Source: Luteibaculum oceani (lineage in GTDB: Bacteria; Bacteroidota; Bacteroidia; Flavobacteriales_D; Luteibaculaceae). From it: DNA of 64,000 bases. Under the pieces are notes generated by a model that was not told the origin of the DNA, did not search any database, and saw only the letters and a program-made list of their open reading frames with translations. Location of the stretch: NCBI RefSeq assembly GCF_007995015.1, contig NZ_VORB01000006.1, forward strand, positions 1 through 64,000, in the 5' to 3' direction. The position numbers and the translations under genes were made by a program. Numbering within the stretch: position 1 is the stretch's first letter; each line of letters opens with the position of its first letter. This document shows, piece after piece, positions 1 through 64,000 of this stretch.

Positions 1-86
1 ATTTCTTCCGTAGTAAGATCTGTGGTTAAGTACTCCTTGATGACTTGCCTTTTGAAGGCTTCTGAGTAACGCGTTAATTGTCTCAT
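1..86 (-). CDS. IS3-family transposase OrfA-type protein, N-terminal fragment cut by window edge
   Basis: Reading leftwards from an ATG at 84-86, the frame stays open to the window edge. It begins MRQLTRYSEAFKRQV and continues for 28 complete codons. The Y-S-x-x-F-K-x-x-V pattern is typical of the helix-turn-helix domain that opens IS3/IS150-type transposases, which binds the element ends. Only the N-terminus is inside the window, so intactness and any OrfB frameshift partner cannot be judged. The region at 87-126 is probably the element's outer end. Confidence 0.72.
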   Translation of the reverse strand, partial: MRQLTRYSEAFKRQVIKEYLTTDLTTEE

Positions 87-89
87 TTT

Positions 90-108
90 GGTTGATTTTG
101 TGTCAACC
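90..108. repeat. Inverted repeat just upstream of the transposase start, probably near the IS end
   Basis: GGTTGA and TCAACC flank a 7-nt spacer three bases before the transposase ATG. Read on the minus strand, the stretch contains TTGACA. It lies within about 40 bases of where the element should end (aggacaagaca at 116-126). It may be part of the terminal inverted repeat or a hairpin that shields transposase translation. The other IS end is outside the window, so this cannot be decided here. Confidence 0.45.
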
Positions 109-170
109 TATTTCAGGACAAGACAATAAATTGATGAAGGGTTTTTCCTGAATTCGAATATGGCTTACGG

Positions 171-200
171 GATCCCGCTCACTGCGGGATCACTCGGTGA
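171..200. repeat. Double small palindrome in the IS/icd intergenic region
   Basis: GATCCCGC (171-178) and GCGGGATC (184-191) form a perfect 8-bp stem with a 5-nt loop. The following TCAC-TCG-GTGA (190-200) can form a second 4-bp hairpin. No T-tract follows on either strand, so it is not an obvious terminator. Its compact GC-rich palindromic form resembles dispersed REP-like elements, but only one copy was noticed in this window. Confidence 0.4.
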
Positions 201-267
201 CCACACTCTTCGATAACAACGAAAAAACCAAGGCATCGGGCGTGCTAATTAGCCAATTCGCCAATAA

Positions 268-298
268 GCAAAAAAGGCGACCCCTCGAGATCGCCTTT
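268..298 (-). terminator. Intrinsic terminator of icd
   Basis: AAAGGCGA (273-280) and TCGCCTTT (291-298) form an 8-bp stem with a 10-nt loop. On the minus strand the hairpin is followed by a run of T, 25 bases beyond the icd stop codon. This is the standard intrinsic terminator layout. Confidence 0.8.
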
Positions 299-322
299 AA
301 AATTTATACTTGGTGCCCTTTT

Positions 323-2620
<2,298 letters not shown>

Positions 2621-2854
2621 GCGATTTCCTCGACATAGCATTTTACCCAAAAAACATTGTGGATGAATCGACTGAATCTTTGTCTTATGGCAGTTATCCA
2701 GATTGTCAAAATTGCATTTTACTTGGATGAAATGACATTTCGATTAACAGATTTTAAAAATAGAGCATGAAAAAATGTCTGGGCTAACTATCTGGCAAAC
2801 AGCTTGTTGTGGAATGGTTGAATGAAATTGAAAACCAATTAAAAATCAAGAATT

Positions 2855-3298
2855 ATGACTATCGTAAAAAGAAACAACGGACTATTGCCAGATTTTTTTA
2901 GCAGCTTGTTAAATGAAGACTGGCCTATTACTAACGGAGTGTCTGATGGAGCTTTATCAGTTCCGGCAGTAAACATTAGGGAGAACGAAAAAGGGTTTAT
3001 GCTTGAATTGGCAGCACCTGGATACGCTAAAGAAGACTTAAAAATAGATCTCGACGACCGTCTTCTAACCCTATCAGCCGAAATTAAAGAAGAGCGAAAT
3101 AGCTCTTCCAGCAATGAGAACCCTGAGAAGTTCACAAGACGTGAATTCAATTACAGCTCCTTTAAAAGAAGCTTTACTCTTCCCGAGACCATCGATGAAA
3201 GCAATATTGAAGCAAGTTACCAAGATGGTTTATTAAAGGTAAGTCTTCCCAAAAAAGCGGAGCTGACTAAACCAATGCGTCAAATTGCTATCAAGTAA
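2855..3298 (+). CDS. Small heat-shock protein, Hsp20/alpha-crystallin family
   Basis: An ATP-independent holdase that keeps unfolding proteins soluble in the cytoplasm. The 147-aa protein has a central alpha-crystallin domain (roughly residues 40-140) containing LELAAPGYAKEDLKI and ending with the conserved GLLKVSLPK motif. The C-terminal tail has an I-x-I anchor (IAI) used in oligomer assembly. The start ATG at 2855 follows an AT-rich leader. A GC-rich hairpin directly follows the stop, so the gene is probably transcribed alone. No heat-shock operator was recognised. Confidence 0.93.
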   Translation: MTIVKRNNGLLPDFFSSLLNEDWPITNGVSDGALSVPAVNIRENEKGFMLELAAPGYAKEDLKIDLDDRLLTLSAEIKEERNSSSSNENPEKFTRREFNYSSFKRSFTLPETIDESNIEASYQDGLLKVSLPKKAELTKPMRQIAIK

Positions 3299-3303
3299 TT
3301 ATA

Positions 3304-3321
3304 GTGCCCCCTCGGGGGCAC
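3304..3321 (+). terminator. Hairpin after the small heat-shock gene
   Basis: GTGCCCCC and GGGGGCAC form a perfect 8-bp stem with a 2-nt core loop, 5 bases after the stop codon. The following sequence is AT-rich (ttataaaattttt) but lacks an immediate T-run, so termination may be partial. It could equally protect the mRNA 3' end. Confidence 0.6.
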
Positions 3322-3339
3322 TTATAAAATTTTTGAGTT

Positions 3340-3630
3340 ATGAAAAAGTTGAAAAAACTGGTTCAAAGGTTTAGAGATTGGATGAATCCAAGCAATTCAT
3401 CTAGGTCATCTTCGAATGCCTATCGCAGTTGGAGAGTTTACTCAACTCATAGGGCATACAAACACCTATTTAATCCTTTTGATATGGGGTTTTTTACCTA
3501 CGAGTCTCATGTTTTACTTGTCCCAGCAAATAAATCAATTAGCATAAAGCGAGGAGGTTCATTTGGGGAATGGGTAAAAGATTTAAAGAAAAGATTAAGT
3601 GGAAGAAAGCGAACTATTAAAATTCGTTAG
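3340..3630 (+). CDS. Small basic hypothetical protein
   Basis: A 96-aa protein with no recognised family. It is strongly basic at both ends (MKKLKKLVQRFRDW and LKKRLSGRKRTIKIR) with a Ser-rich stretch near residues 18-26 and no signal peptide or membrane segment. The start ATG lies 18 bases after the hsp20 hairpin. The stop is 2 bases before the next gene, so the two are probably cotranscribed. The charge pattern would fit nucleic-acid or membrane-surface binding, but that is inference. Confidence 0.55.
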   Translation: MKKLKKLVQRFRDWMNPSNSSRSSSNAYRSWRVYSTHRAYKHLFNPFDMGFFTYESHVLLVPANKSISIKRGGSFGEWVKDLKKRLSGRKRTIKIR

Positions 3631-3632
3631 CC

Positions 3633-4064
3633 ATGAAAAATCTAGTCTTTTTATTGCTCTCATTTATAGTATGGTCATGCAAGGGGCAAGAACAAACCAA
3701 TACTAATCCCGAAAATCCAAAGGGGTCTTGGTCTGTAAATAAAAAGTATGATGAAAACGGAAATTTAATTTCCTACGACTCCACCTATTTCTTTAGTTCT
3801 CATCAAAAATGGGAGGGAGATTTTCAGAATGTGGATAGCCTATTCCGGTCATTTGGATGGAATAAAATGGGCTTGGATACGCAACTTTTTTTTGGATCAC
3901 CAGAATTTCACATGCCAAATATATTTCAAGACTTTTTCGATAGACAAGATCAATTCTTGAAAGACTTTATTCAAAGATCTGATAGTCTTCATAGAAGGTG
4001 GATGGATGAAATGTGCCGCCATGAAATCCCACCCGGAAAAAGAAATAAAACCAAACAGATTTAA
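3633..4064 (+). CDS. Small predicted lipoprotein of unknown function
   Basis: A 143-aa protein beginning with a short hydrophobic signal and a lipobox-like FIVWSC, giving lipidation at Cys16. Export by signal peptidase II and anchoring in an envelope membrane are therefore likely. The mature part is hydrophilic, rich in Asp, Phe and Asn, and has no recognised domain. It starts 2 bases after the 96-aa basic gene. Its end overlaps the convergent receiver gene by 4 bases. Confidence 0.6.
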   Translation: MKNLVFLLLSFIVWSCKGQEQTNTNPENPKGSWSVNKKYDENGNLISYDSTYFFSSHQKWEGDFQNVDSLFRSFGWNKMGLDTQLFFGSPEFHMPNIFQDFFDRQDQFLKDFIQRSDSLHRRWMDEMCRHEIPPGKRNKTKQI

Positions 4065-4453
4065 ACCACCGCAGAAATTTGGCGTTTGATAAAGTCTATA
4101 TCCAGGGGTTTGGAGATAAATCCATCCACTCTAGGATGATCGTTTGCCTTTTCTTTGTCGGCTGGTAAAATGGAGCTGGATAAGAAAAACAATTTAGGAC
4201 TTTGTTTTTCGATTCCAAGCTTTAAATAATCCTCCATAAAATCCCAGCCGTCTTTAAAGGGCATATTAAGGTCAATAAGTATTAACCTTGGTGGGAAATC
4301 AAGTTTTTTGAGCAAATCCAAACCGTCGTCGGCGGTCTCCGTGGAATAAATTTTATCTACGATTTGGGCTTCTTCCAGGATAAACTTGTTATAGAAGTTC
4401 GACGTATCATCGTCGTCTATTAGCAATATAGCGCTACTTTCAAACTCTGCCAT
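4061..4453 (-). CDS. Single-domain response regulator (CheY-like receiver)
   Basis: A 130-aa stand-alone receiver. It shows the acidic pocket LLIDDDD (about 11-16), the phospho-acceptor Asp61 in LIDLNMP, the Ser in FLSSS near 92-94, and the conserved Lys115 in ISKP. There is no output domain, so it probably relays phosphate or binds a partner protein. Its start overlaps the end of the upstream pseudouridine-synthase gene by 14 bases, which suggests translational coupling. No histidine kinase is adjacent. Confidence 0.9.
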   Translation of the reverse strand: MAEFESSAILLIDDDDTSNFYNKFILEEAQIVDKIYSTETADDGLDLLKKLDFPPRLILIDLNMPFKDGWDFMEDYLKLGIEKQSPKLFFLSSSILPADKEKANDHPRVDGFISKPLDIDFIKRQISAVV

Positions 4454-5324
4454 GGTAAAATTCTGCTCCGAATATAGAAAAGAATTTTCTCGGAGCCTTT
4501 GCTGTTAGTGCTAATTCTAATCCTTTTATCGGATGATTAAAATGCAGCTTATACGAATGTAGGTAAAGTCCTTTACCCCTTAAAATTAAGTCCTTATCGT
4601 TGAAATATTTATCATCCCCCAAAATGGGAAAACCCAATTCATTTAATTGTATTCTCAGCTGATGCCTTCTTCCAGTTCCTAAGTGCAATCGTAACAAACT
4701 GAGATTTCCAAATCTTGGTGATGGAACCGAGGCAATGGTTTCACCCATTGCAAAACTAGATTTGCCCTCTATGATTGAATTTAGTTCAAATGTACTTGGA
4801 GGTATGCCTATGCAAACAGCTAAATACGATTTGTAGATTTTTCGTTGAGCAAAAAGTTGGTTTAACGCTATAACCGCACTGGCAGTTTTCCCAACCAACA
4901 AGGCTCCGGTGGTAGGGTAGTCTAATCGGTGTATGGGTTCTGGATAATCCAACGCATCATACTGCGTACTTTTTCGCAGTGTATTGGAAAAACTGTTTTC
5001 TAAGGTCCATTTTCTATTGCCGCTTACCAATACTCCAGGAGGTTTATTTACAATGGCCAGAAACTCATCTTCAAACACCACAGGGTACTTAAGGCGTACA
5101 TTATCCGGTTTGTTTTTAACGGTTCTTATCAAGCAAATTTGGTCTCCTTCATTAACCCAATCCCCTGTTTTGGCATTCTCTCCATTTATTAGAACCCAAC
5201 CTTTTTCTATGGCCTTTTTAACGCCTTTGCGCGAGGGGATGGAGACGAAAATCCCTCCACCGTAATCACTTAAGCGAATAGGAGCAGGAATTTGAGGTAC
5301 AATATGTTCTTCTTTAACATCCAT
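4440..5324 (-). CDS. RluA-family RNA pseudouridine synthase
   Basis: Isomerises uridine to pseudouridine in rRNA or tRNA. The N-terminal part (about residues 25-66) looks like an S4 RNA-binding domain (SRKGVKKAIEKGWVLING). The catalytic domain carries HRLDYPTTG, with the nucleophilic Asp at 135, and the C-terminal R-x-H-Q-L-R-I element. The TTG in place of the usual TSG is a mild variation. The exact target position cannot be told. It is cotranscribed with the overlapping receiver gene and divergent from purT. Confidence 0.9.
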   Translation of the reverse strand: MDVKEEHIVPQIPAPIRLSDYGGGIFVSIPSRKGVKKAIEKGWVLINGENAKTGDWVNEGDQICLIRTVKNKPDNVRLKYPVVFEDEFLAIVNKPPGVLVSGNRKWTLENSFSNTLRKSTQYDALDYPEPIHRLDYPTTGALLVGKTASAVIALNQLFAQRKIYKSYLAVCIGIPPSTFELNSIIEGKSSFAMGETIASVPSPRFGNLSLLRLHLGTGRRHQLRIQLNELGFPILGDDKYFNDKDLILRGKGLYLHSYKLHFNHPIKGLELALTAKAPRKFFSIFGAEFYHGRV

Positions 5325-5362
5325 TTTGGGCTCGCAATATCCTTTTTTAAACGATAAAAAAT

Positions 5363-5370
5363 TAGGTTTG
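5363..5370 (+). promoter_or_regulatory. Candidate -7 box for purT
   Basis: TAGGTTTG fits the Bacteroidota -7 consensus TAnnTTTG and lies 21 bases before the purT ATG, in the 67-base divergent gap. No clear TTG -33 element was seen at the expected distance. Confidence 0.4.
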
Positions 5371-5391
5371 TCCTAATACAAAGCAATAACA

Positions 5392-6558
5392 ATGGTGGAT
5401 AAAATATTACTTCTTGGATCTGGTGAATTAGGAAAAGAATTGGTCATCTCTTTAAAAAGACTAGGGCAATACGTGGTTGCATGCGACTCGTACAAAGGTG
5501 CACCTGCTATGCAGGTGGCAGATGAATACGAAGTGTTTGATATGCTCGATGGAGAAGCTTTAGCTAGGGTGGTTGCCAAACATCAGCCCAAATTGGTGGT
5601 TCCCGAAGTGGAGAGCATTAGAACCGAAAAGTTTTATGATTTTGAAAAAGAAGGAATAACGGTTGTTCCCAGTGCCAAGGCAGCCAATTTTACTATGAAT
5701 AGAAAGTTAATTCGAGACCTAGCCGCCAAGGAGCTTGGATTAAGAACAGCCAAGTATTTGTATGCTAATAATTTATCCGACTTTAAAAATGCGGTTAATG
5801 AAATAGGGTTTCCCTGTGTGGTAAAACCATTAATGTCTTCGAGTGGAAAAGGGCAATCGGTGTTAAAGTCGCAGGTGGATATTGAAAATGCTTGGAACGC
5901 CGCAATGGAAGGCAGTAGGGGGGATGTAAAGGAAGTTATTATTGAGGCTTTTGTTGATTTTCATACTGAAATAACACTGCTCACGGTAACTCAAAAAAAT
6001 GGAGCGACCTTGTTTTGTCCACCCATTGGCCACAGACAGGAGAGAGGAGATTACCAGGAAAGTTGGCAGCCCTGCGCTATTTCAGATGAAGACTTTAAAG
6101 CATCTTGCGAAATGGCAGATAAAATCACTCAGGCTCTTGAAGGAGCAGGTATTTGGGGGGTAGAGTTCTTTATCGCAAATGATGGTGTTTATTTTTCGGA
6201 ATTATCACCAAGACCTCATGATACCGGAATGGTAACCCTTGCTGGAACGCAAAATCTTAGTGAGTTCGAATTGCATGCACGAGCTATTTTAGGCCTGCCA
6301 ATTCACGAGGTTACGCTTGAAAAAGCTGGAGTTTCTTCGGTAATTCTGGCAATGGGTACTTCTACTAAAACACCCACCTTCAAAGGGGTGAGCGAAGCGC
6401 TAGATCAAGCTAATCTGGACATTCGATTATTTGGGAAGCCAAATACCCGTCCGTACCGTAGAATGGGTGTCGTATTGGTTAATGGACCCGTTGATTCTGA
6501 TGTTAAAGTCTTGCGTGATACAGGTGCCAAAGCAGCATCAAAAGTTAAAGTTCAGTAA
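5392..6558 (+). CDS. purT: Formate-dependent phosphoribosylglycinamide formyltransferase
   Basis: An ATP-grasp enzyme of purine synthesis that makes formyl-GAR from GAR, formate and ATP, without formyl-tetrahydrofolate. At 388 aa it is the usual length. The N-terminus [11 protein letters not shown] is the PurT nucleotide-fold motif. The ATP-grasp core includes [14 protein letters not shown], and [24 protein letters not shown] holds the metal-binding acidic residues. It ends one base before the convergent oxygenase gene. It appears monocistronic. Confidence 0.96.
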
Positions 6559-6559
6559 G

Positions 6560-7147
6560 CTACTTTAGCCAACCCGTAATAGAAATTCGGTTCTTGTGCG
6601 CGATTTTTACTTCGTGTTCCACAAGGGCCGAATTAAATACCACCACAGTTCCAAACTTCGGTTCTACCACTACTTCTTTGTCTAGGTGCAAAACTAGTTC
6701 CCCTCCATTTCCAAGAACCCATTTTTTATTGAGATAACACACTATGGAAAATTTGCGACCATTGTCGTTTTTAAAACGATCGAAATGGCGTTTGAAAAAG
6801 CTGCCCTTGCGGTAGTTGGCATAGTGAAACTCCCAATTCTTAATTCCTGTGAAACAGGTCCGATTTAAGTAGTTGCTAAAGTCTTGTACTGCGTCGAAAA
6901 ATTGTTGTTCAAGCGCGTTGCATTCTAGCTGGTTGATCCATTTTATCTGATCCGACCTAATCTCCATGTTTACTTCGAAATTGGTTTTATTACCTATTCC
7001 TGCATCTCTTAACTCTCCAGCATTTCTAAGTCTGATGAGATGATTTCGTAAACGAGAAAGTAGTTTCTCGTCCATAAGGGTATGACTTATCGCGTAGTCT
7101 TGCACTGCAAGCTGGTCGATAATGTCTTCATAAACAGGGTTTTCCAA
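6560..7147 (-). CDS. 2-oxoglutarate/Fe(II)-dependent oxygenase, prolyl-4-hydroxylase type
   Basis: A 195-aa protein of the P4Hc/SM-20-like fold. The iron triad is visible as H121-x-D123 (KRHFDRF) and H178 (LVEHEV), with the 2-oxoglutarate-binding Arg187 in KNRISITGW. Nearby FSIVCYLNKKW matches the core strand of this family. Substrate is unknown: bacterial relatives hydroxylate proline or other protein side chains, or small molecules. It is a single gene in its strand block, convergent with purT. Confidence 0.87.
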   Translation of the reverse strand: MENPVYEDIIDQLAVQDYAISHTLMDEKLLSRLRNHLIRLRNAGELRDAGIGNKTNFEVNMEIRSDQIKWINQLECNALEQQFFDAVQDFSNYLNRTCFTGIKNWEFHYANYRKGSFFKRHFDRFKNDNGRKFSIVCYLNKKWVLGNGGELVLHLDKEVVVEPKFGTVVVFNSALVEHEVKIAHKNRISITGWLK

Positions 7148-7200
7148 TCAGTTTGAAATTTGGCGCGCGCGAAAATACTCCAAAACTGAATTGCATGGAT

Positions 7201-7225
7201 AAAAAAAAGCTCCCGAAGGAGCTTT
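7201..7225 (-). terminator. Intrinsic terminator of the first T9SS cargo gene
   Basis: AAAGCTCC (7206-7213) and GGAGCTTT (7218-7225) pair around a CGAA loop (TTCG on the transcribed strand). On the minus strand eight T residues follow. It lies 21 bases beyond the stop of the 450-aa gene. Confidence 0.9.
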
Positions 7226-7245
7226 ATTAAAAGTTGAGAGTTTTA

Positions 7246-8598
7246 TTATTGTTTGATAAAAGTGGTACTTCCTTTTCCGTTGCTAACTGCAACATTTAAA
7301 TGGTAAGTCCCAGTTTTTAATCTCTGGATATCAATTTGATATCCCGCCGGAATTCTGCCCGATTTCAAAATTCTTCCAGCAACATCTGTAATGGTGTAAT
7401 CCATGGTGGAATTGTTTTCTAAATTGACACTTATGAAATCGGAGCTCGGATTGGGTGAAATGGTAAAATCAATTGTTGGTATTTCGCTAATACCTACAGT
7501 TTTACTGCTCCAATAAAATCTTAATTCTCCCACTTTGTTTTCTAGTCCCAGTGAGTCTATCATCAAGAAATCGATGTGGTTTATTCTGCCAGGGTTAAAA
7601 TCCATAGGTAAATAGTCCCATTCATCAACCAGCAGTTGTTCGTAAGGCATTTCCATTGCATCTATAAAGTCGTATCTGCCGTATTTGGTAGCTTTTCCCG
7701 TTGAGTCAACATTGTACAAGTTAATGCCATTAATAAAATCATTATTGCTATACTCTGCTTCGAAAATAAATTCTAATGCGCCCTCGTAATAATCACTAGA
7801 GGTTAGGATATTCCCCTTGACATTCCGAGTATAGACTGTTTTCCAATTTTCGGTATAATTACCCGGGTTGGAGTTATCGTGATGATGGTTGTTTTCTTCA
7901 ATTAACCAGTCGTTGCCATCATAAATATAACCATCGTAATAGTTAGGGTTGGCACCATTGTTAGAATCATCAAAATAGTTTGCCTTAGTCATCTTCCCCG
8001 AGAGGCTGTATTCATAGGTCCATTTCGATGTAAAATACCATTTGCCATCTCCATATAACGTGAAAACTGAGTCTAAAGCATTCTTTCCTTCAACATAAAA
8101 ATGGAATGTCCGGCTAGAATTGGTGTCGGTTTCCCAATAGGTATTGGATTCAGTTTTTATTAGAAGATTATTCTCAAAGGTGTAGATTTCTTCATTCCCT
8201 AATGATAAAACACCGTTATCAAAGTCGAAATCTTTATAGTGGACAATATTGCCATTAACATCGAAGGTGTTTTCGTAAAAACCGTAGTATTCTCTCGATC
8301 CTAATTCTTCGGAATATCCGGCGGATTTAGATACTTCTTTGTGGGTTAAATCGTATTCATAGGTTACGATATCCGAGTAAGTTACTTGTCCCAGTTCCAC
8401 CTCGTTGAAGTACATACTGTCTAAAGCAAGTCGGGAAGCTTTTCTTGGGCTTTTGTTACCGTTTTTTATTAGGCCTTTACGGTTTAACTTTTTAAAGTTT
8501 TCCTTAAGGTTCTGCGCCGATATTTCCTGTGCAGAAATAGATGTGCTTGCTACAAAAGCAAAAAGGGCAGTGCTAGCCCATAGGGTTAAGTTTTTCAT
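7246..8598 (-). CDS. Secreted T9SS cargo protein with C-terminal sorting domain
   Basis: A 450-aa protein with a Sec signal peptide ending near SISAQ. The body is rich in Tyr, Asn and Asp and resembles repeated-strand secreted proteins. The final roughly 75 residues (from FTISPNPSSDFISVN through TDVAGRILKSGRI to GTYHLNVAV) form a type A T9SS sorting domain. It is therefore expected to cross the outer membrane and be anchored or released. It is a clear paralogue of the next gene (shared SPRKxxRLALDSM, YEYDL, NPGRIN, SNPSSDFIS-type blocks). Function of the body is unknown. Confidence 0.85.
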   Translation of the reverse strand: MKNLTLWASTALFAFVASTSISAQEISAQNLKENFKKLNRKGLIKNGNKSPRKASRLALDSMYFNEVELGQVTYSDIVTYEYDLTHKEVSKSAGYSEELGSREYYGFYENTFDVNGNIVHYKDFDFDNGVLSLGNEEIYTFENNLLIKTESNTYWETDTNSSRTFHFYVEGKNALDSVFTLYGDGKWYFTSKWTYEYSLSGKMTKANYFDDSNNGANPNYYDGYIYDGNDWLIEENNHHHDNSNPGNYTENWKTVYTRNVKGNILTSSDYYEGALEFIFEAEYSNNDFINGINLYNVDSTGKATKYGRYDFIDAMEMPYEQLLVDEWDYLPMDFNPGRINHIDFLMIDSLGLENKVGELRFYWSSKTVGISEIPTIDFTISPNPSSDFISVNLENNSTMDYTITDVAGRILKSGRIPAGYQIDIQRLKTGTYHLNVAVSNGKGSTTFIKQ

Positions 8599-8700
8599 TT
8601 TGTTGGGATTATGTTCCTCGAAGACGTTCGAGGTTTCTATTGGTTTGTTCTGGTTTATGCTAAAAGTAGCTTTTTAGTATTCTGAGAATGGTCTCTTTGT

Positions 8701-10050
8701 TTATTTTTTCAAAAACGAAAGGGAGCCTTTTTTATAGCCTTGGTCAATTCGCAATTGATATACCCCCTTGGCTAAACCTCCGATGTCAATTTTGTGTCCA
8801 ACTGGAATTCTACCTGATTTATACATTCTTCCTGTGGCATCGGTAATGGCGTATTCTACAACCGAATTGTTATCCATATTAATACTTATGAAATCAGAAC
8901 TCGGGTTGGGGTAAATGGTAAAATCGAGGGTAGATTTCTCATTGACACCAACAGTTTTGTCATTCCAGAAAAAATTTAATTCGCCAACTTTTGTGGACAA
9001 GCCTGTTTCTTCTATTCTCATGTAATCAGCTCGATTAATTCTGCCAGGGTTATAGTCGGCTAGAAAGTATTCTTCTTCTTCCACCAGTAATTGGTCGTAA
9101 TCAATTTCCTCGGAGTCAATAAGGTCGTACCGAGAAGTTTTTCTTGGATCTCCAGAAGCATCTATTTCATAAATGTTAATGCCACTCAAAAAGCCATTTA
9201 CATTGTACTTGGTTTCAAAAATTGATTCCTTAATACCCTCAGAATAATCGGTTGCAGTTTTAATGTGTCCCCTTTCGTTTCGCGTGTACTCTGTTTTCCA
9301 TTCCTCTATATAATTTGAGCCATCCCAGATTATTCGCTTTGCCTCAATCAGGTTGTCGAGGCTATCATAGGTAAATCTTGTATAATGGTCTGCAAAGCCG
9401 GGGTTCCAAGAAGGAAAGAAACGCTTGGTGGACAATAGGCCAGAATGAGTGTGTGTGTACAACCAGCCACCCTCAAAATACCATTCGCCTTCGGCAATTG
9501 TATATCTCGAGTATACGGAGTCCGTTTTATTTACACCATTTATATAGTAGTGGTAGGTGTGAAAGGTGGTGGTATCTGCATCTCCGATATATTGATAATT
9601 CAACGTTTCGAGTAATCTGTTGTTTTTGTAGAGGAAGATGTCTTGGTGTTTAAGTTTCAATTTTCCACCTTCCATTTCATAATCTTGCTGCCGAATTAAA
9701 TTCCCGCTCTCATCGAAGCTTTTTTCAAAGTAGCCATAGTAGCCACTATTTCCGGGCTCCTGGTAGTATCTGCTTTTTTTAAAAAGCGTTTTTAAGACTA
9801 AATCGTATTCGTACTTAAAGATGTCTGTATACACCACTTGGCCCGATTCTACTTCTTTTATGCACATGCTATCCAATGCAAGCCGATTGGATTTTCTTGG
9901 ACTTTTACTGCTTTTATAAACTAGGCTTTTGCGGTTTAATTTTCTGAAATTTTCTTCTAGACTTTTGGAAGATAACTCCTGAGCATTAATCGATTTGCTA
10001 AATCCAAAAGCAAAAAAGACAATGCAATACGAGAGGGTGTATTTTACCAT
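8701..10050 (-). CDS. Secreted T9SS cargo protein, tandem paralogue
   Basis: A 449-aa protein with a signal peptide (cleavage near INAQ) and the same layout as the gene at 7246-8598. It shares LALDSM near residue 60, EYDL, NPGRIN and the type A sorting domain (IYPNPSSDFISINMDNNS, TDATGRMYKSGRIP). Similarity runs along the whole length with no frameshift, so this is a tandem duplication followed by divergence. The gap between the copies is 102 bases. The body may carry YD/RHS-like strand repeats, but no family was firmly recognised. Confidence 0.85.
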   Translation of the reverse strand: MVKYTLSYCIVFFAFGFSKSINAQELSSKSLEENFRKLNRKSLVYKSSKSPRKSNRLALDSMCIKEVESGQVVYTDIFKYEYDLVLKTLFKKSRYYQEPGNSGYYGYFEKSFDESGNLIRQQDYEMEGGKLKLKHQDIFLYKNNRLLETLNYQYIGDADTTTFHTYHYYINGVNKTDSVYSRYTIAEGEWYFEGGWLYTHTHSGLLSTKRFFPSWNPGFADHYTRFTYDSLDNLIEAKRIIWDGSNYIEEWKTEYTRNERGHIKTATDYSEGIKESIFETKYNVNGFLSGINIYEIDASGDPRKTSRYDLIDSEEIDYDQLLVEEEEYFLADYNPGRINRADYMRIEETGLSTKVGELNFFWNDKTVGVNEKSTLDFTIYPNPSSDFISINMDNNSVVEYAITDATGRMYKSGRIPVGHKIDIGGLAKGVYQLRIDQGYKKGSLSFLKK

Positions 10051-10104
10051 TCTGGCGGGTTAAATGTTAATGACGAGCTTTTTTTATTCAGGTTTATTAA
10101 CCGA

Positions 10105-10905
10105 TTAATTATCGCCGTCTAACCAGTCTCCTAATCCGCCTAATATGCTGCCTTCTCCTTTTCTACGTCCTCCCATTTTGGGCGCACTAGAAATTATCTT
10201 ATCCGCCAAACGGCTAAAGGGAAGCGATTGCATCCATACTGTGCCAGGTCCTCTCAGTTGAGCAAAGAATACACCTTCACCACCAAACAATGTGTTTTTT
10301 ATTCCACCCACAAACTGGATGTCGTAGTCAACATCCGAAGTAAAGGCAACAAGGCAGCCTGTATCTACTTTTAGGGTATCGCCTGGCCCTAATACACGCT
10401 TTACAATATTACCACCAGCATGCACAAAGGTCATCCCGTCGCCTTCGAGCTTTTGCATAATAAATCCTTCGCCACCAAAAAGACCAACTCCCAATCTTTT
10501 TTGGAAAGCAATTCCAACCGAAACACCTTTAGCTGCGCATAAAAAAGCATCTTTTTGGCAAATGATTTTCTGATTGTATTGGGCAAGATCTAAGGGGATG
10601 ATTTTCCCAGGGTAGGGCGCCGCAAAGGCTACTTTTCTTTTCCCGTAGTCTGTATTGGTAAACGCAGTCATAAAAAGACTCTCCCCGGTTAAGATTCTTT
10701 TTCCCGCAGAGAATAACTTGTTTAAAATGCCCTGATCTTGGCGAGATCCATCTCCAAATAGGGTGTTCATGGCAATGCCATTATCCATGTACATAAATGC
10801 TCCAGCCTCGGCAATTACCGTTTCCTGTGGATCCAATTCTATTTCTACCGACTGAAGTTCTTCTCCAAGAATTTCAAAGTCTATTTCATGTGCGTTTAAA
10901 TACAT
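10105..10905 (-). CDS. AIM24/TIGR00266-family protein
   Basis: A 266-aa cytosolic protein of the AIM24 beta-prism-like family. Typical segments are [12 protein letters not shown], a [13 protein letters not shown]-type motif, and the glycine-rich [19 protein letters not shown]. Yeast AIM24 affects mitochondrial cristae organisation, and the bacterial role is unknown. The C-terminal tail is Gly-rich ([14 protein letters not shown]). It is the last gene of a three-gene minus-strand set with DUF4870-like and MscS-type genes (gaps of 9 and 1 bases), which points to an envelope-related function. Confidence 0.87.
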
Positions 10906-10914
10906 AAAGTTGTT

Positions 10915-11226
10915 TTAAAAGTTGGGTAATTTCTCTTGAATCCAATTTCCTATAAAAGGTAGTGGTTGTTCAGATCCCATAAGGGCGTTTATTAATCCAA
11001 TAACATAATAAACCATCATAGCCAATCCAATTAAGGATAACAATATGCCTAGGCTATTGGCAAAGCGCATTAAAAAGCTCATTGCAAAGGCTGTACCATG
11101 TAAAAACAGGGCGTTTTTTAGATGGAAATTAATAAAGTATTTAGGTCTCGATTTGTGAATTAGTAAGCTTATTACCCAACCAATTACTGTAAGGTAGGCA
11201 AGTGCTGCTGAAAGTCTATCGGCCAT
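10915..11226 (-). CDS. Small membrane protein, DUF4870-like
   Basis: A 103-aa integral membrane protein with about three hydrophobic segments (residues about 8-25, 42-60 and 62-85). The opening LSAALAYLTVIGWVISLLIHK and the central FHLKNALFLH resemble DUF4870/Tic20-like small proteins. It starts 1 base after the stop of the MscS-type gene and ends 9 bases before the AIM24-like gene. Function is unknown. Confidence 0.65.
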   Translation of the reverse strand: MADRLSAALAYLTVIGWVISLLIHKSRPKYFINFHLKNALFLHGTAFAMSFLMRFANSLGILLSLIGLAMMVYYVIGLINALMGSEQPLPFIGNWIQEKLPNF

Positions 11227-11227
11227 A

Positions 11228-12490
11228 TTATTGCTTGTTCATTATTGCTTTAAAATCATTTCCAGAAGGATTTTGGAAAAAGCGAATTTCAAAATGTTTT
11301 GCCACCGAGAATATATGATCAAAAATATCCGCCGAAATCGCTTCAAACTCTACCCACCTCTTGTCTTTGCAAAACGCATAAACTTCTAGTGGTAATCCAT
11401 TTGGAGTTGCCTGTAGTTGTCTAACCATACAGGTCATATCGGTATTTATTTGAGGATGTTGTTTTAAATAAAACTCCACATAATAACGAAAAACTCCAAT
11501 ATTGGTCATTCTTCTGCCGTTTACTCCATTGGATATATCTATCCCTCGTTCTTTATTGTAATCCTCTATTTCCTTAAGTCTATTATCTAGGAATTCATTC
11601 AGTAGTTTAATCTCCTTAAATTTTTCTATTTGCTCATTGGAAACGTGATGTATGGAGGTTTTATCTATATAAACGGAGCGTTTGATTCTTCTTCCACCTC
11701 CTTCAGTCATTCCCCTCCAGTTTTTAAAAGAGTCTGAAACAAAAGCGTAGGTTGGTATGGTGGTTATGGTTAAATCCCAGTTTTTAACCTTAACCGTCGC
11801 CAGATTAATTTCTAGGACGTCTCCATCTGCACCGTATTTTTCCATGCTTACCCAATCTCCAACCCGTACCATGTCGTTTACAGAGATGTGTATGGAGGCA
11901 ACAAAGCCCAGAATGGTATCCTTAAATATTAGAAGGAGCACTGCAGATAATGCTCCCATTGCTCCTAGAAATACAAATGGAGATTTCCCTAAAAGGGTAG
12001 AGATAATTAGAATTCCGCCTATAAAAAAGAGTATAATTCTTCCTAGTTGTATATAGGAGTCTATGGGTTTGTCTTTAAAGTTGTCCGAATCTTCCATAAT
12101 CTCCTTTATTGCGGAGATTACCGAGTTTAGGGTAGCAACCACTACAAAAATGATATAAGCAGAGGTTATATCGTAAACATGATGATGCCAGGAGGGAAAG
12201 TCCTTAAAAATAAATCCAACTAATGCCTGAAACAGTAAAGCTGGAATTATGTTAGACAACCAGGAAAAGGTTTTTCGTTTGTAGAAAATGTCATCCCAAT
12301 TGGTACTGGTTCTTGCAACCAATTTTGCCAACCCATTTTGGATGATTTTTTTGGTAGCTTGTTGAATGATAAGGCAAACGATACCTACGACTAAAAGCCA
12401 AATCCCTAATCGGGTGTACATTAAGTTGTCTCCCGTTAACCCAAGGTGATTGTTAAGCCAATGCTCGGCTAGGTCTAAGTATTTTTTCAT
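11228..12490 (-). CDS. MscS-family mechanosensitive channel, YbdG-like
   Basis: An inner-membrane channel expected to release solutes under osmotic down-shock. About five N-terminal membrane segments are followed by the pore-lining helix and the MscS beta domain (VGDWVSMEKYGADGDVLEIN, then TTIPTYAFVSDSFKNW). The long cytoplasmic part with KRSVYIDKTSI resembles the YbdG miniconductance type. I start it at the ATG of MKKYLDLAE, preceded by AAAGGA. A GTG 24 bases upstream (12514) is possible. It is first in the operon with the DUF4870- and AIM24-like genes. Confidence 0.9.
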   Translation of the reverse strand: MKKYLDLAEHWLNNHLGLTGDNLMYTRLGIWLLVVGIVCLIIQQATKKIIQNGLAKLVARTSTNWDDIFYKRKTFSWLSNIIPALLFQALVGFIFKDFPSWHHHVYDITSAYIIFVVVATLNSVISAIKEIMEDSDNFKDKPIDSYIQLGRIILFFIGGILIISTLLGKSPFVFLGAMGALSAVLLLIFKDTILGFVASIHISVNDMVRVGDWVSMEKYGADGDVLEINLATVKVKNWDLTITTIPTYAFVSDSFKNWRGMTEGGGRRIKRSVYIDKTSIHHVSNEQIEKFKEIKLLNEFLDNRLKEIEDYNKERGIDISNGVNGRRMTNIGVFRYYVEFYLKQHPQINTDMTCMVRQLQATPNGLPLEVYAFCKDKRWVEFEAISADIFDHIFSVAKHFEIRFFQNPSGNDFKAIMNKQ

Positions 12491-12529
12491 TGCATATCCT
12501 TTTATGGACAACACGAAATAAGTGAAATC

Positions 12530-13432
12530 ATGAGAACATTTGTAATTTTTTTAAGCCTTTTGTTTTTGGTGGGTTGTAATTCGAATTCGCTAAGGGTGTA
12601 TCAACCTCAAACCCAAGCTTCGCCTGGCTTTCCAAAATTTTGGTATCAGGGTAAGGCCGAGCTGGCTTATTACGAGGGAAAGCAAAGTCGTTACGGCTAT
12701 CAAAGAGATGCCCGCGCAATTTTAATTACCGTTTCTGAGCCCTTTGATAGTAGGGTGCAGGTGAAATCTGATGCTGAAGATGGTAATGACTATCCCGTTC
12801 TTAAATGTAACCTGGTAAACCGGTTTAATACAGGGGTTTATGATTATAGCGTAATGACTTCCTCCTTTACCCCAATTAATACCGAGCAGCGTTTTCCGGT
12901 GGCAAAAATTACCAGTTCGGTTCAAGATTGGTGTGGTCAAACCTTTACACAGGCTAATAGATCATCGGGTAAAATGGACCTATCTCTGTTCTCTTATTTT
13001 GAGAAAGAACAACAAGGAAGATTCTTTATAGAGGCAGATTTATTTTGGGACGAGGTTTTTGCCTTGCTGCGCATGAATCCCGATATACTCCCAACAGGTG
13101 ATGTTACTTTGGCTCTCGGGTTAGATCAGTATCGCTATTTACATAGAGGATTTTTTACGGAAACGGTTTTTGCTGAATGGATTCGTAAGGATAAAGAAGC
13201 TACCTATTCCTTGAAATCTGAAAATTTCCATTTTACCTGGCGCATTGAGGATAAAGCACCGTACCCAATTTTAGGGTGGAGCATAGATTATTTACAGGAT
13301 GGAAAAGTACTTGAAAATAGAAGCAGTGCCTTTGAGTTACAGTCTGCTAAATGGTTGGAATACTGGAATAAAAATAGCCCTGAGTTTGAGGAGCTGCGCA
13401 TACAAATGGGGTTACGATTTTTTGAAAATTGA
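12530..13432 (+). CDS. Conserved lipoprotein of unknown function (family often mislabelled Maf)
   Basis: A 300-aa lipoprotein with signal and lipobox LFLVGC (Cys16). The mature part includes YYEGKQSRYGYQRDARAIL, YDYSVMTSSF and QDWCGQTFTQ. I recognise this as a Bacteroidota family that databases often label septum formation inhibitor Maf. It shows none of the nucleotide-pyrophosphatase motifs of true Maf. It is probably envelope-anchored and beta-rich. It is divergent from the MscS operon with a 39-base gap, and the SPFH gene follows 37 bases downstream. Confidence 0.75.
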   Translation: MRTFVIFLSLLFLVGCNSNSLRVYQPQTQASPGFPKFWYQGKAELAYYEGKQSRYGYQRDARAILITVSEPFDSRVQVKSDAEDGNDYPVLKCNLVNRFNTGVYDYSVMTSSFTPINTEQRFPVAKITSSVQDWCGQTFTQANRSSGKMDLSLFSYFEKEQQGRFFIEADLFWDEVFALLRMNPDILPTGDVTLALGLDQYRYLHRGFFTETVFAEWIRKDKEATYSLKSENFHFTWRIEDKAPYPILGWSIDYLQDGKVLENRSSAFELQSAKWLEYWNKNSPEFEELRIQMGLRFFEN

Positions 13433-13450
13433 AAAATTCTTTGCATATTG

Positions 13451-13471
13451 ATATCAAAATAATATCAAAAT
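13451..13471 (+). repeat. Tandem direct repeat over the SPFH gene start
   Basis: ATATCAAAAT occurs at 13451-13460 and again at 13462-13471, an 11-base period that runs into the ATG at 13470. The first copy also lies in the palindrome TTGATATCAA (13448-13457). Helical-phase direct repeats at a start site suggest an operator. The downstream Arc-like gene is a possible ligand. Confidence 0.5.
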
Positions 13472-14336
13472 GCTAGAAAAAGAGATAAAGCCGAAAAGCG
13501 GTTTATTGGGAATTGCCGTCATTCTATGTTTATTAATAATTCCCGTATTGGTATTTGGAGCGAGTGGAGGCAATGAGAAATCATTTTTATGGTACTTACT
13601 CTGTCTGCCTCTTGCCCTGATTTCCATCAATGGGTTTGCCATCATCAATCCAAACGGTTCTGCGGTGCTCACCTTTTTTGGAAAGTATGTAGGAACCATC
13701 CGACAAAACGGGTTCTTTTTCTACAACCCATTGTATAAGAGTAAAAAGATATCTCTACGAGCCAGGAATTTTGACTCAGAGCGAGTGAAGGTTAACGACT
13801 TACTGGGCAACCCCATACTCATCAGCGTTATTTTAGTTTGGAGGGTAAGGGAAACTTTTAAGGCTGCATTCGAGGTGGACAACTACGAGAATTTCGTACG
13901 GGTGCAGAGTGATGCCGCCGTTCGTAAACTCGCTGGTAAATACGCCTATGATAACTTCGACGATGATGAAAAGGAAATTACCCTGAGATCTGGGATGGAT
14001 GAAGTGAACGAGTCCTTGGAAGAGGAGCTTTCGGAGCGTTTGGCAATCGCTGGGATAGAAGTGTTAGAAGCAAGAATTGGTTACCTAGCTTATGCCGAAG
14101 AAATAGCCCAAAGCATGCTTAAAAGGCAACAAGCTACTGCAATTGTTGCAGCCCGATTGAAAATTGTTGAAGGTGCAGTGGGAATGGTTGAAATGGCCTT
14201 AGACCAGTTGAGTAAAAAAGAATTGGTACAGCTTGATGAAGAAAAACGTGCTGCCATGGTGAGTAATCTAATGGTTGTTCTTTGCGGCGACAAGGATGCA
14301 ACCCCTGTAGTAAACACAGGAACCCTGTATAAGTAA
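13470..14336 (+). CDS. SPFH/band 7 domain membrane protein
   Basis: A 288-aa protein with two N-terminal membrane segments (about residues 13-31 and 40-58), then a band-7 domain (about 60-220) including VLTFFGKYVGTIRQNGFFFYNP and IAGIEVLEARIGYLAYAEEIAQ. The C-terminal helix is Ala/Gln/Arg-rich (MLKRQQATAIVAARLKIVEGAVGMV as the family core, shown here only in part by its MLKRQQAT start). SPFH proteins assemble into membrane-microdomain scaffolds. The next gene, 9 bases away, encodes an Arc-like protein, so this is probably a two-gene unit. Confidence 0.88.
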   Translation: MLEKEIKPKSGLLGIAVILCLLIIPVLVFGASGGNEKSFLWYLLCLPLALISINGFAIINPNGSAVLTFFGKYVGTIRQNGFFFYNPLYKSKKISLRARNFDSERVKVNDLLGNPILISVILVWRVRETFKAAFEVDNYENFVRVQSDAAVRKLAGKYAYDNFDDDEKEITLRSGMDEVNESLEEELSERLAIAGIEVLEARIGYLAYAEEIAQSMLKRQQATAIVAARLKIVEGAVGMVEMALDQLSKKELVQLDEEKRAAMVSNLMVVLCGDKDATPVVNTGTLYK

Positions 14337-14345
14337 TATCCATCT

Positions 14346-14495
14346 ATGCCTAAGAAAAAGAGCTTTGTACTACGTATAGACCAAGAAACCTACGACAAGC
14401 TAGAGAAATGGGCTGCAGATGAATTTCGCAGCGTAAATGGGCAAATGGAGTGGATTATTGCAAAAGCACTAAAAGATCATGGAAGAACTAAATGA
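14346..14495 (+). CDS. 49-residue Arc-like (ribbon-helix-helix) protein
   Basis: A short gene: ATG at 14346, TGA at 14493-14495. The protein begins MPKKKSFVLRIDQETYDKL and ends with an acidic-basic helical part (NGQMEWIIAKAL). The pattern of a basic lead, a beta strand FVLRID, then two helices matches Arc/MetJ ribbon-helix-helix proteins, which bind DNA as dimers through the strand. It follows the SPFH gene by 9 bases and overlaps the convergent hydrolase gene by 8 bases. It may autoregulate the unit, or act as an SPFH accessory. Function not shown. Confidence 0.82.
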   Translation: MPKKKSFVLRIDQETYDKLEKWAADEFRSVNGQMEWIIAKALKDHGRTK

Positions 14496-15378
14496 GTTCT
14501 TCCATTTCCTTTACGCTCTCGCGTGCATTATCGAGTATTTGTTTAGCCAATATGTTATCGCCTAACATTTTCGCGTGCCCGTAGCTTTCTACCCAAAAGA
14601 GCTTCGATTGAGTTAATTTATCGTGCAATACTTGTGCATTTTTCTCCGAAACTTCTTTGTCATTCCTATCGAAAAATAGCGCCACACTCTGAGGAGAAAT
14701 GGATTCTGCTAAGTAACTGGCAGTATATTTTTTAAAAGGGGCTTGAAACCTCTTTTCAAGGGTGTTTATGATACGTTGCCCAGCGGCTTCACTAATGTTA
14801 AGCTTGTCGCAGTACACCTTTATAATTTCACTTTCAACAGCAGGTACCGCCAACAAACAAAGGTGTTGGAGGCTTAAACCTCTTGTCATGGCATACAACA
14901 ACGCCGTTCCTCCCATGGAATGCCCTATACCAATATCAAACTTTCCAACCCGTTGTTCCCAATCTAATATAGCCTGTGCAAATTGAATTACATCTGATTG
15001 TTTTCCCTGCGATTGACCATGACCTGGAGCGTCTATAGCATATACAGTGTCGCCATTTTCTACTGCTGTTTCAATTAAACTGGTAAAGTGGCTTGCTCGC
15101 GAGGCCCATCCATGCATAAGGAGTATTTTCTTGCCATTATTCTCCTTTCCCCATATATATCCGTATACATCTGTATTCCCACTTTTAAAATGGCTTTGCT
15201 CTGCCAATGAGCGCAGATGTTCTTCTTTCTCAGGTATGGGAAATCTTAGCGGAGTTAAAAACATTCTAGCACCTATTTTACCAATAAGGGTGGGGCTAAA
15301 TTTCTCTAGGATGGGCATGCATGTTCTTAACATCCTATACTTAAAAGGAACTTTGGATGGCGCGGAAGATGCATTCAT
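14488..15378 (-). CDS. Alpha/beta hydrolase
   Basis: A 296-aa alpha/beta-fold hydrolase. The nucleophile elbow is GHSMGG with Ser154. An acid is likely at Asp237 or Asp240 (FFDRND), and the catalytic His is His268 (SYGHAKM). The oxyanion segment is LLMHGWASRA. No signal peptide is evident, so it should be cytoplasmic. Substrate is unknown. The ATG follows directly on the TAA of the upstream 137-aa gene, so the two are cotranscribed and probably translationally linked. Confidence 0.88.
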   Translation of the reverse strand: MNASSAPSKVPFKYRMLRTCMPILEKFSPTLIGKIGARMFLTPLRFPIPEKEEHLRSLAEQSHFKSGNTDVYGYIWGKENNGKKILLMHGWASRASHFTSLIETAVENGDTVYAIDAPGHGQSQGKQSDVIQFAQAILDWEQRVGKFDIGIGHSMGGTALLYAMTRGLSLQHLCLLAVPAVESEIIKVYCDKLNISEAAGQRIINTLEKRFQAPFKKYTASYLAESISPQSVALFFDRNDKEVSEKNAQVLHDKLTQSKLFWVESYGHAKMLGDNILAKQILDNARESVKEMEELI

Positions 15379-15792
15379 TTAGTAACCAAATTTATGTGGG
15401 TCGGTGTTTCTGTCTTCAATGAAATCTTTTACTTCTTTGATTTTCAATGCTACGTGGATTAATTCAACTTGCCTATTCTTTTTTAACCAAAGAAAGCCCT
15501 CTTTCTTTCCATCCCCTGCCAGGGCAACATTAGCTAGAGCCTCAAAATTGTTTTTTACCAGCCAGTCTATAGCTCTTTTTTGTCCCTCGGATCCATCTAC
15601 CACGGCTCTTAAATGCTGGAATCCAGATTTCATGAGCCATTCTCTGGCTTTTTCATCATGTTTTAGTGCCATGGAAAAAATAACCAACTCGCGGTAACCA
15701 TTTTCCACAAGCCACTTGGCAATTTTTTCGTTGCCAACAATGGCCTCACCCCATGCTAGTAATACTTTTTGGGGATAGGTGAATTTGTCCAT
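15379..15792 (-). CDS. Small helical-repeat protein of unknown function
   Basis: A 137-aa protein built from about four degenerate repeats of roughly 33 residues, each centred on a WL-[VMK]-x-[NS] core (AKWLVENGYREL, REWLMKSGFQHL, IDWLVKNNFEAL, FLWLKKNRQVEL). This resembles ankyrin- or HEAT-type stacked helices that bind proteins. There is no signal peptide. Its stop codon abuts the ATG of the hydrolase. I do not recognise a named family. Confidence 0.7.
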   Translation of the reverse strand: MDKFTYPQKVLLAWGEAIVGNEKIAKWLVENGYRELVIFSMALKHDEKAREWLMKSGFQHLRAVVDGSEGQKRAIDWLVKNNFEALANVALAGDGKKEGFLWLKKNRQVELIHVALKIKEVKDFIEDRNTDPHKFGY

Positions 15793-15831
15793 GATGAAGG
15801 CTTGGGATGCTTATTATTAGAGGTTCTGTGG

Positions 15832-16695
15832 TTATCCAGTTATAACCACGAGATATTTAGACGATGACCAAAACAATTTTGGCTCCTTAATTTTAAGAAG
15901 GTATTGATTGTCTTTTAATTCCAAGCTGTAGCTGTTGCTTGGATGGTTGGTTACAATTTTGGCCTTATCGGAAAACAATTTTATCGTGCTGGTTTGTGAA
16001 ATATCTATTTCTTTAAAATATCCTCTGTTAAAATCGTCGCGTAGTGTTTTAGTTGAACCTAAACCTATAACTCCGCCCTCCTTGGTGAGTACTTCGTTAT
16101 CTCTAAGCTCTTTATAGGTTCCAAAAGCATAATATGCTTTGTTTAGTTCCTCTTGTTTTGCTTCGGCTTCCATTACACTCTCAATGTACAGATCGTTTAA
16201 AGCTGCAAGGGCATCATTTGCATTAGCCAGGCGAGTGCGGAGCTCATCAATTTCAACAGATTTTTGATCTATTGTAGCTTCCATTGAGGCAATCATTTGT
16301 TCGAATTGCTCAATATTTATGTTTGCCTTCTTAAGCTTTGCACTTAAACCTTTAATTTTTTGTTTGTTCTCAGACAGCAATTCGTTAATGGATTTAATGT
16401 CGGAAATGATTTTATCCTTCTGCCCCGATGAAATTTCTCCATCAAACTTTTTGTTTACCAGTCCCTGCTCTTTCTTTTTAATCTCCACCAAATTGCTTTC
16501 AATTTCATTTAAGTCTTTGAAAAAATCGGTAATGGTTGAATCTTTTTGGGCGGAAACGAATTCCATTTCTTCTAATTCGCCTTTAAGTTCAGCATTCTCA
16601 GATTGTAATCGTGCAACTTCAGCCTGGTTACAAGCGGTAAAGGAGATTAATACAACTAAAATTAAAGTTAGTGGCTTAAGCAATGTCTTTTGCAT
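15832..16695 (-). CDS. Coiled-coil lipoprotein
   Basis: I start it at the internal ATG of MQKTLLKPL, which opens a signal peptide with lipobox ISFTAC (Cys22); an upstream ATG at 16752 would bury the signal. Residues about 25-190 are heptad-rich coiled coil. The C-terminus is globular (EVLTKEGGVIGLGSTKTL, then YFKEIDISQTSTI) and is conserved in Bacteroidota. Databases sometimes give similar proteins a collagen-binding-adhesin label, which I could not verify. The protein should sit in the envelope, perhaps as a tether or spacer. Confidence 0.75.
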   Translation of the reverse strand: MQKTLLKPLTLILVVLISFTACNQAEVARLQSENAELKGELEEMEFVSAQKDSTITDFFKDLNEIESNLVEIKKKEQGLVNKKFDGEISSGQKDKIISDIKSINELLSENKQKIKGLSAKLKKANINIEQFEQMIASMEATIDQKSVEIDELRTRLANANDALAALNDLYIESVMEAEAKQEELNKAYYAFGTYKELRDNEVLTKEGGVIGLGSTKTLRDDFNRGYFKEIDISQTSTIKLFSDKAKIVTNHPSNSYSLELKDNQYLLKIKEPKLFWSSSKYLVVITG

Positions 16696-16757
16696 GGCAG
16701 TTATTTGGTTTCTATTGGGTTTACTTACTTTAGTCACTCGTAAAATTATCATTATTC

Positions 16758-17351
16758 GTGTTACTAGGAATTATTTTACAAGTTTTAAGTTGGGAGGAGA
16801 GAGCTCGTCTATTAACTAAGTACTGGATAGCGGGAATAGCCCTAGCCCTTATTTCTGTTGGTGTTTTTCTTTGGGTTCAGTTTAAAAGGAAGAAAAAGGC
16901 AAAAGCCAAATTCGAAAAACGGGGCATGAAGCCTAAGAAGGATATAAAGGTTCCAGTAGTTTTTTCTATAGCGGATTTTGATTCCGTCCAGCAAGAAGTT
17001 AAATCGGTACTAAATAAAAATTGGGATGGAAAAGATTGTCTTATAGCTCAATCTCAAAAAGGCGAAAATCTTTTGGTTGCGGTGGTGATGCAAAAGAAAA
17101 AATCCAAACTGGTAATTAAAGAAGTGCATTCGCAGGGGGGATTTGACCTAAAGCAAATCCATTGGGTTTTGCGTCGAGTGATTAATAGCAAAGCAATTAA
17201 TGGCTATGGCTCCATTAACTTTTTTGTCAAGGAAAAAAGCCCAATTCCATTATTGGATATTCTAGAGGCATTTGGGTTTAAACGGGTTAAACTCGGTAAA
17301 AAGCAAGAAACCAAATACGAGTACGGATTAAAATATCAGATTATAAATTAG
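16758..17351 (+). CDS. Single-pass membrane protein of unknown function
   Basis: A 197-aa protein with one N-terminal membrane segment (about residues 22-42), followed by a very basic stretch (FKRKKKAKAKFEKRG) and a mixed alpha/beta cytoplasmic domain. The C-terminal part (ILEAFGFKRVKLG) looks a little like an acetyltransferase (GNAT) tail, but no acetyl-CoA loop is seen. The start is unsure: the frame opens with GTG at 16758 and has no good ATG. It overlaps the convergent acyltransferase gene by 11 bases. Confidence 0.6.
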   Translation: MLLGIILQVLSWEERARLLTKYWIAGIALALISVGVFLWVQFKRKKKAKAKFEKRGMKPKKDIKVPVVFSIADFDSVQQEVKSVLNKNWDGKDCLIAQSQKGENLLVAVVMQKKKSKLVIKEVHSQGGFDLKQIHWVLRRVINSKAINGYGSINFFVKEKSPIPLLDILEAFGFKRVKLGKKQETKYEYGLKYQIIN

Positions 17352-18093
17352 CAACAGCTGGAGGGATGGGGCGTTGCTCTATGGCCTGCATTATTTTATC
17401 AATGATTTCCTCCGCATTTTCATTTTCAGAAAACTGAAGTGGCTCTTTGAAAGTGACTTTTAGAGTGGTATTGGTCTTTTTAAGGAATAATCCTTTTTTG
17501 TCAAAGGCCCTTCTAAATCCATCAACCACCACCGGAACAACAACAGGATTGTACTTTTTAATTATATGTGCTGTTCCTCTTCTCCCAGGTACAAAAGGGG
17601 TAGTAGTCCCCTGAGGAAAGGTAATTACCCATCCAAAATCTAAGGCCGTACCAATATTTGAAATGTCCTTAAGATCAACCTTTCGGTTAATGTTTTTTCC
17701 AGCTTCTCTCCATGTGCGTTTAATTGAAATAGATCCGGCGTAGGCAAAAAGCTTGGGAATAAAGCCTGCCTTCATGGTTTCTAGCGCTGCAACAAAATAT
17801 AATCTCACCTTGGGGTTAAGTAGGTACCATGGGAGAGGTAGTTTATTTCGGATTCCATTCTTATGTGCCGAAAACACATGGTAAAGTAGGATGGTCTCTG
17901 CAAAGTAAGTTTGGTGATTGGCTACAAAAAGAACTCCTTTTTCTGAGAGTTTTTCCAACTCTTCCATTCCGGAAATATCTACTTTATTGTACACTCGGTA
18001 TCTAAACCAAGTAAGGGTGCCAAGAGTTAGAATCAAAAACCTCTTTAAAAAGAAATAATATCCAAAAGGATCTTTTTTAAGCATAAAACTCAA
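17341..18093 (-). CDS. PlsC-type lysophospholipid acyltransferase family protein
   Basis: A 250-aa membrane-associated acyltransferase, expected to acylate a lysophospholipid. Motif I reads VANHQTYFAET instead of the usual NHxxxxD, so the acidic residue is shifted by one and is Glu. Motif III is FPQGTTTPF in place of FPEGTR. A hydrophobic N-terminus (FYYFFLKRF-like) and VVPVVVDGFRRAF are as expected in this Bacteroidota subfamily. The exact substrate is not determinable. It is a single gene between convergent neighbours. Confidence 0.82.
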   Translation of the reverse strand: MSFMLKKDPFGYYFFLKRFLILTLGTLTWFRYRVYNKVDISGMEELEKLSEKGVLFVANHQTYFAETILLYHVFSAHKNGIRNKLPLPWYLLNPKVRLYFVAALETMKAGFIPKLFAYAGSISIKRTWREAGKNINRKVDLKDISNIGTALDFGWVITFPQGTTTPFVPGRRGTAHIIKKYNPVVVPVVVDGFRRAFDKKGLFLKKTNTTLKVTFKEPLQFSENENAEEIIDKIMQAIEQRPIPPAVANL

Positions 18094-18144
18094 TTGTGCC
18101 GCGAAGAAAAGGTAAATGCAATATTATACAAAGCAGATTTTAAA

Positions 18145-19560
18145 TCAATTCGGCGAACGGAGGTACCACTCCTTGTCGTTACCGTAATTTTTTGGCTGGC
18201 GAATAATCTTGTTTTCGAATTTCTGTTTGCTATGATCAAGCATATCTGGTCCTTCATTATCCACATTTTTTAAGTACCAGGTTTCTTTGCTTTGCTCCTT
18301 TCTTAATATGCCTTCTTCGGGTATAAAATAAAGTTGATCTTCTTTGGCTATAGTTTTGGTTGGATAAGTGGTGGCACTACTATCAAATCTTAAATACCAA
18401 GGTTTGTCGAGCTGAACAGTTGTAGCTTTTTCGCCTTTGATAACAGTTGAGGAGGCAGGACGTTCTGGATTAATTTGAAAGAAGTACGCTGCTTCTGCGG
18501 TATCTATTTGTAAATCTTGCTCTCCTCCAATACTCAAACGCTGGATATTTCTTTCTGCCAATATGGCTTCAATTTTATTTTCGTCTCTTCCCGATTTGGT
18601 TGCCTTATTTCCCCATGTCTCGGTAAATATTTCGCCTATCAGATATTCGTCTTCCTCTAAGGCCATAAAAAATGCCTCCAAGGTTTCTAACTGCCCCGCA
18701 GAATTCATTAGGGTACTGTTGTTAGAAAATTCAGGTATTAGAGCAGGGAAATTATCGTTTTTAATTAGGGTTAAGCTACTGTCTTCCATAAAAAGAAGGT
18801 TGCCATAATAAAGGGCTGGTGGAATATTTCCAGAGAATTCGGGCTGGAATTTGCGACTCTCTTCCATTGGAGATTCGGTAGGGAGAAGTAATAATTTTTT
18901 GTTCCCATTTTCAGCCAAGACATACCACATTTGTTGAAAATCGTATCGGCCAAGTCCTACGGGTTTCTTTGATTTTTTTTGGAATGAGCGCGCAATATCT
19001 CGTACATCAACTTGAATTTGTTGTACGGCAAAGGGCATTTCCTCCCTGTTAAGGTAATTTGCAAAAACAGGATCGGCCATATTGTAGCGAGCAATATATT
19101 TTAACCCGCACCCATAAATTTTATTTGCCGAAATGGTAGTGTAGGCTCCAAGAACCTGGTAATTCATGTTAACATCGAAGCAATTGAAAGACCGTGATGC
19201 ATCGGTTAACTCGAAGGGGTCTATGTAAAGCGTGTCCGTTTCAAATACGGCTATAAACCTACTTTTTACAGGGTTTCTATTGTATCCCGATTTAGGTTTT
19301 AAGCGAAACGATATACTGTTTGAAGTTACCTTAGGAATACGCACTTCATCGTAACCTTCTTTGGAAATCACAATTTTGCCCTTTCTAAGATCATCATACT
19401 TAACAAGCAAAGGAGTGTCTCCTACGTAGTTGCCTTTTGATTCAATTTTGGCGCCTTCCGGACTTGTTTGGATGAAAATCCCGGGAGAACTTTGCCCATA
19501 GGCATACGTGCTTACACAGCACCAGAAAATAAGGGCGTACTTTAAAAGTTTGGGGACCAT
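18145..19560 (-). CDS. Exported PEGA-domain protein with WYL-type C-terminal motifs
   Basis: A 471-aa protein with a signal peptide cleaved near YAYGQ. The N-terminus holds a PEGA domain (IFIQTSPEGAKIESKG, residues about 28-90), a beta module common on envelope proteins. The C-terminus has three short motifs: KPWYLRF, ETWYLKN and EWYLRSPN. The next upstream gene (19577-21238) carries the same kind of motifs. No enzymatic family was recognised. It ends with a hydrophilic tail rather than a T9SS sorting domain. Cotranscription with its neighbour is likely (16-base gap). Confidence 0.8.
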   Translation of the reverse strand: MVPKLLKYALIFWCCVSTYAYGQSSPGIFIQTSPEGAKIESKGNYVGDTPLLVKYDDLRKGKIVISKEGYDEVRIPKVTSNSISFRLKPKSGYNRNPVKSRFIAVFETDTLYIDPFELTDASRSFNCFDVNMNYQVLGAYTTISANKIYGCGLKYIARYNMADPVFANYLNREEMPFAVQQIQVDVRDIARSFQKKSKKPVGLGRYDFQQMWYVLAENGNKKLLLLPTESPMEESRKFQPEFSGNIPPALYYGNLLFMEDSSLTLIKNDNFPALIPEFSNNSTLMNSAGQLETLEAFFMALEEDEYLIGEIFTETWGNKATKSGRDENKIEAILAERNIQRLSIGGEQDLQIDTAEAAYFFQINPERPASSTVIKGEKATTVQLDKPWYLRFDSSATTYPTKTIAKEDQLYFIPEEGILRKEQSKETWYLKNVDNEGPDMLDHSKQKFENKIIRQPKNYGNDKEWYLRSPN

Positions 19561-19576
19561 GGAGCACTATATTTTA

Positions 19577-21238
19577 TCAGCTTTTTCCCTTTGGGGAGGG
19601 GGAGTTCGGCTGGTTCTTTTTCTTGTCGGGCTTTTGCAGATACCAAGGGGTTCCTTCCGTTTCGTGTGGTTTCTTTCGCGGGTCGTTTGGATCTATGTAG
19701 CCAGGATCTATTCCAGGCTTAAATTTACTAACATCTGGTGGAACGAGCTCAAACCCTTGTTCTCGTAACCATTTAGTAGAATCTATTGGCGCTTTGTTTG
19801 GGTTGTAGATTTCTTCCTCTTTTAGCCCCAATTCCTTTGCACTCTCTCGGTATTCAGGTTTAAGCATTCCTCTTAAATACCAAGGAGCACCAGGTCCATA
19901 ATATTTATCGGCTTCACTTCTTTGTTCTGCATCGGTAGACTGAATTTTCGATGAATATTTATCGAGATTTTCTTTGTTTTCTTCTGCCGCTCTATTGTTA
20001 TCGGCAACTATGCCCGGGTCACCTTTTCTTGGTTTAACCTCTTTTTCTTTAGTAGTTTTTTGTTTGCCAGGAAGGGTTTCAAAAAATGGAGTCCCACTTT
20101 TCTGGGCCCATTCAAAGGCTAAAATGTTGGAAAGGTGATGGTTTTCTTTGTTTAAAGCCTTTTGCAGATCCAGGTCTGTTTTGCTGTTTTTACACAACTC
20201 AATTAGGTAGGGATTGGTGGTAAAAAGCGAAATGTTTTGCATTAACTCACCGGGAGAAAGCTCTATGGCTTGGTTTTTATCTGCTAAGACAAAAACAAAT
20301 AGGTAATCCAACGAGAAGAATTCTTCTTTTAAGTTATATGAGAATTCGGAGTTTTGATTTATAGGGTAGGCCTGAAACAAAACCTGTTTATCTCCCATAG
20401 AAGTTAAAACAGGCCAGAATTGCTCTAGCTTAGGTAGTAACTTTACCTTATTACTTTTCTTCGGTATATCTTTCTTCTCGTTTTTTCCAGATTTCTCTAG
20501 TCTATCAATCTTAGAAACTTCTATTTTTTTAAAGCTAATGGGAATGAGTTGGTTTCCTGGAAGTAAATCGCCAAAGCTGTGAAAGTTATTGCTGTAGGCA
20601 GTATATGACTTCACCTCTGTTGCAGCTATTTTTTTGTATTCCTTGGAGTTGAGTTCTGCGTAGTTCAACACAAATTCTGGGTCCGAAGACTCATAAACTC
20701 CAGTAAGAGCATATCCAAACTTCTCCTCGTATTCGGGGAAGGTTTTAAAATTCGACTTTAGTATTCCTCTTTTTTCCGTTCCATTTTCAGCAAAATTTAA
20801 AGGGTCTATTTTGATAGCTTTACTCTTAATCTCAATCTGAAAGGGCCAAGCGGAATTGTTATTTTGGTCATTAAAATTATAATAGACGGAGTAGGAGTTG
20901 TGGGCAAAAGCTGACCCCGTTACGAGATCTACAGCAAAAGGGATAATTAGGGGAGCGCCAATCAGCGAAATTGGACGGAATTTTTTCTCAACAATGAAAT
21001 TAAATTGGTCTTTATCACTTTCCGAAAGCTTAAGGGTAACTATTTTCTTAGAAAACGAGTAGGGTTGATTTAATACCATTGGTGTTTCACCAGTGTATTT
21101 ATCGTTAACATATACAGGTATTTCCTTGGGTGTAGAACTTATATATATTGGGCTTTTCGTGCCGTAAATAAGGGTTGCACAGCTTGTAAACAGCCCAATG
21201 CAAACAGAAAAAAGTAATGCCCCGGAAATATATCTCAT
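19577..21238 (-). CDS. PEGA-like lipoprotein with WYL-type C-terminal motifs
   Basis: I start it at the ATG of MRYISGALLF, giving a lipoprotein signal with lipobox LFTSC (Cys20) and 553 residues. An upstream start at 21307 would add 23 residues ahead of the signal. The N-terminus is PEGA-like (YISSTPKEIPVYVND, then TPMVL). The C-terminal third is charged and proline-rich, with APWYLRG and GTPWYLQK, which echo the neighbouring 471-aa protein. The middle has no recognised domain. The two genes form an operon-like pair and probably act together in the envelope. Confidence 0.78.
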   Translation of the reverse strand: MRYISGALLFSVCIGLFTSCATLIYGTKSPIYISSTPKEIPVYVNDKYTGETPMVLNQPYSFSKKIVTLKLSESDKDQFNFIVEKKFRPISLIGAPLIIPFAVDLVTGSAFAHNSYSVYYNFNDQNNNSAWPFQIEIKSKAIKIDPLNFAENGTEKRGILKSNFKTFPEYEEKFGYALTGVYESSDPEFVLNYAELNSKEYKKIAATEVKSYTAYSNNFHSFGDLLPGNQLIPISFKKIEVSKIDRLEKSGKNEKKDIPKKSNKVKLLPKLEQFWPVLTSMGDKQVLFQAYPINQNSEFSYNLKEEFFSLDYLFVFVLADKNQAIELSPGELMQNISLFTTNPYLIELCKNSKTDLDLQKALNKENHHLSNILAFEWAQKSGTPFFETLPGKQKTTKEKEVKPRKGDPGIVADNNRAAEENKENLDKYSSKIQSTDAEQRSEADKYYGPGAPWYLRGMLKPEYRESAKELGLKEEEIYNPNKAPIDSTKWLREQGFELVPPDVSKFKPGIDPGYIDPNDPRKKPHETEGTPWYLQKPDKKKNQPNSPSPKGKS

Positions 21239-21336
21239 GGTAATAATCTGAGTCGTTTGTTTTAACCTTGCAATATAAAACGAACTTTCTGATTGAACGT
21301 TAACCAATAGAACGAAAACCTTTTGAATAAATAATT

Positions 21337-21777
21337 ATGGAACTTCCTAAGATTCTTAAAATCTACAACCAAGTAAATCAGTTTGGAATCACAAATGGTA
21401 TGCATTACGAAGTTAAGAGACCAGGAGTGATTCATTACTATTGGAAGGTTCAAAGTGATCATTTAAGTTCTCCGGGGGTTGCCCACGGTGGGGCAGTAGC
21501 AGGTTTTATGGACGCTATTCTTGGGGTTTCTGCCCTGTCTGTTTCTGCAGAAAGAAATGAATTGGTTGCTACGGTTGAGTTTAAAATTCAATATATCCGA
21601 CCTATTTTCCTCAATGATGAACTAGAAGGCATAGGGGAGGTGGAATATCGCGGAAACAGAATTATTCTGGCTAGCGCAGTAATCCACAATCAAAAAGGGG
21701 AAAAAGTGGCAATGGGTACGGGAACTTTTAATGCTTATCCTGCATCGAAAAGTGCCGTGTCAGAATACATGGATTAA
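21337..21777 (+). CDS. PaaI-family hotdog thioesterase
   Basis: A 146-aa single hotdog-fold protein that likely hydrolyses acyl-CoA thioesters. The signature VAHGGAVAGFMDAILG (residues 48-63) has the His-Gly-Gly and the catalytic Asp59 of the PaaI group. Length is normal. It stands alone between divergent and convergent neighbours, so no pathway is indicated. Confidence 0.9.
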   Translation: MELPKILKIYNQVNQFGITNGMHYEVKRPGVIHYYWKVQSDHLSSPGVAHGGAVAGFMDAILGVSALSVSAERNELVATVEFKIQYIRPIFLNDELEGIGEVEYRGNRIILASAVIHNQKGEKVAMGTGTFNAYPASKSAVSEYMD

Positions 21778-21781
21778 TATT

Positions 21782-22600
21782 CTAAAGAACTTTGAAATTG
21801 GGGATGTCCTCAATTGTTCCGATTTCTTTTAAGATAGCGGCAGCTTTTTTCAATTCTTCAATTCCATTTGAAACGCCACACCATCTGGTGTTTCGATACC
21901 AGGGCTCAATTAGTTCGGCTGGTAATTTAGAGAAGGTCATAAATTTTTCTAAACAACCTGGAGCAGCTGCAATCTCTTTAGCTTTTAGTAATAAATCGGT
22001 TAAGGTTTCTTTAACTTCTTTTTTTGCAATGCGGGGGCTGACAGCTAAAACAAAAGCAGGCCAGGGGGTAGGGATTTCACCAATTCTCTTAAAATTACCC
22101 GTTGTAACATAGGGCTGCGTGGTGAATTTTTCCCAGAGAAATAAAAAATCTTCTTTGCTTTTTGACTCTTCTAAAGCACCATCTAGGTTGCCAATTACCT
22201 TGTAGTTCGCCTTTTCCTCCCAGTTCTGTTGATGGCATAATAGCTTGTACATCAGATGCGATCCCGAATTGAACCTCGAAATTAAAACGGGCAATGAGAC
22301 GGTATTTGGCAATTGTGGGAGTTCTGAATCGCCGTGGGTGTGTATCCCCCAAACTAGCGGGCTACCTATATAAAAGTCAATAAAAAACGGGGCAGACTCC
22401 TTGCTCTCTTGAGATTTAATAAAGCCGTCGGTTAGCAGTAATGCAGCATCGACTTCACCGGATTCTAATTTTGCTAACATTTGTCCTGTACCTCCAGAGC
22501 TGTAAGTCCAACTGATGTTTTTAAAATTCGGATTTTGCTCTAAAGCACTTACGATAGGGTAATTAAAGTGTTCAGGAACTCCCGTTATGGTCAATTTCAT
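21782..22600 (-). CDS. Type 2 periplasmic-binding-fold protein, Ca3427-like
   Basis: A 272-aa substrate-binding-fold protein of the NMT1/Ca3427-like kind (KLTITGVPEHFNYPI, TYSSGGTGQMLAKLESGEVD). It lacks any signal peptide, and no ABC permease or ATPase gene is adjacent. It therefore probably acts in the cytoplasm as a sensor or enzyme-like protein. It starts directly next to the 190-aa gene stop and belongs to the MurQ operon. Confidence 0.75.
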   Translation of the reverse strand: MKLTITGVPEHFNYPIVSALEQNPNFKNISWTYSSGGTGQMLAKLESGEVDAALLLTDGFIKSQESKESAPFFIDFYIGSPLVWGIHTHGDSELPQLPNTVSLPVLISRFNSGSHLMYKLLCHQQNWEEKANYKVIGNLDGALEESKSKEDFLFLWEKFTTQPYVTTGNFKRIGEIPTPWPAFVLAVSPRIAKKEVKETLTDLLLKAKEIAAAPGCLEKFMTFSKLPAELIEPWYRNTRWCGVSNGIEELKKAAAILKEIGTIEDIPNFKVL

Positions 22601-23173
22601 TTATGCCAATCGTTTTTGAACGTATTTTTCAATATTACTGCAGAATTTTTCGGGACTTAAAGTTCTCCAACTTAGATCGTCTAATTTGCCTCCACAAACA
22701 AAATAATGGTCGATGTTAGCAGAGCTAAACTCCTGGATAACGTGTTCCCTGAAGTTGATAAGAGCTATCCAACCACCCAAATCCTCAACATCCTCAAACC
22801 ATTCTTCATAGTAGCAGTCATCCGAAGAATGAAAATTTAGTACGTTCTCACCAATTAGGATAAACTTAGATAATCCGGCGTTCATCAACTCATCAATGAT
22901 GTCTCTTTTCAGAATCATTATATCATTGTGGATACAGTCGTTCCATTCTCCAATAAGCTCTATAACCGCATACCCATCCATGTAATCTGCATAAATCAAT
23001 TTCATAAATAGGGTGGGCGATCCAATTTCGTCCCATTGCGGATGGATTACGTGGTCGTAGATGGCATGCGTAAATTCAAACTCTGAATATTCGCGCTGAT
23101 AAAAGGGGCTATTTACATCTTCGCTGGCAACGTAAAAAGAGCGCCAACGGTAAAAAGGTTCAAGGGTGTGCAT
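22601..23173 (-). CDS. Conserved hypothetical protein of the MurQ operon
   Basis: A 190-aa cytoplasmic protein, acidic and rich in Tyr, Trp and Asp, with no recognised family (HVIHPQWDEIGSPTLFMKL, EEWFEDVEDLGGW). Its first base overlaps the murQ stop, and the next gene starts immediately after it. Its placement between murQ and the binding-fold protein suggests a shared role in cell-wall sugar recovery, but this is inferred from position only. Confidence 0.7.
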   Translation of the reverse strand: MHTLEPFYRWRSFYVASEDVNSPFYQREYSEFEFTHAIYDHVIHPQWDEIGSPTLFMKLIYADYMDGYAVIELIGEWNDCIHNDIMILKRDIIDELMNAGLSKFILIGENVLNFHSSDDCYYEEWFEDVEDLGGWIALINFREHVIQEFSSANIDHYFVCGGKLDDLSWRTLSPEKFCSNIEKYVQKRLA

Positions 23174-23979
23174 TAATTTTTATGTGCATTTACTGCTTTT
23201 CGAACGCTTCCGTGTTTCAAAAGTTGCGTCTTTGCTTCGTCGTAAGAAATATTTAATTGAGCCATAACCATACGGGTCCCTCTATCTACCAACTTTTCGT
23301 TGCTCAGTTGCATGTCTACCATTTTATTTCCCTGTACATGACCGAGTTTTACCAATAGGGCGGTGCTAATCATGTTCAGTACCATTTTAGTGGCGGTTCC
23401 TGCTTTTAGTCGGGTGGATCCGGTAATGAACTCTGGACCACAGTTAACCACTATAGGATTTGCAGAAGCACTAATGATAGGGGCGCCAGGATTGCAAGTT
23501 ATACATCCATATCCAGCACCTATATCTTTAGCATAATTCAATCCTCCTATAACATACGGGGTTGTTCCCGAAGCAGCTATTCCCACTAGGAAATCTCGTT
23601 CGGAAAATGATTTTCCTTTCAGATCGGTTTTGGCTAGTTCAGGACTATCTTCCGCGCCCTCAACTGCTTTTCGCATGGCGCCATCCCCGCCAGCAATAAG
23701 GCCCTGTACCAATTCTGGCGAAACTCCAAAGGTAGGTGGGCATTCAGAGGCATCAACAACGCCTAAACGCCCGCTGGTTCCAGCTCCAATATAAAATAGT
23801 CTTCCCCCTAATTTAAGCTTTTCAAAAGCAGCGTCAATTAAGCTGACAATGCTGGGAATGGCTTCTTCCACAGCTATAGCAACCTTAGCATCCTCTTGGT
23901 TCATTGCCGAAACAATTTCTATAGAGGAAAATTGGTGGATGTCATTGTATAGCGAGTCCGACTCGGTTACTTTTTTCAT
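23173..23979 (-). CDS. murQ: N-acetylmuramic acid 6-phosphate etherase
   Basis: Splits the lactyl ether of MurNAc 6-phosphate to give GlcNAc 6-phosphate and D-lactate in peptidoglycan recycling. The SIS domain has IGAGTSGRLGVVDASECPPTFG, in which Glu79 matches the catalytic Glu83 of the E. coli enzyme, and the second acidic motif VEGAEDSPE. At 268 aa it is slightly shorter than E. coli MurQ (about 300 aa). A CAAAAGTA on the plus strand (TACTTTTG on the coding strand) lies only 5-12 bases upstream of the start, hinting at a very short 5' leader. It heads a three-gene operon. Confidence 0.95.
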   Translation of the reverse strand: MKKVTESDSLYNDIHQFSSIEIVSAMNQEDAKVAIAVEEAIPSIVSLIDAAFEKLKLGGRLFYIGAGTSGRLGVVDASECPPTFGVSPELVQGLIAGGDGAMRKAVEGAEDSPELAKTDLKGKSFSERDFLVGIAASGTTPYVIGGLNYAKDIGAGYGCITCNPGAPIISASANPIVVNCGPEFITGSTRLKAGTATKMVLNMISTALLVKLGHVQGNKMVDMQLSNEKLVDRGTRMVMAQLNISYDEAKTQLLKHGSVRKAVNAHKN

Positions 23980-24049
23980 GCTGCAAAAGTAAAAGGATTC
24001 TTCGCCTAGGGTATTTGAATTTTGGTTAACTTATTGGTAAAAACCTACC

Positions 24050-24325
24050 ATGAAATCCTACCACACTGCCCTAGTAACGGTGCTAGTTGTTTTTTTTATC
24101 GCTTCTAATGTACTCGCACAACCCTTTGATGATAAGCTGCCCTTTGCTGAAGAAGGTGAACTATTTGAGAAAAAAAAAGCTAGATCTGGTAAGGATGGAT
24201 TAAAAAATGGACCGCCTCCACCTCCTATGCCCATTGATGATTACCTATGGATCTTAGCATTGGTCGGAGGAATTTGTTATTTCGCAGGCTTTCATTCAAA
24301 GGATGTTTTATATTTGGATGATTGA
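24050..24325 (+). CDS. Small exported protein with proline-rich middle
   Basis: A 91-aa protein with a signal peptide (VFFIASNVLAQ, cleavage after LA), a short charged stretch, a PPPPPMP run near residues 56-62 and a C-terminal hydrophobic segment (YLWILALVGGICYFAG). It may be a small inner-membrane protein or lipid-interacting peptide precursor. Such small exported proteins with a proline hinge are common in Flavobacteriia, and no function is known. It lies 54 bases before the CheB-CheR kinase gene. Confidence 0.65.
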   Translation: MKSYHTALVTVLVVFFIASNVLAQPFDDKLPFAEEGELFEKKKARSGKDGLKNGPPPPPMPIDDYLWILALVGGICYFAGFHSKDVLYLDD

Positions 24326-24379
24326 TTAATCTTTTTTAAGGGTTCCCTCCTCTGTATAATCTAGCCGGTGGTTGTAATT

Positions 24380-27300
24380 ATGAAAAATGCCAAATCAGAA
24401 GTAAAGTCATCCCCAAAAAACAATAAATCAAAAACTCCAAAATCTCCAGAGGAGGATGTTCTTCAAATTGTTGCAATTGGAGCCTCAGCAGGGGGATTGC
24501 AAGCCATATACAGCTTTATTGATAACATTGGTTCCTTATCTGAAAGGAACACAGCTTTTGTAATTATTCAGCATTTAAGTCCAGACTATAAAAGTTTAAT
24601 GCCAGAATTATTGAGGAGGCATACAGAAATGGAGATTGTTCCTATTGAAGATGGACAGCAACTGGAAAGAGGGAAAGTGTATGTCGCTCAGCCATCTACG
24701 GTAATTAGGGTAGAAGAGGGAGTATTAAAAACCGTTGTAAGGCAGCAGGATAAGTCTGTGCATTATCCAATAAATAGTTTTTTGGTAAGTCTTGCAAACG
24801 ATCAAGGGGAGAAGGCCATTGCGGTGATTTTATCGGGGTCTGGTTCTGATGGAACCCTAGGGATTGAACAGATAAAACAAAAAGGAGGATTTGTAGTTGC
24901 TCAGGATGAAGAAACAGCCAGTTTTAATGGAATGCCTAGCAGTGCAATATCAACGGGATTGGTTGATAAAATTTGCCCACCTGAGGACATTGCCAAAGAA
25001 ATAGCAAATTATTTAGACGGAGTTTCTGAGGATTTTGAGGATGACGAGATAATGGATTCTGCAGGTCCAGAAGTTGTTGTCAATATGATTTTGGCCTCGG
25101 TCAATAAACATTTTGACCTAGATTTCACATTGTATAAAAAGAATACCATTCTCAGAAGGATAGAGCGAAGAATGAAGGCCATGAGTTTTTCTAAAATGCG
25201 GGATTACATGAGCTACCTTCAAGCTCACCCGCAGGAAGCAAAAAATCTTGGGAATGATTTTTTAATTAACGTAACTGCATTTTGCAGAGATCCAGAGGCC
25301 TTTGCATATTTGGAGGAGTTTGTACTTCCTGCTACCATCGCCGATTTTGAAGATTCTGATCAATTAAGGGTTTGGGTTGTTGGATGCAGTAGGGGGCAAG
25401 AAGCATATTCTTTAGCTATTATTTTCAAAAGATACTTAGATAAATTCCACCCTGGAAAGTCGATTAAAATATTTGCCACGGATGTGCACGCTCCCAGTGT
25501 AAGTTATGCTTCCAAAGGAAGGTACGCCATTGAGGAAATTGAATCGCTCCCAAAGGAATATGTGAATAAATATTTTAACAAGCTAGATGACCAATCCTAC
25601 CAGGTGAAGTCGACTCTGAGAGACCTAATTGTTTTTGCGGTCCATAACATCATAAAAGATCCCCCTTTTAACAATATTCACTTTGTTTCGTGTAGAAACC
25701 TTTTAATTTATTTTAAAGCAGAGCTTCAACAAAAGGTTCTTGGTTACCTACATTTTTCATTAGTGCCAGGTGGGCGCCTGTTTCTCGGGCTTAGTGAAGC
25801 CCCCTTTTCAAAGGAGAACAACTTCGAAACCATAAACACCAACTTTAGATTATACAGGAAGGTTAGTAACAATAGAACCAAGTTTTATTTGTCAAACACC
25901 CCTAAATCGGGAGTTTCCAGAATTACCAATGAGGTTTCTAGTAATGGAAAATTAACGGCTTATGGGGGAGGTAGAACTCGAGTGGAGGAACCAAGAATTA
26001 TTGATAGGATAAAGGATCAAATTATTGATGAGGTTTTACCTCCAACAGTAATTGTAAATTCTGAAAATGACATCGTACATGTATTTGGTGATGTAGAGGA
26101 TTACTTGCACTTTCCTAAAAAGCAGTTTCATCTTAATATTTTTAAGATGGTTCCAGATTCTCTATACCTTCCAATTAATACTTTAATAGTAAACGTTAAG
26201 AAAGCCAAGGAAAGAGTGGTTTTTAATAACGTGAATTTTCAAAAAGGAGAGGAGCGAAAAAAGTTAAAGATTAGCGCTTTTCCAGTTGAAAACCATCAAG
26301 AAGGAATTAAATCGCCATATACTGGTATTATCTTTGAGGCTGATACAGAAATCCCAATGGATCAAATTGATTTCGCGGGGATGGACTTGGACAAGGACCA
26401 ACATGTAAGAATACTTCAGTTAGAGGAAGAACTTAAAGAAACGCAGGAATTTCTTCAAAATACCATTGAAGAGCTTGAAACATCAAATGAAGAGCTCCAA
26501 GCGACTAATGAAGAGTTGATTGCTTCGAACGAGGAGCTGCAAAGTACAAATGAGGAGCTCCAGAGTGTAAATGAAGAGCTCTACTCCGTTAACACTGAAT
26601 TCCAAGTTAAGGTTACCGAAATGGTTGAAATTAATGATGACCTTAATAACCTTATTCAGAGTACAGAAATTGGAACCATTTTCCTTGATAGATACCTTAA
26701 CATCAGGAAATTTACCGATGCAGTTGCAGAGATAATTAACCTGAGTGAAAACGATATAGGAAGACCGATATCTGATTTAAAAACCAAATTGGTGGACGTA
26801 GAAATTGAAACCCTTTCTAATGAGGTTTTAAAAAAATTAGAACCTGTGGAAATTGATGTTCTAACCAAGAATAATTCGAACTTTTTAATGCGCATGGTGC
26901 CATATCGTAGTTCGGAAAATAAAATAGACGGGGTGGTAATTACTTTTGTTAATACCGATCGATTAAAAACAGCAGAAACAGAATTAAGATCCCAAACTAA
27001 AAAATTACAGCGTAGTAATAGTGAGTTAGAGCAAGTGGCTTACGTTGCAACGCACGATCTAAGAGGGCCTGTTATTAATATGAAGGGTTTATTAGATATC
27101 CATATTAAGAAACAAGAATTTTCTGAGGACGATGAGGTTATACGAAGATTACGATCTAATGTTAATCGGATAATTTCCACGCTTGATGGCTTAATTGAAG
27201 TGATATCCTACCAAAAAGATTTGTCTTCCGAATTTGAAAAGGTGGATTTAGAAAAGGTGGTTTCTGACATCTTTGAAGAATATAAAGATGAGTTGAACTC

Positions 27301-27700
27301 GTATAAAGGGAAGTTTAAGAAAAACCTAAAGGTTACTCAGGCATTCGGAATTAAGCGTTACTACTACAGTATCCTTAAAAACCTCGTGGGAAATGCAATA
27401 AAATATCGCCAGGAGGTAGTACCTCTTTTAATAGATATAACATCTAAAAAGCTCAATGAAGATTTCATGGAGCTAACCATTACTGATAATGGCATTGGAA
27501 TGGATATGAAATACGTAGATTCGGCATTTACCGCATTCTCTAGATTAACATCCAAGGGAGATGGAAAGGGAATCGGCTTGTATCTAGTTCGTTCTATGGT
27601 AGAATCTATGGAGGGTGCAGTTACCTTTGAAAGTGAAGAGAATTCGGGTACCAAATTTATTATCACTCTCCCCATTAACGATCTAAAGAGATATAAATAG
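24380..27700 (+). CDS. CheB-CheR-PAS-histidine kinase fusion
   Basis: A 1106-aa cytoplasmic sensor kinase. N-terminal CheB methylesterase has GASAGG, QHLSPD and SGSGSDGT catalytic motifs. CheR methyltransferase follows with [12 protein letters not shown] and VVGCSRGQE. Then a long coiled coil built on SNEELQxxNEEL repeats leads to a PAS domain. The kinase end has the H-box THDLRGPV, N-box [10 protein letters not shown] and G-boxes DNGIGM and GKGIGLYLV. There is no receiver domain. I start at ATG 24380; a GTG at 24368 is less likely. A bidirectional terminator follows. Confidence 0.93.
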
Positions 27701-27716
27701 GATGTAAAAAGGAAAT

Positions 27717-27752
27717 AAAAAAGCCCGTTCAATTATTGAACGGGCTTTTTTT
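27717..27752. terminator. Bidirectional terminator between CheB-CheR kinase gene and ssrA
   Basis: AAAAAAGCCCGTTCAA (17-32 of 27700) pairs with its complement at 27736-27751 around a 3-nt loop. T-runs follow on both strands, so it ends both the kinase mRNA and the tmRNA precursor. Confidence 0.92.
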
Positions 27753-27753
27753 G

Positions 27754-28152
27754 TGGAGCCGGAGGGATTCGAACCCTCGTCCAAACAAGGAACAATAGAG
27801 CTTTCTACATGCTTAGCAGTTACTTAATTTTCGACTTAAAGCTGACTAACTGCGGCCTACTTTAAGCTTATTCTGTTAGGTTTCACTGACAAGTCCAGAA
27901 TTCTTGCCAACTATTCCACCTGAATGAAACCCCGTATATCAACACCGGTAGACAGAATGTTGATGGGATTCTCGTCCTGCCGTACTGTACTTCGGGCTAG
28001 GATTAAGCTATAATCGTCTTAGACAGATTATGCTGCGAGAGCATAGTTGTTTTCGCCATTTAAAGCGTTGAAAGTTGATATTTACGAGCCAACAAACAAA
28101 GCTCGGCATGCTTACTGTATCATCTCTCTTGTAGTCAAAACCAGTCGACCCC
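27754..28152 (-). ncRNA. ssrA: Transfer-messenger RNA
   Basis: Rescues stalled ribosomes together with SmpB. The 5' end GGGGTCG (28146-28152) pairs over 7 bases with CGGCTCC (27755-27761) to form the acceptor stem, including two wobbles. The T-arm GAGGG-TTCGAAT-CCCTC is intact. The GGTTTTGAC element near the 5' end is typical. The length is 399 nt. The chromosome continues A-CAAAA after the acceptor, so the terminal CCA is not encoded and must be added. Confidence 0.95.
28028..28057 (-). CDS. tmRNA tag reading frame GENNYALAA
   Basis: The minus strand reads GGC GAA AAC AAC TAT GCT CTC GCA GCA TAA, giving the degradation tag GENNYALAA. It is translated after resumption on the tmRNA and marks stalled peptides for Clp-type proteases. 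This tag form is usual in Bacteroidota. The resume codon is GGC. Confidence 0.95.
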   Translation of the reverse strand, partial: GENNYALAA

Positions 28153-28163
28153 AAGATTACTTG

Positions 28164-28196
28164 CAAAGATATGGATTAGTTAGCACCTTAGGGCAA
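28164..28196 (-). promoter_or_regulatory. Candidate ssrA promoter
   Basis: On the minus strand TATCTTTG (28164-28171) matches the TAnnTTTG -7 consensus, and a TTG (28194-28196) sits 22 bases upstream. The -7 box ends 11 bases before the mature 5' end, leaving room for a short RNase P-cut leader. Confidence 0.5.
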
Positions 28197-28206
28197 GGAA
28201 GTAACT

Positions 28207-29043
28207 ATGCAGGAGCTTTTACAACAAATTTTAAAGAATAACGGTCTGGGATCAGTAGAAAACATCCAATTTGTTGGTGGTGGTTCCATAAATAATGCCT
28301 TTAAAGTTTCCACAAACAGGGGGAATTATTTTATCAAACTAAACGAAAATACCCCTGGAGACTTTTTTGCAAAAGAAGCCGATGGGTTACAAGCTTTATC
28401 TCAGGTCGTGAGGGTTCCACAAGTAATTGCGGTTGGGAAAGCTTATTTGATTTTGGAATACCTCAATATCCAAGCTCTGAATAAAAGCTCTCAAAAAAAA
28501 GCTGGCGAGCAATTGGCCATTCTCCATAGTATTCAATCAAATTTTTTTGGGTGGGAGCACCATAACTACATGGGCAGTGTGCAGCAGCTTAATGACCGAG
28601 TTGAAAGCGGTGCCAAATTTCTTCAAGAATATAGGTTGAAACCGCTTTTCGAAAAATGCAAAAATCAAGGCTTGATTTCCCAAAATGATTTAAAGTTGGC
28701 AGAACGGTTAATTGGGAAACTGGAGGGGATACTACCTTCAGAATCACCTACTTTAATTCATGGTGATCTGTGGTCTGGAAATATTGGTTGCCATAATGAG
28801 GAAGTATATTTTTATGATCCTGCGGTACAGTATGGCTATAGAGAAATGGATTTGGCGATGACTCAACTCTTTGGAGGATTTGACCAGGAATTTTATGATG
28901 CATACCTGTATAACCAGCCTTTAGATGCAAATTGGCAGGAACGGGTACCTCTGTTTCAGCTATATCCTTTACTTATCCATTTATTACTTTTTGGTTCGGG
29001 ATATTATCGTAAAGTTATGCGAGTAATAAGCGCATATGTTTAA
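28207..29043 (+). CDS. Fructosamine-3-kinase family protein
   Basis: A 278-aa kinase of the fructosamine/ketosamine-3-kinase group, which phosphorylates sugar adducts on protein amines so that they break down. The catalytic loop HGDLWSGN is at 185-192 and the metal-binding Asp204 lies in YDPAVQYGYREMDLAM. Residues 40-44 hold the ATP-binding Lys (YFIKL). Bacterial homologues of this length are common. It may form a plus-strand unit with the next gene (24-base gap). Confidence 0.9.
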   Translation: MQELLQQILKNNGLGSVENIQFVGGGSINNAFKVSTNRGNYFIKLNENTPGDFFAKEADGLQALSQVVRVPQVIAVGKAYLILEYLNIQALNKSSQKKAGEQLAILHSIQSNFFGWEHHNYMGSVQQLNDRVESGAKFLQEYRLKPLFEKCKNQGLISQNDLKLAERLIGKLEGILPSESPTLIHGDLWSGNIGCHNEEVYFYDPAVQYGYREMDLAMTQLFGGFDQEFYDAYLYNQPLDANWQERVPLFQLYPLLIHLLLFGSGYYRKVMRVISAYV

Positions 29044-29067
29044 GTTTGTACGCTACAGTTTCTTACT

Positions 29068-30273
29068 ATGAAATTAGGTGTGATTAGAGAGGGGAAAACA
29101 CCCCCAGATAGAAGGGTGCCACTTTCTCCTAGACAATGTTGGCAAATTCAGGAAATTTGGCCTAAGGTCGAGATCGTTGTTCAAAGCAGCCCAATTAGAG
29201 CCTTTTCTGATGATGAATACACAAGCGCAGGGGTTAGGGTTGTAGATGATTGTAGCGACTGCGATGTATTACTAGGGGTTAAGGAAGTGCCTGTAAATCA
29301 GTTAATCCCTAATAAAACCTACTTCTTTTTTTCACACACCTTTAAAAAGCAAGAGTATAATAAAGGATTGCTTAAGGCTCTGCTCGATAAGAAAATTCGC
29401 CTGATAGATTATGAAGTTGTCACAGCAGAAGGCGGTAGAAGATTACTCGGGTTTGGTCGTTACGCAGGAATTGTAGGGGCTTATAATGCTTTTTACGCCT
29501 GGGGTGTAAGAACTGGGAATTACGAGCTAAAAAGAGCCCATGAATGTGCAGACCGGAAAGAATTGGAGCGCGAGCTTAAAAATGTGAAGCTTGATGCAAA
29601 ATTTAAAATGGTTTTAACCGGTGCTGGTAGGGTAGCGAAAGGAGCAATTGAGATACTTGAAGAAATTGGTATCAGGCAAGTAGAACCAGATGCTATTATA
29701 AATGAAACTTTCGATCACCCTGTATTTGCTCAGCTTCTTGTAACAGATTACAATAGAAGAGAGGACGGAAATGATTTCACTGCGGAGGATTTTTACAGGT
29801 ATCCGGTTGGCTATCAGAGTAATTTCATGCGATTTGCTAAGGTGTCTGACATGTATATTGCTTGTCATTATTGGGATAATAGAAGTCCATTTATATTCTC
29901 CAGGGAGGATGCCAAATCCGCAGATTTTAATGTGAAAGTTGTTGCGGATATATCTTGTGACATTGACTGTGCTGTGGCGTCAACATTACGGCCTTCAACT
30001 ATCTCAGACCCTCTTTATGGATATGATCCAAGGACAGAATCTGAAGTTGATTTTAATGATCAGAATGCCATCGGTGTGATGGCCGTTGATAATTTACCGT
30101 GTGAATTACCAAGGGATGCCAGTGAAGACTTTGGAGCGGAGTTGATGAACAATGTGCTACCTCATCTTTTTGAAGGAGATAATGAGGGAATAATTGAACG
30201 TGCTACTCAAACCACACTGGATGGTAATCTAACACCTCAATTTGCGTACCTAGAAGATTGGGTTAATTCCTAA
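29068..30273 (+). CDS. Saccharopine dehydrogenase-like (Lys1/alanine dehydrogenase superfamily)
   Basis: A 401-aa NAD-dependent oxidoreductase. The N-terminal domain looks like the alanine dehydrogenase/PNT fold (KLGVIREGKTPPDRRVPLSP) and the Rossmann motif is VLTGAGRVAKGAIEIL near residue 180. The best functional match I recall is the NAD-linked, lysine-forming saccharopine dehydrogenase of fungi. Bacterial members are often named only NAD(P)-dependent oxidoreductase. A lysine-related role here is an inference. The stop abuts the convergent rpe stop. Confidence 0.75.
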   Translation: MKLGVIREGKTPPDRRVPLSPRQCWQIQEIWPKVEIVVQSSPIRAFSDDEYTSAGVRVVDDCSDCDVLLGVKEVPVNQLIPNKTYFFFSHTFKKQEYNKGLLKALLDKKIRLIDYEVVTAEGGRRLLGFGRYAGIVGAYNAFYAWGVRTGNYELKRAHECADRKELERELKNVKLDAKFKMVLTGAGRVAKGAIEILEEIGIRQVEPDAIINETFDHPVFAQLLVTDYNRREDGNDFTAEDFYRYPVGYQSNFMRFAKVSDMYIACHYWDNRSPFIFSREDAKSADFNVKVVADISCDIDCAVASTLRPSTISDPLYGYDPRTESEVDFNDQNAIGVMAVDNLPCELPRDASEDFGAELMNNVLPHLFEGDNEGIIERATQTTLDGNLTPQFAYLEDWVNS

Positions 30274-30921
30274 CTAAACGTTTTTAAGAGCAGCCACTGT
30301 TGCTATAGGGTCCTGAGCTCCAAAAACTGAGCTTCCTGCCACCAGCACATTGGCTCCAGCGTCTACTAATTGTTTCGCATTTCCTAAACCGACACCGCCA
30401 TCAATTTCTATAAATAGATTGGGGTTTACCTCCTGTGCCATTCGTTTTAGTTCGGAGATCTTATTGTAGGTGTGTTCAATAAATTTCTGTCCGCCAAAAC
30501 CAGGGTTCACACTCATTAAACAAACTAAATCAATATCTGCTAGCGTATCCTTAAGCAGGCTTACAGGTGTGTGAGGATTTAATGCCACTCCCGCTTTCAT
30601 TCCTTCCTCCTTTATAGCTCCAATTGTTCTATGCAGGTGGGTGGAAGCCTCATAATGAACAGTTAGAATATCTGTACCTACGTTTTTAAAATCCTTGATA
30701 TAACGTTCGGGCTGAACGATCATAAGGTGTACATCGAAAACTTTTTTCTTGTGCTTTTGTAGAGATGAAATTACCGGCAACCCAAAGGAGATATTGGGGA
30801 CAAACACGCCATCCATTACATCCAGATGATACCAGTCTGCTTGAGAATTTTCAACGATATCAATTGCGTTTGATAGGTTGGCAAAATCAGCAGCGAGTAA
30901 TGATGGAGCAATAATTGGCAT
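30274..30921 (-). CDS. rpe: Ribulose-phosphate 3-epimerase
   Basis: Interconverts ribulose 5-phosphate and xylulose 5-phosphate in the pentose phosphate pathway. I start at the ATG of MPIIAPSLLAADF, giving 215 aa; the frame extends to 30963 but the extra part is not conserved. Motifs include WYHLDVMDGVFVPN (metal and catalytic Asp), HLMIVQPERYI and VNPGFGGQ (phosphate-binding). It lies downstream of the rpoD terminator. Confidence 0.96.
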   Translation of the reverse strand: MPIIAPSLLAADFANLSNAIDIVENSQADWYHLDVMDGVFVPNISFGLPVISSLQKHKKKVFDVHLMIVQPERYIKDFKNVGTDILTVHYEASTHLHRTIGAIKEEGMKAGVALNPHTPVSLLKDTLADIDLVCLMSVNPGFGGQKFIEHTYNKISELKRMAQEVNPNLFIEIDGGVGLGNAKQLVDAGANVLVAGSSVFGAQDPIATVAALKNV

Positions 30922-30953
30922 GGCAAATAATTTTTGACAAAGGTACAAACAAA

Positions 30954-30981
30954 AAAAGCCCAAAGAATCCTTTGGGCTTTT
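30954..30981 (-). terminator. Terminator of rpoD
   Basis: AAAAGCCCAAAG and CTTTGGGCTTTT form a 12-bp stem with a 4-nt loop, followed by further T residues on the minus strand. It lies 20 bases beyond the rpoD stop codon. Confidence 0.92.
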
Positions 30982-31000
30982 AATTCTACTCGGAAATTTC

Positions 31001-31870
31001 TTACCCGAGGTAAGACTTAAGTATTTTGCTTCTAGAAGTATGTTTCAATCTTCTAATTGCCTTTTCTTTAATCTGTCTAACACGTTCGCGAGTAAGATCG
31101 AATTTCTCTCCAATTTCCTCTAAGGTCATTGGGTGCTGTCCGCTTAATCCGAAGTAAAGACGAATAACATCAGCTTCTCTTGCAGTAAGGGTAGATAGAG
31201 CCCTATCTATCTCTTTTCGCAAAGAATCGTGCATAAGTTCTTGCTCTGGGCTAGGACTTTCTGCACTGCTAAGAACGTCGTACATGTTAGAGCTGGAGTC
31301 ATCGCCATCCTTAAGAGGCGCGTCCATAGAAACGTGTCTTCCTGCATTTCTAAGCGATTGCTTAACCTCATCTACAGACATGTCAAGAATCTCGGCAAGT
31401 TCTGCTGGAGTTGGAGCTCTCTCATATTTTTGCTCTAGCTCTGAGAATGCTTTATTCACCTTGTTAATAGATCCAATCTTATTAAGAGGAAGACGAACAA
31501 TTCTAGATTGCTCAGCTAAAGCTTGAAGGATAGATTGACGAATCCACCAAACAGCGTAAGAAATAAATTTAAATCCACGAGTTTCATCGAAACGTTGAGC
31601 GGCTTTAATGAGTCCCAGGTTCCCTTCGTTGATAAGGTCAGGAAGTGTTAAACCTTGATTTTGATACTGCTTAGAAACCGAAACAACAAATCGCAAGTTG
31701 GCTTTGGTAAGTTTTTCGAGGGCCGCCTGGTCACCTTTCTTAATTCTACGAGCTAATTCTACTTCTTCTTCTGCAGTAATTAACTCAACTTTACCAATTT
31801 CCTGAAGGTATTTATCCAAAGACGCCGTTTCGCGATTGGTTACCTGTTTTACAATTTTCAGCTGCCTCAT
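31001..31870 (-). CDS. rpoD: Primary RNA polymerase sigma factor (short Bacteroidota type)
   Basis: The 289-aa housekeeping sigma factor lacks region 1.1, as in Bacteroidota. Region 2 has [10 protein letters not shown] and LPLNKI, region 3 follows, and region 4 has [10 protein letters not shown]-like [18 protein letters not shown]. It recognises the TAnnTTTG -7 and TTG -33 elements noted elsewhere in the window. A strong terminator lies downstream. It is the only gene in its transcript. Confidence 0.96.
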
Positions 31871-31932
31871 TTAAGGGTATTTAATTTGTTTAAGGCCAAA
31901 GGCCTAGCAAAAGTTATTATTTGGGTTTGGAA

Positions 31933-31956
31933 AGGGCGCTTGGGAATTAGCGCCCT
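31933..31956 (-). terminator. Probable terminator of pnp
   Basis: AGGGCGCT (31933-31940) and AGCGCCCT (31949-31956) form a perfect 8-bp stem around an 8-nt loop, 28 bases beyond the pnp stop. On the minus strand it is followed by TTTCC only, so the T-tract is weak. Confidence 0.65.
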
Positions 31957-31983
31957 ATCAATAACGGAATAATAGCAATCTTG

Positions 31984-34131
31984 TTACGCTTCCTTCTTCT
32001 CAGGTTTAGGAAGTAATACCTTTCTAGAAAGTTTAAGCTTTCCAGACTTAGGATCTTTCCCTAAAACTTTAACTTCTACCTGGTCGTTTTCATTGAAAAC
32101 GTCTTTTACATTTTCAATTTTCTCCCAAGCAATTTCTGAGATATGAAGTAATCCATCTGTTCCTGGAACTAATTCCACGAATGCACCGTAAGGCATGATG
32201 GCTTTAACTTTTCCTTTAAATGTCTCTCCAACTTCAATTACACGTGGAATAGCAATGCTCTTGATCTTGTTCACTGCTTTATCCATGCTCTCCTTGTTGT
32301 TAGAAACAACCTGCACTAATCCTTTGTTGTTTACTTCTTCGATAACAACGGTAGCACCAGATTCATTTTGAATTTCCTGGATAATCTTACCACCTGGTCC
32401 AATAACAGCACCTATATTTTCCTTAGGAATTTCGAAGCTTACGATTCTTGGAGCATGCTCCTTATAATCTTCTCTTGGTTGGTCGATTGTTTTAAGGAGT
32501 TCATTAAGGATATGAAGTCTTCCTGCTTTAGACTGCTCAAGAGCATCTTCTAAAATTTGGTAGTTAAGACCTTCAATTTTAATATCCATCTGACAAGCAG
32601 TGATTCCTTTCGTAGTACCACATACTTTAAAGTCCATATCTCCTAGGTGATCCTCATCTCCAAGAATATCGCTAAGAACGGCGTATTTACTTCCATCTTT
32701 ATTGGTAATAAGACCCATTGCGATACCAGAAACTGGGTTTTTCATCTTAACACCACCGTCCATTAATGCTAGGGTTCCAGCACATACAGTAGCCATAGAA
32801 GAAGAACCATTAGATTCTAAAATATCAGAAACTAAACGGATGGTATATGGATTGTCGTTACCACCTGGAACCATGTTTTTAAGAGCACGCATGGCTAGGT
32901 TACCATGTCCAATTTCTCTACGTCCAGGACCTCTGTTAGGTCTAGCTTCACCTGTTGAAAAAGCAGGGAAGTTGTAGTGAAGAAGGAAACGGTCAGATCC
33001 CGTTTTAATTACGGTATCAATCGATTGTTCGTCTAATTTAGAACCAAGTGTTAACGAAGTTAAGGATTGAGTTTCTCCACGAGTAAACACAGCAGAACCG
33101 TGAGTTCCTGGTAGGTAATCTACTTCACACCAAATAGGTCTAATTTCATCAAGCTTTCTTCCATCAAGACGCTTTCTTTCTTCAAGAACAACATCTCTTA
33201 CACCTTCTTTCTCAACCTTACCGAAGTATTGTTTTAAAAGGAATGCATTTTCAGCTTTTTCCTCATCTGAAAGCGTTTCAAGGAAAGCTTCTCTAATTTC
33301 GGTGAATCTTCTCTTGCGCTCTTCTTTGATAGCAATTCCTGAAGCTGCTACCTCTTTTACCTTATCGTAGCAAAAGTTGCGAATTGCTTCGAAAAGTTCT
33401 GGGTTCGACTTTTCGTGGTTGTACTCTCTTTTAGGGAAGGCGTTAGGAACTTCCTTTGCTAATTCTTCCTGAGCGATACATTGATCAATAATTACTTTGT
33501 GAGCGGCCTTAATTGCCTCAAGCATTTCTGCTTCAGAAATTTCAAGCATCTCACCTTCCACCATGGTAATGCTGTCTTTTGAACCAGCAATAATCATGTC
33601 GATGTCTGAGTTTTCCAATTGTTCATCAGATGGGTTAATGATAAACTCACCATTAACTCTTCCAACTTTTACTTCAGAAATAGGACCGTGGAAAGGAATA
33701 TCAGAAACTGAAATTGCAGCTGATGCCGCAAAACCAGCAAGGCTATCTGGGCTTACAGTAGGATCGTATGATAAAAGGCTTACCATTACCTGAGTTTCCG
33801 CGTGGAAATCACTAGGAAACATTGGTCTTAAAGCTCTATCTATTAATCTAGATACTAATACTTCTGCATCTGAAGGCTTAGCTTCACGCTTAAAGAATCC
33901 ACCAGGGAATCTACCGGCAGCAGAAAATTTTTCGCGGTAATCAACGGTTAATGGAAGGAAATCAACATCCTCTTTTGCTTCTTTGTTAGCTACAACTGTA
34001 GCAAGTAGCATGGTATCTCCACAACGAAGTACGATGGATCCGTCTGCTTGTTTTGCTAAAATTCCTGTTTCAATTGTAACCGGTTTGCCATTTGGCATCT
34101 CTACGGTTTTCGAAAATCCGGTAGGCTTCAT
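31984..34131 (-). CDS. pnp: Polyribonucleotide nucleotidyltransferase
   Basis: Phosphorolytic 3'-to-5' RNA exonuclease of the degradosome. At 715 aa it is full length: two RNase PH domains separated by an alpha-helical linker, then a KH domain with [18 protein letters not shown] (about residues 555-590) and an S1 domain ([15 protein letters not shown]). The start ATG opens [15 protein letters not shown]. It is separated from rpsO by a strong terminator, unlike the rpsO-pnp cotranscription of E. coli. Confidence 0.97.
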
Positions 34132-34172
34132 TTACTTATTTTTTTCTCTGTGTATATATGTGTATGTAACAC

Positions 34173-34205
34173 AAAAAGGGGCAAACCAATTCGATGCCCC
34201 TTTTT
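34173..34205 (-). terminator. Terminator between rpsO and pnp
   Basis: AAAAAGGGGCA (34173-34183) and TGCCCCTTTTT (34195-34205) form an 11-bp stem with an 11-nt loop. A run of T follows on the minus strand, 33 bases beyond the rpsO stop. It uncouples pnp from rpsO transcription. Confidence 0.88.
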
Positions 34206-34238
34206 GTTATAAAATTATATGTAATTCCTTAATCAAGC

Positions 34239-34508
34239 TTATTTTCTGATGCCCAATTTAGCAATAATTGCACGATAACGCTGAATGTCTTTTTTCTTAA
34301 GGTAATCTAGTAAAGATCTTCTCTTACCTACTAAATCTAAAAGAGCTTTTTGAGTTCTAAAGTCCTTTTTGTTGTTCTTAAGGTGACCTGTTAGGTGCTT
34401 AATTCTGTGTGTGAATAGAGCGATTTGCCCTTCAGTTGAACCGGTATCTTTCTCAGACTTACCGTGTTCTTTAAAAATTTCTTGTTTTACTTCTGTAGTT
34501 AGATACAT
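34239..34508 (-). CDS. rpsO: Ribosomal protein S15
   Basis: An 89-aa 30S subunit protein that binds 16S rRNA early in assembly. The helical core [18 protein letters not shown] and the basic [13 protein letters not shown] are diagnostic. Length is normal. It has its own candidate promoter 38-45 bases upstream and a terminator downstream. Confidence 0.98.
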
Positions 34509-34545
34509 GCCAAAACTATTTCGTGAATGTTATGTATTAGGCCCG

Positions 34546-34553
34546 CAAAGGTA
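34546..34553 (-). promoter_or_regulatory. Candidate -7 box for rpsO
   Basis: The minus strand reads TACCTTTG followed by CGGGC, matching TAnnTTTG, and lies 38 bases before the rpsO start. The 5' leader would be about 30 nt. No clear -33 TTG was seen. Confidence 0.45.
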
Positions 34554-34567
34554 ATCTAATTTTCTTA

Positions 34568-35413
34568 TTATCCTTGGAAAAAGCGAATTTGCTGTGCAAG
34601 TTTTTCCTTTAAGTCGTCTCTGGATACAATAAAATCAAGGAATCCGTGCTCCAACAAAAATTCTGAAGTTTGGAAGCCTTCTGGTAAATCTTTACCAATT
34701 GTTTCCTTTACAACCCTTGGTCCCGCAAATCCGATTAGTGCTTTTGGTTCGGCAATGTTAATGTCTCCAAGCATTGCAAATGAAGCAGTAACACCTCCTG
34801 TAGTTGGGTTTGTTAATACCGAAATGTATGGTAGTTGCGCCTTAGCAAGCAGTGTAAGCTTGGCACTGGTTTTTGCCATTTGCATTAGCGAAAATCCAGC
34901 TTCCATCATTCGTGCACCCCCCGACTTTGATATCATAATGAAAGGTGCATTTAACTCAATGGCTTTGTCTATGGCGAGGGAAATTTTTTCTCCTACCACA
35001 GATCCCATCGATCCCCCAATGAATTTAAAATCCATTGCTGCAACAACAGCGTCGCTTTGTTCAATTTTACCGTGTGCGGTTCTTACAGCATCCTTTAACC
35101 CAGTTTTTTTAATTGTAGCCTGGATTCTATCGGTATATTTTTTGGTGTCCTCGAAGTTAAGTGGGTCTGCTGAAGTGATTTCTGCATTAAACTCGGTGAA
35201 ATCTCCGTTATCAAATAATAAGTCGAAATAACCGATTGCGTCTAGGCGATCGTGGTAACCACAAGATTCACATACGTGTTTGTTTTTACCGTGATCCTCA
35301 GAAGAAACCACATGACTACACTCTTTACATTTCCACCACAGTCCTTCAGGGGTTTCCTTCTTCTCGGTGGTAGATGTGGTAATTCCTCTTTTAATTCTTT
35401 TAAACCAACCCAT
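34568..35413 (-). CDS. accD: Acetyl-CoA carboxylase carboxyltransferase beta subunit
   Basis: Forms, with AccA, the carboxyltransferase that makes malonyl-CoA for fatty-acid synthesis. The zinc ribbon is visible as Cys29-x2-Cys32 and Cys48-x2-Cys51. The body has IGGSMGSVVGEKISLAID and the acyl-CoA-binding GGARMMEAGFSLMQMAK, as expected. It is 281 aa. It begins 11 bases after the class I aldolase gene and may share its transcript. Confidence 0.97.
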   Translation of the reverse strand: MGWFKRIKRGITTSTTEKKETPEGLWWKCKECSHVVSSEDHGKNKHVCESCGYHDRLDAIGYFDLLFDNGDFTEFNAEITSADPLNFEDTKKYTDRIQATIKKTGLKDAVRTAHGKIEQSDAVVAAMDFKFIGGSMGSVVGEKISLAIDKAIELNAPFIMISKSGGARMMEAGFSLMQMAKTSAKLTLLAKAQLPYISVLTNPTTGGVTASFAMLGDINIAEPKALIGFAGPRVVKETIGKDLPEGFQTSEFLLEHGFLDFIVSRDDLKEKLAQQIRFFQG

Positions 35414-35424
35414 AAAATGTTGTT

Positions 35425-36483
35425 TTAAGCAACGGTTATTCCAGGTTCAAGATACACATCTTGAATGGCATTTAGAATTTCAATTCCTTCGTTCATTGGC
35501 TTCTGGAAAGCTTTTCTTCCAGAAATAAGCCCCTGACCACCGGCACGTTTGTTAATAACTGCTGTGGTAACTGCTTCGGCTAAGTCAGTAGATCCTGCAG
35601 ATGCTCCACCCGAGTTAATCAATCCTGCACGTCCCATGTAACAGTTTGCTACTTGGTATCTGCATAAATCAATTGGATTGTCGCTTGTAAGTTTATCGTA
35701 AACTGCTTTATGCGTTTTCCCGAATTTAATAGCGTTGTATCCACCGTTAAGGGTTGGAAGTTTTTGCTTAATGATATCCGCCTGAATGGTAACACCAAGG
35801 TGATTCGCTTGAGCAGTGATATCTGTTGCCGTATGGTAATCTACTCCGTCTTTTTTGAAGTCGCTATTTCTTAGGTAACACCAAAGAATGGTAGCCATAC
35901 CTAATTCGTGAGCTCTTTCAAACGCCTCGGCAACCTCAATTATTTGTCTCGAAGATTCTTCAGATCCAAAATATATAGTAGCACCAACCGCAGCAGCACC
36001 CATGTTGTAAGCTTCTTCAATAGATCCAAACATAATTTGGTCGAAGCTGTTAGGGTAGCTTAATAACTCATTGTGATTAATCTTTACAATGAATGGGATC
36101 TTATGAGCATACTTTCTAGAGCATGAAGCAAGCGCTCCGTAAGTAGAAGCTACAGCGTTACATCCTCCCTCGATAGCAAGCTTTACAATATTTTCTGGGT
36201 CGAAATATATTGGGTTAGGTGCAAAAGATGCTCCACCTGAATGCTCAATTCCTTGATCTACAGGTAAAATGGATACATAACCAGTATTTGCTAACCTACC
36301 ATGACTGTAGATGCGTTGAAGATTTGCTAAAACGCGATTGTTTCTATTGGTCTGCATGAATATCCTGTCTGTAAAATCAGGTCCAGGAAGGTGTAACATG
36401 CTTTTATCAATCGTTGTACAAGTGTGGTTTAATAACGCTTCTGCGTTATCACCTAAAAGACTTTCTATTTTGCTCAAAGCCAT
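35425..36483 (-). CDS. fbaB: Class I (DhnA-type) fructose-bisphosphate aldolase
   Basis: Schiff-base aldolase of glycolysis and gluconeogenesis, of the DhnA/FbaB group rather than the zinc class II type. I start at the ATG of [13 protein letters not shown] (352 aa); the frame continues to 36534 without conservation. Motifs include [35 protein letters not shown] and [14 protein letters not shown]. The same position precedes accD by 11 bases, so cotranscription is likely. Confidence 0.92.
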
Positions 36484-36543
36484 ACCGAGGATTGTCAATT
36501 TCTTAAACGCGACAAAACTATAAAAATATGCCAACAGAATTGA

Positions 36544-39039
36544 TTAGAATGGATAACCAATACCGATATTGAAGTTTAAATTACTTCGGTATCCTCTAAT
36601 GGCATTATCACCCGACAGGTTGTTTCTTTGGTTAAACCGTTGAACGATACTGTTATACTTGGTTTTTTCTTGGTAAAACCAACGTTCGTTTTCAGGCAAA
36701 GTTGGATCGCGAAGTGGATAACCTAAATCGAAGCGGATGATGAAAAAATCGAAATCCAAACGCAAACCAAAGCCTGTTCCTATGGCTAGGTCGTTATAGA
36801 ATCGAGTGTCAAACTCCGTACCTTCTCTGTTTGCTCGTTCCTTAAATACCCAAATATTACCCGCATCTAGGAAAATGGCGGCTTCTAAAAATGAAACCAA
36901 ATCGAATCGGTACTCCACATTTCCTTCGATTTTTATTTCTCCAATTCTATTTAGGAAGCCAGAAAAGGAATTGGTATCCAGGTAACTTCCTGGCCCTAAG
37001 GTTCTCGCCTGCCACGCACGGATACCATTACTACCCCCAGCGAAAAAACTCTTTTCAAAAGGTAAGGCATCTAGGTTTTCAAGTGGCTTGGCAGCCCCAA
37101 TAAATAATCGAGTTGCTAAGGTTTGATCAAAGCGGTTGTAGTGGTAGTATCTAAAATCATTTTCTACCGATAAATATTGGGCATAAGTAATTCCAAATAA
37201 TTGGTAGGTGCTCGCTTTGCGATGGTTATCGTTAAATAATCCCGCAAGACCTCTAAATGTATTACCCGCTCCTTCAACCTTTACTCTGTTATACCACCCG
37301 TGGTTACTGTTCTTGGATTTAATCTGTCGATAGGTGAAAATGTAGGAAGAAGCTAGGATTACCTGATCGCTATAGGTGTTATTTAAGAATGGGTTGTTAA
37401 GCGCATCAAGACGATCTTGGAGCGAATTGCTTAATTGGGCATTAACAAAAGAAATATCTATTGGGGTTACTCGATGTAGTTTTTGAGGTGTTTCCAGCCA
37501 AAAGTATCCAAAGGTTAATTTGGTGGCTCGTCTAAAAAAGTCGTCGTTTTTTAAAAGATTGTATGTGGCTGTTACCTGGGTTTGAGGGCGATTAGATTTA
37601 GCAAACTTGCTTTGAGAAATGGGTAGTAAAAACCTCGGAAAGGTAAGTTGTAATCTCGGGCCGAACTCCACCGTGTTAAAGAAGTTATCGGTATTGGTAC
37701 TATCACTTAAGAAAAATGGTTCAAGTCCCCCAGATAAGGACAATCTAAGTGTCTCGCCATTTTTAAAGGCATTTATCCGCGAAAGCGATACACTTCCATT
37801 AACTCCGAAGTTGAAGTTTGTGACATTCTGATTTTCGTCGTTCTGCCCCGAGTAGGCTCTGGTTTCCAAACGCGTTTCAACCGAAAAAGTGTGTCGCTTT
37901 AAAGGGTTGAGGTAGATGTATGCATCCAGAAGTTCGTTCTCATTATTTGTCTGGGGTTGCTGGTATTCGAAATCGATATTTACCGACCTATATAACCCCA
38001 TATCATTTAGACTTTTATAGGTGTCCGTGATATCTTGAGCTATGTATAAGCCCTTGTTTATAAAGACTTTGGTTGGAAGAAGTTTGGGGTTTATCCTAAG
38101 GGGTTTGTTGTAAATTATTGATGACTTTTCCAGGCGTATGGTATCCGAGAATGAGTTGGTCTGGAAAATGTTGTAATTGGGATAGATATAGATTTTGTCT
38201 ATTCGGTAGCGGGTATGAACTTGATCTACCTTTTCTCCATTGGGTTCTGTTTTTACGGGGTTGAGGATTCTTGCATTGATATGAACTGTATGGTCACCAA
38301 AAGCACTGTCCACCCTAAATTTTATGTAGTTCTTTTTAAAGTCGAAAAAGCCTTGATTTTGAAAGCAAGTGGCGATTTGTTTTCGAAGGTCGTCGAGCTT
38401 CTTATAATCGTATTTTTCACCCTCAATCGGGATCCATTTTATCGTAGACTTCTTAAAAATGTTTTCCAATCTAGGATCTAGAAAATTGTAATTTAAACTA
38501 GCAACTATATAGGGTTCCTCGGGCTCTACCCTATATTTTAAAATCACCTTTTTCTTATTTCTCAGGGGATTTAAAAAGCTAAAAAAGTTTTTGGGATCTT
38601 GTTGGTTGTTGTATATGATGCTGTCTTTAACCGTTCCCTTAAAATATCCGTGTTGGAATAGAAAGCGCTCCATTTGTTCAACGGTTTTAGCCGTTTCGGT
38701 GGAGTCGTAAATAACAGGTTTTTCGCCTATTCTTCGAAGCCAAGATTTGAATTTACCCTCTTGATTTTTACCCAACCCTAGATTGTAAAGTCTAAGGTGC
38801 ATAGACCAGATAAGAAAAGTCTTTCGGTTGGGTTTTTGCCGGATTAAATCCTTTAGCTCATCACTGTCGATATCGGGTTTTCCAGCGATTTCAAGCTTGT
38901 TCTTTTTAAGCAGATATTCGTTTTCTCCCAGTCTTCGGGTGGATTTACAACCAACTGAAACTGCAAATACCGAAATAAGCAGCAGCCACCATGTAGCTTT
39001 TAGGCCATTTATTCTATGTATTTTTCCGGCTTGAATCAA
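36544..39039 (-). CDS. TamL-type outer-membrane assembly lipoprotein (BamA/TamA superfamily)
   Basis: An Omp85-type protein likely to insert barrel proteins or move lipids at the outer membrane. The start is uncertain: a TTG at 39039 leaves 9 bases before the divergent methyltransferase ATG, and a longer TTG frame begins at 39072. From 39039 the signal ends in the lipobox SVGC at Cys31. Then come POTRA-like repeats (GENEYLLKKNKLEI) and a 16-strand barrel ending GIGYPF, with the RGF-like FFAGGSNGIRAWQARTLGPG. Lipidated Omp85 proteins of this kind are typical of Bacteroidota. Confidence 0.87.
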   Translation of the reverse strand: MIQAGKIHRINGLKATWWLLLISVFAVSVGCKSTRRLGENEYLLKKNKLEIAGKPDIDSDELKDLIRQKPNRKTFLIWSMHLRLYNLGLGKNQEGKFKSWLRRIGEKPVIYDSTETAKTVEQMERFLFQHGYFKGTVKDSIIYNNQQDPKNFFSFLNPLRNKKKVILKYRVEPEEPYIVASLNYNFLDPRLENIFKKSTIKWIPIEGEKYDYKKLDDLRKQIATCFQNQGFFDFKKNYIKFRVDSAFGDHTVHINARILNPVKTEPNGEKVDQVHTRYRIDKIYIYPNYNIFQTNSFSDTIRLEKSSIIYNKPLRINPKLLPTKVFINKGLYIAQDITDTYKSLNDMGLYRSVNIDFEYQQPQTNNENELLDAYIYLNPLKRHTFSVETRLETRAYSGQNDENQNVTNFNFGVNGSVSLSRINAFKNGETLRLSLSGGLEPFFLSDSTNTDNFFNTVEFGPRLQLTFPRFLLPISQSKFAKSNRPQTQVTATYNLLKNDDFFRRATKLTFGYFWLETPQKLHRVTPIDISFVNAQLSNSLQDRLDALNNPFLNNTYSDQVILASSYIFTYRQIKSKNSNHGWYNRVKVEGAGNTFRGLAGLFNDNHRKASTYQLFGITYAQYLSVENDFRYYHYNRFDQTLATRLFIGAAKPLENLDALPFEKSFFAGGSNGIRAWQARTLGPGSYLDTNSFSGFLNRIGEIKIEGNVEYRFDLVSFLEAAIFLDAGNIWVFKERANREGTEFDTRFYNDLAIGTGFGLRLDFDFFIIRFDLGYPLRDPTLPENERWFYQEKTKYNSIVQRFNQRNNLSGDNAIRGYRSNLNFNIGIGYPF

Positions 39040-39048
39040 GAATACAGT

Positions 39049-39789
39049 ATGACAACAATTTCTTTGCAGCAAAGTAAATTAATAAAGCGACTTTCTTTAA
39101 AAAAGTATAGAAAAACGGAGGGGCTTTTTATAGCTGAGGGTAGGAAATTGTTAAAAGAATTTGTTGATCACAATCCAAAGGCCATTTCCCATGTATACAT
39201 AAGCGAGGAGGAATTTGCTAAAAATGGACATTGGCTGGAAGGGTTTTCTAAATCCATTCATTCAGAAAAGGACATCGCAAAACACAGCCAACTCAAGACC
39301 AGTCCAGGGATAATTTGTTTGATTCATATTCCTGATACTCCTCCAATTATTAAGGAAGGGTGGACTTTGGTTTTAGATGGAGTTAGTGATCCTGGAAACG
39401 TAGGTAGTATTATAAGAATAGCCGATTGGTTTGGAATTAATCAGGTAGTGTGTACCCTTGAAACTGCTGATTGTTTTAATATAAAAGTGGTGCAATCTAC
39501 CATGGGAAGTTTGGCCAGGGTAGTGCCAAGTTACCGAGGAAATGGTGAAATAGAATCCTGGCTTAAAGAGGATGAAAGGATCGTCTTTAAAGCAGAAATG
39601 GAAGGCGAATCCGTTTTTAAAACCTCTTTTCCTTCACAAGGAATTTTATTGATGGGTAGCGAATCGCATGGGGTTGGGGAATTATTCCAGAACCTTGGGG
39701 AGTCTGTTACAATTCCTAGATTTGGTAAGGCCGAAAGCCTAAATGTAGGAGTGGCTACTGGAATTATTTGCTCACATATTTTCCGTTAA
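39049..39789 (+). CDS. TrmH/SpoU-family RNA 2'-O-methyltransferase
   Basis: A knotted SPOUT methyltransferase that methylates ribose in rRNA or tRNA. I start at the ATG of MTTISLQQ (246 aa). The N-terminus has the substrate-binding domain of the RlmB/TrmH type, and the C-terminus has LDGVSDPGNVGSIIRIADWF, LLMGSESHGVG and IPRFGKAESLNVGVA, the knot motifs. Its exact target is unknown. The end overlaps the convergent FAD gene by 18 bases. Confidence 0.92.
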   Translation: MTTISLQQSKLIKRLSLKKYRKTEGLFIAEGRKLLKEFVDHNPKAISHVYISEEEFAKNGHWLEGFSKSIHSEKDIAKHSQLKTSPGIICLIHIPDTPPIIKEGWTLVLDGVSDPGNVGSIIRIADWFGINQVVCTLETADCFNIKVVQSTMGSLARVVPSYRGNGEIESWLKEDERIVFKAEMEGESVFKTSFPSQGILLMGSESHGVGELFQNLGESVTIPRFGKAESLNVGVATGIICSHIFR

Positions 39790-41310
39790 ATAGTGGAATG
39801 CAGCATTAGCGCAGCGCTCACCATCCATTGCTGCTGATGCAATTCCACCCGCGTATCCGGCGCCCTCTCCACAAGGTATCAGACCCTTAACTCCAGGGTG
39901 TATCAAATCCTTGCCTCTTGGGATACGAACTGGAGCAGAAGTTCTGGTTTCAGGCCCTACAAGCATAGGGTTTTCCCTCAAAAAACCGGGCATTTTCTTT
40001 TCGAATGTTTTTAAACCAAATTTTAATCGCTCTGCAATGGCCTTTGGATACAGCTTGTTAAAATCCGCGGAATAAACTCCTGGGATGTAGCTAGTTTCTT
40101 TAAGGTGCTCACTCTTTTTTCCTTTTATAAAGTCGTTTGCCATTTGAGCAGGGGCAGCTTGGCTACCATTGGCCCAATCACCTGCCTTTTTTTCTATACT
40201 TTTTTGGAATTCCAGAGCTGCCAATGGTCCTGAATACCCCAATTTTTCAAGTTCTTCAATAGAAACCTGAGTAACTATACCCGCATTGGCTAAAGGGTTG
40301 TTTCTCTTAGAGGGAGACCATCCATTGGTTACAATTTCGCCAGGTTCAGTGGCGCAGGGTGCAATAATTCCACCTGGACACATGCAGAAGGAAAAAATTC
40401 CTGACTCTCCCTTGTTTGCAACCAGAGAGTATGCAGCAGGGGGGAGTCCAATATTGGTTTCTCCCTTGTATTGTCGTTCGTTTATAAAGCTTTGCGGGTG
40501 CTCTATCCTAAATCCAACAGCAAAAGGTTTAGGGCTTATCTCTATTAGTTTTTCATATAAGTGATAATAGATGTCCCGCGCCGAATGTCCAGTGGCTAGA
40601 ATTACTGTGTTTGATTTGAAAGATCCCTTTGAAGTGTTAATTCCAACTATTTTGTTGTCTTCCAGTTCCAGTCCCAAAAACTTGGTGTTAAAATGAACTT
40701 CGCCCCCTTTATTAATAATGTCTTCCCGGATTTTCTCTACCAATCCAGGGAGTTTATTTGTGCCAATATGGGGGTGGGCTTGGTAAATAATTTCTTTGGG
40801 AGCCCCGTAATTTACTAGAGTGGAAAAAATTCTATGTATGTCTTTTTGTTTTCCCGAACGCGTGTACAATTTCCCGTCTGAATAGGTTCCGGCGCCGCCT
40901 TCACCAAAGCAGTAGTTAGAATCGGGGTTGATTTCGTGGTGTTTGGTTATTGCGGCTAAATCGCGTCTTCTTTCTTTTACATTTTTTCCGCGCTCAATGA
41001 TAACGGGTTTTAATCCCAATTCTAGGCATTTGAGAGCGGCAAACATTCCTGCGGGGCCAAATCCAACAATAAGAACTCTAATTGCATCTTTATTAACCTC
41101 TTTGGCTTGTATGCAGTTAATTTCCGGGTGCAGCGGTTCTCTGCTTATTTCTGCCCTAATATTATACTTAATCGGTTTTTTCCTTGCGTCTAAACTTACC
41201 TTAAGGGGGCGTATATGTTGGTTGGGAAACTTTTTTTGTAACCAATCCTCCAGGTTGTCGACATTTTCTAATAAGTAAGCAGGGTAGCTGAGGTTAATAA
41301 TTTCGGCCAT
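39772..41310 (-). CDS. FAD-dependent oxidoreductase of the COG2509 type
   Basis: A 512-aa flavoprotein. The FAD-binding motif is VLIVGFGPAGMFAALKCLELG (about 88-108), followed by the second Gly-rich motif and a C-terminal PCGEGAGYAGGIASAAMDG. A Cys-rich stretch (FSFCMCPGGIIAPCATEPGE) may take part in redox transfer. Bacteroidota members are annotated only as NAD(P)/FAD-dependent oxidoreductases. It is the first of a tightly packed set of minus-strand genes running to 45630. Confidence 0.85.
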   Translation of the reverse strand: MAEIINLSYPAYLLENVDNLEDWLQKKFPNQHIRPLKVSLDARKKPIKYNIRAEISREPLHPEINCIQAKEVNKDAIRVLIVGFGPAGMFAALKCLELGLKPVIIERGKNVKERRRDLAAITKHHEINPDSNYCFGEGGAGTYSDGKLYTRSGKQKDIHRIFSTLVNYGAPKEIIYQAHPHIGTNKLPGLVEKIREDIINKGGEVHFNTKFLGLELEDNKIVGINTSKGSFKSNTVILATGHSARDIYYHLYEKLIEISPKPFAVGFRIEHPQSFINERQYKGETNIGLPPAAYSLVANKGESGIFSFCMCPGGIIAPCATEPGEIVTNGWSPSKRNNPLANAGIVTQVSIEELEKLGYSGPLAALEFQKSIEKKAGDWANGSQAAPAQMANDFIKGKKSEHLKETSYIPGVYSADFNKLYPKAIAERLKFGLKTFEKKMPGFLRENPMLVGPETRTSAPVRIPRGKDLIHPGVKGLIPCGEGAGYAGGIASAAMDGERCANAAFHYLTENM

Positions 41311-41312
41311 AA

Positions 41313-42050
41313 TTATCCTTCAAAGGTAAATGTAAGGAAGTAAGAAGTTGGGAATAATTTTTGGATTGGTGTGGAAAAACGTGTGTTATCCTGCATTAAG
41401 TAATCTTCAAGTCCAACCGCCATTTTCAGCTCTATACCAAATTTAAAATAGGGTAGGAAGAAATCGAATCCACCTCCAAACTCGGCTGCGGTTTGGAATT
41501 TTTCGAGCTTTATTAGGATATCTCTATCGTTAGAACTGGGATCTTCGGTTTTATGCGACATATCTATCATGTATTTCGCTCCGGCTATTATATAGGGTGC
41601 CGCATTCCCAATTCGATCCGTTCTAAATTTCAAATACACGGGTAATTCAATGAAGGTCGACTCCGTTATTTTTTCAAAGGTTGCAATGTTTCCCGCCTTG
41701 TTTCTAAACTGATAAACTAGTTTTCTGTCTTGGAAGGAAAGGGAAGGAACAAATCGAATTCTAAAGTTTTTGGTAAAGGCATAGGTGGTTACAATACCTA
41801 AGTTAAACCCAGGCATGGGTTGGTTATTAAGCGAAATGAGGCTGTCGTTAAAATTGGTTTGGGGTACTCTATCCATTCTAAAAGTCGATCCATTAACCCC
41901 AATAATGAATCCGAAATGGTATACTCTGGTATCGAAGTAGGGAAGGTTTTCGGCCACATAACGCGGCTTTTTAAACGACTCGCCATACTGACTGAAACCG
42001 CTGAGGGCAGTAAGCAATAGAATTACGAAAAGTGAATATCCTCTTAGCAT
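41313..42050 (-). CDS. porT: PorT-like type IX secretion outer-membrane protein
   Basis: A 245-aa outer-membrane beta-barrel protein with signal peptide (TALSGFSQY). The mature start has ENLPYFDTRVYHFGFIIG, the typical PorT motif, and the barrel strands end in a Phe-rich C-terminus (YFLTFTFEG). PorT is essential for type IX secretion in Porphyromonas and Flavobacterium. The link of ubiE/menG with porT is usual in Bacteroidota, and two T9SS cargo genes lie in this window. Confidence 0.85.
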   Translation of the reverse strand: MLRGYSLFVILLLTALSGFSQYGESFKKPRYVAENLPYFDTRVYHFGFIIGVNGSTFRMDRVPQTNFNDSLISLNNQPMPGFNLGIVTTYAFTKNFRIRFVPSLSFQDRKLVYQFRNKAGNIATFEKITESTFIELPVYLKFRTDRIGNAAPYIIAGAKYMIDMSHKTEDPSSNDRDILIKLEKFQTAAEFGGGFDFFLPYFKFGIELKMAVGLEDYLMQDNTRFSTPIQKLFPTSYFLTFTFEG

Positions 42051-42078
42051 TGCTTAACCTAACGATAGAGTTTGGCCT

Positions 42079-42795
42079 TTATTTTTGAACTAAATAGATA
42101 GAAGCAATTCCACCGGTTACCGGCTTGGTTCTTAGATGCTTAAATCCTACTTTAACACAAATATTTTCAAAATCTTTTCCTTCTGGAAACGCCATAACAG
42201 ACTCTGGTAGATATGTGTAGGCAGAGGAGTCTTTAGAAAACCATTTTCCCAGAAGAGGCATTACCCACTTAAAATAGGCGAAGTAAAGTTGTTTTAGCGG
42301 GAACATTTTCGGCTTTGAAAATTCTAAAATAGCCCCAACTCCTCCCGGTCTTAGAACGCGTTTCATCTCGGTTAATCCTTTTTCTAGGTTTTCGTAATTC
42401 CTAACACCAAATCCAACCGTAAAGGCATCAAATTCTCCGTCTTTGAAAGGGAGATTTTCGGCATCTCCATACTTCAAGGTTACCTTACTTTGAAGATTTC
42501 TTTTCTCAATTTTCTTGTTTCCAAAAGAAAGCATGCCTTCTGAAATATCTACACCCACAACTTTTTCTGGGCTAAGCTTTAAGCTAGCAATTGCAAAATC
42601 ACCTGTTCCAGTTGCGAAATCCACAATTTTTTTCGGCTTGTACGGGGCTATCATTTTAATGGCTTTCCTTCTCCATAAATGATCTATTCCCAAAGAGAAA
42701 AAATGATTTAGAAAATCGTATTTGGCAGCGATGTTATTAAACATATCTGCTACCTGCGCTTTTTTAGAATTGTCTGATTTATAAGGTGTTACCAT
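42079..42795 (-). CDS. ubiE: Demethylmenaquinone methyltransferase (UbiE/MenG)
   Basis: S-adenosylmethionine-dependent C-methyltransferase that completes menaquinone in the inner membrane. Motifs: FLNHFFSLGIDHLWRRKAI near residue 30, IVDFATGTGDFAIASL (SAM motif I), DAFTVGFGVRN and VLRPGGVGAILEFS. Length 238 aa is normal. In Bacteroidota with menaquinone only, the menG function is expected. The stop is 28 bases before porT. Confidence 0.95.
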   Translation of the reverse strand: MVTPYKSDNSKKAQVADMFNNIAAKYDFLNHFFSLGIDHLWRRKAIKMIAPYKPKKIVDFATGTGDFAIASLKLSPEKVVGVDISEGMLSFGNKKIEKRNLQSKVTLKYGDAENLPFKDGEFDAFTVGFGVRNYENLEKGLTEMKRVLRPGGVGAILEFSKPKMFPLKQLYFAYFKWVMPLLGKWFSKDSSAYTYLPESVMAFPEGKDFENICVKVGFKHLRTKPVTGGIASIYLVQK

Positions 42796-42797
42796 GG

Positions 42798-44636
42798 TTA
42801 TCCTATCAATAAATTGGCTTCTGGGTATCTGTATTTTAAGGTGGATAGATTTTTGGTAAATAAATACGCAATGGTTAGCGTTCCTATCCTACCAACAAAC
42901 ATATTGAGTATAATAATAGTTTTTCCTGCTTCCGAAAGATTTGGAGTTGCCCCCATAGATAGTCCCACGGTAGAAAACGCAGAAATTTCCTCAAAAAACA
43001 ATTGAGAAAAGCTCATAGTCCCGTTTGCCAACGCTTCACTCTCAGTGATGGTCAGGAAAAAGGTACTAACGATAATAGCACCTGCCGCAAATAGCACAAC
43101 AGAATAGGCCTTGTTTACCGATTCATTCGGAATAGTCCGCTTTGAAAACTCTATCGTATGTCGCCCAGTTAGGGTGGCATATGTAGAAGAAATAAGCACG
43201 AAAAAGGTTGTTGTTTTAATACCTCCACCAGTAGATGCTGGTGCTGCACCAATAAACATTAAAATAAGCACCAATAGCAGGGCGGGAAGTGATAGAGCGT
43301 TAAAGTCAATGGTGTTGAATCCAGCCGAACGCGTAGTTACCGATGAGAAAAATGAGGTAATTAAGGATTCTGTACCATTTTGTCCAGCTAAAACCCCGTC
43401 TTTTTCTAGCCACCAAAAGATTAAGGCACCCGAAATAAGTAGGGTAAAGGACATGTATAGGTTTACCTTGGTAACAATCGAAAGTTTTTTCCACGGAAAT
43501 TCTAGTCTTTTCCGCATCTCCTTAATAGAAAATAATTCCAGGATGGTTGTAACACCCATGGTCCCTATAAAAATTAGTAAGCCCAACACGATGTGCATGA
43601 TGTACGAGCTCTTTAAAACAGGAGCATATAATCCCCCTGTAAAGGTTGAAAACCCTGCATTATTAAATGCAGAAATGGAATGGAATATTGAATGAAATAC
43701 TTTATCGTTAAAGGAGTTGAAAGGGGTGGCTTTATCCCAAGTAAAGAATAAGCAAAGCGCACCAATAACCTCAATGGCCACCGAGGCTAATACTAGTTTC
43801 CCGAATAGCCCTTTGGAGCTTAATAAGGATTCCTTGCTCATAAAATCCTCAATAACCTCATGTTGCTTTACACCAAAGCCCAATTTTTGAAACAAAGCGG
43901 TAAAGGTTGCAAATGCGATAATGTTAATACCACCCAGTTTAATGAGGATCATAAGTACAAATTGCCCCTTAAATGTGAAAAATTCGGCTGTATCATATAT
44001 AACCAATCCCGTTACACATGCTGCGGAAGCCGAGGTGAAACAAGCATCCAAAAAGCTCATGCTACCTTCTTGAATGGTCATTTCGGGAAGCATAAGAAGT
44101 GCCGTGCCAGCCAAGATGAGGAACAAGAACACCGCAATAAAAATAGTAGAGGGATGTAGCTTTGTTTTAGTACTGGTAAGGTTGGTTCTCCGCGAAACAT
44201 CAACCAAAGCTGCCGTAAGAAGGTATACCTGGATAAAGACAGTGGAGAAATCGGCAAAGCCCTTAAAGCCGAGACTTAAAAACAGTTGTTCGAGGATTAA
44301 TACATCGAAGAAATTTTTGGCAATTCCCTCTATTAACAGCAAGGCAACTATGGTTCCCTCAAACTTGTTTTGATTTAGAAATTCCCGCGGGTGAAAATCG
44401 AAGAAAAGCCTAGCAAAGTAGTGGAAGATGTAAAATCCAAAAGTGATTTCAATAAGGTTGAATATCAATTTGTCAGTTTCGGTATCTAGTGGAAAGCCGT
44501 AGTAATAGATTACCAGTGCGATAGCCGAAAAGGAAACTAAAAGAGAAACTGCTCTAAGCGTGCGAAGGGTATTGTCCTTTACACCAAAGATTACAATGTT
44601 AATTCGCTCACGTAATTTGTCAATGGAATTATGCAT
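42798..44636 (-). CDS. TrkH/KtrB-family potassium-uptake membrane protein
   Basis: A 612-aa membrane protein of the Trk/Ktr type. It has four M-P-M repeats; selectivity-filter loops are visible around SAACVTGLVIYDT, SAFNNAGFSTF, RSAGFNTIDF and SAFSTVGLSMG. It should form the pore of a K+ uptake complex with a TrkA-like RCK subunit, which is not seen next to it. The first codons overlap the end of rfaE1 by 8 bases, and ubiE follows by 2 bases. Confidence 0.9.
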   Translation of the reverse strand: MHNSIDKLRERINIVIFGVKDNTLRTLRAVSLLVSFSAIALVIYYYGFPLDTETDKLIFNLIEITFGFYIFHYFARLFFDFHPREFLNQNKFEGTIVALLLIEGIAKNFFDVLILEQLFLSLGFKGFADFSTVFIQVYLLTAALVDVSRRTNLTSTKTKLHPSTIFIAVFLFLILAGTALLMLPEMTIQEGSMSFLDACFTSASAACVTGLVIYDTAEFFTFKGQFVLMILIKLGGINIIAFATFTALFQKLGFGVKQHEVIEDFMSKESLLSSKGLFGKLVLASVAIEVIGALCLFFTWDKATPFNSFNDKVFHSIFHSISAFNNAGFSTFTGGLYAPVLKSSYIMHIVLGLLIFIGTMGVTTILELFSIKEMRKRLEFPWKKLSIVTKVNLYMSFTLLISGALIFWWLEKDGVLAGQNGTESLITSFFSSVTTRSAGFNTIDFNALSLPALLLVLILMFIGAAPASTGGGIKTTTFFVLISSTYATLTGRHTIEFSKRTIPNESVNKAYSVVLFAAGAIIVSTFFLTITESEALANGTMSFSQLFFEEISAFSTVGLSMGATPNLSEAGKTIIILNMFVGRIGTLTIAYLFTKNLSTLKYRYPEANLLIG

Positions 44637-45630
44637 TAAGCACTCTTATCGCCTCTTTTAAAAGTTTGTCTTTTTTAATTGGAACTACACCCACTTCCTC
44701 ACAAACCAATCCACCTGCAAGGTTAGATAGTTCGCACATTATTACAGAGGGGAGTTTGGCTGCCAAGCAAAGGGTGGCTACAGCAATAACGGTGTCACCC
44801 GCACCCGAAACATCGGATATTTCTCTTTTGTGCGCAGGGATTCTCCCAGTGTAATCATCAGCGAAACACTGTACTCCATGCTCGGAGAGGGTTACCATTG
44901 CAGATTTAATATTCATCCGGGCTATTAAAGATTCCAAGGCGTGGTGAACACTATCTTCGGAGCTCACATCTATCTCTTCTTTAAGTCCCTCCACTAATTC
45001 CTTAAAGTTAGGTTTGAAAAGCGTAGCGTTTTTGTAGGCGAAGAAATTGTCCTTTTTTGGATCTACAGTTACGGGTATTTTATTCTCGTTGGCAACCTCA
45101 ATTAACTTAGAAATGGCCCACTCCGATAATAGTCCTTTATTGTAGTCTTCTAGAACTAATGCTTTTATTGGGTACTTAGCAATGGTCGCTTTAAATTGAT
45201 TTACCAAGGTTTCGGCCTCTTGCTGCGAAATGTACTTTGTCGATTCTTCATCCACTCTTAACATTTGCTGCCCTTGGGAAATAATCCGAGTCTTTACTGT
45301 AGTGGGTCTGTTTTTGGATCTTATAATTCCTTCGGTATAAATTCCTTGTTGATCCAATAGGGAAATAAAGGAATCTCCGGCGATATCCTCACCCACATTG
45401 GCAATTATATGGGTACTTGCCCCAAGGGCGTTAAGGTTTAAAGCAACATTAGCTGCTCCACCTGGGCGTTCTTCCCTTTTGGTAATATTGATTATTGGAA
45501 CCGGAGCTTCAGGGCTAATCCGACTCACTTTTCCCCAGATGTAGGCATCAACCATAACGTCTCCAATTACCACGATGTGTTGGTCGTTAAATCGTTGAAA
45601 CCAATTTTCGATTTGAGCTTGAGTAGGCAA
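44629..45630 (-). CDS. rfaE1: D-glycero-beta-D-manno-heptose-7-phosphate kinase (RfaE1 type)
   Basis: A PfkB-family sugar kinase of the ADP-heptose pathway for lipopolysaccharide. It has VVIGDVMVDAYIWGKVSRISPEAP, GGAANVALNLNALGA, and the catalytic SGAGDTV with Asp in the C-terminal third. The RfaE2 nucleotidyltransferase domain is absent, so it is the split form. Length is 333 aa. It overlaps the K+ transporter gene by 8 bases. Confidence 0.92.
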   Translation of the reverse strand: MPTQAQIENWFQRFNDQHIVVIGDVMVDAYIWGKVSRISPEAPVPIINITKREERPGGAANVALNLNALGASTHIIANVGEDIAGDSFISLLDQQGIYTEGIIRSKNRPTTVKTRIISQGQQMLRVDEESTKYISQQEAETLVNQFKATIAKYPIKALVLEDYNKGLLSEWAISKLIEVANENKIPVTVDPKKDNFFAYKNATLFKPNFKELVEGLKEEIDVSSEDSVHHALESLIARMNIKSAMVTLSEHGVQCFADDYTGRIPAHKREISDVSGAGDTVIAVATLCLAAKLPSVIMCELSNLAGGLVCEEVGVVPIKKDKLLKEAIRVLNA

Positions 45631-45650
45631 TGCTAAGTCTGAAATTTGGG

Positions 45651-45658
45651 CAAAGATA
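45651..45658 (-). promoter_or_regulatory. Candidate -7 box for rfaE1
   Basis: The minus strand reads TATCTTTG, an exact TAnnTTTG match, 21 bases before the rfaE1 start. A usable TTG -33 was not seen. Confidence 0.45.
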
Positions 45659-45720
45659 GCTACTTTGATTTACCCTACTCGGAAAGCATGCTTTAATTGC
45701 TTTTAAGGCTAAATAAAAAA

Positions 45721-45752
45721 TGGAGATGCCTATTTTTTGATAAGCATCTCCA
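45721..45752 (-). terminator. Terminator downstream of the aminotransferase gene
   Basis: TGGAGATGC (45721-45729) and GCATCTCCA (45744-45752) pair over 9 bp around a 14-nt loop. On the minus strand it is followed by a T-rich run. It lies 171 bases after the aminotransferase stop. Confidence 0.8.
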
Positions 45753-45923
45753 TCCAGTCTAGCCAAGAGTAAGGCTTACTAACTGACTAACTAAAAAAGG
45801 TTATAGTCTTAATTGGACACTGAGTGAAAAGGTAGGAGATTGCAAGGCGAAAAAATTAATTCACCGATAAAGCTGTCTTAGTACGGTGGTAAATGGCAGG
45901 TTTTGCCAGATAAGGTGCTTTGT
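45753..45923 (-). other. Long 3' region between aminotransferase stop and its terminator
   Basis: This 171-base stretch holds no convincing ORF on either strand. It contains two copies of ACTAACT separated by one base and a 5-bp hairpin (TGGCA/TGCCA). It may simply be 3' UTR, or the source of a 3'-UTR-derived small RNA. No known RNA family was recognised. Confidence 0.3.
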
Positions 45924-47120
45924 TTAATCCAGACTCAAAACAAAAGCCTTCATTCTGTCCAGAGCTTTTATCAGATCCGACTCGGCCGTTGCATAAGAAA
46001 TTCGGAAGCAGTTGGGCGCACCAAAAGCCGATCCACTCACTACGCTTACATATTGGTCTTCTAACAAGGCCTGACAGAAATCGCCGGCATTAGCAATAAC
46101 CTGACCGTCTTTGGTCTTTTTACCAAAAAGCTCTTTTACCTCGGGGAATACGTAAAATGCTCCATCTGGATTGTTAACCTTAAGCCCAGGTATTTCATTT
46201 AGTTTTTCGAGTACCAGAGATTTTCTTTTTTCGAAATCGTCGCGCATATAGTGAACACTACTCGCTGGAGCTTCTAGTGCCGCTTTAGCCGCTATTTGCG
46301 CAATGCCATTTGCACCAGATGTAAACTGGCCTTGAAGTTTAGTGGCTGCTTTAATTACCCAGGTAGGTCCGCCCATGTAGCCTATTCTGTAACCCGTCAT
46401 GGCGAAGGATTTAGATACTCCGTTCACTGTAATTACACGGTCCGCAATTTCTGAGCATTGCCCAATGCTAAAATGCTGTCCCACAAAGTTTATGTGTTCA
46501 TAAATTTCATCGGAGATTACCAAAATATTTGGGTGTTTTTCTAGCACCTTAGCTATTGCCCTTAGTTCCTTTTCGCTATACACCGATCCAGTTGGGTTAC
46601 AAGGTGAGGAAAAGATTAGCATTTTGGTTTTATCGGAAATGGCATTTTCTAGGATGGAAGGGGTAACTTTGTAGTCCTGATCTACGCCAGCTGCAGCTTC
46701 AACAACCTTGGCACCAGCCAATTCTACCATTGCTCTGTAGCTAACCCAATATGGAGTGAAAAGGATAACCTCATCACCTTTTTCCACCACTGCTAAAATG
46801 GCGTTAACCAGGCTGTGTTTAGCGCCAGTTGAAACCAATATGTTGTCTGGGTGGTAATCTAATTTATTGTCGCGCTTAAATTTCTTCGAAATGGTTTCCC
46901 GCAATTCTAAGTATCCATTTACGGGTGGATATTTCGAGTAATTATCATCAATTGCCTTTTTGGCTGCATCCTTAATAAAATCCGGTGTATTAAAATCGGG
47001 CTCCCCAATATTTAAAGCAATTACATCTTTGCCACTTTGCTTTAATTCTCTAGCAATTCTCGCAGCAGCAAGAGTTTCCGATTCACTAATTCTATTAAGA
47101 AATTCAGATGTTTTACTCAT
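45924..47120 (-). CDS. PLP-dependent class I aminotransferase (aspartate aminotransferase type)
   Basis: A 398-aa fold-type I transaminase. It has the PLP Lys237 in VNGVSKSFAMTGYRIGY, SSPCNPTGSVY, the phosphate-binding region, and Asn/Asp/Tyr contacts NILVISDEIYEHI. It is of the bacterial AspC/AatA type. Its exact amino-acid preference is uncertain (aspartate, aromatic or branched). Monocistronic; a -7 box lies upstream. Confidence 0.92.
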   Translation of the reverse strand: MSKTSEFLNRISESETLAAARIARELKQSGKDVIALNIGEPDFNTPDFIKDAAKKAIDDNYSKYPPVNGYLELRETISKKFKRDNKLDYHPDNILVSTGAKHSLVNAILAVVEKGDEVILFTPYWVSYRAMVELAGAKVVEAAAGVDQDYKVTPSILENAISDKTKMLIFSSPCNPTGSVYSEKELRAIAKVLEKHPNILVISDEIYEHINFVGQHFSIGQCSEIADRVITVNGVSKSFAMTGYRIGYMGGPTWVIKAATKLQGQFTSGANGIAQIAAKAALEAPASSVHYMRDDFEKRKSLVLEKLNEIPGLKVNNPDGAFYVFPEVKELFGKKTKDGQVIANAGDFCQALLEDQYVSVVSGSAFGAPNCFRISYATAESDLIKALDRMKAFVLSLD

Positions 47121-47137
47121 TATTTTGGGACTTTGGG

Positions 47138-47145
47138 CAAAGCTA
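47138..47145 (-). promoter_or_regulatory. Candidate -7 box for the aminotransferase gene
   Basis: The minus strand reads TAGCTTTG, a TAnnTTTG match, 18 bases before the ATG. No -33 TTG was seen in the A-rich upstream region. Confidence 0.4.
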
Positions 47146-47205
47146 AAAAAAAGGGAGTGCTAGTTTCGCGGCATTCGCTAATTTCGGCGGGATAATTTAT
47201 TGATT

Positions 47206-47727
47206 ATGGATAGCTGGGTACTGATAATTGCAATAACACTTCCTTGTTTAATTATAGCAGGGGCCGCTTTGATTCTCGTTAAACGGGTGGCCGACTCGAA
47301 AAAGGAAATTGAACAGATAAAATGGAAGGTTAGTGCCAAGCAAGCTATCCAACCAGTTCGTCTTCAAGCATACGAGCGCTTGGTAATACTGCTTGAGCGC
47401 ATTCGTTTAAATAATTTGGTTTTACGGGTAAATACGCCAGGGGTGAGTGCTCAAGCTTTGCAGCGAGAAATGTTAAAGCATATTCGTACCGAATTCGACC
47501 ACAATATCTCCCAACAGCTTTATGTGTCGCCACAGGCTTGGCAACTGGTTAAAAAGGCTAGAGAGCAAACCGTGATGATTATGAATTTAGCCTCCGAAAA
47601 AGTACAAGAGGGTGAAAATGCGGCAAAATATTCCCAGTTGATCATTCAGCTTGCTGGCAGCGAAGAGTACGACGCGGTGGATAAGGCTATTACCCTTTTA
47701 CGGCAGGAGATGAATAAGCAGTTTTAG
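47206..47727 (+). CDS. Membrane-anchored coiled-coil protein of unknown function
   Basis: A 173-aa protein with one N-terminal membrane segment (VLIIAITLPCLIIAGAALILV) and a helical rest (QPVRLQAYERLVILLERI, a motif seen across Bacteroidota). I start at ATG 47206; a TTG at 47200 adds two residues. Function unknown. The end overlaps the convergent meaB gene by 4 bases. Confidence 0.65.
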   Translation: MDSWVLIIAITLPCLIIAGAALILVKRVADSKKEIEQIKWKVSAKQAIQPVRLQAYERLVILLERIRLNNLVLRVNTPGVSAQALQREMLKHIRTEFDHNISQQLYVSPQAWQLVKKAREQTVMIMNLASEKVQEGENAAKYSQLIIQLAGSEEYDAVDKAITLLRQEMNKQF

Positions 47728-48767
47728 TTTTTTAGAATGGTTTTTACCAGCTCTTGAGCTGCAATGTGAGGTAATTTTTCACCCTTTTCAACCTGGGTTT
47801 TATAGTCGAGATACTTAGACTTAATCTCTCCATTGGAAAGAATTTCTTCCTTAAGTATGTCATCCAAGCTTTGCTCAAACCAAGTTATATTCTGTTTTGC
47901 TCGCAGGTGTTGGAGAAATTCTTTGTTGGTTGCTGTATCGAAATAATCTGAGACAATGTTCCAAACCCGGTCCAACCCTTCCTTTTCCTTCGAGGAACAG
48001 GTGTCCACTTTGGGGGTCCAATTATATGGATGAGGTGGGAGAAGATGCATAGCACTTTTGTAGGATCGGGCAGCTTTTAGCGCTTGGTTTTTGTTATCTC
48101 CATCTGCTTTCGTTATTACCAGGGCATCGGCCATCTCCATTATTCCTCGCTTAATGCCCTGCAGTTCGTCACCCGCTCCAGAGAGCATGAGTAGTAGGAA
48201 AAAATCCACCAAATTTTTAACGGTGGTTTCGCTTTGACCGACTCCCACCGTTTCAATAAAAATCACATCGTAGCCAGCTGCCTCGCAGAGCAAAAGAGCT
48301 TCTCGTGTTTTACGCGCTACACCACCAAGGCTATTAGAAGTAGGAGAGGGGCGTATGAATACATTTGGATGCATACTTAGTTCCTCCATTCTCGTTTTGT
48401 CCCCGAGAATGCTTCCTCCAGAACTAACACTAGAAGGGTCGATGGCAAGCACCGCAATCTTCAATTGATATTGTTCTACCAAATACATCCCAAAAGCCTC
48501 TAAAAAGGAGCTTTTACCAACTCCGGGTACCCCAGTAATACCAATTCGTTTTGCATTTCCGGCATGCGGAATGCAGCGATCCAAAACTTCTAGTGCGATT
48601 TTTTTGTGTTTATCGAGCTTGCTCTCAACAAGGGTAATTGCTGTAGACAGGGTATTTAAATCTCCAGCCACCAATTTTTTAACCAGTTCACTGGGGTTTA
48701 AATCCGAGCTATTGCTTTTTTTTAGCTTGGCAATAGCCTTTTCCCTTGCCGATAATCTTTTCTCCAT
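47724..48767 (-). CDS. meaB: Methylmalonyl-CoA mutase-associated GTPase MeaB
   Basis: A 347-aa G3E-type GTPase that protects and gates the adenosylcobalamin cofactor of methylmalonyl-CoA mutase. The P-loop GVPGVGKS is at 79-86, Walker B-like IFIETVGVGQSE follows, and TKADGD is the guanine specificity motif. The mutase subunits are not in this window. It follows the 5-FTHF cyclo-ligase gene directly (stop next to start), so the two are cotranscribed. Confidence 0.93.
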   Translation of the reverse strand: MEKRLSAREKAIAKLKKSNSSDLNPSELVKKLVAGDLNTLSTAITLVESKLDKHKKIALEVLDRCIPHAGNAKRIGITGVPGVGKSSFLEAFGMYLVEQYQLKIAVLAIDPSSVSSGGSILGDKTRMEELSMHPNVFIRPSPTSNSLGGVARKTREALLLCEAAGYDVIFIETVGVGQSETTVKNLVDFFLLLMLSGAGDELQGIKRGIMEMADALVITKADGDNKNQALKAARSYKSAMHLLPPHPYNWTPKVDTCSSKEKEGLDRVWNIVSDYFDTATNKEFLQHLRAKQNITWFEQSLDDILKEEILSNGEIKSKYLDYKTQVEKGEKLPHIAAQELVKTILKN

Positions 48768-49331
48768 CTAATTTTTAAAATTAATAATCTGGTTAGGAGT
48801 AACACACATGTGGAGTGGAATATCATGTGCTTCGGTGTTTATGCTTTCCTCAATGGGGTCAAAAAAAGAGATGCCGCAAAATTGAGTAGTAGGAGAAAGC
48901 GTAGACAAAAAACCGTCGTAGTAGCCCTTGCCGTATCCTATTCTATTACCATTTTTATCAATGCAAAGCAGCGGAACAAGTACTAGTTCCACCTTAGGTA
49001 GGTCTGCTTCTTTCTTGGTTAAGGGAATGGGAATGCTCCAGCTGTCTAAAACATACTCCATTTTGGGCCAAACGTCCACATGTTCAAGACCACCAAGCTC
49101 ATTAACAATGGAAGTGAACCATTGAATGTGATTTAATTTTGGGTTTTCAATGAGCTTAAATGTGTCGAACTCCTTGAGTTTGGCAATAGGAAGAAAGGTG
49201 TGTACTACGTTAAAATTAGCCATTAGGGGTAAGAGATTATTCTCTATTCCTCTTGAAAAAAATTGGTGGTCTTTCTCCGTTAGTTCCAGCCTTAACTTCT
49301 TGTATTTTTTTCGCAGCTCTTGTTTATCCAT
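48768..49331 (-). CDS. 5-formyltetrahydrofolate cyclo-ligase
   Basis: Converts 5-formyl-THF to 5,10-methenyl-THF with ATP, recovering the folate store. The signature RIGYGKGYYDGFL (about residues 131-143) is diagnostic, and the N-terminal RKKYKKLRLEL is typical. 187 aa is normal. It is placed between the HDAC-like gene and meaB with 1- and 0-base gaps. Confidence 0.93.
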   Translation of the reverse strand: MDKQELRKKYKKLRLELTEKDHQFFSRGIENNLLPLMANFNVVHTFLPIAKLKEFDTFKLIENPKLNHIQWFTSIVNELGGLEHVDVWPKMEYVLDSWSIPIPLTKKEADLPKVELVLVPLLCIDKNGNRIGYGKGYYDGFLSTLSPTTQFCGISFFDPIEESINTEAHDIPLHMCVTPNQIINFKN

Positions 49332-49332
49332 T

Positions 49333-50235
49333 CTAGAAAAAAATGTCTTGTGCTAAACGGTAGGTATTAGCGTGGGCTTCGATAATTACTCTGATCTCCT
49401 CAGAATATCCACCTCCCATAGAACAGGTTATTGGAATTCCTTTTTCATGGCAGGATTCTAAAACAAAGCGATCGCGTTCTTTGCAACCATCTATGCTTAA
49501 GGACAGCCGGCCCAATTTGTCTGAAGCCAATATATCCACTCCGCATTGATAAAATATGAAGTCGGGTTTATGCTGGTTTATAAGTTTGGGCAAGTTGTAT
49601 TTCAATATATCTAAATACTCCTCATCACCCATACCATCTTCTAGTGGGATGTCTAGGTCGGAATTTTCTTTTCGCAATGGGAAATTGTTTTTTCCATGCA
49701 TAGAAAAAGTGAAAACCTTCTCGGAATCTTGAAATATTTCGGCAGTACCATTTCCTTGATGTACATCCAGGTCAACGATTAGTATTCGTCTAGCTTTATT
49801 TGTGTGGAGCAAATAGTTGGCTGCAATTGCATTGTCATTTAACAAGCAAAATCCTTCTCCAAGATTGCTGTAGGCATGATGGGTGCCTCCTGCTATATTC
49901 ATAGCAATTCCATGCTGTAAGCTATATTCTGCGGCCATAATAGTTCCTTGCATTATGGTCTTTTCGCGTGCAATTAGTTCTTTGCTAAGGGGAAATCCTG
50001 TTCTTCTTATTTCTTTTCGATCTAGCTGTAGCTTGTTAAGTTTTTCTATGTAATCTTCCGCATGAGTTAACCCGAGAATGCCATCTTCGGCGGGATGAGG
50101 CTCAAAAAAATTATCCTCCTCAAGGGTGCCTTCATGAAGTAGCTGTTGAGGTAAAAGGGTGTACTTCTCCATTGGGAAACGATGTCCCTCGGGAAGCGGG
50201 TGTGCATAACAGTCGTGGTATGCAATCTTTAGCAT
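49333..50235 (-). CDS. Histone deacetylase/acetylpolyamine amidohydrolase family protein
   Basis: A 300-aa zinc deacetylase fold. The metal and catalytic residues lie in GGTHHAYSNLGEGFC, IVDLDVHQGNGTAEI and YQCGVDILASDKLG. Bacterial members cleave acetylated polyamines, acetoin-type compounds or acetyl-lysine; substrate unknown. It follows DUF819 by 3 bases and precedes the cyclo-ligase gene by 1 base. Confidence 0.9.
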   Translation of the reverse strand: MLKIAYHDCYAHPLPEGHRFPMEKYTLLPQQLLHEGTLEEDNFFEPHPAEDGILGLTHAEDYIEKLNKLQLDRKEIRRTGFPLSKELIAREKTIMQGTIMAAEYSLQHGIAMNIAGGTHHAYSNLGEGFCLLNDNAIAANYLLHTNKARRILIVDLDVHQGNGTAEIFQDSEKVFTFSMHGKNNFPLRKENSDLDIPLEDGMGDEEYLDILKYNLPKLINQHKPDFIFYQCGVDILASDKLGRLSLSIDGCKERDRFVLESCHEKGIPITCSMGGGYSEEIRVIIEAHANTYRLAQDIFF

Positions 50236-50238
50236 GAT

Positions 50239-51519
50239 TTACAGTGCAACGGTTTGTAACAAAGTAGCACAAAGAATTGCGCCAAATGTTCCCAAAGCAT
50301 AGCCCAAAACTGCAAGTAAAACCCCAACCGGTGCCAAAGCGGGTGCAAATGCAGATGCAACTACTGGTGCAGAAGCGGCTCCACCCACATTGGCTTGTGA
50401 GCCAATAGCTACGAAGAAGAATGGTGCTTTCACAAGTTTGGCTACCCCTAAAAGGATGGATACATGAATAAGCATCCAGATTAATCCAACTAGAATTAAA
50501 AATTTAAATACCTGCCACTGAGAAATAAGCTCACCAATGTCCATTTTCATACCAATGGTGGCTACCAATATGTAAATGAAGATACTTCCGTATTTGCTTG
50601 CGCCATACCCTTCCATTTTTCTAATGGGTGTAAAGGAAAACGCGACTCCAACGGTGGTGGCAATTACCACAATCCAGAAGAATCCAGAGCCCAGCGATGT
50701 TAGAAACTTCCATCCCGAATCTGGGTTTCCTGCAATTTTATTGCTGATAAATGCATCGAGCCCGGGTGCTACCAAATCAGAAAACCAATGCGAAAGCCCA
50801 ACGCCTATAAATACCAAGGCAAATAATATCATGATATTACCCGTGGTAGGGGTTTTGGTTATCTGAGCCTGGTAGTCTTCTACTTTTTTCTTCAGCTCTG
50901 CAATTGCAGAATTATCGGCCTTTAATTTTTTATCAATGGCGTCACTTTTTCCAGCTCCGTATAAAAGGAAAGCCATCCAAAGGTTGGCCACAAAAACATC
51001 TACCACTATCATGGCAGAAAACAGGGTGTCGCTTGCGCCATAAATCTCTTTCATGGCGGTTTGATTTGCTCCTCCACCAATCCAGCTGCCCGCAACAGTG
51101 GCGAGACCTCTCCAAATTGCATTGGCACCTTCACCGCCTACTGCCTCTGGGGCAAAACTACCAACTATGGCAAGAGCTATAGGACCTCCAATTACGATAC
51201 CCAAGGTTGCGGTAAAGAACATTATTAAGGCCTTTGGGCCCAGGTTTATTATAGATTTTAGATCTATGGCTATGCAAAGTAAAATAAGGGCTGCTGGTAA
51301 AAGATATCTACTGGCAACAAAATACAAGTTCGATTCCTCCCCAGATATAATGCCAAGGCTATTAAAAATGGCGGGGAGAAAATAGCAAAGTAAAAGAGCT
51401 GGAATTACCTTGTAGAACTTCTGCCAAAAAGGGTTTTTCGAACTCGATGTGTAAAAAACCAAACCGAGTAATCCCATTAAAATTCCTAAAACAATAGCGT
51501 CGTTGGTAAAAAGTGGCAT
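50239..51519 (-). CDS. DUF819-family integral membrane protein
   Basis: A 426-aa inner-membrane protein of the YjcL/DUF819 type, with about 11 hydrophobic segments and a transporter-like fold. I start at MPLFTNDAIVLG (51519); the frame opens at 51561. The glycine-rich WIGGGANQTAMKE is the substrate-site-like loop. Its transported substrate is unknown. It is the first gene of the minus-strand HDAC-folate-meaB set. Confidence 0.85.
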   Translation of the reverse strand: MPLFTNDAIVLGILMGLLGLVFYTSSSKNPFWQKFYKVIPALLLCYFLPAIFNSLGIISGEESNLYFVASRYLLPAALILLCIAIDLKSIINLGPKALIMFFTATLGIVIGGPIALAIVGSFAPEAVGGEGANAIWRGLATVAGSWIGGGANQTAMKEIYGASDTLFSAMIVVDVFVANLWMAFLLYGAGKSDAIDKKLKADNSAIAELKKKVEDYQAQITKTPTTGNIMILFALVFIGVGLSHWFSDLVAPGLDAFISNKIAGNPDSGWKFLTSLGSGFFWIVVIATTVGVAFSFTPIRKMEGYGASKYGSIFIYILVATIGMKMDIGELISQWQVFKFLILVGLIWMLIHVSILLGVAKLVKAPFFFVAIGSQANVGGAASAPVVASAFAPALAPVGVLLAVLGYALGTFGAILCATLLQTVAL

Positions 51520-51609
51520 TATCTTAAAATTTTTGAGGGCTAATGTAAGCATACTATTCAACCCGTTTATGCCATTTAGATTCTACTATATTCGCCCAAA
51601 GGAATTTTA

Positions 51610-52224
51610 ATGCTAGAAATTCGAGGATTAAAATATTCGTATGCAAAAGAAAGGGTAATTCAGTACCCAGAATTTATGGTAAGCAACGGGGAAATTTTGC
51701 GGGTAAACGGTCCTTCTGGGTCTGGTAAAAGCACTTTATTACAGCTATTAGCAGGGTTGATTACCGGCTATTCGGGAGATATATTTTTTGCGGGAAGAGC
51801 TTATTCCGACTATAAAAAGCCCCTATTTAAATCTGGAAAATTAGGGTATGTAGCCCAAACTCCATTGTTACTCAAAAACATGCCCATTAATTTTTCCTTC
51901 GGATTGGATAACTGGAAGTTGAAAACGTCGGAGGATCGCGAATGGATAGCAGAGATGATTACCATTTTTAAAATGGAAAAAGAACTGAATAAGTATCCAG
52001 ATGAATTGTCTCTTGGACAAGCAATGCGAGCACAAATTATATCGGTATTTGCCAATGCGCATAGACTGCTACTCCTCGATGAACCCACCGCCAGTTTAGA
52101 CGATGACAACGTGGAGGGTTTTATGCAGTTGCTGAAATTATATCAAAGTAAATTTAATCCAGTTGTAGTCATGGTTTCGCATGATAACAGGGTTCGAGGT
52201 TATTCAAATTCAATAGAGCTGTAG
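51610..52224 (+). CDS. ABC transporter ATPase, LolD/MacB type
   Basis: A 204-aa ATP-binding subunit. Walker A GPSGSGKS is at 34-41, signature LSLGQ at 133-137, Walker B LLLLDEP at 153-159, with the D-loop SLD following. It has the short form typical of export systems. It is followed after 1 base by its permease gene (GTG start), so the two make one exporter. The upstream TATATTCG is a weak -7-like box. Confidence 0.9.
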   Translation: MLEIRGLKYSYAKERVIQYPEFMVSNGEILRVNGPSGSGKSTLLQLLAGLITGYSGDIFFAGRAYSDYKKPLFKSGKLGYVAQTPLLLKNMPINFSFGLDNWKLKTSEDREWIAEMITIFKMEKELNKYPDELSLGQAMRAQIISVFANAHRLLLLDEPTASLDDDNVEGFMQLLKLYQSKFNPVVVMVSHDNRVRGYSNSIEL

Positions 52225-52225
52225 C

Positions 52226-53380
52226 GTGCGAGGTTTTAAGTACATACAACTACAAATTATCCGTAATAAATGGTCGGGTATACTGGTGGTTTTATTTGCA
52301 AGTTTTGCAGTAGTTCTTTTTTCCCTATCCCGAGAGTTAATTGTAAAATCAGATGAGCACCTAAATAAATCTGTCTCTGGGGTGGATTTGGTGGTAGGAG
52401 CGAAGGGGAGTCCGCTTCAACTAGTTTTGTCCTCTCTTTTTCTTATAGATAATCCAACCGGCAATATTTCAGTAGGAGAAAGTGAAAAAATTATAGCAAA
52501 CCCCATGGTGCAAAATGTGCTAAAAATGGGATTTGGGGATCAAATTAAAGGATATAAATTGGTGGGATTGGAAGGGACGGCTTCCGAGTTTTTTCCCGAC
52601 TTGCACATTGGAGGACTCAAAACCTACGAGTTGTTGGTTGGGAATACTGCAGCTGCCCAATTGGCCATAGAGCCTGGAGATAAATTACATGCGCATCATG
52701 GAAGCGATAATGGAAAAGAGCACGAAGATGAGTTTGTGGTCAAAGCAACTCTTCCCTCTTGCAACTGCCCGAGGGATATCGGATTTTTTACCTCCATGGA
52801 AACGATTTATGGAATGCATCCCAATGCACCAAGAGAATACACTTCTCTTTTAATAAGTACCAAAACACCCCTGGCAAAGCTTCAGTTACCACGTATTATT
52901 AATAATAATAGCAATCTTCAAGCCGCGCTACCAAGTATAGAGGTAGACCGACTTAAAAAGTTAAGCGCTGGTGCGTACGAGATTCTCAACGCATTAAGTT
53001 ATTTGTTTTTTGTGGTTTGCGGATTGGCATTATTGGCTGCAATTATGGCTCGTTTAAGAGATGTACAAAGAGATTTCGCTCTCCTGTTTTTTAGAGGATT
53101 TAATAAGTCAAGGGTTATTGGATTATTCTTAGCAGAAAACGTCGTTCTCCTAGTAATTGGGTATGGGTTGGGGTTAATTGCCTACGCTGGGTTAATTTAT
53201 TTCATAGGGAGTTGGATCAAAACCAGTTATGGTGTTGGGTTAAACTCTTTACCCGATTTATCGGTATTGCTTTTAGCGGCGATTAATCTTTTACTCTGTT
53301 GTATTGTGGCAGGATTTATTCCAACGGTAAAATACCTAGTTCTTCCGATTAGGAAAATTATTCAGCGCGAATTGAAATAA
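52226..53380 (+). CDS. MacB/FtsX-type ABC permease
   Basis: A 384-aa permease that starts at GTG. It has one N-terminal membrane segment (GILVVLFASFAVVLF), a periplasmic domain, and three C-terminal segments, as in MacB/FtsX. The early motif VDLVVGAKGSPLQL is characteristic of this subgroup. The periplasmic domain carries a His-rich stretch (HAHHGSDNGKEHEDE) and a Cys-x-Cys (SCNCPRD), which could bind metal. Cargo is unknown. It runs up to 309 bases before trpE. Confidence 0.85.
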   Translation: MRGFKYIQLQIIRNKWSGILVVLFASFAVVLFSLSRELIVKSDEHLNKSVSGVDLVVGAKGSPLQLVLSSLFLIDNPTGNISVGESEKIIANPMVQNVLKMGFGDQIKGYKLVGLEGTASEFFPDLHIGGLKTYELLVGNTAAAQLAIEPGDKLHAHHGSDNGKEHEDEFVVKATLPSCNCPRDIGFFTSMETIYGMHPNAPREYTSLLISTKTPLAKLQLPRIINNNSNLQAALPSIEVDRLKKLSAGAYEILNALSYLFFVVCGLALLAAIMARLRDVQRDFALLFFRGFNKSRVIGLFLAENVVLLVIGYGLGLIAYAGLIYFIGSWIKTSYGVGLNSLPDLSVLLLAAINLLLCCIVAGFIPTVKYLVLPIRKIIQRELK

Positions 53381-53528
53381 AAATTATCGATGGCAGCCTT
53401 TAGGATTAGTAAAATTATTGCCCACTACTTAACAGGCCTTATAAATTCGTAAATGGTTAACCTTGTAATTAGCGGTATATAATATTGTATTTACTTGATT
53501 TTGATACTGAAAATTTTTAGAAAATAAT

Positions 53529-53558
53529 TTTGAGGGTATAGATTTAGAATTATATTTG
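53529..53558 (+). promoter_or_regulatory. trp operon promoter
   Basis: TTTG at 53529-53532 and TATATTTG at 53551-53558, separated by 18 bases, give a near-ideal Bacteroidota promoter (TTG -33, TAnnTTTG -7). Transcription should begin only a few bases after the -7 box, close to the leader ATG at 53569. Upstream, 53381-53528 is AT-rich and shows nothing else recognised. Confidence 0.75.
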
Positions 53559-53568
53559 CCTCGGGATT

Positions 53569-53613
53569 ATGGATTACACAAAGGTAAATATCATTTGGTG
53601 GACACGACGGTGA
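53569..53613 (+). CDS. trpL: trp leader peptide
   Basis: A 14-residue frame, ATG to TGA, encodes MDYTKVNIIWWTRR. The two Trp codons sit side by side at 53596-53601, three codons before the stop. This is the classic layout for a ribosome-stalling leader of a tryptophan operon. It lies between a good promoter and a terminator placed just before trpE. It has no clear Shine-Dalgarno sequence and a predicted 5' leader of only a few bases. Confidence 0.85.
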   Translation: MDYTKVNIIWWTRR

Positions 53614-53664
53614 TTGAACTGTTGTGAAACCTTAATTTTACCTTAAAGCGGATTGTTCACAACA
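53603..53664 (+). promoter_or_regulatory. trp attenuator alternative pairings (1:2 and 2:3)
   Basis: Segment 1 CACGACGGT (53603-53611) can pair with segment 2 ACTGTTGTG (53618-53626) over 9 bp with two G-U pairs. Segment 2 as TGTTGTGAA (53620-53628) can instead pair with segment 3 TTCACAACA (53656-53664) over 9 bp. That 2:3 pairing would break the 3:4 terminator. A ribosome stalled on the Trp codons would cover segment 1 and favour 2:3. Confidence 0.78.
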
Positions 53665-53676
53665 ATCCGCTTTTTT
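53645..53676 (+). terminator. trp attenuator terminator
   Basis: AAAGCGGATTGTT (53645-53657) and AACAATCCGCTTT (53661-53673) form a perfect 13-bp stem with a CAC loop, followed by T residues, 13 bases before the trpE ATG. It is very strong. Being placed between leader peptide and structural genes, it should act as the attenuator. Confidence 0.92.
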
Positions 53677-53689
53677 ATTTTCTATAGGC

Positions 53690-55090
53690 ATGAAACTAAA
53701 AGCATTTTACAAAGAACTAATTGCAGATACATACACTCCGGTGAGTGCGTACCTTAAACTGAGAGACATTTTTCCCAATAGTTATTTATTGGAAAGTGCC
53801 GATCGTCATAGCCAGGAAAACGCCACGAGTTATATATGTTTTAATCCCATAGCAACTGTTTGGGTGGATACCGATTTGAGTTTCAACTATCAAAACTTTT
53901 TGTTGAAGCAAATAGAGAAGGTTAAAGACTTATCAAAAAAGGAGCTTATTAATAAGGTGGATACCTGTTTTGAATCCTTTGCGGTGGAGAATGCAAACGA
54001 GCTCCAATTCAAAAACGGTTTTTTCGGAATGCTCAGTTTCGAGGGCGTTTCTTTGTTCGAGGATATAGATTTTTCGCCCAGCGAGGAACAGTCTGAGCCG
54101 CTGTTGCATTACACGCTTTTTAAGAATGTCTTAGAGATAAATCACTTTTCTAACACCGCTAGAATTTATTGTTTTAGTGAGGATGATAGTCATAATCTCA
54201 TTGAAATTGAGGAGCTATTATCCATAAAAACATATCCAAGCTATCGGTTGAATATCAGCGAAGAAAGAAGCTGCAATAATACCGAGTCGGCATTTAAAAA
54301 TGCGGTAAGCAAAGGCAAGGAATTCTGTAAAAAGGGCGATGTTTTTCAGGTTGTATTGTCGAGAGAATTCCAAAGGGACTACCAGGGTGATGAGTTTAAT
54401 CTTTATCGGGCATTGCGTGCGGTTAACCCTTCGCCCTACATGTTTTACTTCGATTTAGCTCATTTCAAATTCCTAGGAGCTTCGCCCGAGGCGCAAATAA
54501 AAAGTGAGGGTGGTAATTTGGTTATATCTCCTATTGCGGGAACGATAAAGCGTTCGGGGAATGACGATCTGGATCGCGAATTAGCCAAAAAACTAAGTGA
54601 GGATCCCAAAGAAAATGCCGAACATACTATGTTGGTTGATTTGGCAAGAAATGACCTTTCTAAAGTTGCTAACCAGGTTGAGGTAGAGAGTTATAGAGAA
54701 ATTCATTACTACTCTCATGTTATCCATCTGGTAAGTAAGGTTATTGGAAAAGCAAAGGCTGGAAATAGTCCTCTTGAAATTCTCGGAGCTTCATTTCCTG
54801 CAGGAACACTTTCTGGTGCGCCTAAATATCGGGCGATGGAAATTATTCGAGATTTGGAACAAAAGCCAAGGGGATTGTATGGAGGAACTGTTGGGTTTAT
54901 TGGACTTGATGGAAGTATTAACCAAGCTATTTTTATTAGATCCGCAGTGTGCAGATCGAACAAGTTAATATATAGAGCAGGGGCTGGAGTAGTGGATGCC
55001 AGTACCGAGGAGGGAGAGTTGGCCGAAGTATACCATAAAGTGGGGGCTATCGAGAAGGCTATTGATATTGCTAACCGAAATTTTAGGTAA
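53690..55090 (+). CDS. trpE: Anthranilate synthase component I
   Basis: Makes anthranilate from chorismate with ammonia from TrpG. The 466-aa protein has the feedback-site motif LLESA (33-37), where tryptophan binds, and the chorismate site (VNPSPYMFYFD, PIAGTIKRSG, DPKENAEHTMLVDLARND). Length is normal. It is the first structural gene, directly after the attenuator, and its stop overlaps the trpG start by one base. Confidence 0.97.
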   Translation: MKLKAFYKELIADTYTPVSAYLKLRDIFPNSYLLESADRHSQENATSYICFNPIATVWVDTDLSFNYQNFLLKQIEKVKDLSKKELINKVDTCFESFAVENANELQFKNGFFGMLSFEGVSLFEDIDFSPSEEQSEPLLHYTLFKNVLEINHFSNTARIYCFSEDDSHNLIEIEELLSIKTYPSYRLNISEERSCNNTESAFKNAVSKGKEFCKKGDVFQVVLSREFQRDYQGDEFNLYRALRAVNPSPYMFYFDLAHFKFLGASPEAQIKSEGGNLVISPIAGTIKRSGNDDLDRELAKKLSEDPKENAEHTMLVDLARNDLSKVANQVEVESYREIHYYSHVIHLVSKVIGKAKAGNSPLEILGASFPAGTLSGAPKYRAMEIIRDLEQKPRGLYGGTVGFIGLDGSINQAIFIRSAVCRSNKLIYRAGAGVVDASTEEGELAEVYHKVGAIEKAIDIANRNFR

Positions 55091-55665
55091 TGAAAATTTT
55101 ATTACTCGACAATTACGATTCATTTACGTACAACCTAGAGCACTATTTGGTGGATTTGGGGGCTAATGTAACCGTGGTACGCAACGATAAAATTGGTCTT
55201 AAGGAAATGGATGCATTTGATGCTTTTGTTTTTTCTCCAGGGCCTGGACTACCGAAAGATGCAGGTATTTTGAAGGAGTGTATTTCTTACTATTCAAAAT
55301 CCAAGCCCATGTTGGGGATCTGTTTGGGTATGCAAGCTATAGCCGAAGTTTTTGGGGGTAAACTAAACAATTTGAGCACCGTTTACCATGGGACTAGTTC
55401 CGACATAAAAATTTTGGGGCAAGATCCTATTTACAAAAACCTTCCAGAGCAGATTTCAGTAGGTAGGTACCATAGTTGGGAAGTAAAGGGAGATCTTCCT
55501 TCCGAACTAGAATTAACCTCTACAGAAGTCGATTCAGGAACTATCATGTCCTTAAAACATAGGTCTTTACCAATTTGGGGATTACAGTATCATCCCGAAT
55601 CCATTTTAACTCCACAAGGAAAGCAGCTTTTGGCAAACTGGATGGAAGCTGTTGGTAACAATTAA
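55090..55665 (+). CDS. trpG: Anthranilate synthase component II (glutamine amidotransferase)
   Basis: Class I glutamine amidotransferase that feeds ammonia to TrpE. The triad is Cys78 in GICLGMQ, with His168 and Glu170 in YHPES. It is 191 aa and unfused. Its ATG overlaps the trpE stop (ATGA), so the two are translationally coupled. The next gene, trpD, starts 10 bases later. Confidence 0.97.
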   Translation: MKILLLDNYDSFTYNLEHYLVDLGANVTVVRNDKIGLKEMDAFDAFVFSPGPGLPKDAGILKECISYYSKSKPMLGICLGMQAIAEVFGGKLNNLSTVYHGTSSDIKILGQDPIYKNLPEQISVGRYHSWEVKGDLPSELELTSTEVDSGTIMSLKHRSLPIWGLQYHPESILTPQGKQLLANWMEAVGNN

Positions 55666-55675
55666 GACTCAAGCC

Positions 55676-56671
55676 ATGAAATTATATTTACAAAAGGTAT
55701 TTCAACACCAATTTCTTACCAAGGAAGAAGCAAAAAGCGCCATGGAACACATGGCAAGCGGAGAGGCCAACGAGATCCAAATGGCTGCCTTTGTTGCAGC
55801 AATGATGATGCGTCCAATGGATATCCACGAATTAGAGGGTTTTAGGGAAGCGCTTTTGGAACTCTGCGTTCGGGTAGATTTAAACCAAGGAGACTGTATA
55901 GACTTATGTGGTACGGGGGGAGATGGGAAAAATACTTTTAACATATCCACACTTTCCTCCTTTGTTGCGGCTGGAGCTGGTATTCCTGTGACCAAACACG
56001 GAAATTATGGAGTGAGTTCGGTGTCTGGTTCCTCCAATGTTTTGGAGCATCTTGGCATAACTTTTACCGCAGATCCAAACAAATTACAAGAGCAATTGGA
56101 TAAAGCTGGGATTTGCTTTTTACATGCTCCCAAATTTCACCCCGCCCTGAAAAATGTAGCAGGAGTAAGAAAAAGCCTTGGTGTTAAAACCTTCTTTAAT
56201 ATACTTGGACCCATGGTAAATCCAGCCTTCCCAAAGAAACAACTGGTTGGAGTATTTAATTTAGAAGTGGCCAGGAATTACCAATACATTTTCCAAAATG
56301 CGGGCAAGTCGTTTATGGTGCTGCATGCCTTAGATGGTTATGATGAGATTTCTGGGACGGGCCCAGTGAAATTTTTGGGTAACCAAAGCGAGGGAATGTT
56401 CAATCCGTCGGAACTTATTGGCCGAAATTTAGCCGAGGAGGAGTTACATGCTGGTGATTCCGTTGAGGACGCTGCAAAGATCTTTATGGATGTTTTAAAT
56501 AACAGCTGTACCGAGGCCCAGAAGGCAGTAGTTGCATGTAATGCTGGTGCGGCAATAAAAACTTATTACCCTAATGTAAGTTGGGAAGATGCCTATTCGC
56601 TCTCAATGGAAAGTATAGAAAGCGGCAAGGCTATATCTAGATTCGAAAAATTAAAAGAGCTATCTCAATAA
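55676..56671 (+). CDS. trpD: Anthranilate phosphoribosyltransferase
   Basis: Transfers phosphoribose to anthranilate. The diphosphate-binding motif CGTGGDGKNTFN is present, with the TKHGNYGVSS element following. I start at the ATG of MKLYLQKVF (331 aa), which follows trpG by 10 bases; the frame extends 24 bases further to 55652. The end touches trpC by one base. Confidence 0.96.
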   Translation: MKLYLQKVFQHQFLTKEEAKSAMEHMASGEANEIQMAAFVAAMMMRPMDIHELEGFREALLELCVRVDLNQGDCIDLCGTGGDGKNTFNISTLSSFVAAGAGIPVTKHGNYGVSSVSGSSNVLEHLGITFTADPNKLQEQLDKAGICFLHAPKFHPALKNVAGVRKSLGVKTFFNILGPMVNPAFPKKQLVGVFNLEVARNYQYIFQNAGKSFMVLHALDGYDEISGTGPVKFLGNQSEGMFNPSELIGRNLAEEELHAGDSVEDAAKIFMDVLNNSCTEAQKAVVACNAGAAIKTYYPNVSWEDAYSLSMESIESGKAISRFEKLKELSQ

Positions 56672-57405
56672 TGACCGTTCTAGAAAAAATAGTTGCAGAT
56701 AAGAAGGAAGCGCTTGTTGCAACAAAGCAAAGGGTTTCTCTGGCTCAATTAAAGGATGAAGCTTTTTACAACAGAAAAAGTATTGAGCCTAAAACCAACG
56801 GAAAGCCATTTATTATTACCGAATTTAAAAGAAGGTCTCCATCCAACCCAGATATTAACCTCCATGCAGATTTATCCCAAAAAGTAAGGGAGTATCAAAG
56901 TCTTGGTTGTAGTGCCATATCTGTCCTAACCGAAACCAATTATTTTGGAGGAAGTAATGCAGATTTAATAAGTGCGAGAACTAAATGTGAGGTTCCGATT
57001 CTGCGCAAGGATTTCATAGTAGACTCCTATCAAATCCACGAGTCTAAGGCTATTGGGGCGGATATGGTATTGTTAATTGCAGCAAGTTTGGAAAAACAGC
57101 AAATGGCTGATTTATTCGATCTCTCCCTTGAGCTTGGTTTAACTCCTTTGGTTGAAATCCATGAGGAAGACGAACTTTCCAAGATTCCAGAAAACACAGT
57201 TTGGTTGGGTGTAAACAGTAGAAACCTGAAAACGCTGGAAACTGATAAATCCAAGTTTCTGAAAATATATCCCCAACTACCGAGCCATACGATTAAAGTA
57301 GCCGAAAGTGCCATTAAATCAAAGACCGAGGTGGATGAGCTTTTTGGATTGGGCTATAGTGCTTTCCTAATTGGGGAGGCGTTTATGCAGGGAGGATTGC
57401 AATGA
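56671..57405 (+). CDS. trpC: Indole-3-glycerol phosphate synthase
   Basis: Closes the indole ring from CdRP. The TIM-barrel motifs FIITEFKRRSPSNPDI, LRKDFIVDSYQIHES and ESAIKSKTEVDEL are typical and supply the catalytic Lys and Glu residues. 244 aa, a monofunctional form separate from TrpF. The ATG overlaps the trpD stop by one base and the end overlaps trpF by 4 bases. Confidence 0.97.
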   Translation: MTVLEKIVADKKEALVATKQRVSLAQLKDEAFYNRKSIEPKTNGKPFIITEFKRRSPSNPDINLHADLSQKVREYQSLGCSAISVLTETNYFGGSNADLISARTKCEVPILRKDFIVDSYQIHESKAIGADMVLLIAASLEKQQMADLFDLSLELGLTPLVEIHEEDELSKIPENTVWLGVNSRNLKTLETDKSKFLKIYPQLPSHTIKVAESAIKSKTEVDELFGLGYSAFLIGEAFMQGGLQ

Positions 57406-58025
57406 AAAGTTTAAAGCTTAAAGTCTGTGGTTTACGAAATAACATCACTGAGGTAGATGGGTTAAATCCTGATTATTTGGGCTTTATATTTTGGGGGCCG
57501 TCCAGTCGATTCAATAATGCGCAACATCTTCCGCAAACAAAGGGGAAAAAAGTAGGTGTTTTTGTAGATGCCTCTCAAGAAACCATTGGGGCCAAGATTA
57601 ATCAGCTGGGATTGGATGCCGTTCAGCTGCACGGGAGAGAATCCCAAGATTTTTGTGCGGAAATAAAGGGGCTTGGAGTGGAACTATTCAAAGCCATTCG
57701 GGTTGAAAAAGGGAATTTGAGGTTAGAGCAATTACGAGGATTTGAACCCTATGTAGATTACTTTCTTTTTGATACCGCGGGGAAATTACCTGGTGGTAAT
57801 GGTGTCCGATTCGACTGGTCCAGACTTAATAATTACGCATTGGAAAAGCCTTTCTTTTTAAGTGGGGGAATAGCTCCAGAAAACCAAGTTGAAGCCATAG
57901 AATATGCCCAAAAGCACCCTTTTTGTGTAGGGTTGGATGTTAACTCTGGCTTTGAAATTGAGCCGGGTTTGAAAAATATAGATGCATTAATAAAACTGAA
58001 ATCTGCAATTGATGAAAATGCATGA
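57402..58025 (+). CDS. trpF: Phosphoribosylanthranilate isomerase
   Basis: Isomerises phosphoribosylanthranilate to CdRP. The catalytic Cys9 in KVCGLRN and the catalytic Asp in LFDTAG are visible, with the phosphate-binding [10 protein letters not shown]. 207 aa, unfused. It overlaps trpC by 4 bases and trpB by 14 bases, which implies coupled translation. Confidence 0.96.
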
Positions 58026-59241
58026 TTTGCCATTAGGCTATACAAATAAGTATCAAGTTAATAGCGAAGGGTTTTACGGCGACTTCGGGGGAGCCTTCAT
58101 ACCCGAAATGCTTCGGAAAAACATAGAGGAGCTCCAGGAGGCCTATTTGAAAATAATGGATTCAGAATCCTTTAAAAAGGAATGGGTTGGACTACTTAAG
58201 GATTATGTAGGAAGACCAAGTCCATTATTTTACGCCAAGCGATTAAGCGAAAAATACAGTGCAAAAATTTACCTGAAAAGGGAAGATCTTAACCATACAG
58301 GAGCACACAAAATAAACAACACCATTGGTCAGATTTTACTTGCCGAAGCGCTCGGTAAAAAAAGGATAATTGCCGAAACTGGGGCAGGCCAGCACGGTGT
58401 TGCAACGGCTACGGTATGCGCTTTGAGAGGATTAGATTGTATTGTGTACATGGGGGAGAAGGATATAGATCGTCAGGCGCCCAATGTTGCTCGTATGAAA
58501 ATGTTGGGTGCTGAAGTAAGGCCAGCAAAAAGCGGCTCTAAAACGCTAAAAGATGCAACGAATGAGGCTATACGCGATTGGATAAATCATCCCGATGAAA
58601 CGCATTATATAATTGGTTCTGTTGTTGGACCGCATCCTTACCCCGATTTGGTGGCGAGGTTTCAGAGCATCATTTCCTCCGAAATAAAAGTGCAATTAGT
58701 CGAGAGCGAACAAAGAGAACATCCAGATAAGGTAATAGCTTGTGTAGGTGGTGGAAGCAATGCCGCAGGAGCCTTTTATCATTTTCTTGAAAATGAAAAT
58801 GTAGAGCTCATAGCTGTTGAAGCCGCAGGGCATGGCGTGGATACCGGAATGACAGCTGCTACGGTAGCAAAGGGTACACAGGGCGTAATTCATGGTTCTA
58901 TGACCTTGATGATGCAAGATCAATACGGTCAGATAATTGAACCTCATAGTATTTCTGCAGGCCTGGATTATCCAGGGATTGGACCAGCATACGCTCACTG
59001 GGCCAACAGCTCTCGTGTGAATTTCCAGGCAGTAACCGATGAGCAAGCGCTAAATGCGGCACTTGAAGTGTCACGGTTAGAAGGTATAATCCCAGCTTTG
59101 GAATCGGCGCATGCCTTTGCAGTGCTTAACCAAATGGAGTTAAAACGCGACGACCTTGTAGTTATCTGCCTATCAGGAAGAGGGGACAAAGACATGAGAA
59201 CCTATCAAGAATTTTTAAAGGATCAGGAGCATGAAAAATAA
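58012..59241 (+). CDS. trpB: Tryptophan synthase beta subunit
   Basis: PLP enzyme that joins indole and serine. The PLP Lys lies in [11 protein letters not shown] (residue 98 from the ATG at 58018). The frame also opens with TTG at 58009 and ATG at 58012; I use 58012, which overlaps trpF by 14 bases. [10 protein letters not shown] binds the PLP phosphate. The end overlaps trpA by 11 bases. Confidence 0.96.
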
Positions 59242-59977
59242 ATTGGGCATTTACTTTACGGCGGGTTATCCCAGACCAGAATCTACTCTAGAGATTCTTC
59301 ATGCTTTGGCGGATGCAAAGGTGAAATTTATTGAAGTGGGTATCCCTTTTAGTGATCCACTTGCCGACGGGCCTGTCATTCAGGAAAGCTCTAAACAGGC
59401 ATTGGAACTTGGGGTTAACTTGGATAAGATTTTTGAGGATTTAAAGCAGTTTAAATTAGAGCGTACGGATCACCCCGATTTATACCTAATGGGGTACCTA
59501 AATTCCGTTTTGAGCTATGGGGTGGAGAACTTTTTATCTCAGGCGCAAACTGCAGGTGTTACTGGGGTTATCCTACCCGATTTGCCTTTTAATTACTACC
59601 AAAAGCATTATCAGGCTCTTTTTAACACCTATAATATTAAGCCCGTTTTTTTAATATCACCTGCGAGTAGTAGTACCTATATTGAGGTCTTGGATCAAGC
59701 TAATTTGGGCTTCATTTATGTGCTGAGTAGCAATGCCACTACCGGTAAAAAACTAAGTCTTTCCGATAACGAAGCCTTTTTTAAAAGGCTAAGGGCTATG
59801 GACTTAAAAACTGAAACCTATTTAGGGTTTGGTATAAAATCAAAGGAAGACATTACCTATGCATCCACCTTTTTCGATGGTGGAATAATAGGTTCGGAAA
59901 TGATTCGAAGGTTGGACGATAAGGAGTTAGATAGTCCTAAAAAAGCAATAAATCGATTTATGCAGGAGTTGGTTTAA
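59231..59977 (+). CDS. trpA: Tryptophan synthase alpha subunit
   Basis: Cleaves indole-3-glycerol phosphate and passes indole to TrpB. The catalytic pair Glu35 ([11 protein letters not shown]) and Asp46 (LADGP) match E. coli Glu49 and Asp60. 248 aa, slightly short but complete. The start overlaps trpB by 11 bases. No clear terminator hairpin was found right after the stop. It ends the trpEGDCFBA operon. Confidence 0.96.
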
Positions 59978-60127
59978 GGGTTAATTGTGAGGCTTTTTTA
60001 TGACCTAAGTATGGATTTTTAGCGAATAGTTTTGATATCCATCAGGGAGATTTTGCATGAAAAATGACTTGAGATAGAATAGACTTTGAGATGAGTTACA
60101 ACGCTTTAGATAAAGAAATACTGTCTA

Positions 60128-60135
60128 TACGTTTG
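60128..60135 (+). promoter_or_regulatory. Candidate -7 box for the 703-aa lipoprotein gene
   Basis: TACGTTTG fits TAnnTTTG and lies 31 bases before the ATG. The -33 region shows only a weak TTTA, so this is tentative. Confidence 0.35.
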
Positions 60136-60166
60136 GGGGTATAATCAGAAAAACACACCCCACATC

Positions 60167-62278
60167 ATGAAAAAGTTATTATTAATTGCGGGTCTGGCAG
60201 TGGCATTTGTAGGATGTCAGAAAGACCTTAAACAGGCAAAAAATCAACTCAAAGCATTTAATGTAGAAAACAGCTCAGAAGTTCTAGGCGAAAGATTCCA
60301 AGAAACTGTTGAGGATATTACTACGGACGGCGCAGCGGCAGAGCAAGATATGCTTTGGATGCATGTGGCAAAAGCATCACCTTCTTCTGAACTTCAAGGA
60401 AAGGTAACCTCTCAATTTATGCTGGTAGATGGTTCTAATCTTTTTGTAGTAAGAAATTACAAGGGAGCGGAAATTAAATCTTCGGTAGACTTAATTGATT
60501 TATCTGATGAGGTAATACCTGAGTTAATCTCTTCTATTACCATCAAAGACTGGATCATTGAGGCAGCCTACACGGAAACAGGCTCTCTTAACCTAATGGG
60601 CAATAGTGAGGCCGGAAATGCTGTTATAGAAATTCCTTTTGAAGGAAATCTGTTCTCAGAGAAAGTTTCACTAAGAAGCTTAAGTTCAGCTAGTCTTTCA
60701 GATTTTAACCGTGAAGAGCAAACGCTATCCATAGGAAAGGAAAATGGTGAAGCCATTAGTACTGCAGTAAACGCCTTTGCAGGTGTTTCAACAGGTGAAA
60801 ATAGCGCGAAATACAAGTCAATGAACTTGACAATCGAAATTGATAAACTAAAGTTTGTTTCTCAAACTGCAAAATCATCGAATCCTGGATCTATTTCGGG
60901 AACCTATCAAAGCATTAACGCAGGTGAAACCTATGTGTTGTTAACCGAAGCTAATGGAGATGTTAATATTCTTCAAGCGGAGGGTTCTGAATCTTACTTA
61001 AAGTGTAAGGGAAAAAAGAAAAGTAAGAAGAAGGGAAACAAGGGTAGTAAAGGTTCTTGTGAGCCCGAAATTGAAGTAGAATTCGATGGATGTAATGATG
61101 TAACCATTGTTTCGTCTAAGGACCTAAGTAACGTTGTTCTTGACTTTGCGCCTGCAGGAGCTGGAAACGAAGATGTTAAATTGGATAACCTAATCATAGG
61201 AAATCTAATGTCAGTAACTAGAACTGGAGACATCCTGGGGGTTTGGGTAAAATCAGGTTGTAACAAAAGCGGTGATTGTCCTGGTTGTGGTGAATACTTT
61301 GCAAATGATAATACCTGTTCTGGATTACCTGATATAGGCGATGGTGACGATGACGACGATGATGATAATGACAATCCACCAACTGGGGACTGCCAATGCG
61401 AGGGTAAGATGCAGAATTTTACCGTGCGTTACGAAGGGCCTTCTGGAGTGAATTATCAGTTTAAAGATAGAAAAACCCACCTTGTTGTTGGTGACTTTAC
61501 CAACATTCAAAATGGAGACGAGCTTACTATTGTTGGTTTTGATTTTAAAGGCCGCTTAGGTCCAGCAACCAAGTTTTATCATAATGGACAATGGATTGAA
61601 ATTCATACCTCTTGTTCAGAAAATATTCTAGGAAACACATATGGACCTTTCACGGTTATAGCATACACAGATGGTCAAGGTTCGGTTTGTGAAGAAGATC
61701 CAGTCGTAGTGCAAAAACTTACCGAATGTACTGTTAAGGGTGCAGATCCAGGTTACGCATTCTTCCAAGCTGTATGGTTAGATGATTTCTCTTTGGTGAA
61801 TGGAATATTATTTGATAGAGGATTTAGATTCGAGGGTGGAGCTGGAGTATTTAAAGAGTTACCTGACGGTAAAGCAGTTTTATACGGTGAGATATACTCT
61901 CCAAACTACCCCAATAATAGATGGGATATGACGGTGTACTTTGCTGAAAAGTCTACCTGGGCTGAGTGGTCTGCAAAAGGAAGAACCTTTAAGCAAGGCG
62001 CAGGATATGTGGCAGGAGCTCACGAGGATTGGACTTACTATATCATTGATACCACTAAAACATCACAAATGGTTGGATTGGGTGATAACGCCGGATTTAT
62101 TTCAAACATCACTATTCGCCCATCAGATTACTCAATGGGATTCCAGATTGGAGAAGGTGGAGCAAATGATAAGAACTCTGCCTACGGAATGGCTGGATGG
62201 TTCTGGTACGAACACCCAGATGGAGATCTTAGAAAAGCCGACTGGAACTTAGATGTTATTCTTTGTGAGGAGAAGTAG
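60167..62278 (+). CDS. Large exported lipoprotein with Lys- and Asp-rich tracts
   Basis: A 703-aa lipoprotein: signal with lipobox FVGC (Cys17). No enzyme family was recognised. Near residues 280-298 a Lys-rich loop (CKGKKKSKKKGNKGSKGSC) sits between two Cys, and near 392-402 a run of seven Asp separates the N-terminal half from a C-terminal beta domain starting CQCEGKMQNFTVRYEG, which resembles the DUF7467 type. The rest is Gly/Asn/Tyr-rich and probably beta. There is no T9SS sorting domain. Surface exposure by lipid anchor is likely. A strong terminator follows. Confidence 0.72.
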   Translation: MKKLLLIAGLAVAFVGCQKDLKQAKNQLKAFNVENSSEVLGERFQETVEDITTDGAAAEQDMLWMHVAKASPSSELQGKVTSQFMLVDGSNLFVVRNYKGAEIKSSVDLIDLSDEVIPELISSITIKDWIIEAAYTETGSLNLMGNSEAGNAVIEIPFEGNLFSEKVSLRSLSSASLSDFNREEQTLSIGKENGEAISTAVNAFAGVSTGENSAKYKSMNLTIEIDKLKFVSQTAKSSNPGSISGTYQSINAGETYVLLTEANGDVNILQAEGSESYLKCKGKKKSKKKGNKGSKGSCEPEIEVEFDGCNDVTIVSSKDLSNVVLDFAPAGAGNEDVKLDNLIIGNLMSVTRTGDILGVWVKSGCNKSGDCPGCGEYFANDNTCSGLPDIGDGDDDDDDDNDNPPTGDCQCEGKMQNFTVRYEGPSGVNYQFKDRKTHLVVGDFTNIQNGDELTIVGFDFKGRLGPATKFYHNGQWIEIHTSCSENILGNTYGPFTVIAYTDGQGSVCEEDPVVVQKLTECTVKGADPGYAFFQAVWLDDFSLVNGILFDRGFRFEGGAGVFKELPDGKAVLYGEIYSPNYPNNRWDMTVYFAEKSTWAEWSAKGRTFKQGAGYVAGAHEDWTYYIIDTTKTSQMVGLGDNAGFISNITIRPSDYSMGFQIGEGGANDKNSAYGMAGWFWYEHPDGDLRKADWNLDVILCEEK

Positions 62279-62301
62279 TAAACTGTTAAAATAATAGATT
62301 T

Positions 62302-62334
62302 AAAAGTCGCCGTAGCACTACGGCGACTTTTTTT
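62302..62334 (+). terminator. Terminator of the 703-aa lipoprotein gene
   Basis: AAAAGTCGCCGTAG and CTACGGCGACTTTT form a 14-bp stem with a CA loop, followed by T residues, 23 bases after the stop codon. It should be very efficient. Confidence 0.92.
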
Positions 62335-62581
62335 ATGTCCGTTGTTAATCGATGTCCCTTTGTGGCTAATCGAATTAGGTGCAATAAGAGTCTGAATTGT
62401 GGGCATTTTTACCTTGATATCACTCCCGATTGGTTGGTTTTTATTCTGGAAATAGTCAATTAAAGATTTATATCATCGGTATAAATGATGTTAGCCGTAA
62501 GATAGGTTGAGATAGGGCAAAAGCCCTGTAAAATCAAGGTTTGCGGCGTAAATTTGAGTCGAACTAAATGGTCCCAACTAG
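62335..62581 (+). promoter_or_regulatory. Upstream region of the last gene, with a candidate -7 box
   Basis: TAAATTTG at 62549-62556 fits the TAnnTTTG -7 consensus and lies 25 bases before the ATG at 62582. A small hairpin AGGGC-AAAA-GCCCT (62514-62527) precedes it. No -33 TTG was found at the right distance. Nothing else was recognised in this stretch. Confidence 0.3.
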
Positions 62582-64000
62582 ATGAAAACGTCAATTAAAC
62601 TTTTAGGATTAGCATTATCGGTATTGGTATTGCTAGATTCCTGTACAAAATCGGATCTTTCCCCTGATCCTCAGACTCAGAGTGAGCGGATTCAAGTAGA
62701 AACAGATCGGACTGTGTTACGTCAACGTATGGACATGGTTCGTCGTCATTTACAGAGCGATTTACACAAAAGCTTTGTACCCATCGATTTAGAAGTTGTA
62801 GCAGAAGTGGCTGCCCCTGTTGTAGGGGGTGTTGGCTTAGCTGCAACACATATTCAATTCGATGGCAATCTTGCATATGTTACTTACCACGAGGTAGGTG
62901 AGGGATATGGAGGTGCGTTGGATATCTTCGATGTAACTGATCCAAACAACCCAGTGCTTATTTTCCAAATGACTATTGCAGATACGGATTTGCATAACCT
63001 GGATATTGCAGGTGGGGCACTTTACATAGCAGGTGCCCGCGATGTATTGTCCTCCCTGTATAGCACTTCTATTACTCAGGGTGCAGTGGCGCAAAGATGG
63101 GATTTGGATGGCTCAGGCCTTCCAACCACCATGACTGAAGTTGCTCTGCCTTCATATTCAGCAAATAGTATACGTTATAATCCAGCAGGTGTGCTTGTTT
63201 CAACAGGTGATGTAGGTGGTGGAAGTTTCATTTTAGATCCAATCACTATGGCATTGGTGGATGACATCAACGTAAACGATGCTAAATACATACACGGAAC
63301 TGCAGATTATCTATGTGTACTAGCCGGTGAAGGAGCAGACTCAAGATTATTATTTTATGGTGCTTCTGGTTTTACAGCTGGTCCTATTTTAAATGTACCG
63401 TTAACTGGTTACGACGTAACTACCGTTGGAAAAAACGCCATTGAATGTTATGATGATTACGTATTAGTTAACCTGGGTGACGATGGGCTTCTTAAAGTGG
63501 ACCGTCATACGGGTAATATTCTCGGAGAATACGAATTTGTTGATGGAGATGGAATCGCTATTTCCGCTGTTGAATTCGGAGATTATACCATTTTAGCCTA
63601 CGGTTGTGATGGTGTGCTAATATTGGACGAGAATACTGGTACATACCGATTAATCTCTTCTTACAAATTTTCCGATAACGGCTCAGTTAACCACGTTTCA
63701 ACCAACGGCGAAGTAATTTTTGTAGCCTCAGGTTTGCAGGGTATTAGAATTCTTAAGAATGTAGAGAAGACTTGTACCTTAGAGCATATCCAAGATGGAG
63801 CGGTTGAACGTTCCGTTTGGTTTGAACTTTACCACCCTTCAACCTCCGCTCACCAGGCATTTAAATGGGAGTCTGGAACAGGGTCTTTTGTGGATAACGG
63901 CGATGGAACTGCGCAAATTACCGGAACTATCGTGAGCCTTAAAAATCCTAACGATAAATGGGAGTTAACCATAAATTTGGCTGAGAAAAAGAACTGGACT
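62582..64000 (+). CDS. Exported LVIVD-repeat beta-propeller lipoprotein, cut by window edge
   Basis: Open from ATG 62582 to the window end, 473 codons without a stop. It begins with a lipoprotein signal (lipobox LLDSC, Cys21). The body is a string of LVIVD-like blades (LDIFDVTDPNNPVLI, YVTYHEVG, NLGDDGLLKVDRHTG), which fold as a beta-propeller on the outside of Bacteroidota cells. The C-terminal region after about residue 410 changes to a strand-rich domain (FKWESGTGSFVDNG). It probably encodes a surface sensor or scaffold. The C-terminus is outside the window. Confidence 0.82.
   Translation, partial: MKTSIKLLGLALSVLVLLDSCTKSDLSPDPQTQSERIQVETDRTVLRQRMDMVRRHLQSDLHKSFVPIDLEVVAEVAAPVVGGVGLAATHIQFDGNLAYVTYHEVGEGYGGALDIFDVTDPNNPVLIFQMTIADTDLHNLDIAGGALYIAGARDVLSSLYSTSITQGAVAQRWDLDGSGLPTTMTEVALPSYSANSIRYNPAGVLVSTGDVGGGSFILDPITMALVDDINVNDAKYIHGTADYLCVLAGEGADSRLLFYGASGFTAGPILNVPLTGYDVTTVGKNAIECYDDYVLVNLGDDGLLKVDRHTGNILGEYEFVDGDGIAISAVEFGDYTILAYGCDGVLILDENTGTYRLISSYKFSDNGSVNHVSTNGEVIFVASGLQGIRILKNVEKTCTLEHIQDGAVERSVWFELYHPSTSAHQAFKWESGTGSFVDNGDGTAQITGTIVSLKNPNDKWELTINLAEKKNWT

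Follow-up and report, generated by a model that had tools for sequence, protein, structure and literature searches.

A probable ribosome-mediated transcription attenuator before the trp operon of Luteibaculum oceani

The trp operon of Luteibaculum oceani is very probably governed by a ribosome-mediated transcription attenuator. We analysed a window of 64,000 nucleotides from contig NZ_VORB01000006.1, in which a short leader is followed by a complete, intact trpEGDCFBA operon at 53690–59977. The first gene, trpE (53690–55090, + strand), is followed by trpG, trpD, trpC, trpF, trpB and trpA (55090–59977, + strand). The TrpE protein scores below the curated NCBIfam equivalog cut-off; its best match is still anthranilate synthase component I and, given the operon context, there is little doubt about its identity. 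The gene is patchy in the window's order, with no close TrpE in most sampled genomes, and the window's protein comes nearest (51%) to proteins of the Salinivirgaceae type; the operon may thus have been lost or transferred.

In the mechanism that we propose, RNA polymerase would start about 6 nt before the leader AUG, and translation would begin on a nearly leaderless transcript. With Trp-tRNA scarce, the ribosome would stall on two Trp codons and cover segment 1, leaving segment 2 free to pair with segment 3, the terminator apex, as it emerges; the hairpin would be blocked and trpEGDCFBA transcribed. With Trp plentiful, the ribosome would reach the stop codon and cover part of segment 2, while in the absence of translation a 1:2 pairing would tie segment 2 up. 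Either way the 3:4 hairpin would form and transcription would end before trpE, giving the operon a response to tryptophan.

A preliminary description of this DNA had claimed a 14-codon frame with two adjacent Trp codons, and the frame is there: the leader peptide ORF, MDYTKVNIIWWTRR with its stop codon, occupies 53569–53613 (+ strand), and the tandem Trp codons, the putative stall site, lie at 53596–53601 (+ strand). The window thus holds, upstream of its trp genes, the short ORF with adjacent Trp codons that characterizes ribosome-mediated trp attenuators. By eye, the closest leader is MYTKVLTNWWQIKLL.S of three Saprospiraceae metagenome-assembled genomes (loci L156, L162 and L168), which likewise has two Trp codons and precedes a terminator arm starting with AAAAAGCGG. 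To compare related leaders for conserved Trp codons, as had been suggested, we collected upstream regions from TrpE searches over the phylum and over named genomes, and scored 125 units of Trp-run leader plus terminator, nearly all upstream of trpE and drawn from more than 20 families. A WW or WWW leader followed by a terminator before trpE was present almost throughout the class and also in several further classes, so that such leaders recur across the phylum.

The preliminary description had also called the promoter near-ideal, and each of its elements is in place. The −33 box of a Bacteroidota sigma-A promoter, TTTG, lies at 53529–53532 (+ strand; consensus as in PMC7366714), and an 18-nt spacer separates it from the −7 box, TATATTTG, at 53551–53558 (+ strand; consensus TAnnTTTG). 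The TAnnTTTG box of F. psychrophilum promoters spans −12 to −5 (PMC9723704), from which a box-to-ATG gap of g corresponds to a predicted 5′UTR of g − 4. The gap in the window is 10 nt, which places the predicted start of the leader transcript at about 53563 and gives a predicted 5′UTR of about 6 nt, an estimate from promoter position with the start itself unmapped. A perfect TAnnTTTG occurs no more than 40 nt from the leader ATG in 82 of the 125 leaders, against a background of 0.047 per 48 nt. Gap lengths have a bimodal distribution, with 42 at 4–11 nt, none at 12–15 nt and the remainder at 16–31 nt (peak 16–19). In 40 of the 82 leaders with a recognisable promoter the gap is at most 10 nt, equivalent to a predicted 5′UTR of 0–6 nt; genome-wide, about 3.7% of B. 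thetaiotaomicron 5′UTRs are shorter than 10 nt (PMC7366714), and leaderless transcripts make up 5.5% of F. psychrophilum mRNAs (PMC9723704). Near-leaderless transcripts for these leader peptides are thereby predicted from where the promoter sits, and in the literature searched we found no earlier description of a near-leaderless leader AUG. Bacteroidota ribosomes do not rely on Shine–Dalgarno pairing, and such leaders would offer a test case for translation start by ribosomes of this kind.

The leader RNA folds with z = −6.9, and none of 200 shuffles was equally stable. Besides the 1:2 pairing and the terminator, its minimum free energy structure includes two further helices: a small one, GGU/ACC, and an outer one missing from the preliminary description, in which AAGGTAAA (53581–53588, + strand) pairs with TTTACCTT (53637–53644, + strand). 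Segment 1, CACGACGGT (53603–53611, + strand), pairs with 53618–53626 (ACTGTTGTG) over 9 bp, two of them G–U; at p = 0.06 in the window this helix is not significant alone. Segment 2 spans 53618–53628 (+ strand), and its portion 53620–53628 (TGTTGTGAA) forms 9 Watson–Crick pairs with segment 3, TTCACAACA (53656–53664, + strand), which comprises the last 2 nt of the terminator 5′ arm, the loop and the first 4 nt of the 3′ arm. This 2:3 helix starts 18 nt past the Trp run and has p = 0.027 in the window. Such 2:3 values come from a single-helix test, adopted in place of a duplex-based test that mixed several helices, in which the best unbroken helix joining the region after the Trp codons to the terminator hairpin is set against dinucleotide shuffles.

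The intrinsic terminator, AAAGCGGATTGTT(cac)AACAATCCGCTTT with its T-run, occupies 53645–53676 (+ strand) and is supported by sequence, fold and covariation. Its 3:4 stem, 53645–53657/53661–53673, is the perfect 13-bp helix that had been described just before trpE, with a 3-nt loop and a T-run after it; the trpE ATG is at 53690. All three pairings proposed as mutually exclusive could be placed at the coordinates above. Pairings 2:3 and 3:4 share only 53656–53657, 53661–53664 and the loop, which confines their competition to the hairpin apex rather than the whole 5′ arm.

Folding with and without a blocked segment 1 had been put forward as a check, and we carried it out by constrained (masked) folding of growing transcripts, with a ribosome at the Trp codons, at the stop codon or absent. 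Without a ribosome the 1:2 pairing was fully formed and the probability of 2:3 was 0.00. With a ribosome on Trp10 or Trp11 the 2:3 helix appeared, at a probability of 0.91–0.95 for RNA ending at 53664–53666; with a ribosome at the stop codon the value was 0.00–0.33, depending on the footprint assumed. Past 53668, with the 3′ arm complete, the terminator wins at equilibrium in every state, which leaves only a kinetic route to antitermination. The same outcome in the E. coli trp control means that the equilibrium result is not evidence against the mechanism. In the window the 2:3 helix is available only at about 53664–53667, and the interval in E. coli is wider.

We built a covariance model, R1, from an alignment of 27 relatives (among them loci L074 and L060) that left the window out; the covariation rows came from other families of the window's order and class. 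Both sides changed in 9 of the 10 consensus pairs of the terminator, which is thus a conserved element between leader and first gene with compensatory changes. The model matches the window at 53569–53678 (41.2 bits, E 2.1e-6), far ahead of anything else there, and the same leader is its best match in the whole genome. The five next-best matches in that genome have no WW leader, and four of these look like ordinary gene ends with hairpins. Though blind to trpE, the model picked out WW leaders immediately upstream of trpE in 23 genomes of the order; rows of the model had come from four of these genomes, and two others carry leaders identical to model rows.

These data bear on whether the hairpin could be a constitutive terminator or an RNA-processing signal beside an incidental WW frame. 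Its strength in all folding states would suit such a role; the recurrence of WW or WWW frames at one position upstream of trpE in over 20 families, and the lack of any second WW leader among the model's six best matches in the genome, speak against it, and we judge it very improbable.

Among the relatives, an antiterminator helix with p ≤ 0.05 was found in 73 of the 125 loci, where about 6 were expected, close relatives being counted many times in these totals. Segment 2 starts 14–18 nt past the last Trp codon in 61 of the 73 significant units; over all loci, 79 of 125 helices start at that distance from the Trp run, versus 8.4% in mononucleotide shuffles. The same kind of search on the E. coli trpL control put the helix start 14 nt past the Trp codons. 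A ribosome stalled on these codons would have its front edge at 14–18 nt. The signal is nevertheless repeated across many families, standing at 9/10 in f15, 31/37 in f17, 4/5 in f18 and 20/31 among the named loci; the 14–18 nt start signal is absent from f16 and f20 in this survey. The window's own order gave p ≤ 0.05 for the antiterminator in 6 of 24 scored loci, and single-locus p values are mixed. The window belongs among leaders with an antiterminator that competes with the terminator and starts just past a stalled ribosome, in its case by pairing with the loop and 3′ arm.

Conservation of all three pairings had been put forward as a check, and two of them pass: 3:4 covaries and 2:3 is enriched, while the 1:2 helix reaches p ≤ 0.05 in 8 of the relatives' 125 loci, about chance level. 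A helix between leader codons and spacer shows modest enrichment (p ≤ 0.05 in 19/125), a result of the survey that lends weak support to the outer helix. One could propose an attenuator in which the outer helix and 1:2 act instead of the apical 2:3, for example by pausing polymerase or displacing the lower stem. The outer helix does belong to the minimum free energy structure, leader-codon:spacer helices are mildly enriched, and Rfam family RF01692 as printed shows a leader:spacer helix and no 2:3. We consider this arrangement unlikely, given that 2:3 is far better supported than either helix, that the outer helix and the terminator do not overlap, and that the fixed distance of 2:3 from the Trp codons would go unexplained. 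Conserved leaders, a covarying terminator and a fixed distance to segment 2 are what ribosome-mediated attenuation predicts, and together they support the geometry first sketched for this leader.

The position of segment 3 on the hairpin varies among the relatives. It corresponds to the terminator 5′ arm in f14, f15 and some others, which resemble E. coli in this, and to the 5′ arm together with the loop in Arcicella/Flectobacillus (GTTGAACAGT/ACTGTTCAAC). The loop plus 3′ arm serves as segment 3 in the Flavobacteriaceae-like f17, Saprospiraceae, Crocinitomicaceae, several Bacteroidales and the window, through pairs such as GTCGTGA/TCACGAC, GAGTGAT/ATCACTC, TGTGAGTG/TACTCACG and, in the window, TGTTGTGAA/TTCACAACA. 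A further short helix, formed with the 5′ arm, may reinforce this pairing in the f17 type. Terminator loops are normally free to drift, which makes a loop that matches a distant segment 2 telling. With segment 2 on the loop and 3′ arm the lower stem would close with difficulty, because no linker spans the 7–9 bp helix; from this absent linker we infer that the loop-capture and terminator states are mutually exclusive. We found no description of segment 2 pairing with the loop and 3′ side of a terminator, although the supplement of Weinberg et al. or Lopatovskaya et al. 2010 (cited in PMC4833913) may hold one. Whether these features amount to a distinct Bacteroidota design, with a near-leaderless leader, capture of the loop and 3′ arm base in the window's clade, and a segment 3 that has shifted its place on the hairpin across the phylum (5′ arm; 5′ arm with loop; loop with 3′ arm) at a fixed distance from the Trp codons, seems to us evenly balanced. 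The relatives form a natural set of variants for testing where on a terminator an antiterminator can be placed.

In several Salinivirgaceae, Marinilabiliales, Bacteroidales and other Bacteroidota metagenome-assembled genomes (loci L141, L144, L145, L146 and L148), tandem trp attenuators lie upstream of trpE. Every unit comprises a Trp-containing leader ORF and a terminator-like hairpin of its own, for instance MINNCKNIWWWHFNLLRQ and then MKTNLMNQNWWWHRSNSNG, and several of the second units share a GGTGA segment that matches TCACC in the hairpin loop.

T-box and TRAP-like regulators control trp genes in Firmicutes, and a trans-acting or tRNA-binding regulator of that type could in principle act on the leader in place of the ribosome. 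An Rfam scan to E 10 found no T-box or other trp regulatory family, and conservation falls on a coding frame that carries Trp codons, with a spacing that fits a ribosome; we regard such a regulator as extremely improbable. The matches that the scan did return at E 10 (L20_leader, BTnc060 and others) were all far below gathering and are chance. The BTnc060 match joins the reverse strand of the terminator (53648–53691, − strand) to the 3′ end of this Bacteroides sRNA at 24.4 bits and is probably only shared terminator-like sequence. Elsewhere, the window carries a tmRNA gene at 27751–28152 (− strand; RF00023, 145.7 bits).

The preliminary description had doubted how far such attenuation is documented in Bacteroidota, a doubt that the literature settles. 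Weinberg et al. (PMC2864571) listed Bacteroid-trp (RF01692) in 2010 as a Bacteroidetes cis-regulatory RNA, the family was cited for the F. psychrophilum trp genes in 2019 (PMC6414381), and a 2021 F. psychrophilum transcriptome reported strong clues for leader-peptide attenuation before amino-acid operons (PMC9723704). The attenuator in the window is of the kind predicted for the phylum in 2010. Beyond RF01692, the F. psychrophilum notes and reviews, the literature searched gave no details of Bacteroidetes trp leaders or leaderless Flavobacterium leader peptides, and no experimental dissection of a Bacteroidota trp attenuator.

Like the window, RF01692 is found in Bacteroidota upstream of trp genes, with a Trp-run leader and, ahead of the beginning of a terminator, a leader:spacer helix; it differs in having WWW, where the window has WW, and in its terminator, and its printed structure covers neither the full terminator nor a 2:3 antiterminator. 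The window gave no match to RF01692 to E 10 (gathering score 49 bits), and several clear relatives also fall short of the gathering score; Flavobacteriaceae-like L062 (75.5 bits), L074 (48.4 bits) and L060 (42.7 bits) match at E ≤ 0.03. The Rfam family is therefore narrower than the real class, to which the window is joined by homology, as R1, with L074 and L060 among its rows, finds it at E 2e-6. Across Bacteroidota, ribosome-mediated trp attenuation is probably the rule, extending far past what that single model detects.

The proteobacterial Trp_leader model (RF00513) has no match in the window to E 10, and its gathering score is not reached. E. coli trpL nevertheless resembles the window's leader in its 14 codons, its WW pair and its alternative pairings, the segment 2 helix starting at 14 nt as against 18 nt. 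In E. coli, segment 2 pairs with the terminator 5′ arm before the 3′ arm is made, whereas in the window it would take the loop and 3′ side; the trpL 5′UTR is 26 nt, against a predicted 6 nt here.

Mycobacterial poly-Cys uORF attenuators express a sensor peptide from a leaderless or nearly leaderless transcript. They share a sensor peptide and the near-leaderless layout predicted for the window, in another phylum and for another amino acid, and are mentioned in a review (PMC9031893). Poly-Cys leader-like ORFs (CCC to CCCCCC) also precede a PALP/cysteine-synthase gene in the window's order and in other Bacteroidota classes, at L256 (about 1500–1800), L241, L259, L261, L263, L264, L267, L268, L271 and L282. 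Terminators accompany the leaders at L241 and L256, the latter with two units, and at both loci a JAB-domain gene adjoins the synthase; for the first L256 leader, a TATCTTTG box lies 8 nt upstream of the ATG. By analogy, these Bacteroidota leaders look like a parallel to the mycobacterial leaderless attenuators.
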